Shown here piece by piece: positions 1 to 64,000 of a DNA stretch of 64,000 nucleotides. Position numbers and translations under genes: made by a program. This stretch comes from Algicola sp. GTDB lineage: Bacteria > Bacteroidota > Bacteroidia > Flavobacteriales > Flavobacteriaceae. The notes under the pieces are model-generated. The model had not been told where the DNA came from, ran no database searches, and was given only the letters and a program-made list of their open reading frames with translations. The stretch lies in the NCBI GenBank assembly GCA_018222835.1, contig JAAEZN010000006.1:1-64000 (forward strand), written 5' to 3'. Every line of letters starts with the position of its first letter. The first letter of the stretch is position 1.

Positions 1-531
1 GTTATTGGTGTATGCAAGGTAAAAGCCATATTTTTCCGAGTTTTCATCCATCCAAAGTTTAAGTCCTTCGTATGGTCCGCCCGCTTCAAATTTTTCGGTG
101 ACCAAAACATCTCCAGAGGCTTTTGGATATCCGTCGATAATATCTATATCTGTGCCCCAGTGGTGTCTGCTGGTTCCCGGAATGGTGGAATATTCTATGA
201 TCTTTTCAATGGCATCCAAAGGGGCCATGCCTTGTTCGTCGGTAAATCGAAGATATTTACGTTCCCAGATACTGCGCTGTCTGTAATAATCCCTGAAACT
301 GGAAGCAATCTTAATGTCGAAGCCGTCCGAATAGGCTGCTTTTTTCATTTCCAAAAAGGATTCGTACGCTTCTTCCCGCAAGTTGATGCCTTCACCAAAA
401 AGCTCTATATCCGCTTTGCCCATTAGCTCTTCGGTAGAATAATCCAAATCGCCAAAGGTTGGGAAAATGGGAGGGATGGCACAGGCCAATCCAGATGCGG
501 AAGCGGTTTTAATGAAGGTTCTTCTTTTCAT
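1..531 (-). CDS. VanY-like D-alanyl-D-alanine carboxypeptidase (M15 family), C-terminus cut by the window edge
   Basis: Reading the minus strand from an ATG at 531 gives 177 residues with no stop before the window edge, so the C-terminus is missing. The N-terminus has a twin-arginine export signal (KRRTFIKTASASGLA), so the protein is probably moved folded to the periplasm by Tat. Residues 76-89 (SSFRDYYRQRSIWE) and 121-131 (SRHHWGTDIDI) match the M15/VanY zinc-peptidase core; His124 and Asp130 are the likely first two zinc ligands. The third histidine would lie past the edge. M15 enzymes trim the terminal D-alanine of peptidoglycan stem peptides. It lies 77 bases downstream of the T9SS-B gene on the same strand and may be co-transcribed. 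The family is clear, the exact substrate is not. Confidence 0.8.
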   Translation of the reverse strand, partial: MKRRTFIKTASASGLACAIPPIFPTFGDLDYSTEELMGKADIELFGEGINLREEAYESFLEMKKAAYSDGFDIKIASSFRDYYRQRSIWERKYLRFTDEQGMAPLDAIEKIIEYSTIPGTSRHHWGTDIDIIDGYPKASGDVLVTEKFEAGGPYEGLKLWMDENSEKYGFYLAYTNN

Positions 532-608
532 AAAATGAATTTTTGTACCAAGTTAAGAAGTATTTTTAATTCCTAATTTTGAAAATCGATGAAAGAACAA
601 TACGCCGC

Positions 609-1775
609 TTAGCGGTCCAAAAAGAGAAAGCCGGTGTATTCCAGTTCTAAATCCTCAAGCGTTACAAGGTAAAAATATACCCCTTCCGGCAATCCGGTCC
701 CTTGGTTGGTGATCATGGTTCCGATATTGGCAATGCCATGGAACTCGTTGGTGTAATTGATCTGTTCAAATACTTTTTGTCCGTAACGGTTAAAAATGCG
801 TACACTGTTGTTGGGCGACTCTTCCAGATTATCAATAATCCACGAATCGTTGATGCCATCGCCATTGGGGCTTAAAAAATAGTTGCCCAGAGTAGGATTG
901 TTTACGGCAAAAGTATCGGTGGGCAAGGGTACGGTACCAAAAGTGATGGCGGCATAATCACTAGGAACAAAAGTTTCCGAGGTAACAAACCCTTGGGTAA
1001 TATCTCCGCTAAATCCTGATTTTCCAATAATGGTCCATCTGTTGGAAGCTTTGTGCCAACCTACAACTATAATGGATTCGGCGTCGGCATTCGGTATTGC
1101 TTCCAGGGCACTGCGAGGATTCCATGAAACGGTTACTTGTGCTGGAACATCGCTTTGTATAATCCAAAACTCACGGTCGGATACCGTTCCTATTTCCCGC
1201 ACTTTTTCGCCGGTATCAAAGCTTTCCAAAATAGAGGAAGGACTGGATGGGTCTTCGAAAAAGTAGGCACAAACGGCCAATGGCGTGGCGCTTTGCGAGA
1301 GCAGCGTTAATGGTCTCAGTTGCTCCTGATCCCCTACCGGGAACGAAAATACATCCCGATTGTTCACGGCGGCAAAGCCGGTTACCTTGGAATCGTTGCT
1401 TTCCCCGGTAAAAAATCCCTGGTCCATAAAGTTGAGATATACGGCCTGGTTGTTTGTTGGGGTCAAAAAATTACCGTCGATAAAATTAACGTTGTTGCGT
1501 ACCGTAACGGGGATTTGTAAAAAAACATTGCTGCCGGCCATAATTTCGGCATCCCATAAATTGGGCGTAACGTTTCCCGACACTTGGATTGCCCCATTGC
1601 CATAAAACCCGACCAATCCTGTATCGGTGTCAAAATTGGCATTGTTTATAAAATTGGTGTGCAAGCCTAGGTTGGCATTGCTGTGCACCTGCATATTTCC
1701 GCTATGGTACAGCCCGGTCTGGGCCACAACAAAACTGACCGAAAACAAAAATGCTATGTGGAGGAGGGTTTTCAA
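609..1775 (-). CDS. Secreted protein with T9SS type B (CHU_C, gliding-motility-associated) C-terminal domain
   Basis: This 388-residue protein starts with a clear signal peptide (about 1-19, ending SFVVAQ). The last 96 residues, from NPTLGNYFLSPNGDGINDSW, are the CHU_C / type B sorting domain with the typical NGDGxND, FNRYGQKVF and GVYFYLVTL pieces. In Bacteroidota this domain sends proteins through the outer membrane by type IX secretion. The region between (about 20-290) is rich in Asn, Thr and Val and looks like beta-rich adhesin sequence; I recognise no enzyme. Its start lies 3 bases after the stop of the tail-fibre-like gene upstream, so the two almost certainly form an operon and may form a surface structure together. 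The sorting domain is confident, the function unknown. Confidence 0.82.
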   Translation of the reverse strand: MKTLLHIAFLFSVSFVVAQTGLYHSGNMQVHSNANLGLHTNFINNANFDTDTGLVGFYGNGAIQVSGNVTPNLWDAEIMAGSNVFLQIPVTVRNNVNFIDGNFLTPTNNQAVYLNFMDQGFFTGESNDSKVTGFAAVNNRDVFSFPVGDQEQLRPLTLLSQSATPLAVCAYFFEDPSSPSSILESFDTGEKVREIGTVSDREFWIIQSDVPAQVTVSWNPRSALEAIPNADAESIIVVGWHKASNRWTIIGKSGFSGDITQGFVTSETFVPSDYAAITFGTVPLPTDTFAVNNPTLGNYFLSPNGDGINDSWIIDNLEESPNNSVRIFNRYGQKVFEQINYTNEFHGIANIGTMITNQGTGLPEGVYFYLVTLEDLELEYTGFLFLDR

Positions 1776-1778
1776 GGT

Positions 1779-3815
1779 TTAGTTGTTTGATTTCTCCATT
1801 AATAAAGCCTTTATTTTTGCCATATCTTCTTTTAAGGAGTCCAACTCTTTGGTTAGGTTTTGATTTTCGGATTGGAGTTGTTCAATTTTCTTTTCTTGTT
1901 CTATGGTATGAAGAAAGAGCTCCTCAATTTTTTCAAGGTGATTTAATGATGATTGTGTTAAGTTATATTTTCCAGAAGTTTTTATTTCTTTGGCTGACTT
2001 TATTCCGGGAAGATGATTATATTTTTTAACGTGAGACTCTATATCAGATAAACTTCTAAATGAATATGTTTTGTCTAAATTGGAGTCTCCCGTGTAATAT
2101 TTCTGAAATACATAGTCAGGAACATTTAAGGTGGTGCCACTTGATACAAAATTTCCTGTTGTAGTGACATCAGTAGTAAAAACAGGATTGATTTTACTTC
2201 CGTCAATTGCGGCATTCGTATTAATATCTGCATTTGTGATTACTCCGGCAGCTATTTGTGTGGCAGTTATAGGGCCTGTAACATCGCCTATCAAATCGTT
2301 GACATTAATTTGGAAATCCTGTCCGGTTTGGTTTACGTTGATCCCTGTTCCGGCGGAGACTGTCTGGTTTTCGTTTGTAGGGTCAAAATCGCCATCCTGA
2401 ATGTTGAAGGTGGCACTTGTTCCGTTTGAAATAGCGATCTCCACGGTCTCATTGGCGACCCCACCGCCTCCAACGCTTAGGTTTTGATTGTCCGTATTAT
2501 CGGGGACATCGATGGTAAAGTTCGGATAGGTTCCCCCTATGGTTACGTTTCCGCTTCCCCCATCTGTAATCGCCACAGTTTGGTCCGGGCTGGAGTTTGT
2601 TATTTGGAAATCCTGTCCGGTTTGGTTTACGTTGATCCCTGTTCCGGCGGAGACTGTCTGGTTTTCGTTTGTAGGGTCAAAATCGCCATCCTGAATGTTG
2701 AAGGTGGCACTTGTTCCGTTTGAAATAGCGATCTCCACGGTCTCATTGGCGACCCCACCGCCTCCAACGCTTAGGTTTTGGAGTTCGTTTGTGTCATCGG
2801 TGTCATTATCCAATGCTTCGGAATCTGCAATAGCTGCATTCAACGTTTGTAAGTTTACCGCATCCAGAGGATTCGTAGGGTCTCCTAAATTGAATATAAT
2901 TTGGTTACCCAAGTCTATAGCTGCTCCGGCAGCTCCAAACCCACTAAGTGGAATATTTGTTTTGTCGAGCTTGGCGTTGGTTATGTTTCCGTTTAAGATT
3001 TTAACCGTTGTCACCGCATCATTCGCAATTTTGGTTGTTGTAACCGCATTGTTGGCCAATTCGGCGGTATTGATCCCTCCAACTGCCACATCTAAGGTAA
3101 ATGGATCACTATCGCTACCAATGCCTAAACGTTCCAAGGTTGAGTCAAAAGGGCCTACTACTTCATTGCCCACAATACTGTCCAATTGGGTGTTGAGAAA
3201 GTCTGAGCGGTTTATAAAGCCCCAAGCACTGCCATTGTATATAAAAAGGTCTCCGGGAGCAGAGGCGTTGGCAAGTTTGTCAAAAGTAACAACATTATCG
3301 GCCAATTTGGTATTGGTCACGGAATTATCCTGTAATTTGGAAGCTCCATTTATGGAGGTATTCACAATATTGGCTCCCGTGATTTGTCCTACCTCAAAAT
3401 TGTAATTTATGCTATCGTCGGAGTTTATGGTTTGGGAAATAACCACAGTACTGTCTCTTGCCTGTGGGTTTATTGTGCTCAAATAGTCCGCACGGGTACT
3501 CACTGTAAAAGAATTGTCCAGCTCTTCGCAGATATTGATCCACCGCGAGCCATCATGATAATGGAGACAATCTTGGTCGGTATTGTACACCAATGCTCCT
3601 GGTAACGGATTTATCACATTCATTTGTGCATCGGTTACCCGGGTAATTACCAGTACACGGGTAGTGCTTTCCAGTTCCAAAACAGAGGCCGGGTTCAAGC
3701 TTTCTGGGTTATTACCAATTTTTACTTGTCCGCTGAGGGAGTTGATCATCAGTAGGGCAATGATCGTATAGACAATTGAAGTTTTCACAGTGTTTGTTAT
3801 TTGAGGATTTTCCAA
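1779..3815 (-). CDS. Secreted tail-fibre-like repeat protein with C-terminal coiled coil
   Basis: This 678-residue protein has an N-terminal hydrophobic export signal (about 12-30, ending NSLSGQ). The middle is low-complexity beta-type repeat sequence with motifs such as TNAKL, TTKIANDAVTT and GDVTGPI, as in bacterial and phage fibre shafts. A 59-residue block is duplicated (about 346-404 and 444-503), encoded by an exact DNA repeat. Residues about 570-620 (YVFQKYYTGDS, YNHLPGIKSA) are a C-terminal region common in Bacteroidota fibre-like surface proteins, placed where phage fibres carry an intramolecular chaperone. The last 57 residues form a leucine-rich coiled coil likely to trimerise. It leads an operon with the T9SS-B gene. 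An adhesin or surface fibre is my inference; no enzyme motif is seen. Confidence 0.7.
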   Translation of the reverse strand: MENPQITNTVKTSIVYTIIALLMINSLSGQVKIGNNPESLNPASVLELESTTRVLVITRVTDAQMNVINPLPGALVYNTDQDCLHYHDGSRWINICEELDNSFTVSTRADYLSTINPQARDSTVVISQTINSDDSINYNFEVGQITGANIVNTSINGASKLQDNSVTNTKLADNVVTFDKLANASAPGDLFIYNGSAWGFINRSDFLNTQLDSIVGNEVVGPFDSTLERLGIGSDSDPFTLDVAVGGINTAELANNAVTTTKIANDAVTTVKILNGNITNAKLDKTNIPLSGFGAAGAAIDLGNQIIFNLGDPTNPLDAVNLQTLNAAIADSEALDNDTDDTNELQNLSVGGGGVANETVEIAISNGTSATFNIQDGDFDPTNENQTVSAGTGINVNQTGQDFQITNSSPDQTVAITDGGSGNVTIGGTYPNFTIDVPDNTDNQNLSVGGGGVANETVEIAISNGTSATFNIQDGDFDPTNENQTVSAGTGINVNQTGQDFQINVNDLIGDVTGPITATQIAAGVITNADINTNAAIDGSKINPVFTTDVTTTGNFVSSGTTLNVPDYVFQKYYTGDSNLDKTYSFRSLSDIESHVKKYNHLPGIKSAKEIKTSGKYNLTQSSLNHLEKIEELFLHTIEQEKKIEQLQSENQNLTKELDSLKEDMAKIKALLMEKSNN
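2308..2780. repeat. Exact 179-bp direct repeat (2308-2486 and 2602-2780) inside the fibre-like gene
   Basis: The two copies are base-for-base identical over 179 positions and sit 294 bases apart, which is a multiple of three. They encode the same block (NLSVGGGGVANET through GTGINVNQTGQDFQI). No silent differences have built up, so the duplication is recent or kept uniform by gene conversion. Confidence 0.95.
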
Positions 3816-4001
3816 ACGTAAATAACAAAACTAACTTTATGTAGCAATTATTATAATAAATTACCGTCAAAACACGTAATTCGAGGGTGAATGGAATTCC
3901 CTTTGGTATATTTGTGATGATAGAATTAACAAAAGTTTAGAACCGCTTAATTTTATATATCCTTGTCAAGGGTTTTCTTTAACATATCTAAACACCCAGA
4001 A

Positions 4002-4742
4002 ATGAAAAATACATTCTTGATATTGTTCGCCTTGCTCTTGAGTGGCTGGTCCTTGGCACAGGATTCCCGTCAAATGTTGAGGGGCAAGGTTTTGTACCGA
4101 AGTTCCAATGTTCCCAACGAGAACGTGATCAATTCAACCAGTGGCCAAGCGACCATCACCGACGAGGATGGGGAGTTTGTTATCGCTGTTAAAGATGGGG
4201 ATCAATTGGTGTTTACGGCCGTTAATTATCAGTTGGAGGTCGTAACCGTTACGCCGGAGATATTACAGAACAATCGCTTGGTGGTAGAGGTTACCGAGAA
4301 AGTACGGGAGTTGGACGAGGTAGTGGTTACCCCGGACCAACAGGAACGTTTTTTGCAGGTGAAAAATGAGGATTTTAAGCAGTTCGATTATGAAATAGAC
4401 CGCGGTACCGAGGTCGAAAATATTGCGGAATCCAGAGCAACCCGTGGCATGAAGGATGGAATCAATTTTGTGAACATCTTCAAGGCTTTGTTCAAATCGC
4501 AAGAAGCAAACGGACAGCAAAGAGCGCCATTAAAGGTGAGCGAGGTACTGCGCCATGTTTATGACGATGAGTTTTTTGTGGTTGACCTAAGATTGCCACA
4601 GGATAAGATAGATGCCTTTTTATTGTATTGCGACGATAAAATCCCTTCGCAGACCCTGCTCCGAAAAGAGAACGAGTTTCAGTTGATCGATTTTCTGGTT
4701 ACCCAGAGCAAAGAATATTTGGCAACCTTGAACGAGGAATGA
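4002..4742 (+). CDS. Secreted CarboxypepD_reg-like (beta-sandwich) domain protein, first of a pair
   Basis: I chose the ATG at 4002 (246 residues) over an upstream TTG at 3963 because it places a classical signal peptide at the N-terminus (MKNTFLILFALLLSGWSLAQ). Residues about 25-110 have the carboxypeptidase-regulatory-like beta-sandwich pattern: LRGKVLYRSSNVPNENV, then TITDEDGEFVI, then LDEVVV. This is the plug-preceding domain seen in TonB-dependent receptors, but no barrel follows. The C-terminal part (about 130-246) is charged and helical, with no motif I know. The stop overlaps the next gene's start by four bases (ATGA), so the two products are translationally coupled and likely act together in the periplasm or at the outer membrane. 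Function unknown. Confidence 0.75.
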   Translation: MKNTFLILFALLLSGWSLAQDSRQMLRGKVLYRSSNVPNENVINSTSGQATITDEDGEFVIAVKDGDQLVFTAVNYQLEVVTVTPEILQNNRLVVEVTEKVRELDEVVVTPDQQERFLQVKNEDFKQFDYEIDRGTEVENIAESRATRGMKDGINFVNIFKALFKSQEANGQQRAPLKVSEVLRHVYDDEFFVVDLRLPQDKIDAFLLYCDDKIPSQTLLRKENEFQLIDFLVTQSKEYLATLNEE

Positions 4743-5551
4743 AAAAATGCTTTCTCGCATTGGTGATTTTTTTGATCGCTCCAAGGATTTTTTCCCAAGA
4801 GCAGGATAGTAAATTACTTCAAGGAAGAGTTACCAGTGAGGATAAGGACGTTGTGGGCGTGGTTGTACAAAACATCACTACAAAAGACGCGGTAATTACT
4901 GATTTGGAAGGGGGGTTTGCCATCAATGTCCATCAAAATGATACATTGGTATTCTCTGCCGTACATTTTTTAAGAAAATCTTTGCCGATAACCCCTACTT
5001 TGTACCAATCCAATTTTATTGAGGTACCGCTGCAGGAGTTTGTGAACCAGCTAAGAGAGGTAGTGGTAAGTCCGTATGATTTAACGGGTGATTTGACCCG
5101 TGATGTGGATCGTGTGGTTTTGGAGAAAGATGTAACTGCCGAGGCCTTGAATTTGCCCAATGCGCACCGATCCATACCTACCCAAAGCGAAAGAAGGCTC
5201 CAAGAGGCTTCTGCTATGAGGGTAATGGGCGGTGGCGGATTTGGCGGTGCAGGTGGGGCAGTGAGCCTAAATCCGATCATAAATGCCATAACCGGTAGGA
5301 CCAAAATGCTCAAAAACAGAGTGAAGCTGGAAAAGAACTACGCACAGACCCAAGAAGTGCAAGGCTTTTATGCCGATTCGCTTTTTGTGACCACTTTGAA
5401 GATTCCCTTGGAAAAAATCGATGATTTTATGTATTTCTGTGAGGTCGATGAAAAATTTCAAGAAGCATTAAAATCTCAGGATAAATTAAGGATTTGGGAT
5501 GTTATCATGAACAAGAGCCGGGCCTATCGAAAAAACAACAACTTGGAATAA
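4739..5551 (+). CDS. Secreted CarboxypepD_reg-like domain protein, second of a pair, with a glycine-rich segment
   Basis: This 270-residue protein is coupled to the preceding paralog by a 4-base overlap. It has a signal peptide (1-20, ending PRIFSQ) and the same beta-sandwich domain (about 25-108: LLQGRVTSEDKDVVGV, VITDLEGGFAI, LREVVV). A glycine-rich stretch at 164-173 (GGGGFGGAGG) is followed by a helical C-terminal half. Both proteins share a tail pattern (DSLFVTTLKIPLEKIDDFMYFC here, VVDLRLPQDKIDAFLLYC in the partner), so the pair arose by duplication. No enzymatic motif is visible. It ends about 120 bases before the DUF6702 gene and could belong to the same transcript. Confidence 0.74.
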   Translation: MKKCFLALVIFLIAPRIFSQEQDSKLLQGRVTSEDKDVVGVVVQNITTKDAVITDLEGGFAINVHQNDTLVFSAVHFLRKSLPITPTLYQSNFIEVPLQEFVNQLREVVVSPYDLTGDLTRDVDRVVLEKDVTAEALNLPNAHRSIPTQSERRLQEASAMRVMGGGGFGGAGGAVSLNPIINAITGRTKMLKNRVKLEKNYAQTQEVQGFYADSLFVTTLKIPLEKIDDFMYFCEVDEKFQEALKSQDKLRIWDVIMNKSRAYRKNNNLE

Positions 5552-5670
5552 ACTTGTTGGATGTGGTCGGTGGACTTAAATCCCATGTCTTAAAAGAAAG
5601 CTTTGGCAGGTAAATTGCAGATAGTTGTTTAAAACTGTAACATTGTTGTACCATTAAAGTCTAATATCAC

Positions 5671-6189
5671 ATGAAAAACCTGAAAAATGCAAAAATCCTG
5701 ATATTGCCTTTGGCAATGCTGTTGTTTTTGTCTTTCTCGACCGCACATAAATTTTACGTCAGCGTTACCAATATAGAGTACGCAGAGGACAATAAGGCCT
5801 TTCAGATTACCAGTCGTGTTTTTATCGATGATCTCGATAAACTTCTTTCCGAACGTTATGGCATCCAAGCCAAATTGGCTACTCCAGAAGAGTCTAAATT
5901 GGCCAATGAGTACATTGAAAAATATTTCCGGTCAAAATTTGTGGTGGCCCTCAATGGAAAACCGGTAAAATATACCTTTTTGGGAAAAAGATACGATACA
6001 GATGTGGCCATCTGTTATTTAGAGATTCCTAATGTAAATTTAACAGAGGTCAAAACCATGTCGGTCCAAAACGAGGTGCTAACGGATTTGTTCGAAGAAC
6101 AGAAAAACGTAGTGCACATTAAGTGGGAAGGAAACAAGAAAAGTTTTGTATTGATTAAGGAGAACAATAAAGGAATGTTAAACTTATGA
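5671..6189 (+). CDS. DUF6702-type exported protein
   Basis: This 172-residue protein has a hydrophobic export segment at about 8-25 (ILILPLAMLLFLSFSTAH) followed directly by HKFYVSVTNIEY. That start, with IFIDDLDKLL-like sequence about 30 residues later, is typical of the small family I know as DUF6702, usually found in flavobacteria beside M1 aminopeptidases. No catalytic residues are evident. The M1 peptidase gene begins 61 bases downstream on the same strand, so the two are probably co-transcribed and the protein may serve the peptidase. The family name is from memory; the fold and role are not established by the sequence. Confidence 0.68.
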   Translation: MKNLKNAKILILPLAMLLFLSFSTAHKFYVSVTNIEYAEDNKAFQITSRVFIDDLDKLLSERYGIQAKLATPEESKLANEYIEKYFRSKFVVALNGKPVKYTFLGKRYDTDVAICYLEIPNVNLTEVKTMSVQNEVLTDLFEEQKNVVHIKWEGNKKSFVLIKENNKGMLNL

Positions 6190-6250
6190 CATATTGTTAA
6201 CATCCGGTTAAAATATGTTATTTTTCGCTGTTATAAAATCAAATTAGAAG

Positions 6251-8569
6251 ATGAACAAAATTAAGTATTACTTTACTTCCGTATTGTTCCTGTTCGGAGC
6301 CGTGGTCATGGCGCAAGAAGAAGGGAACGTTAAAGAAGAAAGGGAACCAGGTCACTACAACCAAAGTAGATTTAAACAATTGTACGAGGAGTTTTCCTCT
6401 CCAAACACTTACCGCTCGGCTTCAGGTGCTCCTGGCCCGGATTATTACCAACAGCAGGCAGATTACGTAATGGATATCTATCTGGATGACAAAAACGCCA
6501 AGCTCAATGGCGAGGAAACCATTACTTATCACAACAACTCACCAGATGATTTGGAGTTTCTTTGGGTGCAACTAGATCAGAATGTACGTGCCAAGGACTC
6601 TAAGTCCCCACTACGTAATGGAAATGGTGTAAACATTGCCTATACTGCGGGTAATTTTGCCCAAACATACATCAGTGAGCCTTTTGATGGTGGTTTCAAC
6701 ATTGAATCGGTGAAAGATGCCAATGGAAAACCATTGTCCTACACTATTAACCAAACCATGATGCGCATTAACATTCCGCAAGCGCTAAAGAGTGGTGAAA
6801 AGATTTCATTTTCCATCAAATGGTGGTACAATATTCCTGATCATACCGTAAACAGGGCACGTTCAGGTTATGAGTATTTCGAAAAAGATGGAAACCGTGC
6901 TTACGTAATTGCACAGTTCTTTCCACGTATGGCTGTTTACAGTGATGTGGAAGGATGGCAAAACCACCAGTTCTGGGGCAACGGAGAGTTTGCTTTGCCT
7001 TTCGGAAACTACGATGTGAGCATTACCGTTCCGGCAGACCATATTTTGGATGCGACCGGTGAGCTTCAAAACCGCGAAGAGGTTTTTTCAAAAGAAATGA
7101 TGAAGCGTTACAAGCAGGCCAAAAAATCTTACGATAAGCCTGTGATCATTGTAAGCCAAGAAGAAGCAGAAGCCGCAGAAAAAGGTTTCTCCAACAATAC
7201 AAAAACTTGGAAGTTCAAGGCCACCAACGTAAGGGATTATGGATTTGCAACATCCAGAAAGTTTATTTGGGACATGCAGGCCGTTAAAATAGGTAGCAAA
7301 GATGTAATGGCAGTGTCGCTATACCCAAAAGAAGGAAACCCACTTTGGGAAGAATACTCCACAAAAGCGGTGGTTCAAACTTTGGAGACTTATTCCAAGC
7401 ACACTTTTGATTACCCATATCACAAGGCAATTTCCGTACACGCGAAAAACCAAGGTATGGAGTATCCTATGATCTGCTGGAACTACGGACGCCCTAACGA
7501 GGATGGTACGTATTCCGATAGAACCAAATATGGAATGATCAGTGTGATCATCCATGAGGTTGGCCACAACTTCTTCCCAATGATCGTTAACTCCGATGAG
7601 CGTCAGTGGGGATGGATGGACGAAGGTTTGGACACCTTTATGCAGTACTTGGCAGAGCAGGAATTCGGAAAAAGATTTCCGGAAGCCATAACTCCCAACG
7701 AAAAATATCCATCAAGAAGGGGAGAGGCAGCTAAAATAGTGCCTTATATGGCAGGTGATCAAAGTTTTATATCACCTATCATGTCCAATCCGGAAAATGT
7801 GTACCAACTTGGTCCAAACGCATACGCCAAACCAGCAACAGCTCTTAATATTTTGAGAGAGACCGTAATGGGCAAAGAATTGTTCGATCACGCCTTCAAA
7901 ACATATGCACAGCGTTGGATGTTTAAACACCCAACCCCAGAAGATTTCTTCCGTACCATGGAAGATGCATCTGCTGTGGATTTGGATTGGTTTTGGAGAT
8001 CTTGGTTCTACACTACCGATTATGTGGATATAGGTGTAAAAGGTGTTAAGAAATACTACGTAACCAATAAGCCTACCAAAGAAATGGAAAAGTATATGGC
8101 GGACAGAAACCTTACAGAGGCCGATCTTCCACCATTGGTGTACTTGGCAGAAGAGGATAGTGAAGACTTTGCGCCAGAGCTCAAAGGAAAATCACCAACA
8201 GAAACTTCGCAGAACCTTAAGGAATTTATGATGGATAACATGACCGCGGCCGAAAGAGCCCAGGTTAAAGAGCCTAAGTTTTTCTACGAAATTACTTTTG
8301 ATAAGCCGGGAGGAATCCCAATGCCATTGATCGTTGAGTACACTTACTCCGACGGTACTTCCGAAAGCGTAACATATCCTCCGGAAATTTGGAGAAAGAA
8401 CGATGCAGAAGTAAAAAGAGTAATGGCTACCGAGAAAGAATTGGTCGGAATTGTTGTAGATCCAAAATTGGAAACTGCCGATATCGATACCACCAACAAC
8501 TCTTGGCCCAAGAAAGAAGAGAAGTCGGATTTTGATAAATTCAAGGAAAATATCAAAGGCGACAAATAG
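6251..8569 (+). CDS. M1 family zinc aminopeptidase, exported
   Basis: This 772-residue protein has a signal peptide (about 1-21, ending GAVVMAQ). It carries the M1 (gluzincin) signature HEVGH at 435-439 with the third zinc ligand Glu458 18 residues on (WGWMDEGLD). The exopeptidase substrate loop appears as GMEYPM in place of the classical GAMEN. The N-terminal beta domain (about 65-260) and helical C-terminus fit the family. It should cut N-terminal residues from peptides in the periplasm or at the surface. A strong hairpin terminator follows 17 bases after the stop and closes the operon. A charged C-terminal extension (last about 60 residues) has no known function. Confidence 0.9.
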   Translation: MNKIKYYFTSVLFLFGAVVMAQEEGNVKEEREPGHYNQSRFKQLYEEFSSPNTYRSASGAPGPDYYQQQADYVMDIYLDDKNAKLNGEETITYHNNSPDDLEFLWVQLDQNVRAKDSKSPLRNGNGVNIAYTAGNFAQTYISEPFDGGFNIESVKDANGKPLSYTINQTMMRINIPQALKSGEKISFSIKWWYNIPDHTVNRARSGYEYFEKDGNRAYVIAQFFPRMAVYSDVEGWQNHQFWGNGEFALPFGNYDVSITVPADHILDATGELQNREEVFSKEMMKRYKQAKKSYDKPVIIVSQEEAEAAEKGFSNNTKTWKFKATNVRDYGFATSRKFIWDMQAVKIGSKDVMAVSLYPKEGNPLWEEYSTKAVVQTLETYSKHTFDYPYHKAISVHAKNQGMEYPMICWNYGRPNEDGTYSDRTKYGMISVIIHEVGHNFFPMIVNSDERQWGWMDEGLDTFMQYLAEQEFGKRFPEAITPNEKYPSRRGEAAKIVPYMAGDQSFISPIMSNPENVYQLGPNAYAKPATALNILRETVMGKELFDHAFKTYAQRWMFKHPTPEDFFRTMEDASAVDLDWFWRSWFYTTDYVDIGVKGVKKYYVTNKPTKEMEKYMADRNLTEADLPPLVYLAEEDSEDFAPELKGKSPTETSQNLKEFMMDNMTAAERAQVKEPKFFYEITFDKPGGIPMPLIVEYTYSDGTSESVTYPPEIWRKNDAEVKRVMATEKELVGIVVDPKLETADIDTTNNSWPKKEEKSDFDKFKENIKGDK

Positions 8570-8586
8570 TATAATAAACTATATAA

Positions 8587-8615
8587 AAGCCTCGTGATTT
8601 CACGGGGCTTTTTTT
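8587..8615 (+). terminator. Rho-independent terminator after the M1 peptidase gene
   Basis: A 10-bp stem AAGCCTCGTG / CACGGGGCTT (one T-G pair) with an ATTT loop is followed by a run of T. It lies 17 bases after the stop and before tatA. Confidence 0.88.
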
Positions 8616-8636
8616 ATTTAGAAATGAAGATCTGAT

Positions 8637-8644
8637 TATATTTG
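8637..8644 (+). promoter_or_regulatory. Bacteroidota -7 box directly upstream of tatA
   Basis: TATATTTG matches TAnnTTTG exactly and ends four bases before the tatA ATG. A start point 4-6 bases after the box would fall on or beside the start codon, giving a leaderless or nearly leaderless message. No clear TTG element is seen at the proper distance upstream. Confidence 0.45.
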
Positions 8645-8648
8645 TGCC

Positions 8649-8921
8649 ATGCAATTTCTATTCATAAGTGGAGCCGAGATATTTTTCATCCTATTTGTAG
8701 TGGTGATGGTATTTGGTGCAGATAAGATTCCTGGAATAGCCAAAGGGCTGGGCAAAGGAATGCGACAACTTAAGGATGCTACGGACGATATTAAACGTGA
8801 GATCCAGAAAAGTGCCGATGTGGACACCGACTTTACCAAGAATATCCGAAAGGAAATCGATGATGTAAAGAAAAACGTAGAAGAAGTTTCCGGTTCCATT
8901 AAACGAGATATTAATAAGTAG
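8649..8921 (+). CDS. tatA: Sec-independent (twin-arginine) translocase subunit TatA
   Basis: This 90-residue protein has one N-terminal membrane helix (about 5-23), then the TatA/E hinge motif FGADKIP (canonical FGxxKLP), an amphipathic helix (about 28-45: GIAKGLGKGMRQLKDATDDI) and a charged C-terminal tail. TatA oligomerises to form the pore for folded proteins with RR signals. Two likely Tat substrates lie in this window, the VanY-like protein at the left edge and the GH109 protein at 37350. TatC is not in the window. The PAP2 gene follows after 5 bases, so the two are likely co-transcribed. TatB is a less likely reading because the tail is short. Confidence 0.9.
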   Translation: MQFLFISGAEIFFILFVVVMVFGADKIPGIAKGLGKGMRQLKDATDDIKREIQKSADVDTDFTKNIRKEIDDVKKNVEEVSGSIKRDINK

Positions 8922-8926
8922 GTCCC

Positions 8927-9499
8927 ATGTTGGAGAAACTGCTCAAATGGGATAGGGATACTTTTGTTTATCTCAATGGTTTGGGCATAGAAAAGTACGA
9001 CTTGTTTTGGGCCACGGTCACCCAATTCACCACTTGGATTCCCCTTTTTATTCTATTTGTGATATTGTTTTACCTCAACTTTCCAAAGAAAGAGGCACTG
9101 CATAAATTTTTGACCGTCTTGGGATTGGTGGTTTTTATCGCCCTGATCACGCATTTTACGAAAATTTCAGTAGCAAGGTTAAGACCCAACAATACCGAAG
9201 AAATCAATTCCCTTATCCGAATACTTAAAACTCCAACGGATTTTAGTTTTTTCTCGGGTCATGCATCAAGTTCATTTTCCATAACCACTTTAATGTTTCT
9301 GTTTCTGAGAAAAAAAGTGAAATGGGCCATACTGTTCTTTATTTGGCCACTACTGTTTACGGCGAGCCGTATTTACGTTGGCGTGCACTATCCTTTCGAT
9401 ATTTTGGTAGGTACCATAGTGGGCGTATCCAGCGGAACGCTCTTCTTTTGGCTATACCAACGCTTTATCGCACCCGGCTCAAGGTCAGTCCATCCCTAA
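8927..9499 (+). CDS. PAP2-family membrane phosphatase
   Basis: This 190-residue protein has several membrane helices and all three parts of the PAP2 signature: KISVARLRP at 79-87, SGHAS at 110-114, and SRIYVGVHYPFD at 147-158 with the catalytic histidines in parts two and three. PAP2 enzymes dephosphorylate lipid phosphates such as undecaprenyl pyrophosphate or phosphatidic acid, with the active site facing the periplasm. With cdsA, psd and lpxK elsewhere in the window an envelope-lipid role is plausible, but the substrate cannot be told. It starts 5 bases after tatA. Its last 35 bases overlap the convergent methyltransferase gene, so the tail is antisense to that gene's end. Confidence 0.88.
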   Translation: MLEKLLKWDRDTFVYLNGLGIEKYDLFWATVTQFTTWIPLFILFVILFYLNFPKKEALHKFLTVLGLVVFIALITHFTKISVARLRPNNTEEINSLIRILKTPTDFSFFSGHASSSFSITTLMFLFLRKKVKWAILFFIWPLLFTASRIYVGVHYPFDILVGTIVGVSSGTLFFWLYQRFIAPGSRSVHP

Positions 9500-10106
9500 T
9501 GGGCAACAGAACGGTTTCCACTCTGGGGTCTTCCTTTAATTTCTGATTATATTTTAACAATGAAGCCGTGGCCTTGTCCGATTTTTGTACAGGCTCTACC
9601 ACTTTTCCGGACCACAGTACATTGTCCGAAAGAATCACGCTGCCCGGTTTTGTTTTTTGAATGACCGCTTCAAAATAACCATCATAGTTTACCTTTTGGG
9701 CATCAATAAAAATAAGGTCAAAAGTATGGTTCAAGTTAGGTATTATTTCAAGAGCATCTCCGGTATGTTGTTTTATCTGAGTGCCAAACCCACTCTTGTC
9801 AAAATACTTTCTTTGCATTCCGTGGAGTTCTTCGTTCACCTCTATAGTATGCAACTCGCCCTCTTTTTTAAGTCCTTCGGCCAAGCACAATGCCGAATAC
9901 CCGGTATAAGTGCCGATCTCAAGGATATATCTTGGATTGATAATTTTAGAAAGCATGCTCAACACTCTACCTTGAAAATGTCCAGTGATCATTCTGGGCT
10001 GTATCACCTTTAGGTGTGTTTCTCTGGTAAGTTCTTGCAATAGCTCAGGTTCGCCTTCGGAATTATTGGCAATGTAGCTCTCCAGGATCGGTGATAAGAA
10101 ATGCAT
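9465..10106 (-). CDS. Class I SAM-dependent O-methyltransferase (Methyltransf_3, catechol-type)
   Basis: This 213-residue cytosolic protein has the Rossmann motif I ILEIGTYTGYSALCLA (61-76), an acidic ribose-binding stretch (TIEVNEE, 87-93) and DLIFIDAQKVNYDGY at 130-144, the metal- and substrate-binding region of the COMT/CCoAMT-type family. Such enzymes methylate catechol-like hydroxyls with a divalent metal; the natural substrate here is unknown. It is transcribed alone toward the PAP2 gene, with which it overlaps tail to tail by 35 bases. A TATTTTTG -7 box lies upstream of its ATG (near 10118-10125 on the minus strand), divergent from the GNAT gene. Confidence 0.88.
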   Translation of the reverse strand: MHFLSPILESYIANNSEGEPELLQELTRETHLKVIQPRMITGHFQGRVLSMLSKIINPRYILEIGTYTGYSALCLAEGLKKEGELHTIEVNEELHGMQRKYFDKSGFGTQIKQHTGDALEIIPNLNHTFDLIFIDAQKVNYDGYFEAVIQKTKPGSVILSDNVLWSGKVVEPVQKSDKATASLLKYNQKLKEDPRVETVLLPIRDGLTLSRVR

Positions 10107-10172
10107 GATAAATTTTTCGCAAAAATATGGAAAAGAACTACATTGGAACAGCTCTTAAAATAAAAGCATACT

Positions 10173-10637
10173 ATGTCGTTACCAAAGGTAAACATACGAA
10201 CAGCAACAATGGAGGACCTCCCTTTACTGCTAAACTTTGAACAGGAAATAATAAATGCTGAACGTCCTTTTGATGTTACCATAAAGGAAGGAACGATCAG
10301 TTATTACGATATCAAGGCAATAATTAAAGATCCGAAAGCACATATTGTGGTGGCAGAGGTGAATGGCAAGGTGGTCGCATCCGGCTACGCCATTCCAAAA
10401 AAGGCTAGACACTATCTAAATCACTATTACTATGCATATCTCGGTTTTATGTACACAGATCAAGAATATCGCGGTAAGGGAATCAATGCCATGATTGTTG
10501 ATGAGCTTAAAAATTGGTCCAAGTCAGAAGGTTTTAAGGAAATCAGATTAACAGTGTACAATGATAATCTGCCCGCAATAAGAGCGTATGAAAAAGTGGG
10601 TTTTAAAAAGCACATTATAGAAATGCGTTTGGAGTGA
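10173..10637 (+). CDS. GNAT family N-acetyltransferase
   Basis: This 154-residue protein fits a single GNAT domain: VRTATxxD-like start (NIRTATMEDL), central beta strands with VVASGYAI, acetyl-CoA pyrophosphate loop EYRGKGIN at 98-105, and closing NLPAIRAYEKVGFKK. It should transfer an acetyl group from acetyl-CoA to an amine, but the acceptor cannot be predicted. The kynureninase start is 57 bases downstream on the same strand, and the MFS transporter follows, so the three may share a transcript. Confidence 0.85.
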   Translation: MSLPKVNIRTATMEDLPLLLNFEQEIINAERPFDVTIKEGTISYYDIKAIIKDPKAHIVVAEVNGKVVASGYAIPKKARHYLNHYYYAYLGFMYTDQEYRGKGINAMIVDELKNWSKSEGFKEIRLTVYNDNLPAIRAYEKVGFKKHIIEMRLE

Positions 10638-10694
10638 TTCCAAGATATGCACATTATCAACACAAATCGTATTTTTGATGCAAATCAAAATAGA

Positions 10695-11963
10695 ATGACC
10701 TTCCAAAACACGCTAGAATTTGCCCAAAAGCTGGATGCTTCCGATAAATTATCTCCTTACAGAAATGAATTTCATTACCCCCAAGTCAATGGGAAAGACG
10801 TAATCTATTTTACGGGAAACTCCCTTGGGCTTCAACCAAAAAGAACCCAGAAGTTTGTGGACGAGGTAATGAAAGATTGGAGGGAGTTGGCTGTAGAAGG
10901 TCATTTTTATGCCGATAAACCATGGTGGGATTATCACGAAAGACTTGCCAAGGGTCTGGGCAACGTAGTGGGAGCCATGCCTAAAGAGATTTCTGTGATG
11001 AATACATTGACGGTAAACCTTCATTTGTTGATGGTGTCTTTTTACCGGCCGACTGGAAAACGCTTTAAGATCATCTGCGAAGAGAAGGCTTTTCCATCCG
11101 ATCAGTATATGCTGAAGAGTCAAGTACGTTTTCATGGCTTGGATCCCAAAGAGGCTATTGTCGAGGTTAAGAAACGAGATGGGGAAAACGCTTGGCGTAC
11201 CGAGGATATTATCCAAAAAATCAACGAGGTGGGCGATGAGCTTGCCTTGGTGCTTATGGGCGGTGTGAATTATTACAATGGCCAAGTTTTGGATATGGAA
11301 GCCATTACCAAAGCAGGAAAGGATGTTGGTTCATTTGTTGGTTGGGATTTGGCACACGCCGTGGGCAACATTAAATTAAACTTGCACGATTGGGGAGCCG
11401 ATTTTGCTGCTTGGTGCAGCTACAAATACATGAACAGTGGTCCAGGGAATGCATCGGGTATATTTGTGCACGAAAAACACTTGGGCAAAGAAGATATTCC
11501 CCGTTTTGAAGGCTGGTGGGGCACCAAAAAAGAAACACGTTTTTTAATGCAGCCAGAATTCGACCCTATTGAAAGTGCCGATGCGTGGCAATTGAGCAAT
11601 CCATCCATACTCTCGGTGGCACCTTATTTAGCTTCGTTGGAAATATTTGAAGAAGTAGGTATGGACGCGCTTATTGAAAAGCAGAAGGTCATAGTAGCCT
11701 ACTTGGAGTTTGTACTGCAGGAGATCGATAAGGAAGTGGACAGTACATTCGAGATTATAACCCCCAAGGACAGAGGATGCCAGCTTTCTGTTTTTTTACA
11801 CGGAGAGGGTAGGGCCATCTTCGATTATTTAATGAAAAGTGGAGTTATTACCGATTGGAGGGAACCGAACGTAATTCGTTTGGCCCCTGTGCCTTTATAT
11901 TGTTCGTTTGAGGATATGTACCGTTTTGGACAGATTCTAAAAAAAGGAATACAGAACAAATAG
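10695..11963 (+). CDS. kynU: Kynureninase
   Basis: I start at the ATG at 10695 (422 residues, the usual family length) rather than an in-frame ATG at 10647, which adds 16 residues (MHIINTNRIF...) just after the GNAT stop. Kynureninase is a PLP enzyme that splits kynurenine or 3-hydroxykynurenine into alanine and (hydroxy)anthranilate. Visible motifs are YFTGNSLGLQPK (38-49), the PLP-binding GWDLAHAVGN (216-225) and the Schiff-base lysine in SYKYMNSGPG (Lys244). Its partner enzyme, kynurenine 3-monooxygenase, is encoded at 19302. It lies 38 bases before the MFS gene. Confidence 0.95.
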   Translation: MTFQNTLEFAQKLDASDKLSPYRNEFHYPQVNGKDVIYFTGNSLGLQPKRTQKFVDEVMKDWRELAVEGHFYADKPWWDYHERLAKGLGNVVGAMPKEISVMNTLTVNLHLLMVSFYRPTGKRFKIICEEKAFPSDQYMLKSQVRFHGLDPKEAIVEVKKRDGENAWRTEDIIQKINEVGDELALVLMGGVNYYNGQVLDMEAITKAGKDVGSFVGWDLAHAVGNIKLNLHDWGADFAAWCSYKYMNSGPGNASGIFVHEKHLGKEDIPRFEGWWGTKKETRFLMQPEFDPIESADAWQLSNPSILSVAPYLASLEIFEEVGMDALIEKQKVIVAYLEFVLQEIDKEVDSTFEIITPKDRGCQLSVFLHGEGRAIFDYLMKSGVITDWREPNVIRLAPVPLYCSFEDMYRFGQILKKGIQNK

Positions 11964-12001
11964 GCGCAAAAACCAAAACTAACCATCAACTGGACCTTTG
12001 T

Positions 12002-13150
12002 ATGAAATCCCTATGGCTTATTCTTACCAACTCAAGATATTTTGGAGCGGCATGGGTGTTCACCAGTTTAAATATTTGGTTTGGGACTTGGGCCATATAT
12101 ATTCCCACAGTAAAGGAAAGACTGGATATAAACAAAGCAGATCTTGGTATTGCCCTTTTTTGTTTGTCCCTAGGAGTGTTTACCATTTTTCCAGTGGCTT
12201 CCAAAATTGTCAATAAACTTGGTGTAGGTAAGGCATCGTGGTACGGGGTTATCTTTGTTTCCATAACGGCAATGCTACCGCTTATGGCGCCCAACTATTA
12301 TATGTTGATGGCTGCTTTGTATCTTTTTGGGGCCAGCAACGGGTTTCTGGATATTGCCGTAAATACCTTGGTCACTGAGATAGAAAAGGAGGATAAACAA
12401 AATATTATGTCTGCCGCCCATGGATTTTTTAGCTTGGGGGGCATTTTAGTAGGTCTGGGTAGTTTCTTGATCCCGATAATCGGAAACCCAGTACTTCATA
12501 TGGGTATTACCGTGGTGTTGGTGTTTCTGGTCAATCTGTATTTTAGGAAACATTATATCAATATCGTTGCTGCGCCGGTAGAAAAGGAACCCTTCAGTTT
12601 TAAACTGTTCAAGCCATTATTGCTTTTAGGGATAATAGGCTTTGTTTCCTTTGGAGCCGAAGGGGCCATTGTAGATTGGAGTGCTCTTTACCTCAAGGAA
12701 ATGACCATGGCTCCGGAAGTATTGCTTGGGGCCGGTTTTTTAGCATTTTCCACTACCATGACACTAGGGCGGTTTTTAGGTGACGGCATTAGTGAAAGGA
12801 TAGGCCCTATAAAAATTGTTGGCCTAGGTGCCATAATTGCAGCAATTGGTTTTGTTCTGGTATTGACACAGCATACCACTTGGTCCATTGTGGGCTTTGC
12901 CTTTAACGGGCTTGGGTTTTCGGTAATAGTCCCCGAACTGTTCAGGATCGGTGGTAACGTTAAAGGTGTAGATTCTTCTCAAGGGGTTGCCTTTATCGCC
13001 GGAGCGGGCTATATGGGCTTTTTGTTGGGTCCCGTTATTCTAGGGTTTATTGCGGAAAGTGCTTCTTTGAACTATAGCTTTATATTGCTCCTGTGTTTGG
13101 CTTTGTTGGTGTTGGCAATCACTTTTTTCCTTGAAAAGAAGCGTAAGTGA
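12002..13150 (+). CDS. MFS transporter
   Basis: This 382-residue protein is made largely of hydrophobic helices (about 11-12) in two halves. The loop between helices 2 and 3 is VNKLGVGKA, a weak form of the MFS GxLaDrxGrr loop, and the second half repeats it as FLGDGISERIGP. It resembles the short MFS group that includes YbjJ- and FucP-like carriers rather than drug exporters with an R-rich motif. The substrate is unknown. Its place just downstream of kynureninase suggests transport of tryptophan breakdown products, but that is position only. A CCTTTG sequence just before the ATG looks like a degraded -7 box. Confidence 0.85.
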   Translation: MKSLWLILTNSRYFGAAWVFTSLNIWFGTWAIYIPTVKERLDINKADLGIALFCLSLGVFTIFPVASKIVNKLGVGKASWYGVIFVSITAMLPLMAPNYYMLMAALYLFGASNGFLDIAVNTLVTEIEKEDKQNIMSAAHGFFSLGGILVGLGSFLIPIIGNPVLHMGITVVLVFLVNLYFRKHYINIVAAPVEKEPFSFKLFKPLLLLGIIGFVSFGAEGAIVDWSALYLKEMTMAPEVLLGAGFLAFSTTMTLGRFLGDGISERIGPIKIVGLGAIIAAIGFVLVLTQHTTWSIVGFAFNGLGFSVIVPELFRIGGNVKGVDSSQGVAFIAGAGYMGFLLGPVILGFIAESASLNYSFILLLCLALLVLAITFFLEKKRK

Positions 13151-13199
13151 TAGTAGATTTATGCTGCTATTATTGATAAATTTTTCGCCTAAGGATCCA

Positions 13200-13616
13200 T
13201 CATACTGCATCGATCAGGCCTAAATCATCAAGTACTTTGGTCAACTGGCCTTTATTTATGGGTTTAACGATATAGTTGCTGACTACTGCATAATTCTTTG
13301 CTTTTTCTTGATCTGATGGGTTAATGGATGAACTCACCACGTATATCACTACCTTTTCCCTGTTTTGATGTGGGATCTCTACAAAATCATCCAAAAATCC
13401 CCAACCATCTTTTATGGGCATGTTCAGGTCCAAAAATATGACGGAGGGTAACTTTTTTCCATTCTCAATTAACTGTGTTAGGGCATCCATGGCTTCCTGC
13501 CCATTTTGGTAGATAAGTACCTCATTGGAAAATTTGATTCTTTCCAGCAATATCTTCATTCCAAATTGATGAATGGGGTCATCATCAACAATAAATGCAA
13601 TGTCCAATAAACCCAT
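13200..13616 (-). CDS. Stand-alone response regulator receiver protein (first HK/REC pair)
   Basis: This 138-residue protein is a single receiver domain: acidic pocket VDDD at 10-13, phospho-acceptor Asp63 in FLDLNMP, switch Ser in VSSS (about 94-97), and Lys118-Pro119 in YIVKPI. No output domain is present, so it must act by protein contact or as part of a phosphorelay. It begins 2 bases after the stop of the kinase gene and is surely co-transcribed and cognate. It is paralogous to the receiver at 50991, also next to a PAS kinase. Such single-domain receivers next to PAS kinases are frequent in Bacteroidota. Confidence 0.9.
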   Translation of the reverse strand: MGLLDIAFIVDDDPIHQFGMKILLERIKFSNEVLIYQNGQEAMDALTQLIENGKKLPSVIFLDLNMPIKDGWGFLDDFVEIPHQNREKVVIYVVSSSINPSDQEKAKNYAVVSNYIVKPINKGQLTKVLDDLGLIDAV

Positions 13617-13618
13617 GC

Positions 13619-15430
13619 TTATTTTTTTAATAGGGTAACTTTAAAAATTGTTCCAACGGCGGGTTGGCTTTCAACTACAATTTTACCGCCCATGGACTCT
13701 ACTTGATTTTTAGTTATAAATAGACCGATTCCCCGGGCATCTTCGTTGCCATGAAAAGTCTTGTACATACCAAAGAGTTTTTCGCCATATTTATCCAGGT
13801 CAATGCCCAGACCATTGTCCTCTACTTGTAGAACAACTGTTTCGTTGTCCTCTGTAGCAGAAATGGATACCAAGGCTTTTTCTTTACTTTGGTCCTTGTA
13901 CTTAATTGCGTTGGTGACCAAATTGAGCACAATGCTCTCCAGGTATGCCAATACCCCTTTTACTTCAATATTTTTTGGGATGCTGATGTGCACGTGGGCC
14001 CGATTTTCATCTATCACAGCTTGAATGTCGGTCAATACTTTATCCACCAAAGGATTAAGTGGGATTGACTTTAACTTTTTATCGGCTTCAAGTTTTACCT
14101 GTACCACTTCATTTAGGTGGGAAATGGTTTCATTTAATCCTTTTGATGCCTTGGTCAACAGTTTTAGGCTGTCTTTCCGGATATCCTCACCTAAGGATTC
14201 ATCAGTAATAAAATCACTGATCATGGTAAGGTTCGCGGCATGCGATCTTAGGTTGTGCGAAACAATATGGGCAAAATTCATAAGACTATTGTTCTGGTTG
14301 GTTGTCAATTCCAATAGTCCTTTTAGCTTTTTCTCCGCTTTGATCCTGGTTGAGATATCCACAATTTGAGAGATGAAATGGGAGATTTCCCCATCAACAT
14401 TGCGCTCCACGGTAACTGTAAGGATTACATAGACCAATTGTCTATTATTGTTGAAATATCTCTTTTCGATTTGATAGGAATTCCTTTTTCCCTTAATGAG
14501 CTCGTTTAACAAAAAAAGGTCGATTTCAAGATCGTCCGGATGGGTTATATCTTGAAAGTTAAGATTTAGAAGGGTGTCCTTGGAATAGCCAAGGCTTTTG
14601 CACAGACTCGAGTTTACATCTATAAATTTACCATTTTTGGCCACTAAAGCCATCCCTATTGAAGAGTTGTCAAAAGTACCTTTTAAGGATGCCCGGCTAT
14701 TTTCTAATTGAAGCTGAGCCTGTTTTCTCCGATCTATATCTTGAAAAGTGCCAACGATTCGAACACATTTGTTGTTCAACATTTCTGGTTCCCCAATGGC
14801 CCTGATCCAGACCACATTTCCTTTAGAAGTAACAATTTGTAATTCAGCGTCCCATTTAATGCCCTGCTCAATTCCATCTTTCACCAGTTTGGCCATGGTT
14901 TCTCTGCTGTGCCCTTCCTTGTAAAAGGATAATCCTTTTGCTAAATCGGGTATGTAGTCTTCTGGGACCTCATGGATCTCTTTGGTCATTTTGGACCAAT
15001 AAATGGTATTTCGGACCAGATCGATTTCCCATCCACCAATTTTCGCAACTTGTTGGGATTTAATTAAAAGGTCTTCTTCAAGTCTTTTGTGGGTTACATT
15101 TTCGAGGATGACAAGAATATTCGGAGAACTGTTTTCGTCTTGTTCGCTCAATAAACTGACTTTCCAATCGTACCAAATGGAATTGCCATTTTTTTGGACA
15201 ATTCTCTTAGAATCGGAGCGGTTCTTTATGCCTTCCAAGCAGTAGTTGATATCGATCTTGAGTTCTTCGGGCAATTCGGGCATGGCTTCGAAAAAATTCT
15301 TGCCCAAAATGTCCGACTCTAAATCAAAAGAACTTAGCCATTGTTTTGAAAAATCTACAAAGAACTGTTCATGGTTTATTATAGCAAAGGGAATAGATGC
15401 GTGTTGAAATACTGATTTAACGGGGGTCAT
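13619..15430 (-). CDS. Soluble PAS-domain sensor histidine kinase (first HK/REC pair)
   Basis: I start at the ATG at 15430 (603 residues); a TTG at 15460 would add ten residues, but the paralog aligns better with the ATG. The protein has no membrane helix. It has three PAS domains (about 6-110; 130-235 with the PAS_3-type pattern GGWEIDLVRNTIYWS; 246-360), then the HisKA helix FAHIVSHNLRSHA with phospho-His392, and a HATPase domain with DNGLGI (538-543) and ARGIGL (565-570). It senses a cytosolic signal, perhaps redox or a small ligand, and phosphorylates the receiver encoded 2 bases downstream. It closely parallels the kinase at 51391. Confidence 0.9.
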   Translation of the reverse strand: MTPVKSVFQHASIPFAIINHEQFFVDFSKQWLSSFDLESDILGKNFFEAMPELPEELKIDINYCLEGIKNRSDSKRIVQKNGNSIWYDWKVSLLSEQDENSSPNILVILENVTHKRLEEDLLIKSQQVAKIGGWEIDLVRNTIYWSKMTKEIHEVPEDYIPDLAKGLSFYKEGHSRETMAKLVKDGIEQGIKWDAELQIVTSKGNVVWIRAIGEPEMLNNKCVRIVGTFQDIDRRKQAQLQLENSRASLKGTFDNSSIGMALVAKNGKFIDVNSSLCKSLGYSKDTLLNLNFQDITHPDDLEIDLFLLNELIKGKRNSYQIEKRYFNNNRQLVYVILTVTVERNVDGEISHFISQIVDISTRIKAEKKLKGLLELTTNQNNSLMNFAHIVSHNLRSHAANLTMISDFITDESLGEDIRKDSLKLLTKASKGLNETISHLNEVVQVKLEADKKLKSIPLNPLVDKVLTDIQAVIDENRAHVHISIPKNIEVKGVLAYLESIVLNLVTNAIKYKDQSKEKALVSISATEDNETVVLQVEDNGLGIDLDKYGEKLFGMYKTFHGNEDARGIGLFITKNQVESMGGKIVVESQPAVGTIFKVTLLKK

Positions 15431-15481
15431 GGTAGTATTTTGAATGCCTAAATTTATCAAAACAAGACTAATACTACAATA

Positions 15482-15507
15482 AATCAGATAAATTCATTTG
15501 TCTGATT
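15482..15507. promoter_or_regulatory. Inverted repeat upstream of the first histidine kinase gene
   Basis: An 11-bp inverted repeat, AATCAGATAAA / TTTGTCTGATT, with one imperfect pair and a TTCA spacer, lies 52-77 bases before the kinase ATG. No T-run follows on the minus strand, so an operator or 5'-UTR hairpin is more likely than a terminator. Confidence 0.4.
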
Positions 15508-15656
15508 ATGAACGGATAACTGTAACGTTCTTGATATAAGTCACTTCTAAGGTGATTTTATGAAAAAAATATTTCAGAAATTGAGATTGATTGAATTTTT
15601 AAGAATAGCGAATGCTCAAAGTGCTGAGTTGTTCCTGCCAATTTAGTAGCAAAACC

Positions 15657-16346
15657 TTAATCTTTTTTTACGGTAAGTCCGGTAAAATATAAACTGGTTC
15701 CACCTTCTGGACGGTTATGTTGCTTGGCCAGTTGTAGGCCTTCCATCTCGATATAATCTTCCCAAGTGGAAACCAAATTGGGCTCTTCTTGGTTGGATTT
15801 GCGGTATGCCCATTCACGGAGAATATAATCGTCCTTAAAGTAAAGATCATATGCGTCTCCAGGGGTGTAACCACCTTCGTTGGCATATACAATGGTAAGT
15901 TTTTGCATGGGCTCTTCGCTTATTGGAGCAACAGCATCTGTGGTGTGCTCATAGGTATAATTTTCGGAATCCCACATTAAATTAAAGGGGGCCAACAACC
16001 AGTATCGGTCGTTAATAAAACCACTATTGGTTTTAATCGCTATACTGTCCATTGAATTTCGGTTGTAAGTAAGGGTATCCGCTCCAGAAATGGCAGAAAC
16101 AATGTTGCTCTTGGGCTCCCAATCCCAGCTACGTTCAAAATGCATGGAGTCTCTATCCACATTAAAAGTAAAGGTGATTCTTTTTACTTTGGACCAGTAA
16201 TCAAATCCATGGGCATCCGCTATGCGTTCGGGCACGGTTTTTTCAACTTCTGCTGATTTTTCTGCTTCTTCGGTTTTCTTTGGTTCCGTTTTACAGGCCG
16301 TAAATATTAAAAAGGCAAACAATGCAACGAGAGAATTGGTCTTCAT
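15657..16346 (-). CDS. DUF6503-type lipoprotein
   Basis: This 229-residue protein has a lipoprotein signal (MKTNSLVALFAFLIFTAC) with the lipobox cysteine at residue 18, followed by a charged linker rich in Lys and Glu (19-42). The body (RIADAHGFDYWSKVKRITFTF, then WDWEPKSN and YWLLAPFNLMWD) fits the Bacteroidota family I know as DUF6503, which resembles LolA-like or YdaL-like beta sheets that may bind lipid. It is probably anchored in the outer or inner membrane facing the periplasm. It stands alone and is divergent from the sigma factor gene 87 bases away. The function is unknown and the family assignment is from memory. Confidence 0.65.
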   Translation of the reverse strand: MKTNSLVALFAFLIFTACKTEPKKTEEAEKSAEVEKTVPERIADAHGFDYWSKVKRITFTFNVDRDSMHFERSWDWEPKSNIVSAISGADTLTYNRNSMDSIAIKTNSGFINDRYWLLAPFNLMWDSENYTYEHTTDAVAPISEEPMQKLTIVYANEGGYTPGDAYDLYFKDDYILREWAYRKSNQEEPNLVSTWEDYIEMEGLQLAKQHNRPEGGTSLYFTGLTVKKD

Positions 16347-16433
16347 ATCTGGTTTTTAGCCAAATATACTAGGAAAATCTCTTAACTTGCGCGCCCATTT
16401 TAAAAAGCCTGAGCAAATAAATCTGTTTTTGGA

Positions 16434-17063
16434 GTGACTTTTTTAAAAAACTTGTTTCTAATTATTATAAGTAACCCCGACAAAGCATTTTTGGAAAAGG
16501 AAGACTTATACGTACATCTTTCTGATGAGGAATTGGTGAAACAGATCGTAGCTGATAATGATCCTATGCTTTTTGGTAAGTTGTACGATCGCTATGCACA
16601 AATGGTGTACAATAAATGTTATGGATTCGCAAAATCTGCGGACGAGGCTGAGGACTTAACACAGGATGTATTTCTTCAACTGTTTATCAAACTTCGGACC
16701 TTTAAGGGAAAATCGAAGTTTTCTACCTGGCTGTATTCTTTTACCTATAATTTTTGTGTGAACTATGTAAATAGGAACAAACAACTCAAAATACGGGATA
16801 ATTCCGTTCAAGTTGAGAATTCCGAACATAAACTTACCGAAGAAGTGCCCGATGAGAGCCTGTACGAAATGAAAGCGGACAAACTTAAAAAGGCCCTGGA
16901 ACACCTATCGCCCGAAGATAAATCCATTTTGTTGTTAAAGTATCAAGATGGAGCCAGTATCAAGGAGTTGGTAGGATTAATGGATATTGGGGAAAGTGCG
17001 GTAAAGATGCGGCTTAAAAGAGCTAAAGAACGACTAGTGGAAATCTATAATATTCTCGAATAG
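16434..17063 (+). CDS. ECF-type RNA polymerase sigma factor
   Basis: This 209-residue protein starts at a GTG (16434); no ATG lies before the conserved region. Region 2 spans about 50-118 (LFGKLYDRYAQMVYNKC, SADEAEDLTQDVFLQLF, STWLYSFTYNFCVNY), and region 4 about 150-205 with the helix-turn-helix DGASIKELVGLMDIGESAVK. It directs RNA polymerase to a stress- or envelope-type regulon. No transmembrane anti-sigma gene is adjacent. Instead a 62-residue helical protein begins on the very next base, followed by an MscS channel and ClpP. The N-terminal about 25 residues are hydrophobic and unusual for the family. Confidence 0.88.
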   Translation: MTFLKNLFLIIISNPDKAFLEKEDLYVHLSDEELVKQIVADNDPMLFGKLYDRYAQMVYNKCYGFAKSADEAEDLTQDVFLQLFIKLRTFKGKSKFSTWLYSFTYNFCVNYVNRNKQLKIRDNSVQVENSEHKLTEEVPDESLYEMKADKLKKALEHLSPEDKSILLLKYQDGASIKELVGLMDIGESAVKMRLKRAKERLVEIYNILE

Positions 17064-17252
17064 ATGGCAAAGAAACACAAAAACCCATTTAAAGAGCTGG
17101 AGGCCTCCTTGCACGAGACACCTCCGGAAATGAAACAAAAAGTGATGAACGATATTGCCGCTGCAAAGTTGGTCATGGACATGGCTTCATTGTTCTCTAT
17201 CAACTTGGGAGCTGCTTTGCGCAAATTATTCCGAACACTTGGCGACAACTAA
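17064..17252 (+). CDS. Small helical protein coupled to the sigma factor gene
   Basis: This 62-residue protein has its ATG directly on the base after the sigma factor stop (TAG-ATG), so translation is almost certainly coupled. It is charged and helical, with no membrane segment and no cysteine. The sequence pattern (MAKKHKNPFKELEASL, then KQKVMNDIAAAKLVMDMASL) matches none of the families I know, though I recall small proteins like it beside flavobacterial sigma factors. It could bind the sigma factor or help its synthesis. Against an anti-sigma role, it lacks the HxxxCxxC zinc motif and the membrane anchor of common anti-sigma types. Function unknown. Confidence 0.72.
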   Translation: MAKKHKNPFKELEASLHETPPEMKQKVMNDIAAAKLVMDMASLFSINLGAALRKLFRTLGDN

Positions 17253-17286
17253 TCAACAAACAGAACACTATAAATAAACAAAAACT

Positions 17287-18114
17287 ATGGAGACTATCAA
17301 CGAATGGAAAAATGTGACCCTGGAGTCCCTGTCCGGTATGGGCAAAGAGATGGCATTGGCCTTCCCTAAAATAATGGGAGCCGTTATAATTTTAGTTTTA
17401 GGTTGGATAATTATCAAAATTGTACTATTTCTTTTGAAAAAAATCCTGAAGCTGGCCAAGGTCGACCTGCTGAATGATAAAGTCAATGGTATGGATGTTA
17501 CGGGAAAAGGTGACTTTAATGTAGATGTAATAAAAATTATATTGGGCTTTGTTCGGTGGTTTTTGATATTGGTCTTTTTGATTGTGGCCGCAGACATTTT
17601 GGATTGGAAAATAATTTCTAAAGAAATCGGCAACCTCTTACACTATCTGCCCAAATTCTTCAGTGCATTGGTACTTTTAATGCTCGGGTTCTACATCGGC
17701 AACTTTGTAAAGAAAACCATTAAACGATTGTTCGATTCGCTGGAATTTGGCGGTTCCAATATTGTGAGCAACCTATTTTTCTATGTAATCGTCATATTTA
17801 TGTCCATTACGGCACTCAACCAGGCGGGAGTGGATACCACTATCATTACCAATAACATTACTTTGATCTTGGGGTCTTTCCTATTGGCATTCGCTCTGGG
17901 CGTTGGGCTGGGGTCACGAGAAATTGTTGCAGATATACTAAGGGCATTTTACACCCGAAAAACATATGTGGTAGGTGATAGGATAGTAATAGGGGATGAT
18001 GAGGGAATCATTAAATCCATAGAAAACAATAGCTTGACCTTGGAGACAAGAAGCGGAAAGTATGTAATTCCAATCAAGGATGTAGTATCGCAAAAAGTGC
18101 AGATAAAATCATAA
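17287..18114 (+). CDS. Small-conductance mechanosensitive channel (MscS family)
   Basis: This 275-residue protein has five predicted membrane helices (about 29-50, 82-103, 121-141, 160-177, 187-208). The last is Gly/Ala-rich (ILGSFLLAFALGVGLGSREI), like the pore-lining TM3 of MscS. A beta domain follows (222-275) with KTYVVGDRIVI and GIIKSIENNSLTLET, matching MscS. The protein stops soon after the beta domain and lacks the large C-terminal alpha-beta cage of E. coli MscS. It should open under membrane tension to release solutes at osmotic downshock. It lies 34 bases downstream of the small helical gene and probably shares its operon with the sigma factor. Confidence 0.88.
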   Translation: METINEWKNVTLESLSGMGKEMALAFPKIMGAVIILVLGWIIIKIVLFLLKKILKLAKVDLLNDKVNGMDVTGKGDFNVDVIKIILGFVRWFLILVFLIVAADILDWKIISKEIGNLLHYLPKFFSALVLLMLGFYIGNFVKKTIKRLFDSLEFGGSNIVSNLFFYVIVIFMSITALNQAGVDTTIITNNITLILGSFLLAFALGVGLGSREIVADILRAFYTRKTYVVGDRIVIGDDEGIIKSIENNSLTLETRSGKYVIPIKDVVSQKVQIKS

Positions 18115-18190
18115 TGTATCCATTGTGAAAAACAAGTGAGGTAACTTCCTTGGAATTTGATTATTTTTGAAGTCTTACAACATGTAAAAA

Positions 18191-18739
18191 ATGAGTTCAA
18201 AAAAAGGAAAAGTTCAGGAATTGATCCAAGAAAAACTGTTAGAAGACCGCAAAGTGTTTTTGTGGGGACAAGTAGATAATGATTCTGCCAAGCATGTAAT
18301 CGATAGGCTACTGTATTTGGATATGTTGAACAATGATGAAATCCAATTGATTATCAATAGCCCGGGAGGATACGTAACTTCTGGATTTGCTATTTACGAT
18401 ACCATTAAACAGATTAAAAGCCCGGTATCTACCGTTTGTTCCGGATTGGCGGCCTCTATGGGTTCCATTCTTTTGTCGGTAGGTGAAAAAGGAAGGAGGT
18501 TTATTCAGCCCCATGCCCGTGTAATGATCCACCAACCGAGTGGAGGAGCAAGAGGGCAGGCATCTAATATCGAGATTCAAGCCAGAGAGATTATAAAGAC
18601 AAAGGAGTTGGGTGCCAAAATATTGGCGGAAAACTGCGGACAGTCTTACGATAAGGTAATGAAAGATTTTGATCGTGATTACTGGATGGGCGCAGAGGAG
18701 TCTGTGGAGTACGGTATCGTGGACGAAATCTTGAAATAA
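18191..18739 (+). CDS. clpP: ATP-dependent Clp protease proteolytic subunit (ClpP), probably a paralog
   Basis: This 182-residue protein has the full Clp catalytic triad: Ser89 in GLAASMG, His114 in IHQPSGG, and Asp163 in DRDYWM. It lacks the longer N-terminus (about 15-35 residues) of the main flavobacterial ClpP, and no tig or clpX gene lies next to it, so I take it to be a second copy. It would form a 14-subunit barrel fed by an AAA+ unfoldase such as ClpX or ClpA/C. It is 76 bases after the MscS gene. An exact TATTTTTG -7 box at 18162-18169 suggests it also has its own promoter. A strong terminator follows. Confidence 0.9.
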   Translation: MSSKKGKVQELIQEKLLEDRKVFLWGQVDNDSAKHVIDRLLYLDMLNNDEIQLIINSPGGYVTSGFAIYDTIKQIKSPVSTVCSGLAASMGSILLSVGEKGRRFIQPHARVMIHQPSGGARGQASNIEIQAREIIKTKELGAKILAENCGQSYDKVMKDFDRDYWMGAEESVEYGIVDEILK

Positions 18740-18760
18740 GTCAACACGTTTAAAAAGTGA

Positions 18761-18796
18761 AAAGTCCTTCGCAACGTATTGTGAAGGACTTTTTAT
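18761..18796 (+). terminator. Rho-independent terminator after clpP
   Basis: A near-perfect hairpin, AAAGTCCTTCGCAA / TTGTGAAGGACTTT (stem arms 18761-18774 and 18779-18792, one G-T pair, loop CGTA), runs into TTTTATAT. It can also serve the opposite strand weakly. Confidence 0.9.
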
Positions 18797-18914
18797 ATAT
18801 AGGCGCCGAAGCGGAATATTTTAAATATATACGGCAACAAAGGTGCCAATAGATCTTAAAGGCTTGTTAAAATCAGAATAACTCGGGATTCGATATAATT
18901 TTTTGTGCCCTATC

Positions 18915-19165
18915 CTACAGCTCCTTTAGTTCTTCCTTATTTTTCTTTTCCAGTAAACTTAGCATCATAGACATGCGTTGATTATCCTTGAAAAATGTTT
19001 TTTTCTCTTCTAAGAAATTCCAGTATAGCAAATTGAACGGACGGGAATTCTCTCCTGTTATTTAGTATGGCTGTAAGTGCATTCTTTACGGTAATCGTCT
19101 TTTTCTTCTTTGGCAAACGGGGCAAAACTTGGTGGGTAAATGTTTTTTTTGAAGTGTCGATCCAA
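18915..19165 (-). pseudogene. Eroded remnant of a DUF2256 gene fused by deletion to the tail of an iron-sulfur photolyase-like (DPRP) gene
   Basis: Reading the minus strand, 18915-19062 encodes ITGENSRPFNLLYWNFL and then FFKDNQRMSMMLSLL up to a TAG. This matches the C-terminus of the photolyase-related protein family (DPRP, PhrB type), whose members have TGExACPFNxLYWxFL and NPRMxMMY. One frame over and just upstream is DDYRKECTYSHTK, the place of the family's YCxxC motif. Two of the expected 4Fe-4S cysteines read as Arg (both CGT, one base from TGT). Farther upstream, in a third frame, KKHLPTKFCPVCQR matches the start of DUF2256 (LPxKxCPVCxRPF). The main body of the photolyase (about 440 residues) is absent. 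Three frames, a stop and two lost ligands show this is a decayed gene. Confidence 0.62.
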
Positions 19166-19301
19166 TCAAAAATTTTTAATAAAAAACACAAAAAAACCAA
19201 ACAAAATAATTTGACATTGGATGAAACGTATTAATTGGAACTGTTAAAGGTCAAAATGCTTATTTTTACTATTTAATCAGAATTTGGCCCAATGGGCATT
19301 T

Positions 19302-20648
19302 ATGGTACAGACTCCAAAAAATATAGCCATCATCGGTTCTGGATTGGTGGGCTCATTGTTAGCGATTTACCTCCGAAAAATTGGACATCAGGTTACAGTT
19401 TTTGATAGGAGACCGGATATTAGGACAATCAAATTCTCAGGAAGGTCAATTAACTTGGCTATGAGTAACAGGGGCTGGCGCTCCCTCGATGCGGTAGGTA
19501 TTGGTGAAAAAATCAAGGATATTGCCATTCCGTTGGATAAACGGGCCATGCATGTGAACGATAAACCTGTGTATTTTCAAAAATATGGAAAGGAAGGGGA
19601 GGCCATTTGGTCCATCTCTCGCGGTATTTTGAACAAACGGATGATTGATTTGGCCGAAGAAGCAGGAGCGGTGTTCAGGTTCGACGAAAAAGTTTGGGAT
19701 GTTAACCTGCCCGAAGCCAAAATTTATACTGGTGAAACCGAAAAAGGAGAATGGACAGAATATCAGTTTGACATTATTTTTGGTTGTGATGGTGCTTTTT
19801 CCAGAGTACGCCATAAAATGCAACGCCGAAGCAGGTTTGACTATTCACAAGATTTTATAGATGTAGGGTATAAGGAACTAACCATTCCCGCCAATGAGGA
19901 CGGAAGCCATAAACTGGATAAGAATTCTTTTCATATTTGGCCAAGGGGCGAGTTTATGCTTATTGCCATGCCCAATATCGACGGCAGTTTTACCTGTACC
20001 CTGTTCTTACCGTTCGAAGGAGACGTTTCTTTTGAAAGTTTAACCACTGTAGAAGATGCGAAGGCGTTTTTTAAGGAATATTTTCCCAATGTACGCAAGG
20101 AAATCGAGAACCTTACCAAGGATTTTTTCCAAAACCCGACCAGTGCCATGGTAACTATGAAGTGTTATCCATGGACCTATTGGAACAAAGTTGCGCTAGT
20201 GGGTGATTCTGCCCACGCCATTGTGCCTTTTTATGGCCAGGGAATGAATGCCGGTTTTGAGGATATCTTCATTCTCAACGAACTTATGGAAAAGTACGGG
20301 GACGATTGGGACATGATTTTTTCTGAATACCAAAAGGAGCGCAAACCCAATGCGGATGCTATTGCAGAGCTCAGTTATAGAAACTTTATGGAAATGAGCA
20401 GTAAAACTGCCGACCCTAAGTTTTTGCTACAGAAAAAAATTGAAAAACATTTTGCGGCCCTACATCCGGAGAAATGGATTCCCGTCTATAGCAGGGTCAC
20501 ATTTTCGGATAAACCCTATGCTGAGGCCCTGGCCATTGGAGATATGCAGGAAGCTATTATGAAACAAGTGATGCAATTGCCCGATATTGAAGAAAAGTGG
20601 GACTCCAAAGAAGTAGAGGAGATGATTCTGGGGTTATTGAGCAATTAA
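19302..20648 (+). CDS. kmo: Kynurenine 3-monooxygenase
   Basis: I prefer the ATG at 19302 (448 residues) to one at 19284, because the conserved N-terminus (MVQTPKNIAIIGSG) begins there. KMO is an FAD enzyme that uses NADPH and O2 to convert kynurenine to 3-hydroxykynurenine. Seen here: the dinucleotide fold GSGLVGSLLAIYLRKIGH (12-29) with FDRRP, the RSINLAMSNRG segment, and the FAD ribityl motif VGDSAHAIVPFYGQGMNAG (300-318) with GD at 301-302. The product is the substrate of kynureninase at 10695, so the window carries two steps from tryptophan toward NAD precursors. It is transcribed alone and followed by a terminator shared with the minus-strand gene. Confidence 0.93.
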   Translation: MVQTPKNIAIIGSGLVGSLLAIYLRKIGHQVTVFDRRPDIRTIKFSGRSINLAMSNRGWRSLDAVGIGEKIKDIAIPLDKRAMHVNDKPVYFQKYGKEGEAIWSISRGILNKRMIDLAEEAGAVFRFDEKVWDVNLPEAKIYTGETEKGEWTEYQFDIIFGCDGAFSRVRHKMQRRSRFDYSQDFIDVGYKELTIPANEDGSHKLDKNSFHIWPRGEFMLIAMPNIDGSFTCTLFLPFEGDVSFESLTTVEDAKAFFKEYFPNVRKEIENLTKDFFQNPTSAMVTMKCYPWTYWNKVALVGDSAHAIVPFYGQGMNAGFEDIFILNELMEKYGDDWDMIFSEYQKERKPNADAIAELSYRNFMEMSSKTADPKFLLQKKIEKHFAALHPEKWIPVYSRVTFSDKPYAEALAIGDMQEAIMKQVMQLPDIEEKWDSKEVEEMILGLLSN

Positions 20649-20727
20649 ACTTAATTGTTATTTTAAACCGAATGGTAGAGATTTCTTTATTGCTACGCTT
20701 TTTTATAAATAACAAAGTACACTAACA

Positions 20728-20754
20728 AAAAAGCCACCTTTTAGGTGGCTTTTT
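20728..20754. terminator. Bidirectional terminator between KMO and the coiled-coil gene
   Basis: A perfect 12-bp stem AAAAAGCCACCT / AGGTGGCTTTTT with a TTT loop has T-runs on both strands. It ends the KMO transcript and, from the other side, the minus-strand operon ending at 20775. Confidence 0.92.
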
Positions 20755-20774
20755 AAATTACGTTATATTTTTGG

Positions 20775-21554
20775 TTACAGCTTTGTAAAAAGCTTTTCCA
20801 TTCTTTCCTGCTCTTCTTCGGCCAAAAGGGGGTCAACCAAAATTCTACCACTATGCTCGTCGGTAATAATTTTTTTACGTGAAGCAATTTCTACCTGAAC
20901 CTGAGGTGGAATAGTGAAAAAAGAACCACCGGAAGCACCACGCTCTACAGGAACCACGGCCAAACCGTTTTTCACATTGTGACGAATTCTTTTGTAGGCT
21001 TTTACCAAGCGCTCCTCGATTTTGTCTTCGTATTCTTCAGATTTTTTCAAAAGAGCTTTTTCCTCTTTTTCAGTTTCTGCAAGAATAGCATCCAATTCAC
21101 CTTTTTTGTGTTTCAAATGGCTTTCGCGCTCGGACAATTTTTCTTTAGTTTGGGAAATCACTTCCTTCTTCTGTTCAATTTGAGCTTTGAACTCCTTAAT
21201 GTTCTTTTCGGCCAATTGAATCTCCAATTCTTGGAACTCTACTTCCTTGGTCAAAGAATTAAATTCCCGGCTGTTCCTTACGTTCTTTTGTTGCTCGCTG
21301 TATTTTTTGATCAGCGACTTGGACTCTTCTATAAGATTCTTTTTGGCAGTAATCTCAAAGTTGATGGTCTCAACATCCGTTTTTAATTTGTCCATTCTGG
21401 TTTTAAGACCAAGAACTTCGTCTTCCAAGTCTTGTACTTCCAAAGGCAATTCGCCTCTAACGTTGCGGATTTCATCAACTCTGGAATCAATAAGTTGTAG
21501 ATCGTACAGTGCTCTCAACTTTTCCTCCACAGTGCTTTCTTTCTTGTTCGCCAT
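20775..21554 (-). CDS. Coiled-coil protein of the C4-zinc-ribbon (zf-RING_7) family with all four cysteines lost
   Basis: This 259-residue protein has a long coiled coil at about 25-190 (repeats of Leu, Lys and Glu) and a C-terminal domain, GGSFFTIPPQVQVEIA at 209-224 and TDEHSGRILVDP at 231-242. Family members usually read ACGGC...IPPQ and CEHCGRIL there, binding zinc by CxxC pairs. Here the four positions are Ser208, Ser211, Asp232 and Ser235, so zinc binding is improbable. The rest of the ribbon is well kept, so the domain probably still folds. The start lies 5 bases after the Nif3 gene stop and the pair is a frequent neighbourhood in Bacteroidota. The family role is unproven; links to ribosome or RNA metabolism have been proposed. 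Confidence 0.8.
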   Translation of the reverse strand: MANKKESTVEEKLRALYDLQLIDSRVDEIRNVRGELPLEVQDLEDEVLGLKTRMDKLKTDVETINFEITAKKNLIEESKSLIKKYSEQQKNVRNSREFNSLTKEVEFQELEIQLAEKNIKEFKAQIEQKKEVISQTKEKLSERESHLKHKKGELDAILAETEKEEKALLKKSEEYEDKIEERLVKAYKRIRHNVKNGLAVVPVERGASGGSFFTIPPQVQVEIASRKKIITDEHSGRILVDPLLAEEEQERMEKLFTKL

Positions 21555-21559
21555 ATATT

Positions 21560-22654
21560 TTATAAATACTTGATGGGATTCGTTTTACTCTCCGATAAAG
21601 AGACTGCAAAATTAGGAATTTTTTTCGTAAGATAATCAACCAATAAATCTTTTGTAAACTGCTCAGTTTCAAAGTGCCCAATATCAGCGACCACCAGTTG
21701 GTTTTCTGCTTGATAAAAATCGTGGTATTTTAGGTCAGCTGTTACATAAATATCGGCTCCGGCTTTCTTCGCCGCACCAATGGCAAATGCACCACTACCA
21801 CCCAAAACAGCAACTTTCTTTATTTTTTGGCCCAACAGTTCGGAGTGTCGTACAACCGATGCGCTCATCCGCTCTTTGACCATAAGTAAAAACTCCTTTT
21901 CGGGCATTTCGGTCTCCAATGTGCCGATCATGCCCATTCCAAGATCTTGATTGGTGTTTTCGAGGGTAATAATTTCATAAGCCACTTCTTCGTAAGGATG
22001 GTTTTTAAAAAGCGCATTTAGGATGTCCCTCTCTTTTTCAAAAGAGTAGATTACATTGATCTGTGTCTCTTTCTCAAAATGAACTTCTCCAACCTTTCCT
22101 ACCGAAGGGTTGGCTCCGCTCTCCGCTTTAAAACTCCCGATACCTTCCAGGCTATAACTACAGTTGGTGTATTTGCCAATTTCACCGGCACCTGCCTCAA
22201 AAAGAGATGTTTTTATTTTGTCTGCATCTGCCAAAGGAGCATAAGTGGTCAGTTTTTTAATGCTCTTGGCTCTTGGAATAAGGATTTCCGGATTTTTGAT
22301 GCCCAAGACCTCACAAATTTTAGCATTCACGCCCATTTTGCTATTGTCCAGAGCGGTGTGCATACTGTAAATGGCTATGTTGTTGGCAATGGCTTTGATC
22401 ACAACACGCTCAACGTAGTTGCTCCCGGTCAGTTTTTTTAATCCTTTGAATATGATGGGATGGAAACTCACTATCAAATTGCATTTTTTGGCAATGGCCT
22501 CGTCCACCACATTTTCCAAAGTGTCCAAGGTCACTAAAATACCTTGGACCTTCATATTGGGGTTTCCTACCAGCAAACCCACATTGTCAAAATCTTCTGC
22601 ATGGGCCAAAGGAGCCAATTCCTCCAGCGTTTTTGCTATTTCGTTAACGGTCAT
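21560..22654 (-). CDS. Nif3-like dinuclear metal centre protein (DUF34, GTP cyclohydrolase 1 type 2 homolog)
   Basis: This 364-residue protein has the Nif3/YbgI fold: N-terminal LAPLAHAEDFDNVGLLVG (13-30) and SFHPIIFKGLKKL (about 64-76) with metal-binding His, and C-terminal SGAFAIGAAKKAGADIYVTADLKYHDF plus VADIGHFETE. The central about 120-residue insert (from about 130 to 245) is the PII-like insert of the long form. The family binds two metal ions in a hexameric ring; its reaction is unsettled despite the cyclohydrolase label. It is divergent from lpxK, with 48 bases between the start codons, and co-transcribed with the coiled-coil gene. Confidence 0.9.
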   Translation of the reverse strand: MTVNEIAKTLEELAPLAHAEDFDNVGLLVGNPNMKVQGILVTLDTLENVVDEAIAKKCNLIVSFHPIIFKGLKKLTGSNYVERVVIKAIANNIAIYSMHTALDNSKMGVNAKICEVLGIKNPEILIPRAKSIKKLTTYAPLADADKIKTSLFEAGAGEIGKYTNCSYSLEGIGSFKAESGANPSVGKVGEVHFEKETQINVIYSFEKERDILNALFKNHPYEEVAYEIITLENTNQDLGMGMIGTLETEMPEKEFLLMVKERMSASVVRHSELLGQKIKKVAVLGGSGAFAIGAAKKAGADIYVTADLKYHDFYQAENQLVVADIGHFETEQFTKDLLVDYLTKKIPNFAVSLSESKTNPIKYL

Positions 22655-22702
22655 TTCAAAATTGTTAAGTGTGCTAAAGATAAAATATTATATTTTCGTT
22701 CA

Positions 22703-23701
22703 ATGCTTAAAGTACTTCGCATTATAGCGTTTCCTTTTTCGTTGGTATATGCCCTCGTAGTTTATGTTCGAAACTTTCTTTTCGATGTGGGTGTTTTTTC
22801 ATCAAGGTCTTATGTAACCCCGACTATTTGTGTTGGAAATTTGAGTGTTGGGGGCACGGGCAAAACACCAATGACCGAATATTTGATTCGATTGCTGGAT
22901 GGTCGTAAGACCGCAGTTTTAAGTCGCGGTTATAAACGAAGGTCTAATGGGTTTTATTTGGCCGATGCAGAAACTACGGTTTTGGAACTGGGGGATGAGC
23001 CGTACCAAATACATCAAAAATTCCCTGAAGTTACCGTTGCGGTAGATGCAGACCGCCGAAACGGCATCGAGAAGTTGGAAAGTATGGTAGGGCCAGAAAT
23101 CATTGTTTTGGACGATGCTTTTCAGCATAGAAAAGTAAAACCAACATTTTCTATTTTGCTCACCACATATCAAAATTTATATGTGAACGATTGGTATTTG
23201 CCTACTGGCAGTCTGCGAGATGCCAAAAAAGAAGCCAAGCGTGCAGATTTGATCATTGTGACCAAATGTCCTGATGAGCTGCAAATGGACAAAAAAGCCT
23301 TGATCATAACCAAACTACAACCAAGGAAGCATCAAAAGGTGTTGTTTGCATCTCTAAAATATCGTGATTTTGTTACTGATGGAGGTGAAAAACAACTGCC
23401 ATTGACTCAATTGAGACATAAAAATGTGGCTTTGGTAACGGGTATAGCATCGCCAAAACCTTTGTTAAGATTTCTAAAATCGCAAGACATACGATTCAAA
23501 CATTTTGAGTTTGGGGATCATCATCATTTTTCGGATGACGAAATCGGTCAATTTAAAGATTATGAACTGATCTTGACCACGGAAAAGGATTTTGTTCGAT
23601 TAGAGGGTAGGGTAGAGCACCTTTATTATTTAGAAGTCGCCCATGGTTTTTCTGCTGGTGATGATGAGGTTTTAAAGAAATCGGTCGAAGGATTGCTTTA
23701 A
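22703..23701 (+). CDS. lpxK: Tetraacyldisaccharide 4'-kinase (lipid A synthesis)
   Basis: I choose the ATG at 22703 (332 residues) over an open frame reaching back to 22544, since the latter runs through the divergent Nif3 gene. LpxK adds the 4'-phosphate to the lipid A disaccharide precursor at the inner face of the cytoplasmic membrane. An N-terminal membrane-binding helix (about 5-25) leads to the P-loop [14 protein letters not shown] (44-57); DDAFQHRKV follows near 150, the conserved catalytic region. The stop overlaps the stop of the convergent hybrid kinase by 4 bases (TTAA shared). The presence of this gene shows the host makes phosphorylated lipid A. Confidence 0.93.
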
Positions 23702-25923
23702 ACCGAACCTTCCTCCATTTTTCTTCTAAAGATATTTTCTCCGATTTTTTGGTAAAATACCTCGGGTTTGAACGGTTTTGTGACTACATCGTTGCACCCT
23801 GCTTCGTAAAAGCTGTCGAGACTATCGTCCAAAGAAATTGCGGTAAGGGCGATAATTGGAATGGTTGGGTCAAACTTACGTATTTGCCGAGTAGCTTCCT
23901 CGCCACTGATGCCCGGCATGTGGATATCCATTAAAATGGCATCGTAAGTGTTGTTTTTGGCCAAATCTATGGCCTCGTTACCGTTATTGGCAATATCGCA
24001 GGTAATCTCCTTTTTGGTAAGCATTTTTTTGGTGATTACTTGGTTGATTTTGTTGTCCTCTACTACCAATACGTGCAAGCCTTTGAACTGGAATTCCTCT
24101 GGATTGAGTTCAAAAGCAATTTCTTCACCGGTTTTGTTCTCAAAATCGACATCCATTTCAAAATAGAACGAACTTCCTTGTCCTAGTTCACTTTCTAAAT
24201 AAATGGTACTGCCGAACAAGCCCAACAGACTTTTTACAATGGTCAACCCAAGGCCGGTTCCTCCGTATTCCCTATTGATTTGGATAGATCCCTGCTCAAA
24301 ACTATCAAAGATATTTTGTTGCTGGTCTTCTGAAATACCAATACCATTGTCCCTTACTTCAAAATAAAGTTTTACTTGATCCTCTTCCTTTTTAAGGAGT
24401 TTGGCTATTACTTCTACCTTTCCGTTTTTGGTGAATTTTAGGGCGTTGCCCACAAGATTCATGAAAACTTGGGATAGTTTGATAGGGTCGCCCAATAATT
24501 TTTTAGGGATGGTCGGGTCATAATCGAGAACAAGCTCGGTATGTTGTTCGTGGGCGTTCTGTTGGAGCGACTCCATAACGTCGCTAAGCACCTTTTCCAG
24601 TTTAAACTCAATGTTTAATGGCTCAAGTTTATCCGCATCAATTTTATTGATTTGAAGAATATCATTGATGAAGTTAAGGAGATATTCTCCAGAAAACTTT
24701 AGGGACTTTAGGTGCTCTTTTTGGTGTTCCGAAGGGTTCTCTTCCAATAAAAGGTGGGTGAGGCCTGTTACTGCGTATAAGGGTGTCCTAAGTTCGTGGG
24801 TTACCGTTGACAAGAAATTGGTTTTTGCTTCCATGGCGGAAACCGCTGCATCTCTGGCCAGCTCCAATTCCTTGTTCTTGGTGTAGAGAAGGTCGTTGGT
24901 TTTTAGCTTGATCTGGTTGTTCCGGAATAGGGACACCGCCAAAAGAGAAATAATCGTTAAAAATGCAGAAGTTAAAATGGCTGTAATTTCCGAACGGTTT
25001 TTTGATTCGCTCAACTCTTCGTTTTTGGCTTGTAATTTGTTGAGCTCGTTCATTTGGTGGTCGAACCGGATCTTATCTGCAGTAGAAGCATCTAACTTTG
25101 CTTTCTCCATATTAAATACGGAATCTTTTATTTGGGCCAATCCTTTGGCATACATTAGGGACTCGCTGAAATTGCCGTTCGATTCGTAAATAAGGGACAA
25201 TTGCTCGTATGCATTTTTAATTTCTTGTGCATAACCATGTTTTTGGGCAAGCTCCAATGCGGCCTTTGCATGGATAATGCCTTCTTCGAGGTCGTTTAGG
25301 TCAACGCTTATTTTGGCAAGTTCCAAGTTGGCTTTTGTGGCTAAAAAGGCCCGTTCCTTATCATCGGAATTTACAATGAGTGCATGCAGGTTGACGATGG
25401 CGTCATCATATTTTTCGATATTGGAATAAATATAGGCCTCGAGCAATAGAATATTATTGGTGAGATTCCTATTATTGCTAAGCTTCCTGGATTCTTCCAA
25501 CTGTTTTAATGCTTGGAAGTTGTTTCCTTCATCAAACCTTAGGGCTCCGTCCAAATATAAATGGAACGCTTGACCGTACGAATAGGAGGTGTCCTTTAAA
25601 AAATCCCCTGCCCTTTCCAGATAAAATATGGCGGTATCAATGTCTCCTTTCTCCAAAAACAGGCGGGCATATTGGTGATAGGTATCTACCAACAGTTTAA
25701 TATCCTCGTTGCTTTCGGCAATATTGGCCGATTTGTCCAATGTTTCTAACGCCTTGTCTATCTTGTTTTCATGACGATAGGTCATAAATTCATCAAAAAT
25801 AGATTTTACATCAGAGGCGGAGTTGCTTTCATTTTGACCAAAAGAGAATTGCATGCATAGAAGTATGCACAGCAGCAATAGCTGTTGTTTGCCTATCTTT
25901 TTGTTTACTAGGTCGAAATTCAA
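23698..25923 (-). CDS. TPR-containing hybrid sensor histidine kinase/response regulator
   Basis: This 741-residue protein has a signal peptide (about 13-30, ending CMQFSFGQ), a periplasmic region with TPR-like helix pairs (about 50-290), one transmembrane helix (about 312-333), then HisKA with phospho-His376 in STVTHELRTPL. A HATPase domain follows (N-box near 489; DNGIGI 525-530; GGTGLGL 554-560), and a fused receiver domain with Asp666 in MDIHMP and Lys717 in VTKPF. No output domain follows, so signal passes to a separate phosphotransfer or DNA-binding partner. Its start overlaps the end of the GAPDH gene by 4 bases, an unusual pairing that suggests co-transcription. Confidence 0.92.
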   Translation of the reverse strand: MNFDLVNKKIGKQQLLLLCILLCMQFSFGQNESNSASDVKSIFDEFMTYRHENKIDKALETLDKSANIAESNEDIKLLVDTYHQYARLFLEKGDIDTAIFYLERAGDFLKDTSYSYGQAFHLYLDGALRFDEGNNFQALKQLEESRKLSNNRNLTNNILLLEAYIYSNIEKYDDAIVNLHALIVNSDDKERAFLATKANLELAKISVDLNDLEEGIIHAKAALELAQKHGYAQEIKNAYEQLSLIYESNGNFSESLMYAKGLAQIKDSVFNMEKAKLDASTADKIRFDHQMNELNKLQAKNEELSESKNRSEITAILTSAFLTIISLLAVSLFRNNQIKLKTNDLLYTKNKELELARDAAVSAMEAKTNFLSTVTHELRTPLYAVTGLTHLLLEENPSEHQKEHLKSLKFSGEYLLNFINDILQINKIDADKLEPLNIEFKLEKVLSDVMESLQQNAHEQHTELVLDYDPTIPKKLLGDPIKLSQVFMNLVGNALKFTKNGKVEVIAKLLKKEEDQVKLYFEVRDNGIGISEDQQQNIFDSFEQGSIQINREYGGTGLGLTIVKSLLGLFGSTIYLESELGQGSSFYFEMDVDFENKTGEEIAFELNPEEFQFKGLHVLVVEDNKINQVITKKMLTKKEITCDIANNGNEAIDLAKNNTYDAILMDIHMPGISGEEATRQIRKFDPTIPIIALTAISLDDSLDSFYEAGCNDVVTKPFKPEVFYQKIGENIFRRKMEEGSV

Positions 25924-26930
25924 ACGTAGTTTTTCTTAATGAGTAAAGCTATTAAATCAATAACTCTGGAACAATACCCAGTTTCGTTATCGTACCACCC
26001 AATGATTTTTACCATTTTACCGATCACGGAGGTCATCAATGAATCAAACGTACAAGAGTAATAACTATTGTTTATGTCTATAGAAACGATAGGGTCTTCG
26101 GTGTAATTGAGGATACCTTTTAGGTCGGTTTCTGCCTTTTCTTTAAAGGTAGTGTTTATTTTTTCAATGGAGGTTTCCTTTTTTACATTGAACGTGATGT
26201 CCGTCAACGATCCATTGGGCACGGGCACACGAATTCCACATCCTCCAATAACATCGGATAATTCTGGAAAGATACTGGTTAAAGCTTTGGCAGCTCCTGT
26301 GGTTGTTGGGATTATGGACTGGCCTGCGGCTCGGGACCTTCGTAGGTCGCGATGGGGGCTGTCGTGTAAACTTTGGTCCGAGGTGTAGGAGTGTACCGTA
26401 GTGATATAGGCCTGCTCAATTCCGCACAATTCGTTGATTACCTTGATCATTGGAGCGGCATTATTGGTTGTGCAAGAGGCATTGGAGATAATGGTATCGT
26501 CGGCTTGGATAATTTCCTCGTTTACGCCCAAAACCACCATTTTAATGGTTTCATCTACCGGAGGAACAGATAATATTACCTTTTTTGCGCCATTTTTTAC
26601 GTGAAAATCCAAATCTTCACGTGTCTTGAACTTTCCAGTGGATTCAACCACAATATCGACTCCGTGTGATTTCCAGTCGATTTCCCTAGGATGTTCGTGG
26701 TTAAGAACCGGTATTTCCCGTCCATTTACCTGAATATGGCTATCATTATGATCAATATTGACAGTTATCGGTCCATGGATACTATCATATTTTAGCAAAT
26801 GTGCCAAGGTCTTGGTGTTGGCCAAGTCGTTAATGGCAACTACTTGGATATTTGGGTGTTTTAGTAAAAGTCTAAAAAGGGTTCTGCCGATACGGCCAAA
26901 GCCATTGATACCAACCGTGATATTTTTCAT
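25920..26930 (-). CDS. gap: Type I glyceraldehyde-3-phosphate dehydrogenase
   Basis: This 336-residue protein has the NAD-binding GINGFGRIGR (8-17), Asp35 in INDLA favouring NAD over NADP, and the active-site Cys153 in SNASCTTNNAAP. The usual second Cys of SCTTNC is Asn here. Partner residues for phosphate binding (HSYTSDQSLHDSPHRDLRRSRAAG) are present. It makes 1,3-bisphosphoglycerate in glycolysis, or works backward in gluconeogenesis. It lies between LipA upstream (18 bases away) and the hybrid kinase downstream (4-base overlap). It is less likely to be the sole GAPDH, since flavobacteria often have two. Confidence 0.93.
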   Translation of the reverse strand: MKNITVGINGFGRIGRTLFRLLLKHPNIQVVAINDLANTKTLAHLLKYDSIHGPITVNIDHNDSHIQVNGREIPVLNHEHPREIDWKSHGVDIVVESTGKFKTREDLDFHVKNGAKKVILSVPPVDETIKMVVLGVNEEIIQADDTIISNASCTTNNAAPMIKVINELCGIEQAYITTVHSYTSDQSLHDSPHRDLRRSRAAGQSIIPTTTGAAKALTSIFPELSDVIGGCGIRVPVPNGSLTDITFNVKKETSIEKINTTFKEKAETDLKGILNYTEDPIVSIDINNSYYSCTFDSLMTSVIGKMVKIIGWYDNETGYCSRVIDLIALLIKKNYV

Positions 26931-26948
26931 GATAAAGAGTGCGCGATG

Positions 26949-27824
26949 CTATTGAATGTGTTTGTGCGCTTTGTAGGACGAGCGGACCAAAGCCCCGCTT
27001 TCCACATGCCTAAAGCCCATTTCCAATCCTATTTCTTCATATTTTTTGAACTGCTCCGGTAAAATAAATTGTTTTACGGGGAGGTGCTTTTTTGAGGGTT
27101 GAAGGTATTGGCCGATAGTAACTACATCCACATCCACATTTCTAAGATCTTCCATAGTGGAGATGACCTCTTGTTCTTCTTCGCCCAAACCGAGCATTAT
27201 TCCAGACTTGGTTCTGTTTGCCCCGTTCTTTTTTAAGTAATCAAGAACTTCGAGGCTACGTTCGTATTTGGCCTGAATCCGCACTTCGCGTGTCAAGCGC
27301 TTAACAGTTTCCATGTTATGGGAGATAACCTCTGGGGCAACGCCCAAAATTCTATCCAAATGGGTAGATATGCCCTGAAAGTCGGGGATAAGTGTTTCCA
27401 TGGTCGTTTCTGGGTTCATTCGTCTAACGGCCTTAACTGTTTCTGCCCAGATTATAGATCCCATATCCTTTAGGTCATCACGATCCACAGATGTAAGTAC
27501 AGCATGCTTAATGTTCATTATTTTTATAGACCGTGCCACCTTTTCTGGCTCTGCCCAGTCCACGGATTCGGGCCTTCCGGTTTTAACACCGCAAAAGCCA
27601 CAGGAACGTGTACAAATATTTCCGAGAATCATAAAGGTAGCGGTACCTTCTCCCCAGCACTCTCCCATGTTCGGGCAGCTACCGGAGGTACATATGGTAT
27701 GTAGGTCGTATTTGTCCACCAAGCCTCTTAGCTGGGTGTATTTTTTACCTGTCGGGAGCTTAACTCTTAGCCATTTTGGCTTCCCTTTGGGTGGGTGAAC
27801 GTTTTCTGCAACACTAGTGCTCAT
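26949..27824 (-). CDS. lipA: Lipoyl synthase
   Basis: This 291-residue protein is a radical SAM enzyme with both LipA iron-sulfur motifs: the auxiliary cluster C45-x4-C50-x5-C56 ([12 protein letters not shown]) and the SAM cluster C71-x3-C75-x2-C78 (CTRSCGFC). The closing RSSYKA segment near 282-287 provides the serine ligand of the auxiliary cluster. It inserts two sulfur atoms into the octanoyl chain on 2-oxoacid dehydrogenases and the glycine cleavage H protein. It heads a minus-strand operon with gap. A TATCTTTG -7 box lies about 20 bases before the ATG (near 27844-27851). Confidence 0.96.
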
Positions 27825-27886
27825 ACAACAAATTTAGATTTACAAAGATACGAAACTGGGAAGTAAACTTTATGCCTTGTTGTAGG

Positions 27887-28447
27887 TCACTTTTTTTTGA
27901 TGATTTCCGCTAGAAGTTTTTTTGCACGGAGCAATTTTACTTTCACATTGTTTACCGGTTCGTCCAATTCTTTGGCAATGTCGGCATAGCTCAGTTCCTG
28001 GAAATACCTTAGGTTGATTACTTTTTGGTAATGCGGTTTTAATTTTTTGATATCCTGAAGGAGATGGGCTAGATTTTGTTCTGTGATCAAGCGATCCTCG
28101 GCCGTTGGAGTCTCATCGAGTACCTTTTTTACTTCGTCTCCTCGAGATTCCATTTCGTTCATGAGACTTCTTTTTCGCTTTCTTAGCAGGTCAACATGAA
28201 GATTTTTTGAAATGGTGATTAACCAAGTTTTGAACTCGTAGGCTTCGTCGTAGGTATCAATTTTATCAAAAGCCCTTGAAAATGTTCTTATGGTAATGTC
28301 CTCGGCATCATTCTCATTTTTGGTACGAAGCATCTGAAAACCATAAATATCGTTCCAGAAAGTGTCCAAAAGAGTGCTAAAGGCAATTTGGTTTCCCTGT
28401 TTTGCCTTTTGAATTATCTCCTTGATGGATTCGTCGGTTTTTTCCAA
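27887..28447 (-). CDS. ECF-type RNA polymerase sigma factor
   Basis: This 186-residue protein starts at TTG (28447); no ATG or GTG fits upstream. Region 2 includes AFSTLLDTFWNDIYGF, NDAEDITIRTFSRAFDKI and FKTWLITISKNLHVDLLR (about 18-88), and region 4 has the helix-turn-helix LSYADIAKELDEPVNNVKVK (about 146-165). It ends only 62 bases before lipA's start and lies 32 bases downstream of a small Cys-containing membrane protein, with no obvious anti-sigma gene. The sequence around IRTFSRAFDK and the tail KLLRAKKLLAEIIKKK are typical of Bacteroidota ECF factors. Its regulon is unknown. Confidence 0.9.
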   Translation of the reverse strand: MEKTDESIKEIIQKAKQGNQIAFSTLLDTFWNDIYGFQMLRTKNENDAEDITIRTFSRAFDKIDTYDEAYEFKTWLITISKNLHVDLLRKRKRSLMNEMESRGDEVKKVLDETPTAEDRLITEQNLAHLLQDIKKLKPHYQKVINLRYFQELSYADIAKELDEPVNNVKVKLLRAKKLLAEIIKKK

Positions 28448-28478
28448 AAAAAATGAGCTTGCCTATGGGTGTTGGGCG

Positions 28479-28688
28479 TTAAGGGGTGTTGGTGACAGTA
28501 TCTTTTTTACAATCTTGTTCCTCGGGAAGTTTTCCACAAAACCCGCAGGCTTCTCCGTCTTTGTTTAAAAGTGGATTTTGGCTTGCACAAGTACCGGCAA
28601 ATTCACCGTCCTTTTTTGCCCATATTTTAATAGCGATTCCTGCGAACCCGATGGCCAATAATCCAATGGTAACTAATGCTAACTTCAT
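28479..28688 (-). CDS. Small membrane-anchored protein with four cysteines
   Basis: I choose the ATG at 28688 (69 residues) over one at 28706, since the hydrophobic helix starts at once (MKLALVTIGLLAIGFAGIAI). After the helix, a periplasmic tail carries Cys34, a CxxC pair (Cys48 and Cys51 in ACGFCGKL) and Cys60. This looks like a small metal- or heme-binding or thiol-active domain, but I recognise no named family. Similar proteins are listed in flavobacteria as membrane or secreted proteins. It is 32 bases upstream of the sigma factor and probably in the same transcript. The link may be redox or metal sensing, which is speculative. Confidence 0.68.
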   Translation of the reverse strand: MKLALVTIGLLAIGFAGIAIKIWAKKDGEFAGTCASQNPLLNKDGEACGFCGKLPEEQDCKKDTVTNTP

Positions 28689-28763
28689 ATTCCAGCTTTT
28701 GTGCAAAGGTACAAAATACCTTTCTAAAGGTCGGGATGTTTAAAGTTTCTTTGTACTTGGGCC

Positions 28764-29522
28764 TTAATATTTAATGTTGGCCACTATATTGTCCACAGAT
28801 GGTGCACTATTTCCGCCTTTTGGCTCAATGGTGATGTACCCTACCGCATTGTCGGCGTAGGGAAGAGCAAGGAGTTTGTCTTTTTCATCAAAATCCTTGA
28901 TTACTCCGAGGTTTACTAGCTCACCGTTTACCTCGGCCCACATCTGGAAGCATTTGTCCTCGGGAAGATCTGGAACATTGCTCACATTGATGTATGAAAG
29001 TTTTTTTACTGGATTGATGTAGGCGATGGCCTTAAGCTCTTTGGCTTCTCTTTGTCCTTTTACCTGATATTTTTTGGTGGCCGGATTGTTCAGAACGATA
29101 AACTGGTTTCTCATATCGGCCAATTGGTCCTTCATATTGTTTTCCAAATACTTGATTTGGTTGGTAACCATGGTATTCTCTTCTTGAAGGGTTTTGTTTT
29201 GGTTCCAGAAGAAAATAGATGACCCTGCAAAAATCATAATGGCGACACTGGCCGCAATCGCATAACGGAAAAACCTTTTGCTTACCATGGTTTCTTTCTT
29301 TGCGCTGGCAAGTATGATCTCTCTTAGGCCTTCTGGTGTTTTTCTTGCATACAAATTTGCGAAGGTTTCCAAGTTTTTTTGAAGCTCATCGTAGGTTTCC
29401 CTTACTTCGGGATACATAGCAATATATCTTTCTGCTTTTTGGGTCTCATCTTTGGTGGTGTCTCCCAAAAGATATTTTTCCAAAATGTCGGATTCTAAAA
29501 ATATTTTAACTTTCTCTTTCAT
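28764..29522 (-). CDS. Transmembrane anti-sigma factor (RskA type)
   Basis: This 252-residue protein has a cytosolic N-terminal region (1-85) with the sigma-binding YLLGDTTKDE motif, one membrane helix (about 86-106, FRYAIAASVAIMIFAGSSIFF), a coiled-coil stretch, and a periplasmic RskA-like beta domain (about 150-250: KCFQMWAEVNGELVNLGVI). RskA-type proteins hold a sigma factor at the membrane and free it after regulated proteolysis. Its start overlaps the end of the sigma gene by 4 bases, so this is the cognate pair. The absence of an N-terminal zinc motif is normal for this subgroup. Confidence 0.88.
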   Translation of the reverse strand: MKEKVKIFLESDILEKYLLGDTTKDETQKAERYIAMYPEVRETYDELQKNLETFANLYARKTPEGLREIILASAKKETMVSKRFFRYAIAASVAIMIFAGSSIFFWNQNKTLQEENTMVTNQIKYLENNMKDQLADMRNQFIVLNNPATKKYQVKGQREAKELKAIAYINPVKKLSYINVSNVPDLPEDKCFQMWAEVNGELVNLGVIKDFDEKDKLLALPYADNAVGYITIEPKGGNSAPSVDNIVANIKY

Positions 29523-30085
29523 GACAATAGGTTTAAAATGAGGAGCAAGGACATGGTAGTTCCGTAAATCTTTCCAAGTTCGCGAAGTCCAATTTTTAAT
29601 CGGGATTTAATGGTACCCAATGGAATGTCCAATTCTTCACTTGCTTCCTGCTGCGTCATTCCTTCAAAAAATAGAGCTTCTAGAACAATTCTGTATTTGT
29701 CTTCAATTTTATCCAAGTTTTCTTGGATGTCCAGATGTTCGGGATTTATTCCTTTTACTCCTACATTATATACGTCCGAAACATCTATTTGGACTTCCTT
29801 GTCGGATTTATTTGTAACGCTACGTAGTTTGTCTATGGCCGTGTTGCGCACAATTCGGAACAACCAAGTGAACAATTTGGCCTTGGAGGCATCGTAGGTG
29901 TCCGCTTTTTTCCAGATTTTAATAAAACTTTCCTGTAGCACATCTTGTGCAAGTTCTTCGTCTTTTACTACTTTAAATGCTACACCAAAGAGCGTATCAC
30001 CGTAGTTTTCATACAATAGCGAAATGGCCTTGTCGTCTTTTTCCGCTAACAATGAAACAATATGTCTCTCGATCAGTGTGCTCAT
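29519..30085 (-). CDS. ECF-type (SigK-like) RNA polymerase sigma factor
   Basis: This 188-residue protein has region 2 (LLYENYGDTLFGVAFKVV, AQDVLQESFIKIWKKAD, LFTWLFRIVRNTAIDKL, about 22-90) and region 4 (EGMTQQEASEELDIPLGTIKSR, about 135-160). It is coupled by 4 bases to the RskA-type anti-sigma gene downstream and belongs to the SigK/RskA arrangement. The C-terminus is odd: after the region-4 helix it ends with a hydrophobic stretch (TTMSLLLILNLLS), which may be an artefact of gene overlap or may touch the membrane-bound partner. The promoter region upstream (30086-30250) has a TAGCTTTG box near 30165. Confidence 0.9.
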   Translation of the reverse strand: MSTLIERHIVSLLAEKDDKAISLLYENYGDTLFGVAFKVVKDEELAQDVLQESFIKIWKKADTYDASKAKLFTWLFRIVRNTAIDKLRSVTNKSDKEVQIDVSDVYNVGVKGINPEHLDIQENLDKIEDKYRIVLEALFFEGMTQQEASEELDIPLGTIKSRLKIGLRELGKIYGTTMSLLLILNLLS

Positions 30086-30253
30086 TTATGATGTTTTGGT
30101 AATTTTTTTAAGGGGCAAAAATCTAAAATAGGATTTATCTCGTATATAAAACAAAGCTAAGTTAGAAAATGCTTTCTGACTTTGGCCGACTACAGAGAAA
30201 TTAAGGGTGTTACGCCCTGACAACATAGATAAATTTGGTTAGTTTGGTTTGGT

Positions 30254-30288
30254 ATAACCCTCGTTATTGTTCGCAATGCGAGGGTTAT
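30254..30288 (-). terminator. Hairpin overlapping the murB stop codon
   Basis: A 10-bp perfect stem, ATAACCCTCG / CGAGGGTTAT (30254-30263 and 30279-30288), encloses a second short stem, ATTG / CAAT, around TTCG. The murB stop codon lies inside the right arm. The following T-run on the minus strand is weak, so termination may be partial. Confidence 0.6.
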
Positions 30289-31301
30289 TTTATGATATTG
30301 ACCTCGGGTTGCAACTTTATCTTAAAGGTTTTTTTCACCTCATCCTGAATTTTTTTGGAGAGTTCCAATATTTCCTTGCCCGTTGCATTGCCATAGTTTA
30401 CCAGAACCAGTGCTTGTTTTTCGTGTACCCCGGCATCACCAAATCGTTTTCCTTTAAAACCACATTGTTCAACCAGCCAGCCGGCAGGAATCTTATATTC
30501 ATTTTCTTCCAGTTCGTAAAATGGAGCATTGGGATGGGATTTAATAAACTTGTCAAAAGCTTTTTTGGATATCACGGGATTTTTAAAAAAGCTGCCACTG
30601 TTTCCAATTTTCTTTGGGTCGGGCAATTTACTTTCCCTAATGGCGATAACAGCGTCTGAAACATCTTTGATGGTAGGATGTATAATTCCTCTATTTTTTA
30701 ACTCATTTTCTATGGAACCATACCCTGTATGGAGGGTATGGTTTTTTTTACTGAGCCTTAGGGTTACAGAGGTTATTATGTATTTATCTTTGGCGCGGTT
30801 CTTAAAAATGGAGTCCCTGTAGCCAAATTCGCAGGCTTCATTGTCGAAACCTTCAAGTTCTCCGGTTTCTATATCCATGGCGGCACAGCTTATCAATACA
30901 TCTTTTAGTTCAACACCGTATGCTCCAATGTTCTGTATAGGTGCGGTACCAACATTGCCTGGTATTAGGGATAGGTTTTCCAAACCACCATAACCATGTT
31001 TCAAGGTCCACATTACAAGCTCGTGCCAGTTTTCACCGGCCATTGCTTTTACCTCTACACTATTTTCGTCTTCTTCAACAACGGTAATGCCCTTAAGCTT
31101 AATGTGGATGACCAACCAATCTATATCCTTGGTAAGCAGCATATTGCTCCCGCCACTTATAATGAACTTTTTGGGGTACGCTTTTAACTCAAGTACTTTT
31201 TGTAATTGAACCAGTCCGGTAATCTCAACAAAAAACCTTGCTTTAACATCAATACCAAAGGTATTGTAGTTTTTTAAGGATATGTTTTCCTGAATTTCCA
31301 C
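30285..31301 (-). CDS. murB: UDP-N-acetylmuramate dehydrogenase (MurB, type I)
   Basis: This 338-residue protein starts with GTG, whose first base lies in the stop codon of the upstream aminotransferase gene (TAGTG), so translation is coupled. MurB is an FAD enzyme that uses NADPH to reduce UDP-GlcNAc-enolpyruvate to UDP-MurNAc in the cytosol. Motifs seen: NTFGIDVKA near the N-terminus, ISGGSNML (49-56), GNVGTAPIQNIGAYGVEL in the FAD site, and the catalytic NSGSFFKNP, with a Glu near the C-terminus (PEVNII). The length and presence of the extra loop mark the E. coli-like type I. It is a core peptidoglycan gene. Confidence 0.95.
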   Translation of the reverse strand: MEIQENISLKNYNTFGIDVKARFFVEITGLVQLQKVLELKAYPKKFIISGGSNMLLTKDIDWLVIHIKLKGITVVEEDENSVEVKAMAGENWHELVMWTLKHGYGGLENLSLIPGNVGTAPIQNIGAYGVELKDVLISCAAMDIETGELEGFDNEACEFGYRDSIFKNRAKDKYIITSVTLRLSKKNHTLHTGYGSIENELKNRGIIHPTIKDVSDAVIAIRESKLPDPKKIGNSGSFFKNPVISKKAFDKFIKSHPNAPFYELEENEYKIPAGWLVEQCGFKGKRFGDAGVHEKQALVLVNYGNATGKEILELSKKIQDEVKKTFKIKLQPEVNIIK

Positions 31302-32491
31302 TAATCGTTATACTCCTTTAAGGCATTGCCCAAGATTTGGACAGCCTTTACAAGTTGCTCTTTTTCTAGCACATAGGCAATTCTGATCTGATTTTTTCCC
31401 AATCCAGGTGTAGCATAAAAACCTGCTGCCGGAGCCACCATAACCGTATTTCCGTTAAGTTCGTAACTCTCGAGTAGCCATTGCGCAAAATGATCTGCAT
31501 CCTTTACAGGTAATTCAACAACACAATAAAATGCTCCCTGGGGGACGGCTACTTTTACGCCATCTATCTTTCTAAGTTCAGAGGTGAGGATGTTCCTTCT
31601 GGATACATATTCTGTAATCACATTATCAAAATACTCCTGAGGGGTCTCCAAGGCCGCTTCGCTGGCAATTTGAGCAAAAGTAGGAGGTGACAAACGAGCC
31701 TGGGCGAACTTCATTGCTGTTTGGATAACCTCATTGTTTTTGGAGATCAGGCACCCGATTCGGGCACCGCACATGCTATAACGTTTGGATACGGAGTCCA
31801 CAACAATGGCATGCTCTTCCAGGCCTGCTACTTGAAGAATCGAATAATGTTCACGGCCATCGTAGGCAAATTCCCTGTAAACTTCATCGGCGATTAAAAA
31901 CAAATTATGCTTTTTTACCAATTCCGCCAATTGCTCAATTTCCGCTTTGCTGTACAGGTAGCCCGTTGGGTTGCCGGGGTTGCAAATAAGGATTGCCTTT
32001 GTTTTTGGGGTGATGAGTTCTTCAAACTTGGAAATAGGGGGGAGGGCAAAATTATCATCAATAGAAGATACAATAGGTTTTACCTTAACGCCCGAGGCAG
32101 TTGCAAAACCATTGTAGTTGGCATAGAATGGCTCGGGAATTATAATTTCGTCATCATTGTCCATAATGGTGCCCATGGCAAAAGATAGTGCTTCGGAGCC
32201 CCCAGTGGTCACAATAATGTCATCAGCACCAACCGTAATGTCTTGTTTGGCGTAATAACCGGCAATCTTTTTTCGATATGCTTCCGAACCTTGGGTCATG
32301 CTGTACTCCAAAACCTCAATATTGTGGTTTCTTACCGCATCGAGTGCAATTTTAGGGGTTTTTATATCGGGTTGACCAATATTAAGGTGAATTACGTGTA
32401 CACCTCTTTTTTTTGCAGCTTCCGCAAAGGGAACCAATTTACGTATTGGCGATGCTGGCATTTGTCTTCCTTTATTGGAGATACTTGGCAT
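31301..32491 (-). CDS. PLP-dependent class I aminotransferase (aspartate aminotransferase type)
   Basis: This 396-residue protein is a fold-type I PLP enzyme: IGQPDIKTP (38-46), TTGGSEAL (95-102) for cofactor phosphate, NPGNPTG (171-177), DEVY (202-205), and the Schiff-base Lys236 in DSVSKRYSM. Conserved Arg near the C-terminus (NQIRIAY) binds the substrate carboxylate. It resembles aspartate or broad-range aminotransferases; the amino-acid donor is not fixed by the motifs. It lies upstream of murB with a 1-base overlap, an arrangement that seems incidental to function but ensures co-expression. Its start at 32491 is ATG in good context. Confidence 0.9.
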   Translation of the reverse strand: MPSISNKGRQMPASPIRKLVPFAEAAKKRGVHVIHLNIGQPDIKTPKIALDAVRNHNIEVLEYSMTQGSEAYRKKIAGYYAKQDITVGADDIIVTTGGSEALSFAMGTIMDNDDEIIIPEPFYANYNGFATASGVKVKPIVSSIDDNFALPPISKFEELITPKTKAILICNPGNPTGYLYSKAEIEQLAELVKKHNLFLIADEVYREFAYDGREHYSILQVAGLEEHAIVVDSVSKRYSMCGARIGCLISKNNEVIQTAMKFAQARLSPPTFAQIASEAALETPQEYFDNVITEYVSRRNILTSELRKIDGVKVAVPQGAFYCVVELPVKDADHFAQWLLESYELNGNTVMVAPAAGFYATPGLGKNQIRIAYVLEKEQLVKAVQILGNALKEYND

Positions 32492-32638
32492 GGGCTAAAT
32501 TTTTGACAAAAATGAGAAAACCTGCTATTGAAAACAACAACTTTCACGAATAATTCCATGATTATGAAAATGTTAAAATTCGTAATACTTTATCCCCGAT
32601 TTTGTATATTTAATAGGTGTGACCAGTTGATAGTAAGT

Positions 32639-33982
32639 ATGTTGAGGAAAAGTATCATTTTTTTTGCACTTTTATTATTTGTGCCGCTGCTGGTAATGGC
32701 ACAGGGCTTTCAATTGCCCAAAGGTGAAAAATTTGAAAGAATCAGGTTTGAGCTTATCAATAACCTGATTATAATTCCGGTCGAGATAAATGGGACAGAG
32801 CTTACCTTTATTTTGGATTCCGGAGTAAGCAAACCTATACTTTTTAACCTTTCCGAATCAGATTCTGTATCAATAAACAATGTTTCCGAAGTAACCATTA
32901 GAGGATTGGGCGGTGGTGAGCCCATGAAAGCGTTAAGCTCCAAGGGCAATGTTTTCAATTTTGGAAGCGCGAAAAACTATTCCCAAGACCTTTACGTGGT
33001 CATGGACAAGAGTATCAATTTTTCCACATCTCTGGGAATTCCCGTACACGGAATAATGGGGTATGATTTATTCCGTGATTTTATCGTGGAAGTAAATTAT
33101 GGGGCTAACAGGTTAAAATTATACGATCCGGAACATTACAGCTATAAGGATAAAAAGAAATCGCAGACCATTCCTTTAGTGGTCCATAAGCGAAAAGCTT
33201 ATATAGAAGGCATGGTCCTTATGAAGGATACAGCAAATATTCCCGTTAAACTTTTAGTGGATACGGGGAGTAGTGATGCACTTTGGTTATTCCCGGAGCC
33301 GGAAAAAGGATTGGAAATTCCAGAAAAAAACTATGATGACCATTTGGGTCGCGGTTTAAGTGGCGACATTTTTGGCAAGCGAAGTAAAATAAATGGGGTT
33401 CGCATTGGTGATTTTGAACTAGAGGAAGCAAAGGTGGCTTTTCCAGATCGGGAATCTTTTCAGGGTATGGATACATTAGGGGACCGAAATGGAAGTCTGG
33501 GCGGGGAAGTGCTCAAGCGTTTCAATATAATTTTTGATTACGGCAGAGGACTGGTTACCCTAAAAAAGAACAGTAATTTTAAAGAGCCGTTTCAATATAA
33601 TTTGGCAGGCATAGACCTTAAGCACAACGGGCTTAGGTATATTGCAGAAAGTATTGCGGACGTTAATGGAATTGTAAAGGGCGAAAACAATGATTCTTTT
33701 GGAAATGTTCAGATTTTGTTGGAAAACAAGACAAGATTGAGTTTAGTGCCAGAAATAGTGGTTTCGGGTATTCGAGCCGGGAGTCCAGCTGCTGAGGCCG
33801 GTTTAAGGGAGGGTGATGTTATTTTGGCAGTAAATGGTAGGAACGTACATAAATACAAGCTTCAGGAAATCCTTAAAATGATCAATGACAAGGAAGGAAA
33901 ACGTATAAAACTTCTAATAGAAAGGTACAATCAAGATTTACTTTTCTCCTTTGTCCTCAAAAAAGTATTTGACGAGCAATGA
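32639..33982 (+). CDS. Retropepsin-like aspartyl protease with PDZ domain, exported
   Basis: I choose the ATG at 32639 (447 residues) because it begins a signal peptide (MLRKSIIFFALLLFVPLLVMAQ); a frame reaching 32528 adds 37 residues unlike any export signal. The protein has two aspartyl-protease half-domains, with DSG at 60-62 (FILDSGVSKPI) and DTGSS at 208-212 (LLVDTGSSDAL), and a PDZ domain at about 355-445 (IRAGSPAAEAGLREGDVI). The two Asp-Thr/Ser-Gly motifs would form the active site. It is probably periplasmic, cutting peptides or damaged proteins, with PDZ selecting C-termini. It stands alone with a terminator 6 bases downstream. Confidence 0.86.
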   Translation: MLRKSIIFFALLLFVPLLVMAQGFQLPKGEKFERIRFELINNLIIIPVEINGTELTFILDSGVSKPILFNLSESDSVSINNVSEVTIRGLGGGEPMKALSSKGNVFNFGSAKNYSQDLYVVMDKSINFSTSLGIPVHGIMGYDLFRDFIVEVNYGANRLKLYDPEHYSYKDKKKSQTIPLVVHKRKAYIEGMVLMKDTANIPVKLLVDTGSSDALWLFPEPEKGLEIPEKNYDDHLGRGLSGDIFGKRSKINGVRIGDFELEEAKVAFPDRESFQGMDTLGDRNGSLGGEVLKRFNIIFDYGRGLVTLKKNSNFKEPFQYNLAGIDLKHNGLRYIAESIADVNGIVKGENNDSFGNVQILLENKTRLSLVPEIVVSGIRAGSPAAEAGLREGDVILAVNGRNVHKYKLQEILKMINDKEGKRIKLLIERYNQDLLFSFVLKKVFDEQ

Positions 33983-33987
33983 AAACA

Positions 33988-34019
33988 AAACCCCAAAAAC
34001 CTTTAGGCTTTTGGGGTTT
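33988..34019 (+). terminator. Terminator after the PDZ aspartyl protease gene
   Basis: A long stem, AAACCCCAAAA-CC / GG-TTTTGGGGTTT (one mismatch, loop TTTA), starts 6 bases after the stop. With A on one side and T on the other it can act for the convergent DUF1573 gene as well. Confidence 0.85.
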
Positions 34020-34041
34020 AATAAATTAATTCTCTCTTTCT

Positions 34042-34428
34042 TTATTTCGCTCCCGGAGTTTTTACAGTTCCCTTAATTTTTAGAACTTTCGTGGGAGTAT
34101 CCGCATTCGATGTAACAGTGATGGCTTTTCTAATGGGCCCCACTCTGTTAGTATCATATTTTACTTCTATTTTACCGGTTTTTCCAGGCAAAATAGGCTC
34201 TTCTGGCTTTTTGGGGATGGTGCATCCGCAGCTAGACCTAACATTGCTGATTACCAAAGGAACATTACCGGTATTGGTAAATTCAAATACACGAATACCA
34301 TCACTACCTCTTTCAATTTCCCCGTAATCAATAGTCTCGCTCTTAAATTCGATTTTAGCAGTTTCTTGAGCATAAATCCCTAAGGATAAAAGCCCTACAA
34401 ACAGCATGAGTACAGTTTTTTTCATCAT
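34042..34428 (-). CDS. DUF1573 domain protein, exported
   Basis: I choose the ATG at 34428 (128 residues) because a strong promoter lies just upstream at 34450-34482, which would fall inside any frame starting at 34476. The N-terminal signal peptide is MMKKTVLMLFVGLLSLGIYAQ. The rest is one DUF1573 domain, an Ig-like fold: FKSETIDYGEIERGSDG, FEFTNTGNVPLVIS, VRSSCGCTIP and VKYDTNRVGPIRKAITV. The SSCGCT motif has two cysteines, perhaps a disulfide or metal site. In Bacteroidota such proteins are common in the periplasm, but their task is unknown. It is divergent from valS. Confidence 0.9.
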   Translation of the reverse strand: MMKKTVLMLFVGLLSLGIYAQETAKIEFKSETIDYGEIERGSDGIRVFEFTNTGNVPLVISNVRSSCGCTIPKKPEEPILPGKTGKIEVKYDTNRVGPIRKAITVTSNADTPTKVLKIKGTVKTPGAK

Positions 34429-34449
34429 TTTTGGTTTTTGGGTGAACTT

Positions 34450-34482
34450 CAAATGTAGATGTTTTGATACCTGCATCCAAAA
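34450..34482 (-). promoter_or_regulatory. Promoter of the DUF1573 gene
   Basis: On the minus strand TTTTG (34482-34478), a 20-base spacer, then TACATTTG (34457-34450) match the Bacteroidota -33/-7 pattern. The start point should fall near 34445, about 17 bases before the ATG at 34428. Confidence 0.75.
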
Positions 34483-34485
34483 TTC

Positions 34486-34516
34486 TTTTGTTATAGAATA
34501 ACGTTACTTATTTTTG
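34486..34516 (+). promoter_or_regulatory. Promoter of valS
   Basis: TTTTG (34486-34490), an 18-base spacer, then TATTTTTG (34509-34516) match the Bacteroidota pattern. The two -33 elements of the divergent pair are only 3 bases apart. The leader to the valS ATG would be about 105 bases. Confidence 0.72.
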
Positions 34517-34626
34517 TTTCGTATTTCTGGATTGGCTCTCATCCGAAGAATAGCGTAAAATTAACATTTGGCTTTCCCTTCAAAAAATCCAATCACAGTC
34601 CAATAAAACAAAAACTGTACCGAAAA

Positions 34627-37251
34627 ATGGAAATTCCATCAAAATATGACCCCAAGAGGGTCGAAGAACACTGGTATGCCTACTGGTCCAAGCACGATTA
34701 TTTTAGTTCAAAACCGGACGAAAGAGAGCCCTACACCATAGTAATTCCTCCGCCGAACGTAACAGGGGTCCTTCATATGGGACACATGCTCAACAATACC
34801 ATACAGGATGTTCTGATCCGTCGAGCAAGGCTTTTGGGAAAAAATGCCTGTTGGGTTCCGGGAATGGACCATGCTTCCATAGCTACCGAAGCCAAGGTGG
34901 TCGCTAAATTAAAAGCAGAAGGCATAGATAAGTCCAAACTGTCGCGCGATGAATTTCTAAAACATGCTTGGGATTGGACCAACGAGTACGGAGGCGTTAT
35001 TCTTCAACAATTAAAAAAATTGGGCTGTTCTTGCGATTGGGATCGCACAAAGTTTACCATGGATGATGATATGTCGGCATCGGTAATCAAAGTTTTTGTT
35101 GATTTATATAATAAAGGGTTGATATATAGGGGCTATCGGATGGTAAATTGGGATCCGGAAGCAAAAACCACACTTTCCGATGAAGAGGTGATTTATGAAG
35201 AAAGACAAGGTAACCTCTACTATTTGTCATATGCCATCGAAGGTTCCGATGAAAAAGTGACCATCGCTACCACACGTCCGGAAACCATTTTGGGAGATAC
35301 CGCCATTTGTATCAATCCGAACGATGAAAGGTACCGTCATTTAAAGGGCAAAAAAGCAATTGTGCCTATTTGCGATCGAGTAATTCCCATAATAGAAGAC
35401 GAATACGTAGATGTAGAATTTGGTACAGGGTGCCTAAAAGTTACACCCGCTCACGACGAGAACGATAAGAACCTTGGGGATAAGCACAATTTGGAGGTAG
35501 TTGATATCTTTAATGAGGATGCAACCCTTAATTCCTTTGGCCTACACTACGAAGGTAAGGACAGATTTGTGGTTCGAAAGGAAATCTCCAAAGAACTGGA
35601 GGAGAAAGGCTATTTGGTAAAAACCGAACAGCATATAAATAAAGTAGGTACATCCGAGAGGACCAAAGCCGTTATTGAACCTAGATTATCGGACCAATGG
35701 TTCCTAAAAATGGAAAACTTGGCAAAACCGGCCCTGGAAGCAGTTCTAAAAACCGAAGATGTGAAATTGTACCCATCCAAGTTCGATAACACCTATCGCC
35801 ATTGGATGGAGAATATTCGTGATTGGAACATATCCCGTCAATTATGGTGGGGACAACAAATCCCAGCTTATTATTATGGTGATGGAAAAGAAGATTTCGT
35901 AGTTGCCGAAACCCCAGAAGAAGCATTGGAATTGGCAAAAGCCAAAAAGCCGGGAGTCCAACAATCCGATTTGCGTCAAGATCCAGATGTTCTGGATACT
36001 TGGTTCTCATCTTGGTTGTGGCCCATTAGTGTATTTGGTGGAATTTTGGAGCCAGATAATAAGGAGGTGAATTATTACTACCCGACCAGTGATTTGGTAA
36101 CGGGTCCGGATATATTGTTCTTTTGGGTAGCTAGAATGATTATGGCCGGATACGAATACAGAGGAGAACGACCGTTTGAAAACGTATATCTTACCGGTTT
36201 GGTTCGAGACAAGCAACGTAGAAAAATGTCCAAATCCTTGGGTAACTCGCCCGAAGCCTTAAAATTAATTGAAAATTTTGGAGCCGATGGAGTCCGTGTT
36301 GGACTTCTGTTGAGTTCTGCGGCCGGTAACGATTTATTGTTTGATGAGGCACTGTGCCAACAAGGGTCCAACTTTGCCAATAAAATTTGGAACGCGTTCC
36401 GATTGGTAAAAGGATGGGAAGTAGCGGATATTCCACAGCCCGAAGCAGCACAAAAAGGAATTGAGTGGTACAAGGCCAAGTTTAATCAAACATTGGTCGA
36501 GATAGAGGACCATTTCTCCAAATATCGTATTTCCGATGCCTTAATGGCCATCTACAAAATGGTTTGGGACGATTTCTGCTCATGGTTGTTGGAAATTGTG
36601 AAACCAGAATATCAAAAACCGATTGACCAAAAAACGTATAATGAAGTATTGGGTCTTTTCGAGGAAAACTTGAAATTGCTTCATCCCTTCATGCCATTTT
36701 TGACAGAGGAAGTATGGCAGCACATTGCGGAGCGTTCGCCGGAAGAGGCTTTGATCGTGGCAAAATGGCCCGAGGCCAAACAAGTGGATGCTGCATTGAT
36801 CGCCGAATTTGAATTTGCTTCCGAAGTAATTTCAGGTATCAGAACCATCAGAAAAGAAAAAAATATACCTCAGAAGGATACATTGGAACTTTTTATGCTC
36901 AATGCCGAGGGTGCAAGTCCGCAAATGGATACCATTGTTCTTAAACTTGGAAACCTTACCAAAATGGAGTCGGTGGATGCCAGTTTAGACGGCGCATTGA
37001 CCTTTAGAGTAAAAAGTAACGAATATTTTATTCCTATTAGCGGGGCCATAGATGTTGAGGCGGAGATTGCCAAGATTACGGAAGAACTTAATTATACCAA
37101 AGGATTTTTAAAATCCGTAGAAAAGAAATTGAGCAACGAGCGGTTTGTGAACAATGCACCGGAACAAGTTGTTGCCATGGAGCGTAAAAAAGCAGCCGAT
37201 GCCGAAGCCAAAATAGAGACCTTGGAAAAAAGTTTGGCCAGTTTGCAATAG
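34627..37251 (+). CDS. valS: Valine--tRNA ligase
   Basis: This 874-residue protein is a class I aminoacyl-tRNA synthetase: HMGH at 50-53 (canonical [17 protein letters not shown] is the ValRS form), the editing (CP1) domain with [13 protein letters not shown], and KMSKS at 533-537. The anticodon-binding helices follow, and the C-terminal coiled coil (about 800-874: [16 protein letters not shown]) is the ValRS tRNA-binding arm. It charges tRNA-Val and hydrolyses mischarged Thr. Transcription starts from the divergent promoter at 34486-34516 with a long leader of about 105 bases, in which I see no clear T-box or riboswitch. A terminator follows. Confidence 0.97.
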
Positions 37252-37282
37252 TTTTGGACAAACACTAAACAGATTAATAAAG

Positions 37283-37310
37283 GGGAAGCTTGCTTCCCTT
37301 TTCTTTTTTT
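37283..37310 (+). terminator. Terminator after valS
   Basis: The stem GGGAAG / CTTCCC (37283-37288 and 37293-37298) with a CTTG loop is followed by TTTTCTTTTTTTT. It lies 31 bases after the stop. Confidence 0.85.
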
Positions 37311-37349
37311 TTATACTTTGGAGCAGAATAACCAACTCCAGCAATACGT

Positions 37350-38738
37350 ATGAAAAACCTCAATAGAAGAAGTTTTATTCAAAAAACATCATTGACTGCA
37401 GCAGCGGTCTCCATAGCCCCTTCGTATTTAAGGGCAAACTCCGAACGGCCGTTATCATCAACCTATATGGGTGGATTTTCTGCACCTAAATTAGAAACCG
37501 TACGAGCTGCATTTATTGGAGTTGGTGCCAGGGGAGGAACTCACGCTAAATTTTTTGCTGCTTTGGCAGGAACGGAGGTTGTTGCCATTTGTGATTTGTA
37601 CGAAGACCTAGTAAAAGAAAAGACCCGTTGGGTAAAAGAAGCGGCCGGTGCAAATAGGCACAAGAATATAGCCCAGTATTGGGGAAGTGAGGATGAGTGG
37701 CGAACTATGCTCAAGGAAGTAAAACCCGATGTTGTGTTTATTGCGACCAACTGGGTGAACCATGCTCCTATGGCCATTGGCGCCATGGAGAACGGAGCAC
37801 ATGCTTTTGTGGAAGTGCCCATGGCTACCACAATTCAAGATATGTGGGATATTGTGGATGCCAGTGAACGCACCCAAAAGCATTGTATGATGTTGGAGAA
37901 CGTTAATTACAGCCGCGATGAGCTTATGTTCCTTAATATGTGCAGAAAAGGCTTGATCGGAGAAATTTTACATGGCGAAGCTGCCTATATTCACGAACTA
38001 CGATGGCAAATGGAGGAACAGGAGCGAGGCACAGGGTCGTGGAGAACCCATCACTATGCCAATCGAAATGGAAACTTATACCCCACCCATGGGTTAGGGC
38101 CTGTGGCCCAATACATGAACTTGGCAAGACAAGATGATACCTTTGGAAGTCTGGTCTCTTTCTCGACACCATCAAGAGGAAGGGAACTCTATGCGGAAAA
38201 GAATTACCCCGCCGACCATAAATGGAACCAACTTGACTTTAAAGGAGGTGATTTAAATACTTCCATTATTAAAACAACCCTTGGAAAAACTATTATGGTC
38301 CAGTGGGACGAAACCAGCCCAAGGCCATATTCCCGATTGAACCTGGTGCAAGGCACCAAAGGTGCATTGGCGGGATTCCCTACCCGTGTAGCTTTGGAAG
38401 GTGGTGTGGACGGAATTACAAAAGACCATCATTCATGGGTACAGGGTGAACAGCTCGAAAAATTGTACGAAAAATATGACCACCCCTTATACAAACGATT
38501 AAATGAAGCGGCCAAAGGAAGTGGGCATGGGGGAATGGATGGTATTATGGTGTATCGGATTGTGGAATGTCTCCAAAAAGGATTGCCCTTAGATCAAAAT
38601 ATTTACGAAGGGTGTTTGTGGAGTGCCGTTTCGCCATTAAGCGAGCGCTCGGTGGCCAGTGGTGGAGCACCGCAGCCATTCCCGGATTTTACAAGAGGTA
38701 ATTGGAAGGATACCGCACCATTGGAAATTATAAGCTAA
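37350..38738 (+). CDS. GH109-type NAD-dependent glycosidase (Gfo/Idh/MocA family), Tat-exported
   Basis: This 462-residue protein has a Tat signal (NRRSFIQKTSLTAAAVSIAP, residues 5-24) and a Gfo/Idh/MocA Rossmann domain (VRAAFIGVGARGGTHA, about 51-66). The C-terminal half carries segments I know from glycoside hydrolase family 109: ENVNYSRDELMFLNM, WRTHHYANRNGNLYPTHG, SGHGGMDG, and a closing PLSERSVASGG plus PDFTRGNWK. GH109 enzymes use tightly bound NAD to remove alpha-N-acetylgalactosamine from glycans, and need Tat because the cofactor is loaded in the cytosol. It leads an operon with a GHMP kinase (14 bases downstream) and a nucleotidyltransferase. Sugar specificity is inferred from the family. 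Confidence 0.85.
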   Translation: MKNLNRRSFIQKTSLTAAAVSIAPSYLRANSERPLSSTYMGGFSAPKLETVRAAFIGVGARGGTHAKFFAALAGTEVVAICDLYEDLVKEKTRWVKEAAGANRHKNIAQYWGSEDEWRTMLKEVKPDVVFIATNWVNHAPMAIGAMENGAHAFVEVPMATTIQDMWDIVDASERTQKHCMMLENVNYSRDELMFLNMCRKGLIGEILHGEAAYIHELRWQMEEQERGTGSWRTHHYANRNGNLYPTHGLGPVAQYMNLARQDDTFGSLVSFSTPSRGRELYAEKNYPADHKWNQLDFKGGDLNTSIIKTTLGKTIMVQWDETSPRPYSRLNLVQGTKGALAGFPTRVALEGGVDGITKDHHSWVQGEQLEKLYEKYDHPLYKRLNEAAKGSGHGGMDGIMVYRIVECLQKGLPLDQNIYEGCLWSAVSPLSERSVASGGAPQPFPDFTRGNWKDTAPLEIIS

Positions 38739-38752
38739 ACATATCATAATTA

Positions 38753-39805
38753 ATGATTGAATTAAAAGTACCGGCCCGAATCTGTTTTTATGGGGATCAT
38801 CAAGATTATTTGGGGCTTCCCGTTATTGCCGGATCAATAAACCGATATATCAATGTTAAAGCTGTTGCGAACCCGGATAGAAAGTATCGGTTAAAATTAT
38901 TGGACCTGAACGAAGAGATTATTATTTCGGTTGATGATGACCTGAAAGATATTCAACCTAGTGATTACTATCGGTCCGTGATGTCCATTTTAAAAGATCA
39001 AGGTTTTCTTTTGGATCAAGGATACAATATCGAAATATCGGGGAACATCCCTGTAAATGCCGGATTGTCCAGTTCCTCGGCCATAGTGGTGGCCTGGGTT
39101 CGATTTTTGGTGGCAACACAAGGTAAATCTGAGGAAATCAGTGATTATCAAATCGGAAGGTGGGCCTACGAAGCAGAAGTACTGTTTTTTGATCAACCCG
39201 GTGGTTTGATGGATCAATACACCATTGCGCAAAAAGGGCTCATTTATATCGATACAAAAAGTGGGGGAAGCACACGTTTAAATGCTAATTTGGGCAAACT
39301 GTTGGTGGCCGAGTCTGGAGTGCCCAAAAAAACCTTGGAAGTTTTGAAAAACGCTCAAGTGTATGCAGATAAAGCCATTCAAGCGGTTAAAAAAGTGCAT
39401 CCTGAATTTGAGGTGGAAACATCGACCTTGGACGATTACGAAAAATATAAGGAGTTGGTTCCTGTTGAGCTTCAAGATTATTGGTATTCCACTTTGTACA
39501 ACTATCACATCACTATACAGGCAAAAAGAGAATTATCAAATCCAAATCCAAATATTCAGGTTTTAGGAGATTTAATGAATCAACACCAAGCAATTCTTCA
39601 GGATCAGATAAAGAATACACCTAAGGAAATGGTGAAGATGATGGATGCCGCCCGAAAGGCAGGTGCCATAGGAGCAAAAATTATAGGTTCCGGTGGAGGA
39701 GGATGTATGGTGGCTATGGTTACAGAAGATATTGAGGATAAGGTGAAACAGGCATTTTTGGAGAACGGTGCCAAAGATGTTTATGCAGTAGAATTAACAA
39801 GTTAA
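38753..39805 (+). CDS. GHMP-family sugar kinase
   Basis: This 350-residue protein has the three GHMP motifs: an N-terminal ICFYGDHQDYLGLPVIAG (10-27), which is the galactokinase-type substrate site, ATP loop IPVNAGLSSSSAIV (99-112), and C-terminal GAKIIGSGGGGCMVAM. The FYGDHQDY form, where galactokinase has GEHTDY, is nearest to the galactokinase/N-acetylgalactosamine kinase or glucuronokinase side of the family. It phosphorylates a sugar at C1 in the cytosol. Its stop shares one base with the start of the nucleotidyltransferase gene, so kinase and nucleotide-sugar enzyme are coupled. The exact sugar is unknown. Confidence 0.85.
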   Translation: MIELKVPARICFYGDHQDYLGLPVIAGSINRYINVKAVANPDRKYRLKLLDLNEEIIISVDDDLKDIQPSDYYRSVMSILKDQGFLLDQGYNIEISGNIPVNAGLSSSSAIVVAWVRFLVATQGKSEEISDYQIGRWAYEAEVLFFDQPGGLMDQYTIAQKGLIYIDTKSGGSTRLNANLGKLLVAESGVPKKTLEVLKNAQVYADKAIQAVKKVHPEFEVETSTLDDYEKYKELVPVELQDYWYSTLYNYHITIQAKRELSNPNPNIQVLGDLMNQHQAILQDQIKNTPKEMVKMMDAARKAGAIGAKIIGSGGGGCMVAMVTEDIEDKVKQAFLENGAKDVYAVELTS

Positions 39806-40641
39806 TGGGAATGGAGAATACGAGTTTGGTTATAATGGTAGGTGGTGCATCCTCCCGAATGAAAAGAAGTTTGCAGACAGAAGGAGGGGAAGGAATCATG
39901 ACCAATATTCCCCACAAGAGTCTAATTCCTGTTGGAAAAAATGGGCGGCCTTTCCTATATTATTTGGTTAAGAATGCCATAGAGGCCGGATATAAAAAAC
40001 TGTATTTGATCACGAGTCCTGGGAACAAAGCTTTTCAGGAATTTAAAGATCAAGCAGGTCTTCCTAAAAGTCTAAAAGTGCTTTTGGCTGTACAAACGGT
40101 TCCTGAAGGAAGGGAAAAACCATTGGGTACTGCCGATGCCCTTCAGCAGTGCATGGATCAGTATCCAGAATTGAAACAGACTGCCTTTACGGTTTGTAAC
40201 GGGGATAATCTCTATTCAGTGGAAGCTCTAAAAGATTTAAGGAAAGATAGAAAGGCTCCCCATGCCTTGATCAGTTACGGAAGCTCGGGATTTGATTATA
40301 CCGAAGAACGCATTGCCAAATTTGCCGTTATGAACATTTCTCCCGAAGGGTTCCTTCAAGAAATTATTGAAAAACCGAAGGTGGAGGATGTTCCCAAATA
40401 TCGGGATGCATCCGGGGAACTTCGGGTGAGCATGAATATTTTCAGCTTTTCGGGGAAGGACATATACCCGTTTGTGAAGAACTGTCCCATCGACCCTGTT
40501 CGCAACGAAAAAGAGCTTCCTAAAGCAGTAGCAATTTTGGTCTCGCAGCATCCCCGAGAGGTACTTTGTATTCCACGATCGGAGCATATTCCGGATTTGA
40601 CCGATGCCAACGATATTCAGTTATTTAAAAATTTAGAGTAA
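39805..40641 (+). CDS. Sugar-phosphate nucleotidyltransferase
   Basis: This 278-residue protein is a single NTP_transferase domain. The N-terminal signature is VGGASSRMKRS (about 11-21, in place of the common GGxGTRL), followed by HKSLIPVG with the lysine for phosphate binding, and the metal-binding VCNGDNLYSVEAL with Asp. The start ATG at 39805 shares its A with the kinase stop TAA (TAATG); another ATG at 39811 is possible. It should join NTP with the sugar 1-phosphate made by the kinase. The base and the sugar are not told by the motifs. The three-gene operon reads as release, phosphorylation and activation of a sugar. Confidence 0.84.
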   Translation: MGMENTSLVIMVGGASSRMKRSLQTEGGEGIMTNIPHKSLIPVGKNGRPFLYYLVKNAIEAGYKKLYLITSPGNKAFQEFKDQAGLPKSLKVLLAVQTVPEGREKPLGTADALQQCMDQYPELKQTAFTVCNGDNLYSVEALKDLRKDRKAPHALISYGSSGFDYTEERIAKFAVMNISPEGFLQEIIEKPKVEDVPKYRDASGELRVSMNIFSFSGKDIYPFVKNCPIDPVRNEKELPKAVAILVSQHPREVLCIPRSEHIPDLTDANDIQLFKNLE

Positions 40642-40693
40642 CTTAAGGGCAGTTAACCCCATTCTTGCATCGAACAAAATTTAAATTTTTGAA

Positions 40694-41962
40694 ATGGAAT
40701 CGTATGCAACTGCGTTGTTATATGCAACACCTTTTTTTATAGGCCTTGTACTTATTGAAATACTTTATGGCCGTTATGTAAAAGATCAGAAGCACAATCT
40801 CATGGACACGGTGAGCAGCTTGAGTTCTGGTCTTACCAATGTGGTGAAGGATTCACTCGGACTTGTTGTTATCCTTGTCAGCTACCCGTTTTTATTGGAA
40901 CATTTGGCATTGATTGAAATCAAAGCGACTTGGTTGGTTTGGGTCGTGGCTTTTATTGCCTTGGATTTTGCGGGTTATTGGAATCACCGGTTAAGCCATC
41001 ATATCAATGTTTTTTGGAATCAGCATGTAATACACCATAGTAGCGAAGAATTTAACCTGGCCTGTGCGCTTCGTCAACCTATATCGAACCTTTTGGGGTA
41101 TTATGCACTTTTATTGATTCCAGCTGCACTTTTGGGTGTGCCCAACACCGTAATTGCCATATTGGCGCCCATTCACTTGTTTGCTCAATTTTGGTACCAT
41201 ACCCAACATATTGGCAAAATGGGTATTTTGGAATATGTGATCGTTACGCCTTCACAACACCGGGTGCACCACGCCATAAATCCAGAGTATATTGATAAAA
41301 ACCTCGGACAGATATTTTGTATTTGGGATAGAATGTTCGGAACTTTTCAAGAGGAGTTGGACGAAGTTCCTCCGCAATATGGGGTGTTAAAACCTGCAAA
41401 TACATGGAATCCCATTATTATAAATTTTCAACATTTATGGCGATTGATGCAGGATGCATGGCGAGCCAAAAGTTATTGGGATAAAATTCGGATTTGGTTT
41501 ATGCCCACTGGATGGCGTCCAGAAGATGTAAAGGAAGAGTATCCCGTTTCTGTAATCCAGAATGTGTACAATTTTAAAAAATACCAACCAGGGACAACAT
41601 TGGCCTTAAAGGCATACGCCTTGTTTCAATTGATTGTAACCACCCTTTTAATGTTGTTTATGTTTTATAGCTATTCCGAAATTGGTTTTGATGGATTATT
41701 GTTGTTCGGTGCCTTCATTTTTGTTGGGATTTATGGATATACAACCTTAATGGACCGTAAAAATTATGCAGTTTGGATTGAAGTTGTCCGCGGGGTGGGA
41801 GGATTGGTCTTGATTTATGTTACCAACGATTGGTTTGGAGTGAACGCTTATCTTTCTGTAGGAAGCTATCTAATTGCCCTATATTTTTTGATTACCATTT
41901 TTGGGGCTGTTTATTTTACTTATTTTGAAAAGTCCTTGGTGCGTCCAGATTTGGCTGCTTAG
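40694..41962 (+). CDS. Sterol desaturase/fatty acid hydroxylase family membrane protein
   Basis: This 422-residue protein has multiple membrane helices and the eight-histidine diiron signature: HRLSHH (98-103), HVIHH (111-115) and HRVHH (189-193). The family uses two iron ions and O2 to hydroxylate or desaturate lipids; the long form with C-terminal helices resembles alkylglycerol monooxygenase-like proteins. It begins 52 bases after the nucleotidyltransferase and ends 4 bases into the convergent ACBP gene. The ACBP and the phospholipid genes beyond it are also lipid-linked, but on the other strand. Substrate unknown. Confidence 0.86.
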   Translation: MESYATALLYATPFFIGLVLIEILYGRYVKDQKHNLMDTVSSLSSGLTNVVKDSLGLVVILVSYPFLLEHLALIEIKATWLVWVVAFIALDFAGYWNHRLSHHINVFWNQHVIHHSSEEFNLACALRQPISNLLGYYALLLIPAALLGVPNTVIAILAPIHLFAQFWYHTQHIGKMGILEYVIVTPSQHRVHHAINPEYIDKNLGQIFCIWDRMFGTFQEELDEVPPQYGVLKPANTWNPIIINFQHLWRLMQDAWRAKSYWDKIRIWFMPTGWRPEDVKEEYPVSVIQNVYNFKKYQPGTTLALKAYALFQLIVTTLLMLFMFYSYSEIGFDGLLLFGAFIFVGIYGYTTLMDRKNYAVWIEVVRGVGGLVLIYVTNDWFGVNAYLSVGSYLIALYFLITIFGAVYFTYFEKSLVRPDLAA

Positions 41963-42222
41963 AGTTTTTTTAATTCTTTTTCTACCAATTCCACATATTT
42001 TTCCATGGCCTCTTTAACACTTATTCGCTTTGCTTGAAAGAGGGCGTTGGCCTTAAAGGCATTAATGAGTGGGGTTCTACTACCGGGATTTTCAAAATTT
42101 TTATTGGCAATTTTAAAGTACGCGTAGAGCTTCAACAATAGATCTGCAGGCAAAGGATCAGTGTAGTCGTTAACAAAGTCAACGGCATCGTTGAATCTCT
42201 TATGTAGCTCTTCATCAATCAT
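41959..42222 (-). CDS. Acyl-CoA-binding protein
   Basis: This 87-residue protein fits the four-helix ACBP fold: LHKRFNDAVDFV, the key LPADLLLKLYAYFKIA segment with Tyr, PLINAFKANALFQAK and ISVKEAMEKYVELVEKEL. The YAYFKIA / KANALF stretch lines the acyl-CoA pocket (canonical YalyKQAt / K..AW). It binds long-chain acyl-CoA in the cytosol and may feed lipid synthesis or breakdown. Its start overlaps the end of psd by 8 bases, so it is the last gene of the phospholipid operon. Its tail overlaps the convergent membrane hydroxylase gene by four bases. Confidence 0.9.
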   Translation of the reverse strand: MIDEELHKRFNDAVDFVNDYTDPLPADLLLKLYAYFKIANKNFENPGSRTPLINAFKANALFQAKRISVKEAMEKYVELVEKELKKL

Positions 42223-42880
42223 TTTTTGGTCTTATAGATGCAATACATGTACGTGCGCCAACTACTTTTTGGTTCAAATTTACGGTAATATCACAGTCAA
42301 GGGGCAATAAAAGATCTACTCTGGAGCCAAATTTTATAAAACCGGCATCTTCGCCCTGCGTGACCTGTTCGCCTTCTTCGGCGTAATTTACAATTCTTCT
42401 GGCCAATGCTCCAGCGATTTGCCTGTATCCTATTTCGCCAAATTTAGGTGTATGGAGCACAATTGTGGTACGCTCGTTTTCTGTACTGGATTTGGGGTGC
42501 CAGGCTACTAAATATTTTCCCGGATGGTATTTGGAGTAGGTAACCGTTCCGCTTGCGGGATAACGCGTTACGTGCACATTGGTAGGCGACATAAATATGG
42601 ATACCTGTTTTCTCTTGTCCTTAAAGTATTCGGGCTCTTCCACTTCTTCGATTACAACTACCTTACCGTCCACCGGTGCCAATATCTCATCAAAAGTTGG
42701 AGTGACCAACCTTTTTGGGTTTCTAAAAAACTGTAAAATAGCGATCAATATCACCAATGCAGTAATTTGAACAGCATAACGAATCCATTCAACATCGATA
42801 AAATATTGTGCGGCCAATACAGCACCTACCACTAGGAAAAAAGTGGTGATAATAATTTTTTGCCCCTCTTTATGAAACAT
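42215..42880 (-). CDS. psd: Phosphatidylserine decarboxylase (short PSD-A type)
   Basis: This 221-residue protein has two N-terminal membrane helices (about 9-27 and 35-52) and the PSD domain: ILAPVDGKVVVI (66-77), SIFMSPTNVHVTRYPASG (94-111), and the self-cleavage site FGSRVDLLLP with the Gly185-Ser186 bond. Cleavage converts the serine to the pyruvoyl cofactor. The enzyme makes phosphatidylethanolamine from phosphatidylserine at the inner membrane. It overlaps cdsA by 11 bases upstream and the ACBP gene by 8 bases downstream. This places two steps of the PE pathway (CDP-diacylglycerol and PE) side by side. Confidence 0.95.
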   Translation of the reverse strand: MFHKEGQKIIITTFFLVVGAVLAAQYFIDVEWIRYAVQITALVILIAILQFFRNPKRLVTPTFDEILAPVDGKVVVIEEVEEPEYFKDKRKQVSIFMSPTNVHVTRYPASGTVTYSKYHPGKYLVAWHPKSSTENERTTIVLHTPKFGEIGYRQIAGALARRIVNYAEEGEQVTQGEDAGFIKFGSRVDLLLPLDCDITVNLNQKVVGARTCIASIRPKND

Positions 42881-43673
42881 AGGTGAAAATATTTAAGATC
42901 AAGTATGCAAAAGGTGCAGCAAAGACCAAACTATCCAATCGATCCCAAATTCCCCCATGCCCGGGTAAAATAGCTCCACTATCCTTAACTCCGGCCATAC
43001 GTTTGAACTTGGATTCCAATAAATCGCCCAAACTTCCTGCTACCACTATTAAACAAGCCATTGCCATCCACTCGGTCAACGAAAGACGTGTTTCGTACCA
43101 AGATAAAAAATAGGCTGAGACCAGTGCAAAAATAAGACCTCCTACAGAACCTTCAATGGTTTTTTTTGGGGAAACGGCAGGAAAAAGTTTAGTTCGTCCC
43201 AAAGTTCTTCCGACCAAGTAGGCAAAAGTGTCGTTTACCCATATTAGAATAAAGATCCCCATGATCAAAAATTGCGCAAAATCATCTATTTTGTAGGGAA
43301 TCATAGTTAAAAAAATACAACCACCTCCTATATAAAATAACCCGATCAAGAATTTTTGGATGCTATTAAAGTCTCTTTGGGTCTTGGAAAAAAGAAAAAC
43401 CAGCAAGGCCAAATCCACGGTAATGGTAAAAAACATGAGCAGATTTATGGCTGAGCTGTTCTGCGTTAAATAAATAAATACCCACCATAGGGCCAAATAG
43501 GCTACGAATATATGGTATCCTTTAAGGCGCACAATTTGCTTGTACTCGTACAGGCAAGCCAGGCCAAATGCCATAAAAAGGAAGTCGAAAGCATCTGAAC
43601 TTAAAAAAACAGCGCCAAGCAGAAGTACTACATAAATTACTCCTGTTATGGAGCGTCTTAAAACTTCTCTCAT
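42870..43673 (-). CDS. cdsA: Phosphatidate cytidylyltransferase (CDP-diacylglycerol synthase)
   Basis: This 267-residue protein has about eight membrane helices and the CDS signature: WVNDTFAYLVGRTLGRTKL in the middle and SPKKTIEGSVGG (about 168-179), ending with SLGDLLESKFKRMAGVKDSGAILPGHGG, the family's C-terminal metal-binding block. It makes CDP-diacylglycerol from phosphatidate and CTP, the entry to all phospholipids. The gene lies 4 bases after the LUD protein stop and overlaps psd by 11 bases, so it is in the middle of the rsfS-ftsH-LUD-cdsA-psd-ACBP series. Confidence 0.94.
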   Translation of the reverse strand: MREVLRRSITGVIYVVLLLGAVFLSSDAFDFLFMAFGLACLYEYKQIVRLKGYHIFVAYLALWWVFIYLTQNSSAINLLMFFTITVDLALLVFLFSKTQRDFNSIQKFLIGLFYIGGGCIFLTMIPYKIDDFAQFLIMGIFILIWVNDTFAYLVGRTLGRTKLFPAVSPKKTIEGSVGGLIFALVSAYFLSWYETRLSLTEWMAMACLIVVAGSLGDLLESKFKRMAGVKDSGAILPGHGGIWDRLDSLVFAAPFAYLILNIFTYVS

Positions 43674-43677
43674 GTAT

Positions 43678-44286
43678 TTAGAAATCTTCTAGTAGTAAAA
43701 GATATACATTTTTTGAAGCACTTCCGTAGGAAAGAAAATCATCTTTATTCTCTGCAGTAGGCTGAAAGTGCTTTAATGTGGTAATGTTGTTCGGGATATT
43801 TTTTTGATAACGTTCCTTGATAATTTTTAAAGCTTCGCTGATTGAATCCACTAACTGGCTAGTGGTGGCGAAAACTACTAAATTGGAAGGAAGTTCATCC
43901 AACTTTTTCTCTTTAATTTGATTGGAGCAGACCAAGATGGAGCCATTGTGGGCCACAAGGTGTTCGCATGTGGTGAAGAAAATATCACTCTCGTTACGAT
44001 TATTGGTGAAATCTAGTTTTTCCGTGGCAAAACGTGTTTCCAGTCGTGGGTCCATGGTAAAAAACAGATGGTCTTGCCAGTTGTTCTCGGAAATAATGTT
44101 TTCCAGTGCTTCCGAGATTTCGGCAAAATCTTCACAATAGATAAATTTGCCACCATTTTTTTTAAAGTAGATGGTAAATTTTTCATCAACGGGGATTTTT
44201 AAATCCGGCATATGGTCGCCACGGGTCTCCGTAGTTTCCTTGGAAACCTTTTTTCCTCCTCCGAATAGTTTTTTAAAAACTCCCAT
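43678..44286 (-). CDS. LUD-domain (LutC/YkgG-like) protein
   Basis: This 202-residue protein has a basic N-terminal extension (MGVFKKLFGGGKKVSKE) and then a LUD-like domain: KNGGKFIYCEDFAEISEAL (about 44-62), the FTTCEHLVAHNGSILV segment near 104-119 and NLVVFATTSQLVDSI. LutC is known from lactate use in bacilli, where it works with LutA and LutB; none of those is here. Instead the gene sits between ftsH and cdsA, an order that I recall as common in Bacteroidota, which suggests another role. The N-terminal basic patch may bind membrane. Family moderately sure, function unknown. Confidence 0.78.
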   Translation of the reverse strand: MGVFKKLFGGGKKVSKETTETRGDHMPDLKIPVDEKFTIYFKKNGGKFIYCEDFAEISEALENIISENNWQDHLFFTMDPRLETRFATEKLDFTNNRNESDIFFTTCEHLVAHNGSILVCSNQIKEKKLDELPSNLVVFATTSQLVDSISEALKIIKERYQKNIPNNITTLKHFQPTAENKDDFLSYGSASKNVYLLLLEDF

Positions 44287-44351
44287 TTATGGTACTTGTG
44301 CTTGTCTATCTAATCAATAAAAATGTTTTGATTGGATGATTTTTTTTGTTT

Positions 44352-46301
44352 TTATTTGGCTGGCTCTAGTTCTTCCTCTTGTTTTTCAAAAGGGCGTTGG
44401 CCAAAAATCTTCTCTAAATCGTCCTTAAAGATAACTTCTTTGTCCAAAAGTCTTTCGGCCAATTCGGTCAACTTGTCCTTGTTGTCCTCCAGCAATTTAA
44501 TGGCACGTTGATATTGCTCTTCGATTATTTTGGATATCTCTTGATCAATTTTTTGGGCTGTTTCCTCACTATAAGGTTTGGTAAAGCCGTATTCGTTCTG
44601 TCCTGATGAATCGTAATAGGTAATGTTCCCTAATTCATCGTTCAGTCCGTAAATCGTAACCATGGCACGAGCTTGTTTGGTCACTTTTTCCAAATCGCTC
44701 AAAGCCCCGGTGGAAATCTTATTGAACATTACTTTTTCGGCAGCTCTACCACCCATGGTAGCACACATCTCGTCCAACATTTGCTCGGGACGAACAATTA
44801 AACGTTCTTCCGGTAGATACCAAGCTGCTCCCAAAGATTGTCCGCGGGGAACAATGGTTACTTTTACCAATGGTGCAGCATGCTCCAACATCCAGCTTAC
44901 AGTAGCGTGACCAGCTTCGTGGAATGCAATGGTTTTCTTTTCATCCGGGGTAATGATTTTATTTTTCTTCTCAAGACCACCTACAATTCTATCTACTGCA
45001 TCCAAGAAATCTTGCTTGGTTACCGCTTTTTTCTCTTTACGAGCCGCAATAAGTGCAGCTTCGTTACAAACGTTGGCGATATCGGCTCCAGAGAAACCAG
45101 GGGTTTGCTTGGCCAAAAAGTCCAAATCCAAGGTTTCTGCTGTTTTGATGGGTCTAAGGTGAACTTCGAATATTTCCTTTCTTTCGTTCAAATCCGGTAG
45201 ATCTACATAGATCTGACGGTCAAAACGACCTGCTCGCATCAAAGCTTTGTCCAGTACATCGGCACGGTTGGTGGCTGCAAGTACAATTACGTTGGTATTG
45301 GTGCCAAAACCATCCATTTCTGTCAACAACTGGTTCAAGGTGTTCTCGCGTTCGTCGTTGGAGCCGGTAAAGTTGTTTTTGCCCCTGGCACGTCCAATGG
45401 CATCGATTTCATCAATAAATATAATTGCAGGGGATTTATCCTTGGCTTGTTTAAAGAGGTCACGGACCCTGGATGCACCAACGCCCACGAACATCTCCAC
45501 AAAATCGGAACCGGATAAAGAGAAGAAAGGTACTTTGGCCTCGCCTGCTACGGCCTTGGCCAACAAGGTTTTACCTGTTCCGGGAGGGCCGACCAGTAGT
45601 GCCCCCTTTGGTATTTTACCACCTAAAGAGGTGTATTTGTCCGGGTTTTTAAGAAATTCTACAATTTCTTGTACCTCTTCTTTGGCACCTTCCAGACCGG
45701 CTACATCTTTAAAGGATGTACGCGTATCTGTTTTTTCGTCGAATAGTTTGGCCTTCGATTTTCCAATATTGAAAATTTGACCGCCTGCACCACCACCTGC
45801 ACCACCGGACATTCTACGCATAAGGTAAATCCAGATACCGATAATCAGTGCGAATGGAAGCAATGTCAGGAATATTTCTCCAATGACATTGGATTCCGTA
45901 TCAAACTCGACAATGGTATCGAGGTTGTTTTCTTTCTTTATCTCCGTTATTTCGTTTTGGAAAATCTGCAGATCACCATAATCCAAAACATATTGGGGAA
46001 CCAATCCGGCAGATGGTAAAAGTGGCTTTTCTGCCACTCCTTTATGAACATCTTTGTTCAAAGCTTCTTCTGTTAAGAAAACTTTGGCCTGGCGCGTGTT
46101 GGTGATAATAACGATTTTTGAAATATCGCCATTGCGTAAAAATTCTTGCAATTCGGAAGTTGTGGTCTTCTCGGTGCTTGAAAAACTGCTGCCTCCAAAA
46201 AATTGGAAGCCGATAATCAATGCGATTACCACACCATATATCCACCACGAGCTAAAACGCGGCTTTTTTGGAGCATTATTTGGGTTGTTTTCTTTTGCCA
46301 T
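44352..46301 (-). CDS. ftsH: ATP-dependent zinc metalloprotease FtsH
   Basis: This 649-residue protein has an N-terminal membrane helix (about 21-37), a periplasmic domain, a second helix (about 143-161), a Gly-rich linker (GGAGGGAGG), the AAA+ domain with Walker A GPPGTGKT (238-245) and Walker B IIFIDEID (293-300), and the zinc protease motif HEAGH (461-465). It extracts and degrades membrane and soluble proteins, including lipid-A enzymes in other bacteria. It starts 6 bases after the rsfS stop and is followed by the LUD gene after 65 bases. C-terminal acidic tail (QEEELEPAK) is typical. Confidence 0.97.
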
Positions 46302-46307
46302 TTTTTT

Positions 46308-46685
46308 TTAAGAATTGTAACTGCTTTCCACCATAGTAACTTTGGCATCTCCCCAAAGTCCTTCAATGTCATAGAATTCCCTAATATGTTTTTGAAATAC
46401 ATGCACTACAACATTTACATAGTCCATTAGTACCCATTCGGCGTTTTCGGACCCTTCGATATGCCATGGCTTATCGTGCAAAGTCTTGCTGACCTTTTTT
46501 TGGATGGATGAGACAATTGCGTTTACATGCGTGTTGGAAGTACCGTTGCAGATGATAAAATAGTCGCAAACTGTATTTTCGATTTCCCTAAGGTCCAGTA
46601 GATTTATATCAACTCCTTTAACATCTTCTATTCCTTCCAGAATCAAGGCAATCAACTCATCTGCGCTAGCTTTTGTTTTCTGCAT
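46308..46685 (-). CDS. rsfS: Ribosome silencing factor RsfS
   Basis: This 125-residue protein has the RsfS fold: IDLREIENTVCDYFIICNGTSNTHVNAI-type core (residues 30-57, with DYFIICNGTSN) and WVLMDYVNVVVHVFQKHIREFYDIEGLWGDA at the C-terminus. RsfS binds protein L14 on the large subunit and blocks subunit joining in stationary phase or starvation. It leads the operon with ftsH and phospholipid genes. A TAACTTTG -7 box lies about 20 bases upstream (46705-46712 on the minus strand). It is divergent from birA with 82 bases between starts. Confidence 0.94.
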   Translation of the reverse strand: MQKTKASADELIALILEGIEDVKGVDINLLDLREIENTVCDYFIICNGTSNTHVNAIVSSIQKKVSKTLHDKPWHIEGSENAEWVLMDYVNVVVHVFQKHIREFYDIEGLWGDAKVTMVESSYNS

Positions 46686-46704
46686 TCAAAAAATTTAGAT
46701 TTTA

Positions 46705-46712
46705 CAAAGTTA
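46705..46712 (-). promoter_or_regulatory. Bacteroidota -7 box upstream of rsfS
   Basis: On the minus strand TAACTTTG matches TAnnTTTG exactly and lies 20-27 bases before the rsfS ATG. No proper TTG element is seen at 17-23 bases upstream, so this is a half-supported promoter for the rsfS-ftsH operon. Confidence 0.45.
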
Positions 46713-46767
46713 TGTTTTTTTTGTTTTCTTAGCCTTAGTTTTTAACAAATCATAAAGGCTTGTCATA

Positions 46768-47511
46768 TTGGGAAAACATTTTCAAATACTCAAACTTGAT
46801 GCCACGGACTCCACAAATTTGTATTTAAGAAACTTGTTGCGTTCGGAAGACCCTGTAGATTATACTGTAGTAATGGCCAAAAGACAGTTAAAGGGCAGGG
46901 GGCAAATGGGAACTGTTTGGGAGTCCGAAGCGGGGAAAAACCTTACTTTCAGTGTGTTGAAGAGGTTTGGTGCTTTGAGTGTCCAACATCAGTTTGTGCT
47001 GAACATTGCAATTTCCATAGCGGTTTGTGAGGTGCTAAAAATGATGGGAGTGCCCAATGTCAAGGTAAAATGGCCAAACGACATTATGTCAGGTTCTACG
47101 AAAATTTGCGGCATTTTAATCGAAAATGTACTTAAGGGTACCTTTATTGCCCATTCCATTATTGGTATTGGGCTAAATGTTAACCAAACCAATTTTGAGG
47201 GTTTGGATAAGGCATCTTCAATGAAGTCGATTACGGGCCTACATTTTAACCTCGATGAGGTGCTCCAAAAAATATTGGAGCTTATAAAATACCATCTAAG
47301 CAATATCGAAGCCAAAACAGTGGGCCAATTATTGCCGGCTTACGAGGAGACTCTTTTTAGAAAGGACAAACCATCCACCTTTACTTCACCGGAAGGGGAT
47401 ATGTTCACGGCGTACATACGTCGGGTATCACCATCAGGAAAATTGGTGCTGGAACTTGAGGATAAAATATTTAAGGAATTCGATCTAAAGGAGGTAAGCC
47501 TGCTTTATTGA
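46768..47511 (+). CDS. birA: Biotin--[acetyl-CoA carboxylase] ligase
   Basis: This 247-residue protein starts at TTG (46768), since an in-frame stop lies just upstream and no ATG or GTG is available. It carries the biotin-ligase motifs LDATDSTNLYLRN (7-19), AKRQLKGRGQMGTVWES (biotin and ATP loop) and KWPNDIMSGSTKICGIL with the catalytic lysine. It lacks the N-terminal DNA-binding domain of E. coli BirA, so it is a simple ligase and not the biotin repressor. It attaches biotin to the carboxylase carrier proteins. It is divergent from rsfS and ends a few bases into the convergent SRPBCC gene. Confidence 0.93.
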   Translation: MGKHFQILKLDATDSTNLYLRNLLRSEDPVDYTVVMAKRQLKGRGQMGTVWESEAGKNLTFSVLKRFGALSVQHQFVLNIAISIAVCEVLKMMGVPNVKVKWPNDIMSGSTKICGILIENVLKGTFIAHSIIGIGLNVNQTNFEGLDKASSMKSITGLHFNLDEVLQKILELIKYHLSNIEAKTVGQLLPAYEETLFRKDKPSTFTSPEGDMFTAYIRRVSPSGKLVLELEDKIFKEFDLKEVSLLY

Positions 47512-47903
47512 CCTATTCTATCCATATTATTGGATAAGGTGCCTATGAAATTGGTAATAGGTGATTTGATCATCATGGCCATCATGGCATTGAACTCACC
47601 TTCAAAACTTAGTCCCACTTCGCTTTCTGTTTCTCCCAAGGCAGTAATGTCTGCGGTAAGGGTAAAAGGAAGTTTGTCGCTTGCCGCACCCAAAACAACC
47701 TTGTCATGCGGATTTTGTTCCTTTAATCTGAGCACAATCTCGGGCATACCTTTTAGGGCAAACTTAAAGGTGTTCTCGTCCAACACTTCAAATTTGTCAA
47801 TATTGTCCGGCATTAAAGTTTCAAAGTTTTTGATGTCGGTCAAAAATTCGAATACTTCTTTATCGCTTTTGGCTACTTTCTTTTTTGATGATTCAATGTG
47901 CAT
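47505..47903 (-). CDS. SRPBCC (START-like) family protein
   Basis: This 132-residue protein looks like one SRPBCC lipid-binding domain: MHIESSKKKVAKSDKEVFEFL, then TDIKNFETLMPDNIDKFEVL and a C-terminal amphipathic helix with MMIKSPITNFIGTLSNNMD. The fold makes a long cavity that binds hydrophobic ligands. I see no known catalytic residues. It starts 9 bases after the stop of pyrE, so it is in the same transcript, and overlaps the tail of the convergent birA gene by 7 bases. Its function next to pyrimidine synthesis is unclear. Confidence 0.8.
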   Translation of the reverse strand: MHIESSKKKVAKSDKEVFEFLTDIKNFETLMPDNIDKFEVLDENTFKFALKGMPEIVLRLKEQNPHDKVVLGAASDKLPFTLTADITALGETESEVGLSFEGEFNAMMAMMIKSPITNFIGTLSNNMDRIGQ

Positions 47904-47912
47904 GGTGAAATA

Positions 47913-48551
47913 TTATTTCCATTCTTGTGGATTGGACCTCCACTCTAATAAGGTTTGTAATTGGGTTTCTTTGATATAGTTGGTGTCCGAAGCCTGTTCT
48001 ACCAAGTTTTCGTAATCCGAAAGCGTATGCAGTTCCACGTTCTCTTTTTCAAAATTCTCTTTGGAAACGGGAAAACCGTAGGTGAAAATTGCGATCATTC
48101 CCTTAATGTCGGCTTTTTGCTCCTTTAACGCCTTAACGGCGTTAAGACTGCTACTGCCCGTACTGATCAGGTCTTCTATGACCACTACGCTCTGCCCGGG
48201 TTCAAAATAGCCCTCTATTTGGTTTTGCCTACCGTGTTCCTTGGGTTTGGGCCTAACATATACAAAGGGGAGCCCGAGAGCTTCGGCCACAAGAATGCCT
48301 ATGCCTATGGCTCCAGTGGCAACGCCGGCAATAACATCTGGTTTTCCGTAGAGTTTCTCTACTTGCTTAGCTATTTCTTCCCTTACAAAATTTCGTATAG
48401 TTGGGTAGGACAACATAATTCTGTTGTCGCAATAAATAGGCGACTTCCAACCCGATGCCCATGTGAATGGATTTTCAGGTTCCAACTTAATTGCATTAAT
48501 TTGCAGCAACAGCTCAGCTGTTTTTTTTGCGATTTGTTTATCTAAAACCAT
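47913..48551 (-). CDS. pyrE: Orotate phosphoribosyltransferase
   Basis: I choose the ATG at 48551 (212 residues, MVLDKQIAKKTAELLL), which matches the usual length; the frame open to 48698 would run through the NUDIX start. PyrE joins orotate and PRPP to form OMP in pyrimidine synthesis. The PRPP motif VVVIEDLISTGSSS and the orotate-binding FTWASGWKSPIYCDNR are present, as is KEHGRQNQIEG of the flexible loop. It is divergent from the NUDIX gene with only 7 bases between start codons. A TACATTTG box on the minus strand ends 4 bases before the ATG, so the message may be leaderless. Confidence 0.95.
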   Translation of the reverse strand: MVLDKQIAKKTAELLLQINAIKLEPENPFTWASGWKSPIYCDNRIMLSYPTIRNFVREEIAKQVEKLYGKPDVIAGVATGAIGIGILVAEALGLPFVYVRPKPKEHGRQNQIEGYFEPGQSVVVIEDLISTGSSSLNAVKALKEQKADIKGMIAIFTYGFPVSKENFEKENVELHTLSDYENLVEQASDTNYIKETQLQTLLEWRSNPQEWK

Positions 48552-48555
48552 TGCG

Positions 48556-48563
48556 CAAATGTA
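48556..48563 (-). promoter_or_regulatory. Bacteroidota -7 box of pyrE, lying over the NUDIX start codon
   Basis: TACATTTG on the minus strand matches TAnnTTTG exactly and ends four bases before the pyrE ATG. It overlaps the first codons of the divergent NUDIX gene. A TTG lies 12 bases upstream, too near for the standard spacing. Confidence 0.45.
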
Positions 48564-49158
48564 TGAAGTTTTTGTCAATGAGGCTCCACTGATTTTAACA
48601 AACGAGCGCCCCCAGGATTCCAATAGTAATTTGTTTTCCTTGGATGGTGATTCTATTGTTGAGGCCATCAAACTTTTGTCCAAAAAAAAGTTGAACAAAG
48701 CCTACCTGTACCATCCAGATGAAGCGGAAATCTTGAAGCTTTTTATGCATAAAATTCCCGTAGTGGTCGCTGGTGGCGGCTTTGTGGTCAATAAAAAAGG
48801 AAAGGTTCTGTTTATTTTTAGAAATGGAAAGTGGGATTTGCCCAAAGGAAAAGTGGACAAAGGGGAATCCATAGAAAATGCGGCAATTCGCGAAGTAGAG
48901 GAGGAAACGGGCGTGAAAGGTTTAAAGATAGAACGATTTTTACGTACAACTTTTCACGTATTTAAAAGAAACGGCGAGTATCGTTTAAAGCAAACGCATT
49001 GGTTTATTATGTCCACCGATTATACGGGCAAATTGGTGGCCGAAAAGTCCGAGGGCATCAAAAAAGTGAAATGGAAAGGTGCGCGAAAGACCAAAAAGGC
49101 ATTAAAAAATTCTTACCATAACATTAAGATTTTATTCGAGGATTGGCCATTCAATTAG
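48559..49158 (+). CDS. NUDIX hydrolase with an extra N-terminal domain
   Basis: I choose the ATG at 48559 (199 residues); the longer frame from 48463 lies inside pyrE on the other strand. The NUDIX box GKVDKGESIENAAIREVE continues into EETGV, a full match to GX5EX7REUXEEXGU (about residues 94-116). The first about 65 residues (MYEVFVNEAPLILTN...) are not part of NUDIX and I do not know them. The enzyme cuts nucleoside diphosphates linked to another group; the basic C-terminus (KVKWKGARKTKKALKN) may bind nucleic acid or diphosphoinositol-like substrates. Its last 8 bases overlap the convergent M14 gene. Confidence 0.88.
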   Translation: MYEVFVNEAPLILTNERPQDSNSNLFSLDGDSIVEAIKLLSKKKLNKAYLYHPDEAEILKLFMHKIPVVVAGGGFVVNKKGKVLFIFRNGKWDLPKGKVDKGESIENAAIREVEEETGVKGLKIERFLRTTFHVFKRNGEYRLKQTHWFIMSTDYTGKLVAEKSEGIKKVKWKGARKTKKALKNSYHNIKILFEDWPFN

Positions 49159-50923
49159 GAAGCAATCCAGCAGCATCGCTATTTTTTGCTACGCGATAAA
49201 TAGGATAGGCAAGGTAGGCTTCTTCAAAGTGTTCCGACCGTTCAAAAATCCAATTTAGCTGTGCATACCAGTTATTGGCAAAATTGAGGTCTCCTTCTTT
49301 TTTTGTTTCAAACTCCTGAAATAAAATCGAATCTTTTTGCAGCATATTCAATGCAACATCTTCAAAAACGTATGGTGAAAAGCCTTCTTTGCGTTGGAGA
49401 ACAGTATCAAAAAAGTTCCAATTAAAAAAGGAGTCTTCGCCTTGCGGCTCCAAGGTTTCCATTAAATAGCGGATACCGGCTTGTTGGGTTGGCACCAAAA
49501 GGTCGCCTTCCCCGAAGAATACCTCTTTTATTGTTTTTTCCACCTGGGTGTTGGAGTGGAGATAGTGGCCTTCGTAAGGAGCTCTACGGGTATCATAGTC
49601 GGTTATCATATAGGCTTCTACCGATAGTGTAGTGTCTTTTTTTAATGAGGTGTATTGAATTTTATTGGCATCCAAGCGATCAATCACTTTTTTCCAACTC
49701 TTCCTTACAATATATGCGGCTGGTACAGTAACGGTGTCCAAGGGATAAAAATAATCTCTGTAGATGGTTTTTTTGGTAAATGGTTTCTCTCGGTCGTACT
49801 TTAATCTTGGTAGGCCGGTTACTTCGCTAACAAGGTTTTCTGCCTCGTAGCCCTTAAAGTTTAGAGTGGATGTTTGTGTTGTATCTACTGTCCAGTTAAA
49901 GTAATACTCGGATAGTTTCAGGTTATTCTCCAAAGTTTCTTTTCGGAGCGACTTTATGTTCTCGTGCTCAACTTCCACAATCTCAATAAGGCTCTGCATA
50001 AGATCGTAAGTGCCTTCCACCCGTTGTTTGTAGGGTTTTAGCATATGGGTTTCTACCATAAGTCCCAAAGTGCTCCATAATGTGGAATATCCTGTGGAAT
50101 ATCTGGGATGGTCCATAAATTGACTGAATCCCATCTCCGGAGGTGAATTGAAGACATTTACGTAAGGGGTAATGTCCCAACCTTTTTCTGCTAAAGAGCT
50201 TTCCAGATTTGGCATTAAAGTATTGTGCAAGTACTGACCCATTTTGCCCCCCAATTTATTGTGTTGTGTAAAGAGGTGGGTCAAAGTATATTGATAATCT
50301 GCTCCATTGCTTACATGGTTGTCGATAAAGATATCGGGTTTTACCATATGGAAAATTTGCACGAACGTTTTGGCGTTCTGGGTATCCATTTTAATAAAGT
50401 CCCGGTTAAGATCGTAGTTCTGTGCATTTCCTCTAAACCCATATTCTTTGGGCCCATTTTGGTTGGCCCTAGTGGTCGAGTTTCTGTTGAGTGCTCCTCC
50501 AATGTTATAAATAGGGATGGTTACCAAAACCGTTTTTTTAGGGAGGTTCAATTCGCCTGTTGCCAAATCCCTGTAAAGCATCATGGTGGCATCGATACCG
50601 TCGCTCTCGCCCGGGTGTATGCCGTTATTTATTAAAATAATGGATTTCTCCTTGCGGATGTTCTCATAGTTAAAATCTCCATCGGGATTAAAAGTTACCA
50701 TATGCAAGGGCAAGCCGCTATCCGTTGTTCCGATGGTATGTAGGTTTATTTCTGGAAATTCGCGGGCTAGGGCGATGTAATAGTCAATGGTTTGCCGGTA
50801 GGTAGCTGTTTCCTTACCATCAGAAAGTTCATAGTGTGTGGGGTATGAGGATTTCTCGTCCTGTGTTTCCGATTCGCAGGATATAAAAAGAACTAGGGCT
50901 AAAAAAAATGCTAAATGCTTCAA
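49151..50923 (-). CDS. M14 family zinc carboxypeptidase, lipoprotein
   Basis: This 590-residue protein has a lipoprotein signal with lipobox Cys16 (LVLFISCES) and an M14 domain. HPGESDG at 103-109 supplies the first two zinc ligands (His103 and Glu106); DIFIDNHVSNG about 215 residues into the protein supplies the third histidine. The catalytic Glu follows in VETHML. The C-terminal 250 residues are unlike M14 proteins I know and may be a substrate or cell-wall domain. The protein likely sits on the outer membrane and trims peptides. Its last 8 bases overlap the NUDIX gene. Confidence 0.88.
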   Translation of the reverse strand: MKHLAFFLALVLFISCESETQDEKSSYPTHYELSDGKETATYRQTIDYYIALAREFPEINLHTIGTTDSGLPLHMVTFNPDGDFNYENIRKEKSIILINNGIHPGESDGIDATMMLYRDLATGELNLPKKTVLVTIPIYNIGGALNRNSTTRANQNGPKEYGFRGNAQNYDLNRDFIKMDTQNAKTFVQIFHMVKPDIFIDNHVSNGADYQYTLTHLFTQHNKLGGKMGQYLHNTLMPNLESSLAEKGWDITPYVNVFNSPPEMGFSQFMDHPRYSTGYSTLWSTLGLMVETHMLKPYKQRVEGTYDLMQSLIEIVEVEHENIKSLRKETLENNLKLSEYYFNWTVDTTQTSTLNFKGYEAENLVSEVTGLPRLKYDREKPFTKKTIYRDYFYPLDTVTVPAAYIVRKSWKKVIDRLDANKIQYTSLKKDTTLSVEAYMITDYDTRRAPYEGHYLHSNTQVEKTIKEVFFGEGDLLVPTQQAGIRYLMETLEPQGEDSFFNWNFFDTVLQRKEGFSPYVFEDVALNMLQKDSILFQEFETKKEGDLNFANNWYAQLNWIFERSEHFEEAYLAYPIYRVAKNSDAAGLLPN

Positions 50924-50990
50924 AATATTTTGGGAACGTTAGCGCACTATACTTGTGCTGGTTTGTACCAAAAATACAGAATATTATAGT

Positions 50991-51404
50991 TTATGACGCT
51001 ATCTCGATAAAGCCAAGTTCGTTGCCCTCTATTTTAAAAATAGGCTTATTCTTAAAGTTTAGGGTAAACGGGCACCTGATTTTAAAACTGTTCCATTTTT
51101 TGTAGTCCAAAGGATCTATGGAAGAGGTTATCATGTTTACGGTAATATGCTCTTTTGGGTTCGAAGCGATCAACTCATCAAGGAATTCCCATCCATCCAT
51201 TATGGGCATATTGATATCCAAGAAAATGACATTGGGGGCAGATTTTCCCTCTTCGATTCTTTCTTGATAGGCTTCGTGGGCTTCTAATCCATTTTGAAAA
51301 ATCTGTATATCGTCGCAGGAGACCGCGGATTTCAACATTTTTTTGATGCCAAAAACGGTTATCGGATCATCATCAACAATAAAAATACAACTAACTTTCT
51401 TCAT
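50991..51404 (-). CDS. Stand-alone response regulator receiver protein (second HK/REC pair)
   Basis: I choose the ATG at 51404 (137 residues); a longer frame to 51443 overlaps the kinase too far. This is a receiver domain: VDDD (10-13), phospho-acceptor Asp63 in FLDINMP, switch residues in ITSS, and a Lys-Pro in NKPIF. Residue numbers of the key sites are the same as in the paralog at 13200. The C-terminal helix is more divergent (KIEGNELGFIEIAS). The gene overlaps the kinase end by 14 bases, so they are coupled. It probably passes phosphate from its own kinase to a partner or controls it by contact. Confidence 0.9.
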   Translation of the reverse strand: MKKVSCIFIVDDDPITVFGIKKMLKSAVSCDDIQIFQNGLEAHEAYQERIEEGKSAPNVIFLDINMPIMDGWEFLDELIASNPKEHITVNMITSSIDPLDYKKWNSFKIRCPFTLNFKNKPIFKIEGNELGFIEIAS

Positions 51405-53217
51405 TAAAATATACATTGAATGTAGTGCCTTTATCAATTTCACTTTGCACTGTTATACTTCCGCCCATAGCTTCTATTTGATTTTTTACCAGGTATAGCC
51501 CAAAACCTTTGGCATCTTTTCTGTTGTGGAACGTTTTGTACATGCCAAAAACCTTATCCCCGTATTTTGCAAGGTTTATCCCGATTCCATTATCAGAAAT
51601 ACTCAATAGTACACCTTCGTTGGATTTGACGGCATCTATGGTGACCAAAGATTTTCTCTTATCACTTTTGTATTTGACTGCATTGGAAACAAGATTTAAA
51701 ATAATACTGTCCAAATAAGCGGGAACACAATTTACCTCGATGGCCTCCGAGACATTGTTGATGATTTCCGAGTCGTTCTTTTCCAACAAGGCAGCAAGAT
51801 TCCCTAAGACACTGATAATATTCTGCCTTAGTTTTAAGGGTCTTTTGGTCTCCGAAGTTTTAGTGTTAATATCTACTACTTGGTTAAGATTGCCCAAGGT
51901 TTCCAATAAATTGTCCGAGGCTTTGGATAGCATTTTAATAATGCGTTGGCGTTCCTCTGGGTTCTTTTCTGAGTTCAAAAACTCCAAGAGCATGGAAAAA
52001 TTAGCGGAATGCGACCTTAAATTGTGGGATACTATATGTGCAAAACTGATGAGTTTTTGGTTTTGCATGGAAGTGACCTTGATCAAATCCCGTAGTTGCT
52101 CCTCCTTTCTTTTCATCGAGGTGATATCCAAACTCACCCCAATAAGACCGCAAACCTTACCTTCAATATCAAAATAAGGAATTTTTGAGGTTAGGTAATT
52201 AGTTGCTTTTCCGTTAAGTATGTTTATGGTCTCTTTCCCAATAATTGGAGAAAGATTTTTCATAACACTAATATCTTCTTCCCAAGAAACTCTGGCTATT
52301 TCTTCGTCGTATAGGTCAAAATCGGTCTTTCCAATAATTTCCTCGGCTTTTTTTCCGAGGTAATTACATTCGCTTTTATTGACCAATATTTTCCTGGTTT
52401 TTAAATCTTTTACATAGACGTTGAGTGGAAGACTATCCACCAAGGTTGTCAATAATTGTTGGTGCTCCTGAATCTTGGTCTCCGATAAGACTTGTTCATG
52501 GATGTCTTTTATGGTCCCGTATATTTTAATGGCTTTCCCATTTTCAATAATGGGCTTTCCGGTAACTCGAACCCATCGATCTTCGCCTTCAAAAGTTACC
52601 AGTATAACTTCTGCATCAAAAGGTTGATGGTTGACCATGGAGTTATGAAAAAGCATGGAAACCTTATTTTGGCTATATCCGGTTTTGTAAAAATTAATAG
52701 CTTCTATCGTAGTAGGCTGAAAGCAATCGGGAACTTGGTGTATGCGTTTGGTTTCTTTGCACCAAGTAAGTTCTTCCTTGATCATATCAAATTCCCACCA
52801 ACCTGTATGCGATACTTCTACTTTGGTTTCCAAAATGGTCTTTAACCATTTTATCTCCTCCTCTTTTTTTACTTCTGAGGTAATATCATCGGTTTGGATT
52901 ATGGCACCGATAACATTCTCTTTATTATCGAACCAAGGGGCAAAACTACTTTTTAGGTATCGTGTGCCTTCTGGATTTTTTAATTGATGCTGTATGGTGA
53001 ATGATTTTTGTTCTAAAAGTTGTAGTTCAAGATCTAGAACTTCAGGATATAGGGAGAAAACATTGGTTTTGGTGGTATTTTCCTGTGGGGGCAAACCAAA
53101 AATATTGAGCCATGAGCTGGATGCATCCAGCAGGGTGCCTTTTTGATCAAGAAGCGCGGTTGCCGTGGGCAATTGCTTCAATAGGTAAAATTGATCGATT
53201 TTTTTAACTGCTTTCAA
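51391..53217 (-). CDS. Soluble PAS-domain sensor histidine kinase (second HK/REC pair)
   Basis: This 608-residue protein starts at TTG (53217), as no ATG exists before residue 146. It has three PAS regions (about 8-115; 133-240 with the PAS_3-type HTGWWEFDMIKEELTW; 255-365), HisKA FAHIVSHNLRSHS with phospho-His398, and HATPase with DNGIGI (542-547) and AKGFGL (569-574). No membrane helix. The core resembles the kinase at 13619 almost throughout (IVSHNLRSH, KYGDKVFGMYKTFH), so they come from a duplication. The third PAS (LPLNVYVKDLKTRKILVN) differs. It should phosphorylate the receiver encoded downstream. Confidence 0.9.
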   Translation of the reverse strand: MKAVKKIDQFYLLKQLPTATALLDQKGTLLDASSSWLNIFGLPPQENTTKTNVFSLYPEVLDLELQLLEQKSFTIQHQLKNPEGTRYLKSSFAPWFDNKENVIGAIIQTDDITSEVKKEEEIKWLKTILETKVEVSHTGWWEFDMIKEELTWCKETKRIHQVPDCFQPTTIEAINFYKTGYSQNKVSMLFHNSMVNHQPFDAEVILVTFEGEDRWVRVTGKPIIENGKAIKIYGTIKDIHEQVLSETKIQEHQQLLTTLVDSLPLNVYVKDLKTRKILVNKSECNYLGKKAEEIIGKTDFDLYDEEIARVSWEEDISVMKNLSPIIGKETINILNGKATNYLTSKIPYFDIEGKVCGLIGVSLDITSMKRKEEQLRDLIKVTSMQNQKLISFAHIVSHNLRSHSANFSMLLEFLNSEKNPEERQRIIKMLSKASDNLLETLGNLNQVVDINTKTSETKRPLKLRQNIISVLGNLAALLEKNDSEIINNVSEAIEVNCVPAYLDSIILNLVSNAVKYKSDKRKSLVTIDAVKSNEGVLLSISDNGIGINLAKYGDKVFGMYKTFHNRKDAKGFGLYLVKNQIEAMGGSITVQSEIDKGTTFNVYFNEES

Positions 53218-53324
53218 ACTTGGGGGAAGGTTTAAAACGTTATACTATTCATTATTTTTTACCAATGTAGAATTATTGGCGTATCTAATTGATTTATTGT
53301 TGTGAAACTATGCTATTGTGTTGT

Positions 53325-53343
53325 ATTGTCCTGAATGGACAAT
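53325..53343. promoter_or_regulatory. Inverted repeat upstream of the second histidine kinase gene
   Basis: ATTGTCC / GGACAAT is a perfect 7-bp inverted repeat with a 5-base spacer (TGAAT), lying 108-126 bases before the kinase start. No T-run follows on the minus strand, so it looks more like an operator than a coaD terminator. Confidence 0.35.
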
Positions 53344-53410
53344 GTTATATCAAAAATAAATTGTAGGAAAATACTTTAATTTGTATTTGTTGCCTCTTGT
53401 AATCTGCACA

Positions 53411-53869
53411 TTACTCCTTTACCATGACTGTTTCAGGCACCAGTCCGGTGTAATCCCCTCCATTTCTGATAACATCCCGCACAATGGAAGAACTTATATA
53501 GGATTTACCGGAAGACGTTAAAAGAAAAACAGTTTCTATTTCGGACAACTTACGGTTGGTATGGGCAATTGCCTTTTCAAATTCAAAATCCGCTGGGTTT
53601 CGTAGACCTCGCAAAATAAAAGTGGCATCGATTTTTTTGCAAAAGTCAACTGTCATTCCTTCATAGGTCGTTACCTTAATTTTTGGCTCGTCCTTGAACG
53701 CTTCCTCGATAAACCTAACACGTTCTTCCAAAGAGAACATATATTTTTTGTCCGCATTAATTCCTATGGCAATTACCAATTCGTCAAAAAGGGTGACCCC
53801 TCTTTTTATAATATCATAATGGCCTAATGTGAGTGGATCAAAAGATCCAGGGAACAATGCACGTTTCAT
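53411..53869 (-). CDS. coaD: Pantetheine-phosphate adenylyltransferase
   Basis: This 152-residue protein has the nucleotidyltransferase start FPGSFDPLTLGHYDII (6-21, with the T/HxGH motif), the VDFCKKIDATFILRGLRN segment that binds the phosphopantetheine, and ISSSIVRDVIRNGGDYTGLVP at the end (the ISSTxVR motif). It makes dephospho-CoA from phosphopantetheine and ATP. It lies 33 bases downstream of ddl on the same strand, so the two genes may share a promoter. Downstream lies a 193-base gap with an inverted repeat before the kinase gene. Confidence 0.96.
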   Translation of the reverse strand: MKRALFPGSFDPLTLGHYDIIKRGVTLFDELVIAIGINADKKYMFSLEERVRFIEEAFKDEPKIKVTTYEGMTVDFCKKIDATFILRGLRNPADFEFEKAIAHTNRKLSEIETVFLLTSSGKSYISSSIVRDVIRNGGDYTGLVPETVMVKE

Positions 53870-53902
53870 GGTGTGGTATAAGGTTTTTTAAAAATACGGT
53901 TT

Positions 53903-54877
53903 CTATCGTAAAGCTTCAACAATGGCACTATCAAAAAGAGATTCAAGGGAGATCCTGGCGGTTTTTGCCTGTTGCGGCAATAAACTTTCTTCTGTTAGCC
54001 CGGGAGTTGTGTTTATTTCCAGTAAATGGGGCACATCATCAATAAAAATAAATTCACTCCGAGTGTATCCCTTCAATCCCAAAGTTTTATAAATAAATTC
54101 CGCCAATTGCCTCACGTTGGATTCCTGCTTTTCGGAGATACGGGCAGGGGTTATTTCTTGTGATTTGCCCATGTATTTGGCCTCAAAGTCGAAGAAATCG
54201 TTTTCTGAAATAATTTCGGTCGCTGGTAATACGGTCACCTCGTTGTTATAGGTGATCACCCCAACGGAAACTTCGGTACCATCTAAAAAGGATTCTATAA
54301 TAATTTGACTATCTTCCTTAAAAGCATTGGTTATCGCTGTATTTAGGTCCTCTTTTTTATGGACCTTGGAAACTCCGTAACTACTGCCCGCCCTATTGGC
54401 CTTTACAAAACAAGGAAGACCAACTTTATCTACAATGGCATTTTTGTCGATAGATTGACCTTTGTTTACAAAAAAGGAAGTGGCACAGGGTATTCCATAA
54501 GGTTTTAATGCACTCAACAGGTCACGCTTGTTAAAGGTAAGTGCAGCTTCGTAGTGGTTGCAGGAAGTTTGTGGAATGCCCAAAAGCTCAAAATAGGCCT
54601 GCATTAGACCATCTTCGCCAGGGGTACCATGAATTGCATTGAAAACACAGTCAAAAAGAATCTTGTTGCCATCAACTTTAATACTGAAATCGGATTTATC
54701 CAAAGGGTGCTCTTGGTCGTTGGCATCCAGATAGAACCAATTCTCTTTAGTGATTATAATTCTGTAGGCATTGTACTTATTTGTATCCAGATATTTATAG
54801 ACCACGTTTCCGCTTTTTATGGAAATATGGTGCTCACTGGAATAGCCGCCCATAATAATGGCAATGTTTTTTTTCAT
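53903..54877 (-). CDS. ddl: D-alanine--D-alanine ligase
   Basis: This 324-residue protein has the ATP-grasp ligase motifs MGGYSSEHHISIKSG (9-23, first substrate loop), CFVKANRAGSSYGVSKV (ATP-binding Lys and the Ser loop), and the metal-binding EINTTPGLTEESLLP near the end. It forms the D-Ala-D-Ala end of peptidoglycan stem peptides. It is divergent from the PASTA gene, with 79 bases between starts, and upstream of coaD. Together with the VanY-like protein at the left edge, the window holds both maker and trimmer of this bond. Confidence 0.95.
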   Translation of the reverse strand: MKKNIAIIMGGYSSEHHISIKSGNVVYKYLDTNKYNAYRIIITKENWFYLDANDQEHPLDKSDFSIKVDGNKILFDCVFNAIHGTPGEDGLMQAYFELLGIPQTSCNHYEAALTFNKRDLLSALKPYGIPCATSFFVNKGQSIDKNAIVDKVGLPCFVKANRAGSSYGVSKVHKKEDLNTAITNAFKEDSQIIIESFLDGTEVSVGVITYNNEVTVLPATEIISENDFFDFEAKYMGKSQEITPARISEKQESNVRQLAEFIYKTLGLKGYTRSEFIFIDDVPHLLEINTTPGLTEESLLPQQAKTARISLESLFDSAIVEALR

Positions 54878-54929
54878 TTATCGGTAAATTATCACAAAGC
54901 CAAAATAAAGAAAAAAGGGTGGGCTTTCC

Positions 54930-54937
54930 TATATTTG
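54930..54937 (+). promoter_or_regulatory. Bacteroidota -7 box upstream of the PASTA gene
   Basis: TATATTTG matches TAnnTTTG exactly and lies 20-27 bases before the ATG at 54957. No TTG is visible at 17-23 bases upstream. It probably starts the PASTA-pseudouridine synthase transcript. Confidence 0.45.
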
Positions 54938-54956
54938 TTCCGTTAAGGTGAAATAC

Positions 54957-55544
54957 ATGAAGAATTTTTTCAACTTTTTAAAGAGTAAGACTTTTTTAAT
55001 TCAACTTGGATTGGCAGCAATAGCTGTTATTGTTTTGGTGTTTGTTGCATTGCAATGGCTTAAGGGCACTACCAATCATGGCGAATTTGTAGAAGTACCC
55101 GATTTCTCCAAAATGTCGGTTATGGAAATGCGGGCAGCGGTAGAGGATGCCGGACTTAGATATCAGGTTTTGGATTCATCCAACTATAATCCCGAGTATC
55201 CAAGATTTTCCATTTTGGAACAAAATCCGCCTGCTGGCAACAAGGTAAAGGCCAACCGAAAAATTTATTTTACGGTAAATCCATCAGGCTATAAAAAGAT
55301 CAGTGTACCGGATATCATTCAAGTCACCCAACGTAATGCGGCATCTATGTTAAAGGCCGTTGGTTTGGATGTGGAGCGTGTTACCTATATTGATGAGTTG
55401 GGCAAGGACATGGTGTACAACATGAAGTTTAAGGGGAAATATATAAAGCCGGGCGATCGATTGCCCAAAACCTCCAAGGTGGAACTAATTTGTGGAAATG
55501 GTACCATTCCAGGTAGTGCAAGGGTAAAGGCAGATTCCCAATAA
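54957..55544 (+). CDS. PASTA-domain membrane protein without a kinase
   Basis: I choose ATG 54957 (195 residues); a GTG at 54948 adds three. One N-terminal membrane helix (about 14-36) is followed by PASTA repeats outside the membrane: VEVPDFSKMSVMEMRAAVED (with EQNPPAGNKVKANRKIYFTV) and VPDIIQVTQRNAASMLKAVG (with IKPGDRLPKTSKVEL). PASTA domains bind peptidoglycan or beta-lactams, and in other phyla sit on Ser/Thr kinases or PBPs, neither of which is seen here. Next to ddl, a role in sensing or anchoring to peptidoglycan is likely. It is 2 bases before the pseudouridine synthase gene. Confidence 0.88.
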   Translation: MKNFFNFLKSKTFLIQLGLAAIAVIVLVFVALQWLKGTTNHGEFVEVPDFSKMSVMEMRAAVEDAGLRYQVLDSSNYNPEYPRFSILEQNPPAGNKVKANRKIYFTVNPSGYKKISVPDIIQVTQRNAASMLKAVGLDVERVTYIDELGKDMVYNMKFKGKYIKPGDRLPKTSKVELICGNGTIPGSARVKADSQ

Positions 55545-55546
55545 AT

Positions 55547-56578
55547 ATGAACGTTTCGGATAATCAAGATGAGCTTTCTCAAGATGATCTCTATGAGCAT
55601 CATGCTTTTGTGGCTTCCAAAGGACAGGAACCTTTGCGAGTGGATAAATTCTTGATGAATTTTATTGAGAACGCAACCCGGAACAAGATTCAACAAGCGG
55701 CCAAAAAAGGCCATATTTGGGTCAATGCCTCCATTGTAAAGCAAAATTATAAGGTTAAGGCAGGGGATGAGGTCAAAGTAATGTTCGAGCACCCTCCATA
55801 CGAGTTTTTGTTGACCCCCGAAGATATTCCATTGGATATTGTTTACGAAGACGATGCGCTTTTGGTGGTAAACAAACCGGCAGGCATGGTGGTGCATCCC
55901 GGGCATGGAAATTACTCGGGCACTTTGATCAATGCCTTGGTGTATCATTTCGAAAACTTACCCAATAATAGCTCGGATAGACCTGGTTTGGTCCACCGTA
56001 TCGATAAAGATACCTCTGGATTATTGGTAATTGCCAAAACGGAAGCTGCAATGACCCACTTGGCGCAACAATTTTTCGAAAAAAGTAGTGAACGGGAATA
56101 TGTGGCTTTGGTATGGGGCAATGTAACCGAAGATGAAGGTACCATTGAAGGGCATATTGCCAGAAACCCTAAAAATCGCCTACAGATGATGGTTTTTCCT
56201 GAAGGCGATGAGGGTAAGGAAGCAGTGACCCATTACAAGGTTTTGGAACGATTTGGATATGTTACCTTGGTGTCCTGCAAGCTGGAAACCGGAAGAACCC
56301 ACCAAATTAGGGTCCATATGAAGTATATAGGCCACACTTTGTTCAATGATGAGCGCTATGGTGGCGATAAAATTTTAAAAGGGACCACCTTTACCAAATA
56401 CAAGCAATTTGTGGAAAATACATTCAAAGTATTGCCAAGGCAGGCTTTGCATGCCAAGACATTGGGCTTTGAGCACCCGGTAACGGGCGAGTTTATGCGT
56501 TTTGATACCGAGTTGCCAGAAGATATGGTTCAGTGTATCGAAAAATGGCGTAGCTATGCCAAGCATCACGAATCATAG
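55547..56578 (+). CDS. RluA/RluD family 23S rRNA pseudouridine synthase
   Basis: This 343-residue protein has an N-terminal S4 RNA-binding domain (about 28-90: LRVDKFLMNFIENATRNKIQ) and the catalytic domain with VNKPAGMVVHPGHGN (108-122) and HRIDKDTSGLL (150-160), in which Asp153 is the conserved catalytic residue. ETGRTHQIRVHMKYIGH follows. The S4-containing long form is nearest to RluD, which modifies helix 69 of 23S rRNA. It is co-transcribed with the PASTA gene (2-base gap). RluD is the more probable name but RluC is not excluded. Confidence 0.92.
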   Translation: MNVSDNQDELSQDDLYEHHAFVASKGQEPLRVDKFLMNFIENATRNKIQQAAKKGHIWVNASIVKQNYKVKAGDEVKVMFEHPPYEFLLTPEDIPLDIVYEDDALLVVNKPAGMVVHPGHGNYSGTLINALVYHFENLPNNSSDRPGLVHRIDKDTSGLLVIAKTEAAMTHLAQQFFEKSSEREYVALVWGNVTEDEGTIEGHIARNPKNRLQMMVFPEGDEGKEAVTHYKVLERFGYVTLVSCKLETGRTHQIRVHMKYIGHTLFNDERYGGDKILKGTTFTKYKQFVENTFKVLPRQALHAKTLGFEHPVTGEFMRFDTELPEDMVQCIEKWRSYAKHHES

Positions 56579-56666
56579 GTTTCTTCAATCCTAAGATTGA
56601 AAACACCATTGGCCCATCTTTCCAAAAAAGTAAAATCCTCGTTATTTTTACAAAAAATGGAACCTT

Positions 56667-57428
56667 ATGAAGATTGTGATATCACCGGCAAAGTCACTTG
56701 ATTACGAAACCACTTTGCCTACATCAAAATATAGTCAGCCCCAATTTTTGGAACAAGCCGAAAAGCTAAATGCGGTCTTAAAAAAGAAGAAGCCCAAAGC
56801 GCTGTCGGAACTTATGTCCATTTCCGATAAGCTTGCGGATTTGAACTGGGAGCGCAATCAAAACTTCGAACTGCCCTTTACCGTTGACAATGCGAGACCG
56901 GCAGTGTATGCTTTTAACGGAGATGTATATCAAGGTTTGGATGCCTACACCATCCCAGAAGATAAATTGGACCGTTTGCAAAGTACGTTACGAATATTAT
57001 CCGGCCTGTATGGTGTTTTAAGGCCCATGGACCTAATGCAGCCTTACCGTTTGGAAATGGGAACACAGTTAAAAGTAGGCCGTAAAAAAAATCTGTACGA
57101 GTTTTGGAAGGATCAAATTACCACTGCCTTGAACAACGAACTTGAGGAGGATGAACTATTTGTAAACCTTGCAAGCAACGAATATTTTAGTGCTGTGGAT
57201 GCCAAAAGCCTCAAGGTTCCCGTAATAGCTCCTGTTTTTAAGGATTGGAAAAACGATAAACTCAAAATAATCAGTTTTTTTGCCAAGAAAGCACGTGGTT
57301 CCATGGTGCGGTACATTATTGATTCCGGTGCCGAAACATTGGAGGATATCAAAAATTTTGATTACGACGGATATTTGTACAGCGAAGAACACACGGTCAA
57401 GAAAAATCAGCCAGTTTTTATCCGATAA
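56667..57428 (+). CDS. yaaA: Peroxide stress protein YaaA
   Basis: This 253-residue protein is a full-length YaaA (DUF328): [14 protein letters not shown] (5-18) at the start, then [19 protein letters not shown] (74-92), [24 protein letters not shown] and near the end [16 protein letters not shown]. YaaA limits free iron and protects DNA under peroxide stress in E. coli, and binds DNA. The gene stands 88 bases after the pseudouridine synthase on the same strand. No OxyR site is obvious. Reaction unknown. Confidence 0.94.
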
Positions 57429-57597
57429 AACTTTGGTAAAATCAAAGTAATTTTTAAGTTATTGCGCAATAGGGCATGTTGTTACAATTGGGCGCGGCAT
57501 GCCATAAATTGTGATACGTTTAAATTTAACCCAAAGGTTGCGTTTAATTCGCGAACTTTGGGGGTTCGCCTATATAACATCAACTTAAATTAGATAC

Positions 57598-60144
57598 ATG
57601 CAGCAGACCAAACGGTTAGAGGAATTTAAAAAAACGGTAACCAATAAGTTCAATATTTACAACAGTCTTTTTTTGAGCTTACCCTATAATAATGTTGAAA
57701 ATGTAGGGGTTCTCATTCCATTATTACTAGACCAGTGCGAGAAAGGTCTTAAGGAAGGTAAAGACCCACAAGAAATTTTGGAGGTGTTTTTTACCAATTT
57801 TGTGGATATAAAAGATGAACGGGAACGGTTGGATTTTATGTTCAAGATCGTACAGTATGTGGAACGCCAGGTAGTTCTATACGATAGTGTGGAAGATTCA
57901 GCGTTTTCTAAGCTTCAAAAATACAGTAGTTCTTTGACCATTAAGGATTATTTTGAATTGGTGAACCGTACCAAAAATTGGGACAAGGTCTCCAAAAAAC
58001 TTTCCACATTTAGTGCTCGTATTGTACTTACCGCGCACCCTACCCAGTTTTATACGCCTGCCATTTTGGATATAATAGCGGAACTTCGCACTTTGATAGA
58101 TCAAGATAGAATTCACGATATAGATGTGACCCTTCAGCAATTGGGGCTAACCTCATTGATCAATGCAAAAAAACCAACGCCTTTGGATGAGGCAAAGAAC
58201 ATCATTTACATACTTCGGAATACATATTACGACGCGGTTGGCGAATTGTACCAATACGTAAAAAGTAATATTAGGGACGAAAAGTTTGAGAACTACAATT
58301 TGATGAAACTTGGTTTTTGGCCAGGTGGCGATCGCGATGGAAATCCGTACGTAACTGCCGAAATCACCAAACAGGTGGCAGATGAATTGAGGCTGACCTT
58401 AATGAAGTGCTATTACAACGAATTGAAGGACCTTCGAAAAAAACTCACTTTTAGGAGTATGCAGGCCGAAATCAATGAGTTGAGCGAGAAGTTGTACAAG
58501 GCAATGTTTAATCCAGATGTGCTTGTTTCTTACGAGGAGATTATAGCGTGTTTAACAAAGGTACGCGAGAAATTGATTGCCGGTTATCACGGATTGTACT
58601 TGTATGAATTAGATCAATTTATTGATAAGGTACATATTTTTAAGACGCATTTCGCCACGTTGGATATCCGTCAGGATCACAGTAAACATTTGTTGGCAGT
58701 GGAAACCGTACTTAAAAAACAGGGAGTCATAAAAGAAAGCATAGATGAGCTAAAAGAAAAGGAACTGGTAAAACTCTTACTGGAAGAAAACTATAAGCTT
58801 GATCCAAAGGATTTCGAAGATGACATCGTGAAGGATACCATTGTAAACATTCAGAATCTAAAAACAATTCAGGAAAAGAATGGGGAAGATGGTTGTAATC
58901 GATATATCATCAGTAATTCAGAAGATATTTTTGCCGTTTTGTTTGTGTTCGGACTATTTAGATGGTGTGGTTGGAACGAAAAAGAGATAACCTTCGACAT
59001 CATTCCACTTTTTGAAACCATGAAAGGCATGGAAGCCTCCGAAGAAGTAATGCAGACATTGTTCAATATTCCACAATATAGGCAACATTTAGAGAGGAGG
59101 CACGATATCCATACCATAATGCTAGGTTTTTCGGATGGTACCAAAGATGGTGGGTACCTAAAGGCCAACTGGTCTATTTTAAAGACTAAAGAGACCCTGA
59201 GCAAAGTCTGTAAAAAGAATGGAATTGCTGCCATTTTCTTCGATGGTAGGGGAGGGCCGCCCGCACGTGGGGGAGGAAAAACCCATAAATTCTATGCCGC
59301 ACAGACCAAGAATGTGGCCAACCACGAAATACAATTGACCATACAAGGGCAGACCATAACCAGTACCTATGGCACCAAGGAGCAGTTTATACACAACTCA
59401 GAGCAGTTGCTCACTGCTGGATTGAGCAATAATCTCTTTGGAAAGGAATTGACCATTTCTTCTGCGCAGCGTAAATTGATCGAAGAACTCTCCGAGCTCA
59501 GTTTCGATAAATACGATGCATTAAAACAACACGATAAATTTATACCTTACCTAGAGCATAGGAGTACCTTAAAATATTATACCAAGGCCAACATTGGTAG
59601 TAGGCCCGGAAAACGTGGCAATAAAAAACAATTGGCACTTTCGGATTTGCGCGCTATTTCGTTTGTAGGCTCTTGGAGCCAGTTAAAGCAAAACGTTCCC
59701 GGATATTTTGGATTGGGGACGGCTATCAATAAGTTAAAAGAAGAAGGAAGACTGAACGACGTAAAAAAGCTTTATAAGGAGGTTCCTTTTTTTAAGGCTT
59801 TGATGCTTAATAGTATGATGTCCTTGGCCAAATCCAATTTTGACCTGACCAGTTATATGAAAGATGATCCGGAGTTTGGAGACTTTTGGAACATTTTGCA
59901 CGAAGAGTTCCAATTGACCAAAAAGATGCTCTTGCAAATTTCCGGGTTAAAAATGTTGATGGAGGACGAGGCCGTTTCAAGGGAATCTGTAAAAATCCGG
60001 GAAAAAATTGTGTTGCCCTTATTGGTGATCCAACAGAACGCTTTGTACCGAATAACGCAAAACTCAGAATACAAAGAGCTTTATGAAAAAATCGTGACAC
60101 GTTCGTTGTATGGAAATATTAATGCCAGTAGAAACTCCGCGTAA
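57598..60144 (+). CDS. ppc: Phosphoenolpyruvate carboxylase
   Basis: This 848-residue protein has the PEPC motifs: TAHPTQ with catalytic His147 (145-150; usually TAHPTE), GGDRDGNPYV (243-252), and FDGRGGPPARGGG (548-560) in place of the usual FHDGRGGxxGRGGG. The C-terminus ends in RNSA and not the QNTG of most PEPCs, so the terminal loop differs. It makes oxaloacetate from PEP and bicarbonate to refill the TCA cycle. It is transcribed alone with a 169-base upstream gap, in which GAACTTTG (near 57555-57562) may be a weak -7 box. Overall confident; the variant ends mark a Bacteroidota subgroup. Confidence 0.9.
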   Translation: MQQTKRLEEFKKTVTNKFNIYNSLFLSLPYNNVENVGVLIPLLLDQCEKGLKEGKDPQEILEVFFTNFVDIKDERERLDFMFKIVQYVERQVVLYDSVEDSAFSKLQKYSSSLTIKDYFELVNRTKNWDKVSKKLSTFSARIVLTAHPTQFYTPAILDIIAELRTLIDQDRIHDIDVTLQQLGLTSLINAKKPTPLDEAKNIIYILRNTYYDAVGELYQYVKSNIRDEKFENYNLMKLGFWPGGDRDGNPYVTAEITKQVADELRLTLMKCYYNELKDLRKKLTFRSMQAEINELSEKLYKAMFNPDVLVSYEEIIACLTKVREKLIAGYHGLYLYELDQFIDKVHIFKTHFATLDIRQDHSKHLLAVETVLKKQGVIKESIDELKEKELVKLLLEENYKLDPKDFEDDIVKDTIVNIQNLKTIQEKNGEDGCNRYIISNSEDIFAVLFVFGLFRWCGWNEKEITFDIIPLFETMKGMEASEEVMQTLFNIPQYRQHLERRHDIHTIMLGFSDGTKDGGYLKANWSILKTKETLSKVCKKNGIAAIFFDGRGGPPARGGGKTHKFYAAQTKNVANHEIQLTIQGQTITSTYGTKEQFIHNSEQLLTAGLSNNLFGKELTISSAQRKLIEELSELSFDKYDALKQHDKFIPYLEHRSTLKYYTKANIGSRPGKRGNKKQLALSDLRAISFVGSWSQLKQNVPGYFGLGTAINKLKEEGRLNDVKKLYKEVPFFKALMLNSMMSLAKSNFDLTSYMKDDPEFGDFWNILHEEFQLTKKMLLQISGLKMLMEDEAVSRESVKIREKIVLPLLVIQQNALYRITQNSEYKELYEKIVTRSLYGNINASRNSA

Positions 60145-60152
60145 ATCAAAAT

Positions 60153-60851
60153 TTGGGAGCAAAATATTTTAAACATACACACCCCTATAAGCCGTTTTTG
60201 TTGTCCGAGGCCACTAAGTTGATCGTAGGTACTCTGCCCCCTCCACGATTTACCACAGGTGATTTAAGACCACAAGATGTGGACTTTTGCTATGGGAGCT
60301 GCAACGGGCAATTATGGCCCATATTGGATAGAATATTTGATTTGGGCTTAAAATATGAAACTACAAAAGAGGCAGTTGAACAACGAAAACAATTTTTGAT
60401 TCAGAAAAGAATAGGGGTTTGCGATATCGTGGAAAGTGCAGATAGGGAAAAAATAGACGCATCCGACCTCGGAATGCAAAATGTTGTGTTACGTGATTTA
60501 GTCGGATATTTACAAAAGTACCCGAATATCGATACCCTTTTGTTTACAGGCGGGAATAGTAAAAATGGTCCCGAATATTTCTTTCGTAGGCAGCTCAAGG
60601 AGTATAACTTAAAACTCGATGTGGTCTCCGACGACGTGCCCCGAATCCATCATTTGGAGTTGCCGATCACTTCGAGTTCTATGTCAGTTCGAGCGAAGTC
60701 GAGAACCATAAAAACCGTTTCGCTGACCGCACCCTCGGGAGCAGCTAACCGAGCTGTGGGAAGTTTACAGGCCTACAAGCAAATGAAACAAAAAAATCCA
60801 GCATTTAACACGCTGGATTTCAGAGTACTCCAATATCGGGAGTTTTTTTAG
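60153..60851 (+). CDS. Uracil-DNA glycosylase superfamily protein with an inserted repeat
   Basis: This 232-residue protein starts with TTG (60153), 9 bases after the ppc stop; no ATG fits. It resembles UDG-superfamily proteins: KLIVGTLPPPRFTTGD near 24-39 (the catalytic loop area), CYGSCNGQLWPIL (about 46-58) and TLLFTGGNSKNGPEYF. Residues about 174-185 (TSSSMSVRAKSR) are encoded by a palindromic repeat that appears to be an insertion, before the conserved TVSLTAPSGAANRAVG. UDG proteins remove uracil or deaminated bases from DNA. The frame is intact through the insert. The last 4 bases overlap the convergent M20 gene. The family is probable, substrate unknown. Confidence 0.68.
   Translation: MGAKYFKHTHPYKPFLLSEATKLIVGTLPPPRFTTGDLRPQDVDFCYGSCNGQLWPILDRIFDLGLKYETTKEAVEQRKQFLIQKRIGVCDIVESADREKIDASDLGMQNVVLRDLVGYLQKYPNIDTLLFTGGNSKNGPEYFFRRQLKEYNLKLDVVSDDVPRIHHLELPITSSSMSVRAKSRTIKTVSLTAPSGAANRAVGSLQAYKQMKQKNPAFNTLDFRVLQYREFF
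60675..60707 (+). repeat. Dispersed-type imperfect palindrome inside the UDG-like gene
   Basis: The core GTTCGAGCGAAGTCGAGAAC (60687-60706) is an imperfect palindrome (GTTC / GAAC ends, CGA / TCG inside). I know this type of sequence as a many-copy intergenic repeat in Flavobacteriaceae. Here it lies in frame within a coding region. I found no second copy in the window. Confidence 0.65.
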
Positions 60852-62344
60852 TTTATTTCGGAGGAGAGAATCCCGTAAAATACCTTTATTCCGTAAGCCA
60901 ACTGTCCAATCTTAATGTTCTCGTTTGGGCTGTGTTGGTTGTTGTCCGGGTTTACTACTGGGACAATAAAAGCAGGAACCTTTAATTCGTTCACGAAAGG
61001 AGAGATTGGAACAGTACCTCCCATAGTACGAATCTGAATCACTTCTTTGCCAAAACTCTCGTTTAAGGCTTTCACAATAAAATTACCGTAAGGATTATTT
61101 AAATCGGTACGGAATGCATCTGTGACTCCACGTTCTTTCACAGTAACAATTTTATCGAATTGCATACGCTCTTCTTTGGAAGGCTCGTGATCTAAAATTT
61201 TATACCCTTGCTTGGTGATATGGTCTTTTATCAATTGTTTTAATCGGTTTCCATCACTCTCTACCACTAATCTTAAATCCAGTTCCGCCGTTGCGTTCTC
61301 TGGAACAATGGTGCGAGCCTTCTCGCCAACCCAGCCAGAACTCAATCCACGAATATTCAGAGAGGGGTACTGTAATGCCTCTTGGTAAAAACTTCCTACT
61401 TTTTCCGAAGTTTTAAATTGGAGCTTTTCGGTAATGGCCGCATCACTATCAGGTACACTTTTTAAAATTGAATCAGTGGTTTTGTCAATAGTTATACCAT
61501 CATAATATCCAGAGATCGTTACCCTGCCATCAGCATCTTTCATCGTTGCCAACAATTGCGCCAATTGGAAGCCCGGGTTTGGAGCATAATTGCCATAATG
61601 TCCGCTATGTTGCGGTTTAATGGGGCCATAAGTGGTGAGGGTCAAAGTGGTAATACCTCGGCAACCATAAACTACGGTCGGATTCTCCGATGTGTGTACC
61701 GGTCCATCCACGATCATTAAAAAATCGGACTCCAAGAGTTCACGGTATTGTTTCACCGCTGCGGGCAATGGTTTACTTCCCTTTTCCTCTTCACTGTCCA
61801 AAATCACTTTTATATTAAAAGGTATTTCCTTGTCATCTTTTTTTAAGAGGTCCATGGCATTTAAAAGCATCACAATTGGGGACTTGTCATCCGAAGTTGA
61901 CCTTCCGAACAAACGCCAATCGTAATTGATATCATCTCCAAGTTCATCAAAAGAAATGGTTTCAAAACCACCATCCTTCGGGGCTTTCAAAACCACATTG
62001 TACGGATTGGGTTGATCCCATTTGGAGGGTTCTACGGATTGTCCATCAAAATGCATGTAAATAAGAACCGTAGGTTTGTCCCCGCTCATGGGCGTGGCGG
62101 CAAAAAACAAAGGGAGTCCCTCGGTTTCCAATACTGCCGAGTTGAAGCCTCTATCACCAAATTTACGTTTTAACCACATAATGTTACGGTCGATATCCGC
62201 TGCATCCAAGGCATCGTTCGGGATAGCTATAAATTCACGTATTTCGTTAATGGCATCGGCGACCTGGGATTTTATGGCTACTTCATCTTGCGCAAAAACG
62301 GAAAAAGTAAGACATAGGATCGCTAGGGACAGTACTTTTTTCAT
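60848..62344 (-). CDS. M20 family metallopeptidase, exported
   Basis: This 498-residue protein has a signal peptide (1-19, ending TFSVFAQ) and the M20 zinc site: H98-x-D100 in YMHFDGQ, Asp152 in STSDDKSP and the catalytic Glu185-Glu186 pair in DSEEEKGS; a later His lies in NNQHSPNENI. The large catalytic and smaller dimerisation domain (about 215-370) fit di- or tripeptidases and aminoacyl hydrolases of the M20/M25/M40 type. It acts in the periplasm. It ends 4 bases inside the convergent UDG-like gene. Upstream is trpA with 34 bases between, same strand, but with no known link in function. Confidence 0.9.
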   Translation of the reverse strand: MKKVLSLAILCLTFSVFAQDEVAIKSQVADAINEIREFIAIPNDALDAADIDRNIMWLKRKFGDRGFNSAVLETEGLPLFFAATPMSGDKPTVLIYMHFDGQSVEPSKWDQPNPYNVVLKAPKDGGFETISFDELGDDINYDWRLFGRSTSDDKSPIVMLLNAMDLLKKDDKEIPFNIKVILDSEEEKGSKPLPAAVKQYRELLESDFLMIVDGPVHTSENPTVVYGCRGITTLTLTTYGPIKPQHSGHYGNYAPNPGFQLAQLLATMKDADGRVTISGYYDGITIDKTTDSILKSVPDSDAAITEKLQFKTSEKVGSFYQEALQYPSLNIRGLSSGWVGEKARTIVPENATAELDLRLVVESDGNRLKQLIKDHITKQGYKILDHEPSKEERMQFDKIVTVKERGVTDAFRTDLNNPYGNFIVKALNESFGKEVIQIRTMGGTVPISPFVNELKVPAFIVPVVNPDNNQHSPNENIKIGQLAYGIKVFYGILSSEIN

Positions 62345-62378
62345 GAGACAAATCAGTATTGATTTTTAGAGTCGAAAT

Positions 62379-63140
62379 TTAACGAATTTGCTTTACAAAG
62401 TCACCAATCTTATCTACTCCATTTTTTGTTAAGTGTTTTATGAAGGCCGATCCTATAATTGCACCCTTAGTGTTTTGGGTAGCTTGCTCAAATGTCTCTG
62501 AGTTGCTGATACCAAAACCAACTATTTGCGGATTGTTCAAATTCATTTGGGCAATGCGATCAAAATAATTGGTTTGTTCGGCGCCAAAACCTTGCTTTGC
62601 TCCAGTGGTACTTGCCGAACTTACCATATAGATGAATCCTTCTGAAGCATTATCAATCGCTTTGATGCGCTCGTCGCTGGTCTGCGGTGTAATCAGAAAA
62701 ACATTGATCAACCCATGTTTTTTAAAGATGGCCTCATATTCTTCTTTGTACACATTCAACGGTAAATCGGGAAGAATAAGTCCATCAATGCCGATTTCCT
62801 CACATTTCGCACAAAACTCTTCCACGCCATATTGAAGCACGGGATTAAAATAGCCCATTAAAATTAAAGGAATGGAGACCGATTTGCGGATGTCCTTCAA
62901 TTGCTCAAAAAGTAGAACCGTATTCATGCCATTTTTTAGCGCGGTCGTGGAACTTTCCTGAATCGTAGGGCCATCGGCCAATGGGTCGCTAAAAGGCAGT
63001 CCGATCTCAATAAGATCTACTCCGTTCTTTTCCAAATCTTGGATAATCTTTACGGTATCGTTCAAATTGGGGTAACCAGCTGAAAAATATATGGAAAGGA
63101 TTTTTTTATCCTCTTGTAGTTTTTGTTTGATTCTGTTCAT
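62379..63140 (-). CDS. trpA: Tryptophan synthase alpha subunit
   Basis: This 253-residue TIM-barrel protein has the catalytic residues Glu45 (LIEIGLPFSDP) and Asp56 (LADGP), which sit 11 apart as in the Salmonella enzyme. Later come GLILPDLP and the phosphate-binding GFGISNSE. It splits indole-3-glycerol phosphate to indole, passed through a tunnel to TrpB. It lies downstream of trpB on the same strand with a 66-base gap that carries a short repeat. This is the last step of tryptophan synthesis, whereas KMO and kynureninase in this window belong to its breakdown. Confidence 0.96.
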   Translation of the reverse strand: MNRIKQKLQEDKKILSIYFSAGYPNLNDTVKIIQDLEKNGVDLIEIGLPFSDPLADGPTIQESSTTALKNGMNTVLLFEQLKDIRKSVSIPLILMGYFNPVLQYGVEEFCAKCEEIGIDGLILPDLPLNVYKEEYEAIFKKHGLINVFLITPQTSDERIKAIDNASEGFIYMVSSASTTGAKQGFGAEQTNYFDRIAQMNLNNPQIVGFGISNSETFEQATQNTKGAIIGSAFIKHLTKNGVDKIGDFVKQIR

Positions 63141-63146
63141 AGTATT

Positions 63147-63178
63147 AAGATGTTAGATGTCAGACATAAGATGCAAGA
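63147..63178. repeat. Short degenerate repeat between trpB and trpA
   Basis: On the minus strand the units TCTTGCATCT, TATGTCTGACATCT and AACATCT vary around a TNNCATCT/TGTCTGA theme. Similar short variable repeats are found between genes in other Bacteroidota. No hairpin is strong. Confidence 0.4.
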
Positions 63179-63206
63179 AATATTTCTGCTGTCTTAATTC
63201 TGATCT

Positions 63207-64000
63207 CTAGAGTCTGAAATAATCAATATAGTTCTGTAAGTCTTTATCCCCGCGACCGGAAAGGTTTACCACGACCACATCATTTTTCTTAAACTTTCTT
63301 TCCTCGAAAATAGCCAGTGCATGAGAAGATTCAATTGCGGGGATTATACCTTCCAGTTTACAAAGTTCCAATCCGGCTTTCATGGCATCATCATCCGTTA
63401 TCGAAATAAATTCCCCACGACCTGAAGCGTACAAATGGGCATGCATGGGTCCCACGCCTGGATAATCCAATCCTGCGGAAATGGAGTAAGGCTCGGTAAT
63501 TTGGCCGTCCTGGGTTTGCATCAACAAGGTTTTGCTGCCATGGATAATGCCCACTTTTCCTAAAGCGGAGGTAGCGGCACTTTCACCGGAATGTATTCCC
63601 TTCCCAGCGGCCTCTACAGCAATAATGCCTACTTCTGGAGTGTCCAAATAATGATAAAAAGCACCTGCCGCATTACTTCCGCCACCAACGCAGGCCACAA
63701 CATAATCAGGATTTTTTCGACCCTCTTTTTCTTGGAGCTGTTTTTTGATTTCTTCCGAGATTACAGATTGAAAACGTGCTACCATATCGGGGTAAGGATG
63801 GGGGCCTACCACTGATCCGATGATATAATGTGTGTCCACGGGATTATTGATCCAGTCACGAATAGCTTCGTTGGTGGCGTCCTTCAATGTTTTGCTGCCG
63901 GATGTTGCAGGTCTTACCTCGGCTCCCAACATTTTCATTCGGGCAACATTTGGTGCTTGGCGGGCAATATCGATTTCACCCATATACACCACACATTGAA
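63207..64000 (-). CDS. trpB: Tryptophan synthase beta subunit, N-terminus cut by the window edge
   Basis: The frame is open through the window edge and continues upstream of 64000 ([14 protein letters not shown] at the edge is the interior of the protein). About 264 residues of about 390 are seen. Motifs: [42 protein letters not shown] (the PLP phosphate loop GGGSNAAG), and [16 protein letters not shown] with the end [13 protein letters not shown]. The lysine that binds PLP lies outside. TrpB uses indole and serine to make tryptophan. It is co-transcribed with trpA. Confidence 0.95.

Follow-up and report, generated by a model that had tools for sequence, protein, structure and literature searches.

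The interval between clpP and the KMO gene of Algicola sp., as read in the window (the whole stretch of 64,000 nucleotides that was analysed), carries on its minus strand short pieces that resemble a protein of the family DUF2256 and an iron-sulfur photolyase (DPRP). This raises the question of whether the pieces are the remains of a larger gene set, how they came to lie side by side, and what their association may say about DUF2256. The first-pass annotation had recorded three motifs in three different frames, a DUF2256 start (KKHLPTKFCPVCQR, within 19107-19151), the DPRP cysteine area (DDYRKECTYSHTK, spanning 19099-19061) and the DPRP C-terminus (ITGENSRPFNLLYWNF, running downstream to a TAG at 18915-18917). 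All of them are present on the minus strand and their coordinates are right, but the frames number two, the DUF2256 start and the DPRP tail sharing one and DDYRKEC lying in another. The features of the site are listed below.

18191-18739, plus strand: clpP, the intact convergent neighbour of the remnant.
18751-18796, strand not given: hairpin with flanking runs of A and T, nearly identical in the three relatives aligned.
18873-19096, minus strand: 3' remnant of DPRP (FeS-BCP photolyase), its last 74 codons with the ancestral stop at 18873-18875, one base short, by alignment to congeners.
18915-18917, minus strand: premature TAG, which is CAG in G061 (sequence and alignment).
19041-19043, minus strand: CGT (Arg) at the cysteine equivalent to Cys454 of PhrB, TGT in G061 (alignment).
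19058-19062, minus strand: one-base frameshift in the DPRP remnant, placed by alignment.
19079-19081, minus strand: TGC, a kept cysteine equivalent to Cys441 of PhrB (alignment).
19088-19090, minus strand: CGT (Arg) at the cysteine equivalent to Cys438 of PhrB, TGT in G061 (alignment).
19097-19106, minus strand: deletion junction, A-rich and not placeable to the base, with about 2.69 kb missing relative to G061.
19107-19160, minus strand: 5' remnant of DUF2256, 18 codons, its start codon reading TCG (80% identity to intact DUF2256 over 15 residues; collinear DNA match to G061).
19172-19204, minus strand: decayed putative operator, TTGTTTGG-N17-TTAAAAAT where a dyad TTGTTTAA-N16-TTAAACAA is expected, the best match in the KMO-DUF2256 interval.
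19311-20648 (the range used as query), plus strand: KMO gene, the intact divergent neighbour of the remnant.

Similarity to both families, for which the annotation had proposed a tblastn check, was found when 41 short clpP-KMO intervals were searched: the DPRP of an intact congener matched the window over residues 450-510 (72% identity, E 6.6e-16) and intact congeneric DUF2256 over residues 1-15 (80% identity, E 1.2e-5), in the expected order and on the expected strand, and the window was the sole interval matched. At the DNA level, the G061 interval aligned with 85.3% identity over 340 bp on the clpP side (E 3.6e-109) and 81.1% over 206 bp on the KMO side (E 1.9e-49). The DUF2256 scrap, whose first 18 codons read through to CPVCQR, scores higher for DUF2256 than any other place of the host genome (17.7 bits, E 0.019; next place 16.3 bits), yet stays under the PF10013 cut-off of 25 bits and covers model positions 1-15 only; because its own profile score is weak, its weight rests on position and synteny. 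A DNA search of relatives gave five strong matches, which are DPRP tails, and a weaker sixth in G008, most other matches being noise (among them those that every one of the 59 genomes gave at E up to 1). Chance similarity was ruled out by the DNA and protein alignments, on which the remnant is confirmed as real. An assembly artefact was also considered and is improbable, as a chimeric join would leave the stop, the frameshift, the cysteine changes, the loss of the start and the decay of the dyad unexplained.

The nature of the ancestral gene set was revealed by the clpP-KMO sites of congeners. Twenty-five of the 67 congeneric sites, including those of G018 and G061, are intact (3.25-3.93 kb), two (G003 and G023; about 2.4 kb) hold DUF2256 and cry-DASH but no DPRP, another 39 (238-485 bp) are empty, and the window stands on its own at 574 bp. 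At the intact sites the gene order is DUF2256 - cry-DASH - DPRP, divergent from KMO and convergent with clpP. The comparison of this interval in relatives, as the annotation had suggested it, thus did find intact DUF2256 and DPRP in 25 congeners, but no direct pair; its view that the two had been adjacent in an ancestor fails at these sites, where a complete cry-DASH lies between them and three genes are affected. In G018 the middle gene is a complete cry-DASH (TIGR02765, 503 bits, cut-off 317) and the third is a DPRP (PF04244, 266 bits, cut-off 22); the latter matches the PDB chains 4dja and 5kcm (PhrB), 3zxs (cryptochrome B) and 7ykn (FeS-BCP) with E 1e-110 to 1e-160, in agreement with the FeS-BCP/DPRP photolyases PhrB of Agrobacterium and CryB of Rhodobacter. 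The Cys2-Cys3-Cys4 pattern is kept in all eight congeners aligned, and DUF2256 passes the PF10013 cut-off in 23 of the 59 genomes searched, relatives scoring 67-81 bits. The empty sites retain just the outer bases and the hairpin stretch; not one of the 39 gave a tblastn match to DUF2256 or DPRP at E up to 0.05.

G061, whose operon is intact, is the nearest congener in the comparison both by KMO (96% identity) and by the tree, which was built with FastTree from partial clpP, KMO and MscS sequence, rooted at the midpoint, and covers 67 of the 71 genomes of the genus (G006, G029 and G090 gave no KMO match and G067 has a distant KMO homologue; the second KMO place of G093 was omitted). Assuming a single gain of the operon, this tree needs 14 loss clades, a count that could fall with recombination at the flanks. 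Some congeners deviate in other ways. In G006, DPRP adjoins clpP and part of cry-DASH lies at the contig end. Four genomes (G024, G019, G031 and G033) have no operon between clpP and KMO and carry elsewhere a DPRP of a second type (about 33% identical), with DUF2256 immediately upstream of it; G003 and G023 have a DPRP of this second type on another contig and one DUF2256 match per genome. Eight congeneric loci have an additional gene between the dyad and DUF2256. In G075 (L151:5947-6636) it is flavin-reductase-like (PF01613), and in the other seven (G003, G004, G023, G027, G062, G072 and G089) the same is deduced from an equal gap of about 785 bp and similar sequence.

Alignment with G061 allowed the losses in the window to be traced. 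The clpP-KMO interval measures 3261 bp in G061 and about 571-574 bp in the window, and the missing 2.69 kb or so comprise the end of DUF2256, the whole cry-DASH gene and about 436 codons of DPRP, which bears out the earlier proposal that a large deletion fused the DUF2256 start to the DPRP end at a cost of some 440 DPRP residues, with drift afterwards. Beyond the deletion, the disabling changes are the loss of the start codon (TCG at 19158-19160 in the window, where G061 and most of the close congeners have TTG), the frameshift, the stop, two Cys-to-Arg codons and the decayed putative operator. The TAG at 18915, which the annotation had located correctly and read as the end of the DPRP C-terminus, is premature, since homology continues past it to the ancestral stop. 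Two cluster cysteines do read CGT, as the annotation had it, and a third (TGC) is kept; in PhrB the four cluster cysteines are 350, 438, 441 and 454 (PMC3204975), and the first falls in the deleted part, so that the window keeps one of the four. Compared with its intact relatives, the DPRP of the window has its last 74 codons only, two of the three remaining cluster cysteines having become Arg; DUF2256 (PF10013) keeps codons 1-18 and has lost its WRKKW core and second cysteine pair; and cry-DASH (TIGR02765), the middle gene of the intact operon, is absent. No match to the PF04244 domain was found anywhere in the host genome even at E 10, and no cry-DASH in a search at E 1e-70. Differences between the window and G061 fall mostly at third codon positions (15/75, 4/75 and 28/74 at first, second and third), a pattern similar to that between pairs of intact copies, which indicates constraint for most of the divergence and hence a recent loss.

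In congeners, then, the intact operon occupies the site, and the window retains only its two outer ends, with a coding remnant disabled in several ways and an eroded upstream dyad. We hold it to be almost certain that this is a decaying DUF2256 - cry-DASH - DPRP operon between KMO and clpP, i.e., the ruin of a DNA-repair operon at a fixed site. One deletion of about 2.7 kb would have taken out the middle after the split from the G061 lineage; the position of the ends, next to the KMO promoter and the clpP terminator, may explain their survival, and the host may have tolerated the loss thanks to another photolyase gene that it has elsewhere behind a dyad of this type.

The evidence does not fix the number of deletion steps. 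Cry-DASH or DPRP could have gone first, with a later deletion fusing the remaining ends, and G003 and G023, which have DUF2256 and cry-DASH without DPRP at the site, attest to such partial states; both, however, are far from the window on the tree, the nearest relative compared is fully intact, and a single deletion of about 2.69 kb covers the entire length difference, which makes a loss in several steps unlikely. Much less credible still, to the point of being very improbable, is that the remnant has been kept for a function of its own (a regulatory RNA, a part of the KMO promoter or the clpP terminator) and is not mere decay. Its likeness to G061 (81% over the 206 bp on the KMO side, 85% over the 340 bp next to clpP) and the near identity of the clpP-adjoining hairpin in the aligned relatives would suit such a role, but the 39 empty sites manage without any DUF2256 or DPRP scrap detectable by tblastn at E up to 0.05, and the DPRP scrap has acquired a stop, a frameshift and cysteine losses. 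The hairpin stretch itself (window 18751-18796) is conserved in congeners both with and without the operon; judging from its sequence, it is likely a common, bidirectional terminator of clpP and the convergent operon.

On the KMO side, the dyad TTGTTTAA-N16-TTAAACAA was recovered, with 0-3 mismatches as best match, in all 27 congeneric loci that keep DUF2256 at the site, 93-112 bp from the KMO position used and within the KMO-DUF2256 interval (spacer 16 in 26 loci and 17 in one); the best match in the window has 4 mismatches and a spacer of 17. The strict pattern occurs within 130 bp before DUF2256 in 17 of the 27, the other ten being two degenerate copies and eight loci in which another gene precedes DUF2256. 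Searched in five genomes, the pattern gave 3-8 matches (palindromic sites counted on both strands; 2-5 distinct sites) versus 0-1 for the reversed control. In the host, sites are found at G000:C46:25288-25318 and G000:C76:23174-23205 (TTGTTTAA-N15/16-TTAAACA). The dyad precedes there a three-gene set (a first gene with no Pfam match, an SDR and an open photolyase of 437 aa with PF00875 and PF03441, whose best NCBIfam models are CPD photolyases, under their cut-offs), and it also lies between an nth-like gene (203 bits, just under the 212 of TIGR01083) and a peroxiredoxin gene. In G061 a dyad (C1:238015) precedes a fasciclin-domain gene (PF02469), and sequence similarity indicates genes of this kind in G018 and G076. 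The genes behind the dyad likely form a small stress regulon in this genus, and the dyad may be a light-stress operator. A light-stress setting would fit with Vibrio cholerae, in which operons containing photolyase and cry-DASH genes are induced by blue light (PMC5241685), DUF2256 not being named in the passages of that account that were covered. Among the matches listed for TTGTTTAA in the literature, none was on this subject, as judged by title and beginning of abstract.

The annotation had also supposed that the pairing could point to the role of DUF2256, and this idea was strengthened by DUF2256-DPRP adjacency elsewhere and by co-occurrence when the two lie far apart. In a sample of 392 genomes of the phylum, 126 have DUF2256, 138 DPRP and 102 a cry-DASH over cut-off (the number of first-look candidates scored per genome was limited, with a ceiling of 18 for DUF2256, and a few genes may have escaped detection). 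DUF2256 and DPRP were found together in 114, DUF2256 alone in 12, DPRP alone in 24 and neither in 242 (odds ratio 96, p 1.5e-59); by genus (n = 179) the corresponding counts are 57/7/15/100 (p 1e-24). The Fisher p-values assume that genomes are independent, which counting by genus corrects only in part. For DUF2256 and cry-DASH the counts are 91/35/11/255. The DUF2256-DPRP association holds in genomes lacking cry-DASH (28/7/15/240, p 9e-22) and is not significant in those with it (86/5/9/2, p 0.16, a test with little power); since cry-DASH co-occurs with both, the true partner of DUF2256 is not cleanly separated.

Within 3 kb of a DPRP or cry-DASH lie 71 of the 126 DUF2256 genes, and 17 of the 114 genomes holding both have DUF2256 directly adjacent to DPRP (less than 400 bp between family matches). 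Of the 39 pairs in which DPRP is closer than 2 kb, 38 have DUF2256 upstream on the same strand, as do 37 of the 46 pairs in which cry-DASH is closer than 600 bp. Another 75 of the genomes holding DUF2256 and DPRP have the two on different contigs or separated by more than 3 kb (cry-DASH is the near gene in 32 of them), which speaks for a functional tie beyond a common position. Beyond this sample, 51 of 80 named DUF2256 loci from several phyla (the best 80 of 587, hence top-scoring and not random) have a photolyase-family gene in the flank, 50 of them within 3 kb; the flanking sequence of the other 29 showed none, and the 15 of these that were run against Pfam had mixed neighbours (gene calls were a simple greedy pick that may misplace neighbours in GC-rich genomes). 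DPRP was present in 36 of 46 DUF2256-bearing genomes, hand-picked from these 80 loci and mainly outside Bacteroidota, versus 93 of 299 in a sample of the phylum to which Marinobacter belongs, a rough comparison because the 46 span several phyla, the 299 represent a single one, and one of the 46 is among the 299. Exceptions weigh against the association: 12 of 126 genomes have DUF2256 and no DPRP (two of these matches being weak), and 24 of 138 have DPRP and no DUF2256, which, like Haloferax volcanii with its DPRP match and no DUF2256 match, speaks against a strict need. Caulobacter vibrioides and Synechococcus elongatus have matches to both families. In a Psychrobacter sp. locus (L174), three DUF2256-like copies lie within 4 kb (5607-5729, 6010-6138 and 9128-9223), with no photolyase gene in the flank examined and no DPRP match in the genome. 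No fusion of DUF2256 to a photolyase was seen downstream of DUF2256 in 100 loci (41-72 residues from match start to stop). Within the literature searched for DUF2256 and COG4338, nothing linked either to photolyases, and no mention of DUF2256 was found in the portions covered of the literature on FeS-BCP operons, LitR/MerR, cry-DASH operons and Dokdonia.

What kind of protein DUF2256 may be was approached through its conserved positions and a predicted structure. Ten positions are invariant in 58 diverse members, including four cysteines, W22, R23, W26 and W30, and in the predicted model (pLDDT 84, pTM 0.51) a helix accompanies two short strands, as would be the case in a treble-clef finger. 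The top Foldseek match of the model is YacG (whose older name is DUF329) bound to gyrase, with E 0.49, and VIA-align places the FCS zinc finger 2w0t first (Z 2.8) and YacG at Z 2.4, all below significance. YacG is also the second commonest Pfam match of DUF2256 (33 of 58 members, best E 0.0027, below threshold), the first member reaching 16.6 bits against the 25.5 of the PF03884 profile. A search by sequence for a solved relative gave none that was convincing (best E 0.08, ribosomal L24). The likeness to the YacG gyrase inhibitor and FCS-type fingers is thus weak, all matches being under accepted thresholds, and DUF2256 differs from them in its own invariant WRxxW core. DUF2256 and DUF329 have been listed with FCS fingers in one metal-binding superfamily (PMC4047054).

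Taken with the co-occurrence, this suggests that DUF2256 would be a small, putatively zinc-binding, YacG-like accessory protein of FeS-BCP and cry-DASH photolyases, which perhaps binds the enzyme or damaged DNA. Only tentatively, and with somewhat less than even confidence, do we propose the more specific role of a dedicated, YacG-like zinc-finger partner of iron-sulfur photolyases (and cry-DASH) that may load, protect or target these enzymes on damaged DNA, the window then representing a lineage that is discarding enzyme and partner together. It is also quite possible, if a little short of probable, that DUF2256 simply rides along with a broader set of light or oxidative-stress genes and has no direct tie to photolyases. 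In favour of this, the dyad also precedes other stress genes, DPRP and cry-DASH themselves tend to occur together, and 29 of the 80 named loci (the best of 587) have no photolyase gene in the flank examined. Photolyase-family genes are, however, the only recurrent neighbours found, and the co-occurrence persists in the 75 genomes in which DUF2256 and DPRP are unlinked, both of which speak against this reading.

The pseudogene itself is ordinary, one more case of gene loss, and its value lies in the association of DUF2256 with photolyases that was reached through it. The co-occurrence with FeS-BCP photolyases throughout a phylum, the usual upstream place of DUF2256 when the genes are close and its weak resemblance to YacG turn a family of 'unknown function' into one for which a testable question can now be put, namely whether a photolyase needs DUF2256, and the common dyad hints at a regulon for light or oxidative stress in this genus, a proposal equally open to test.
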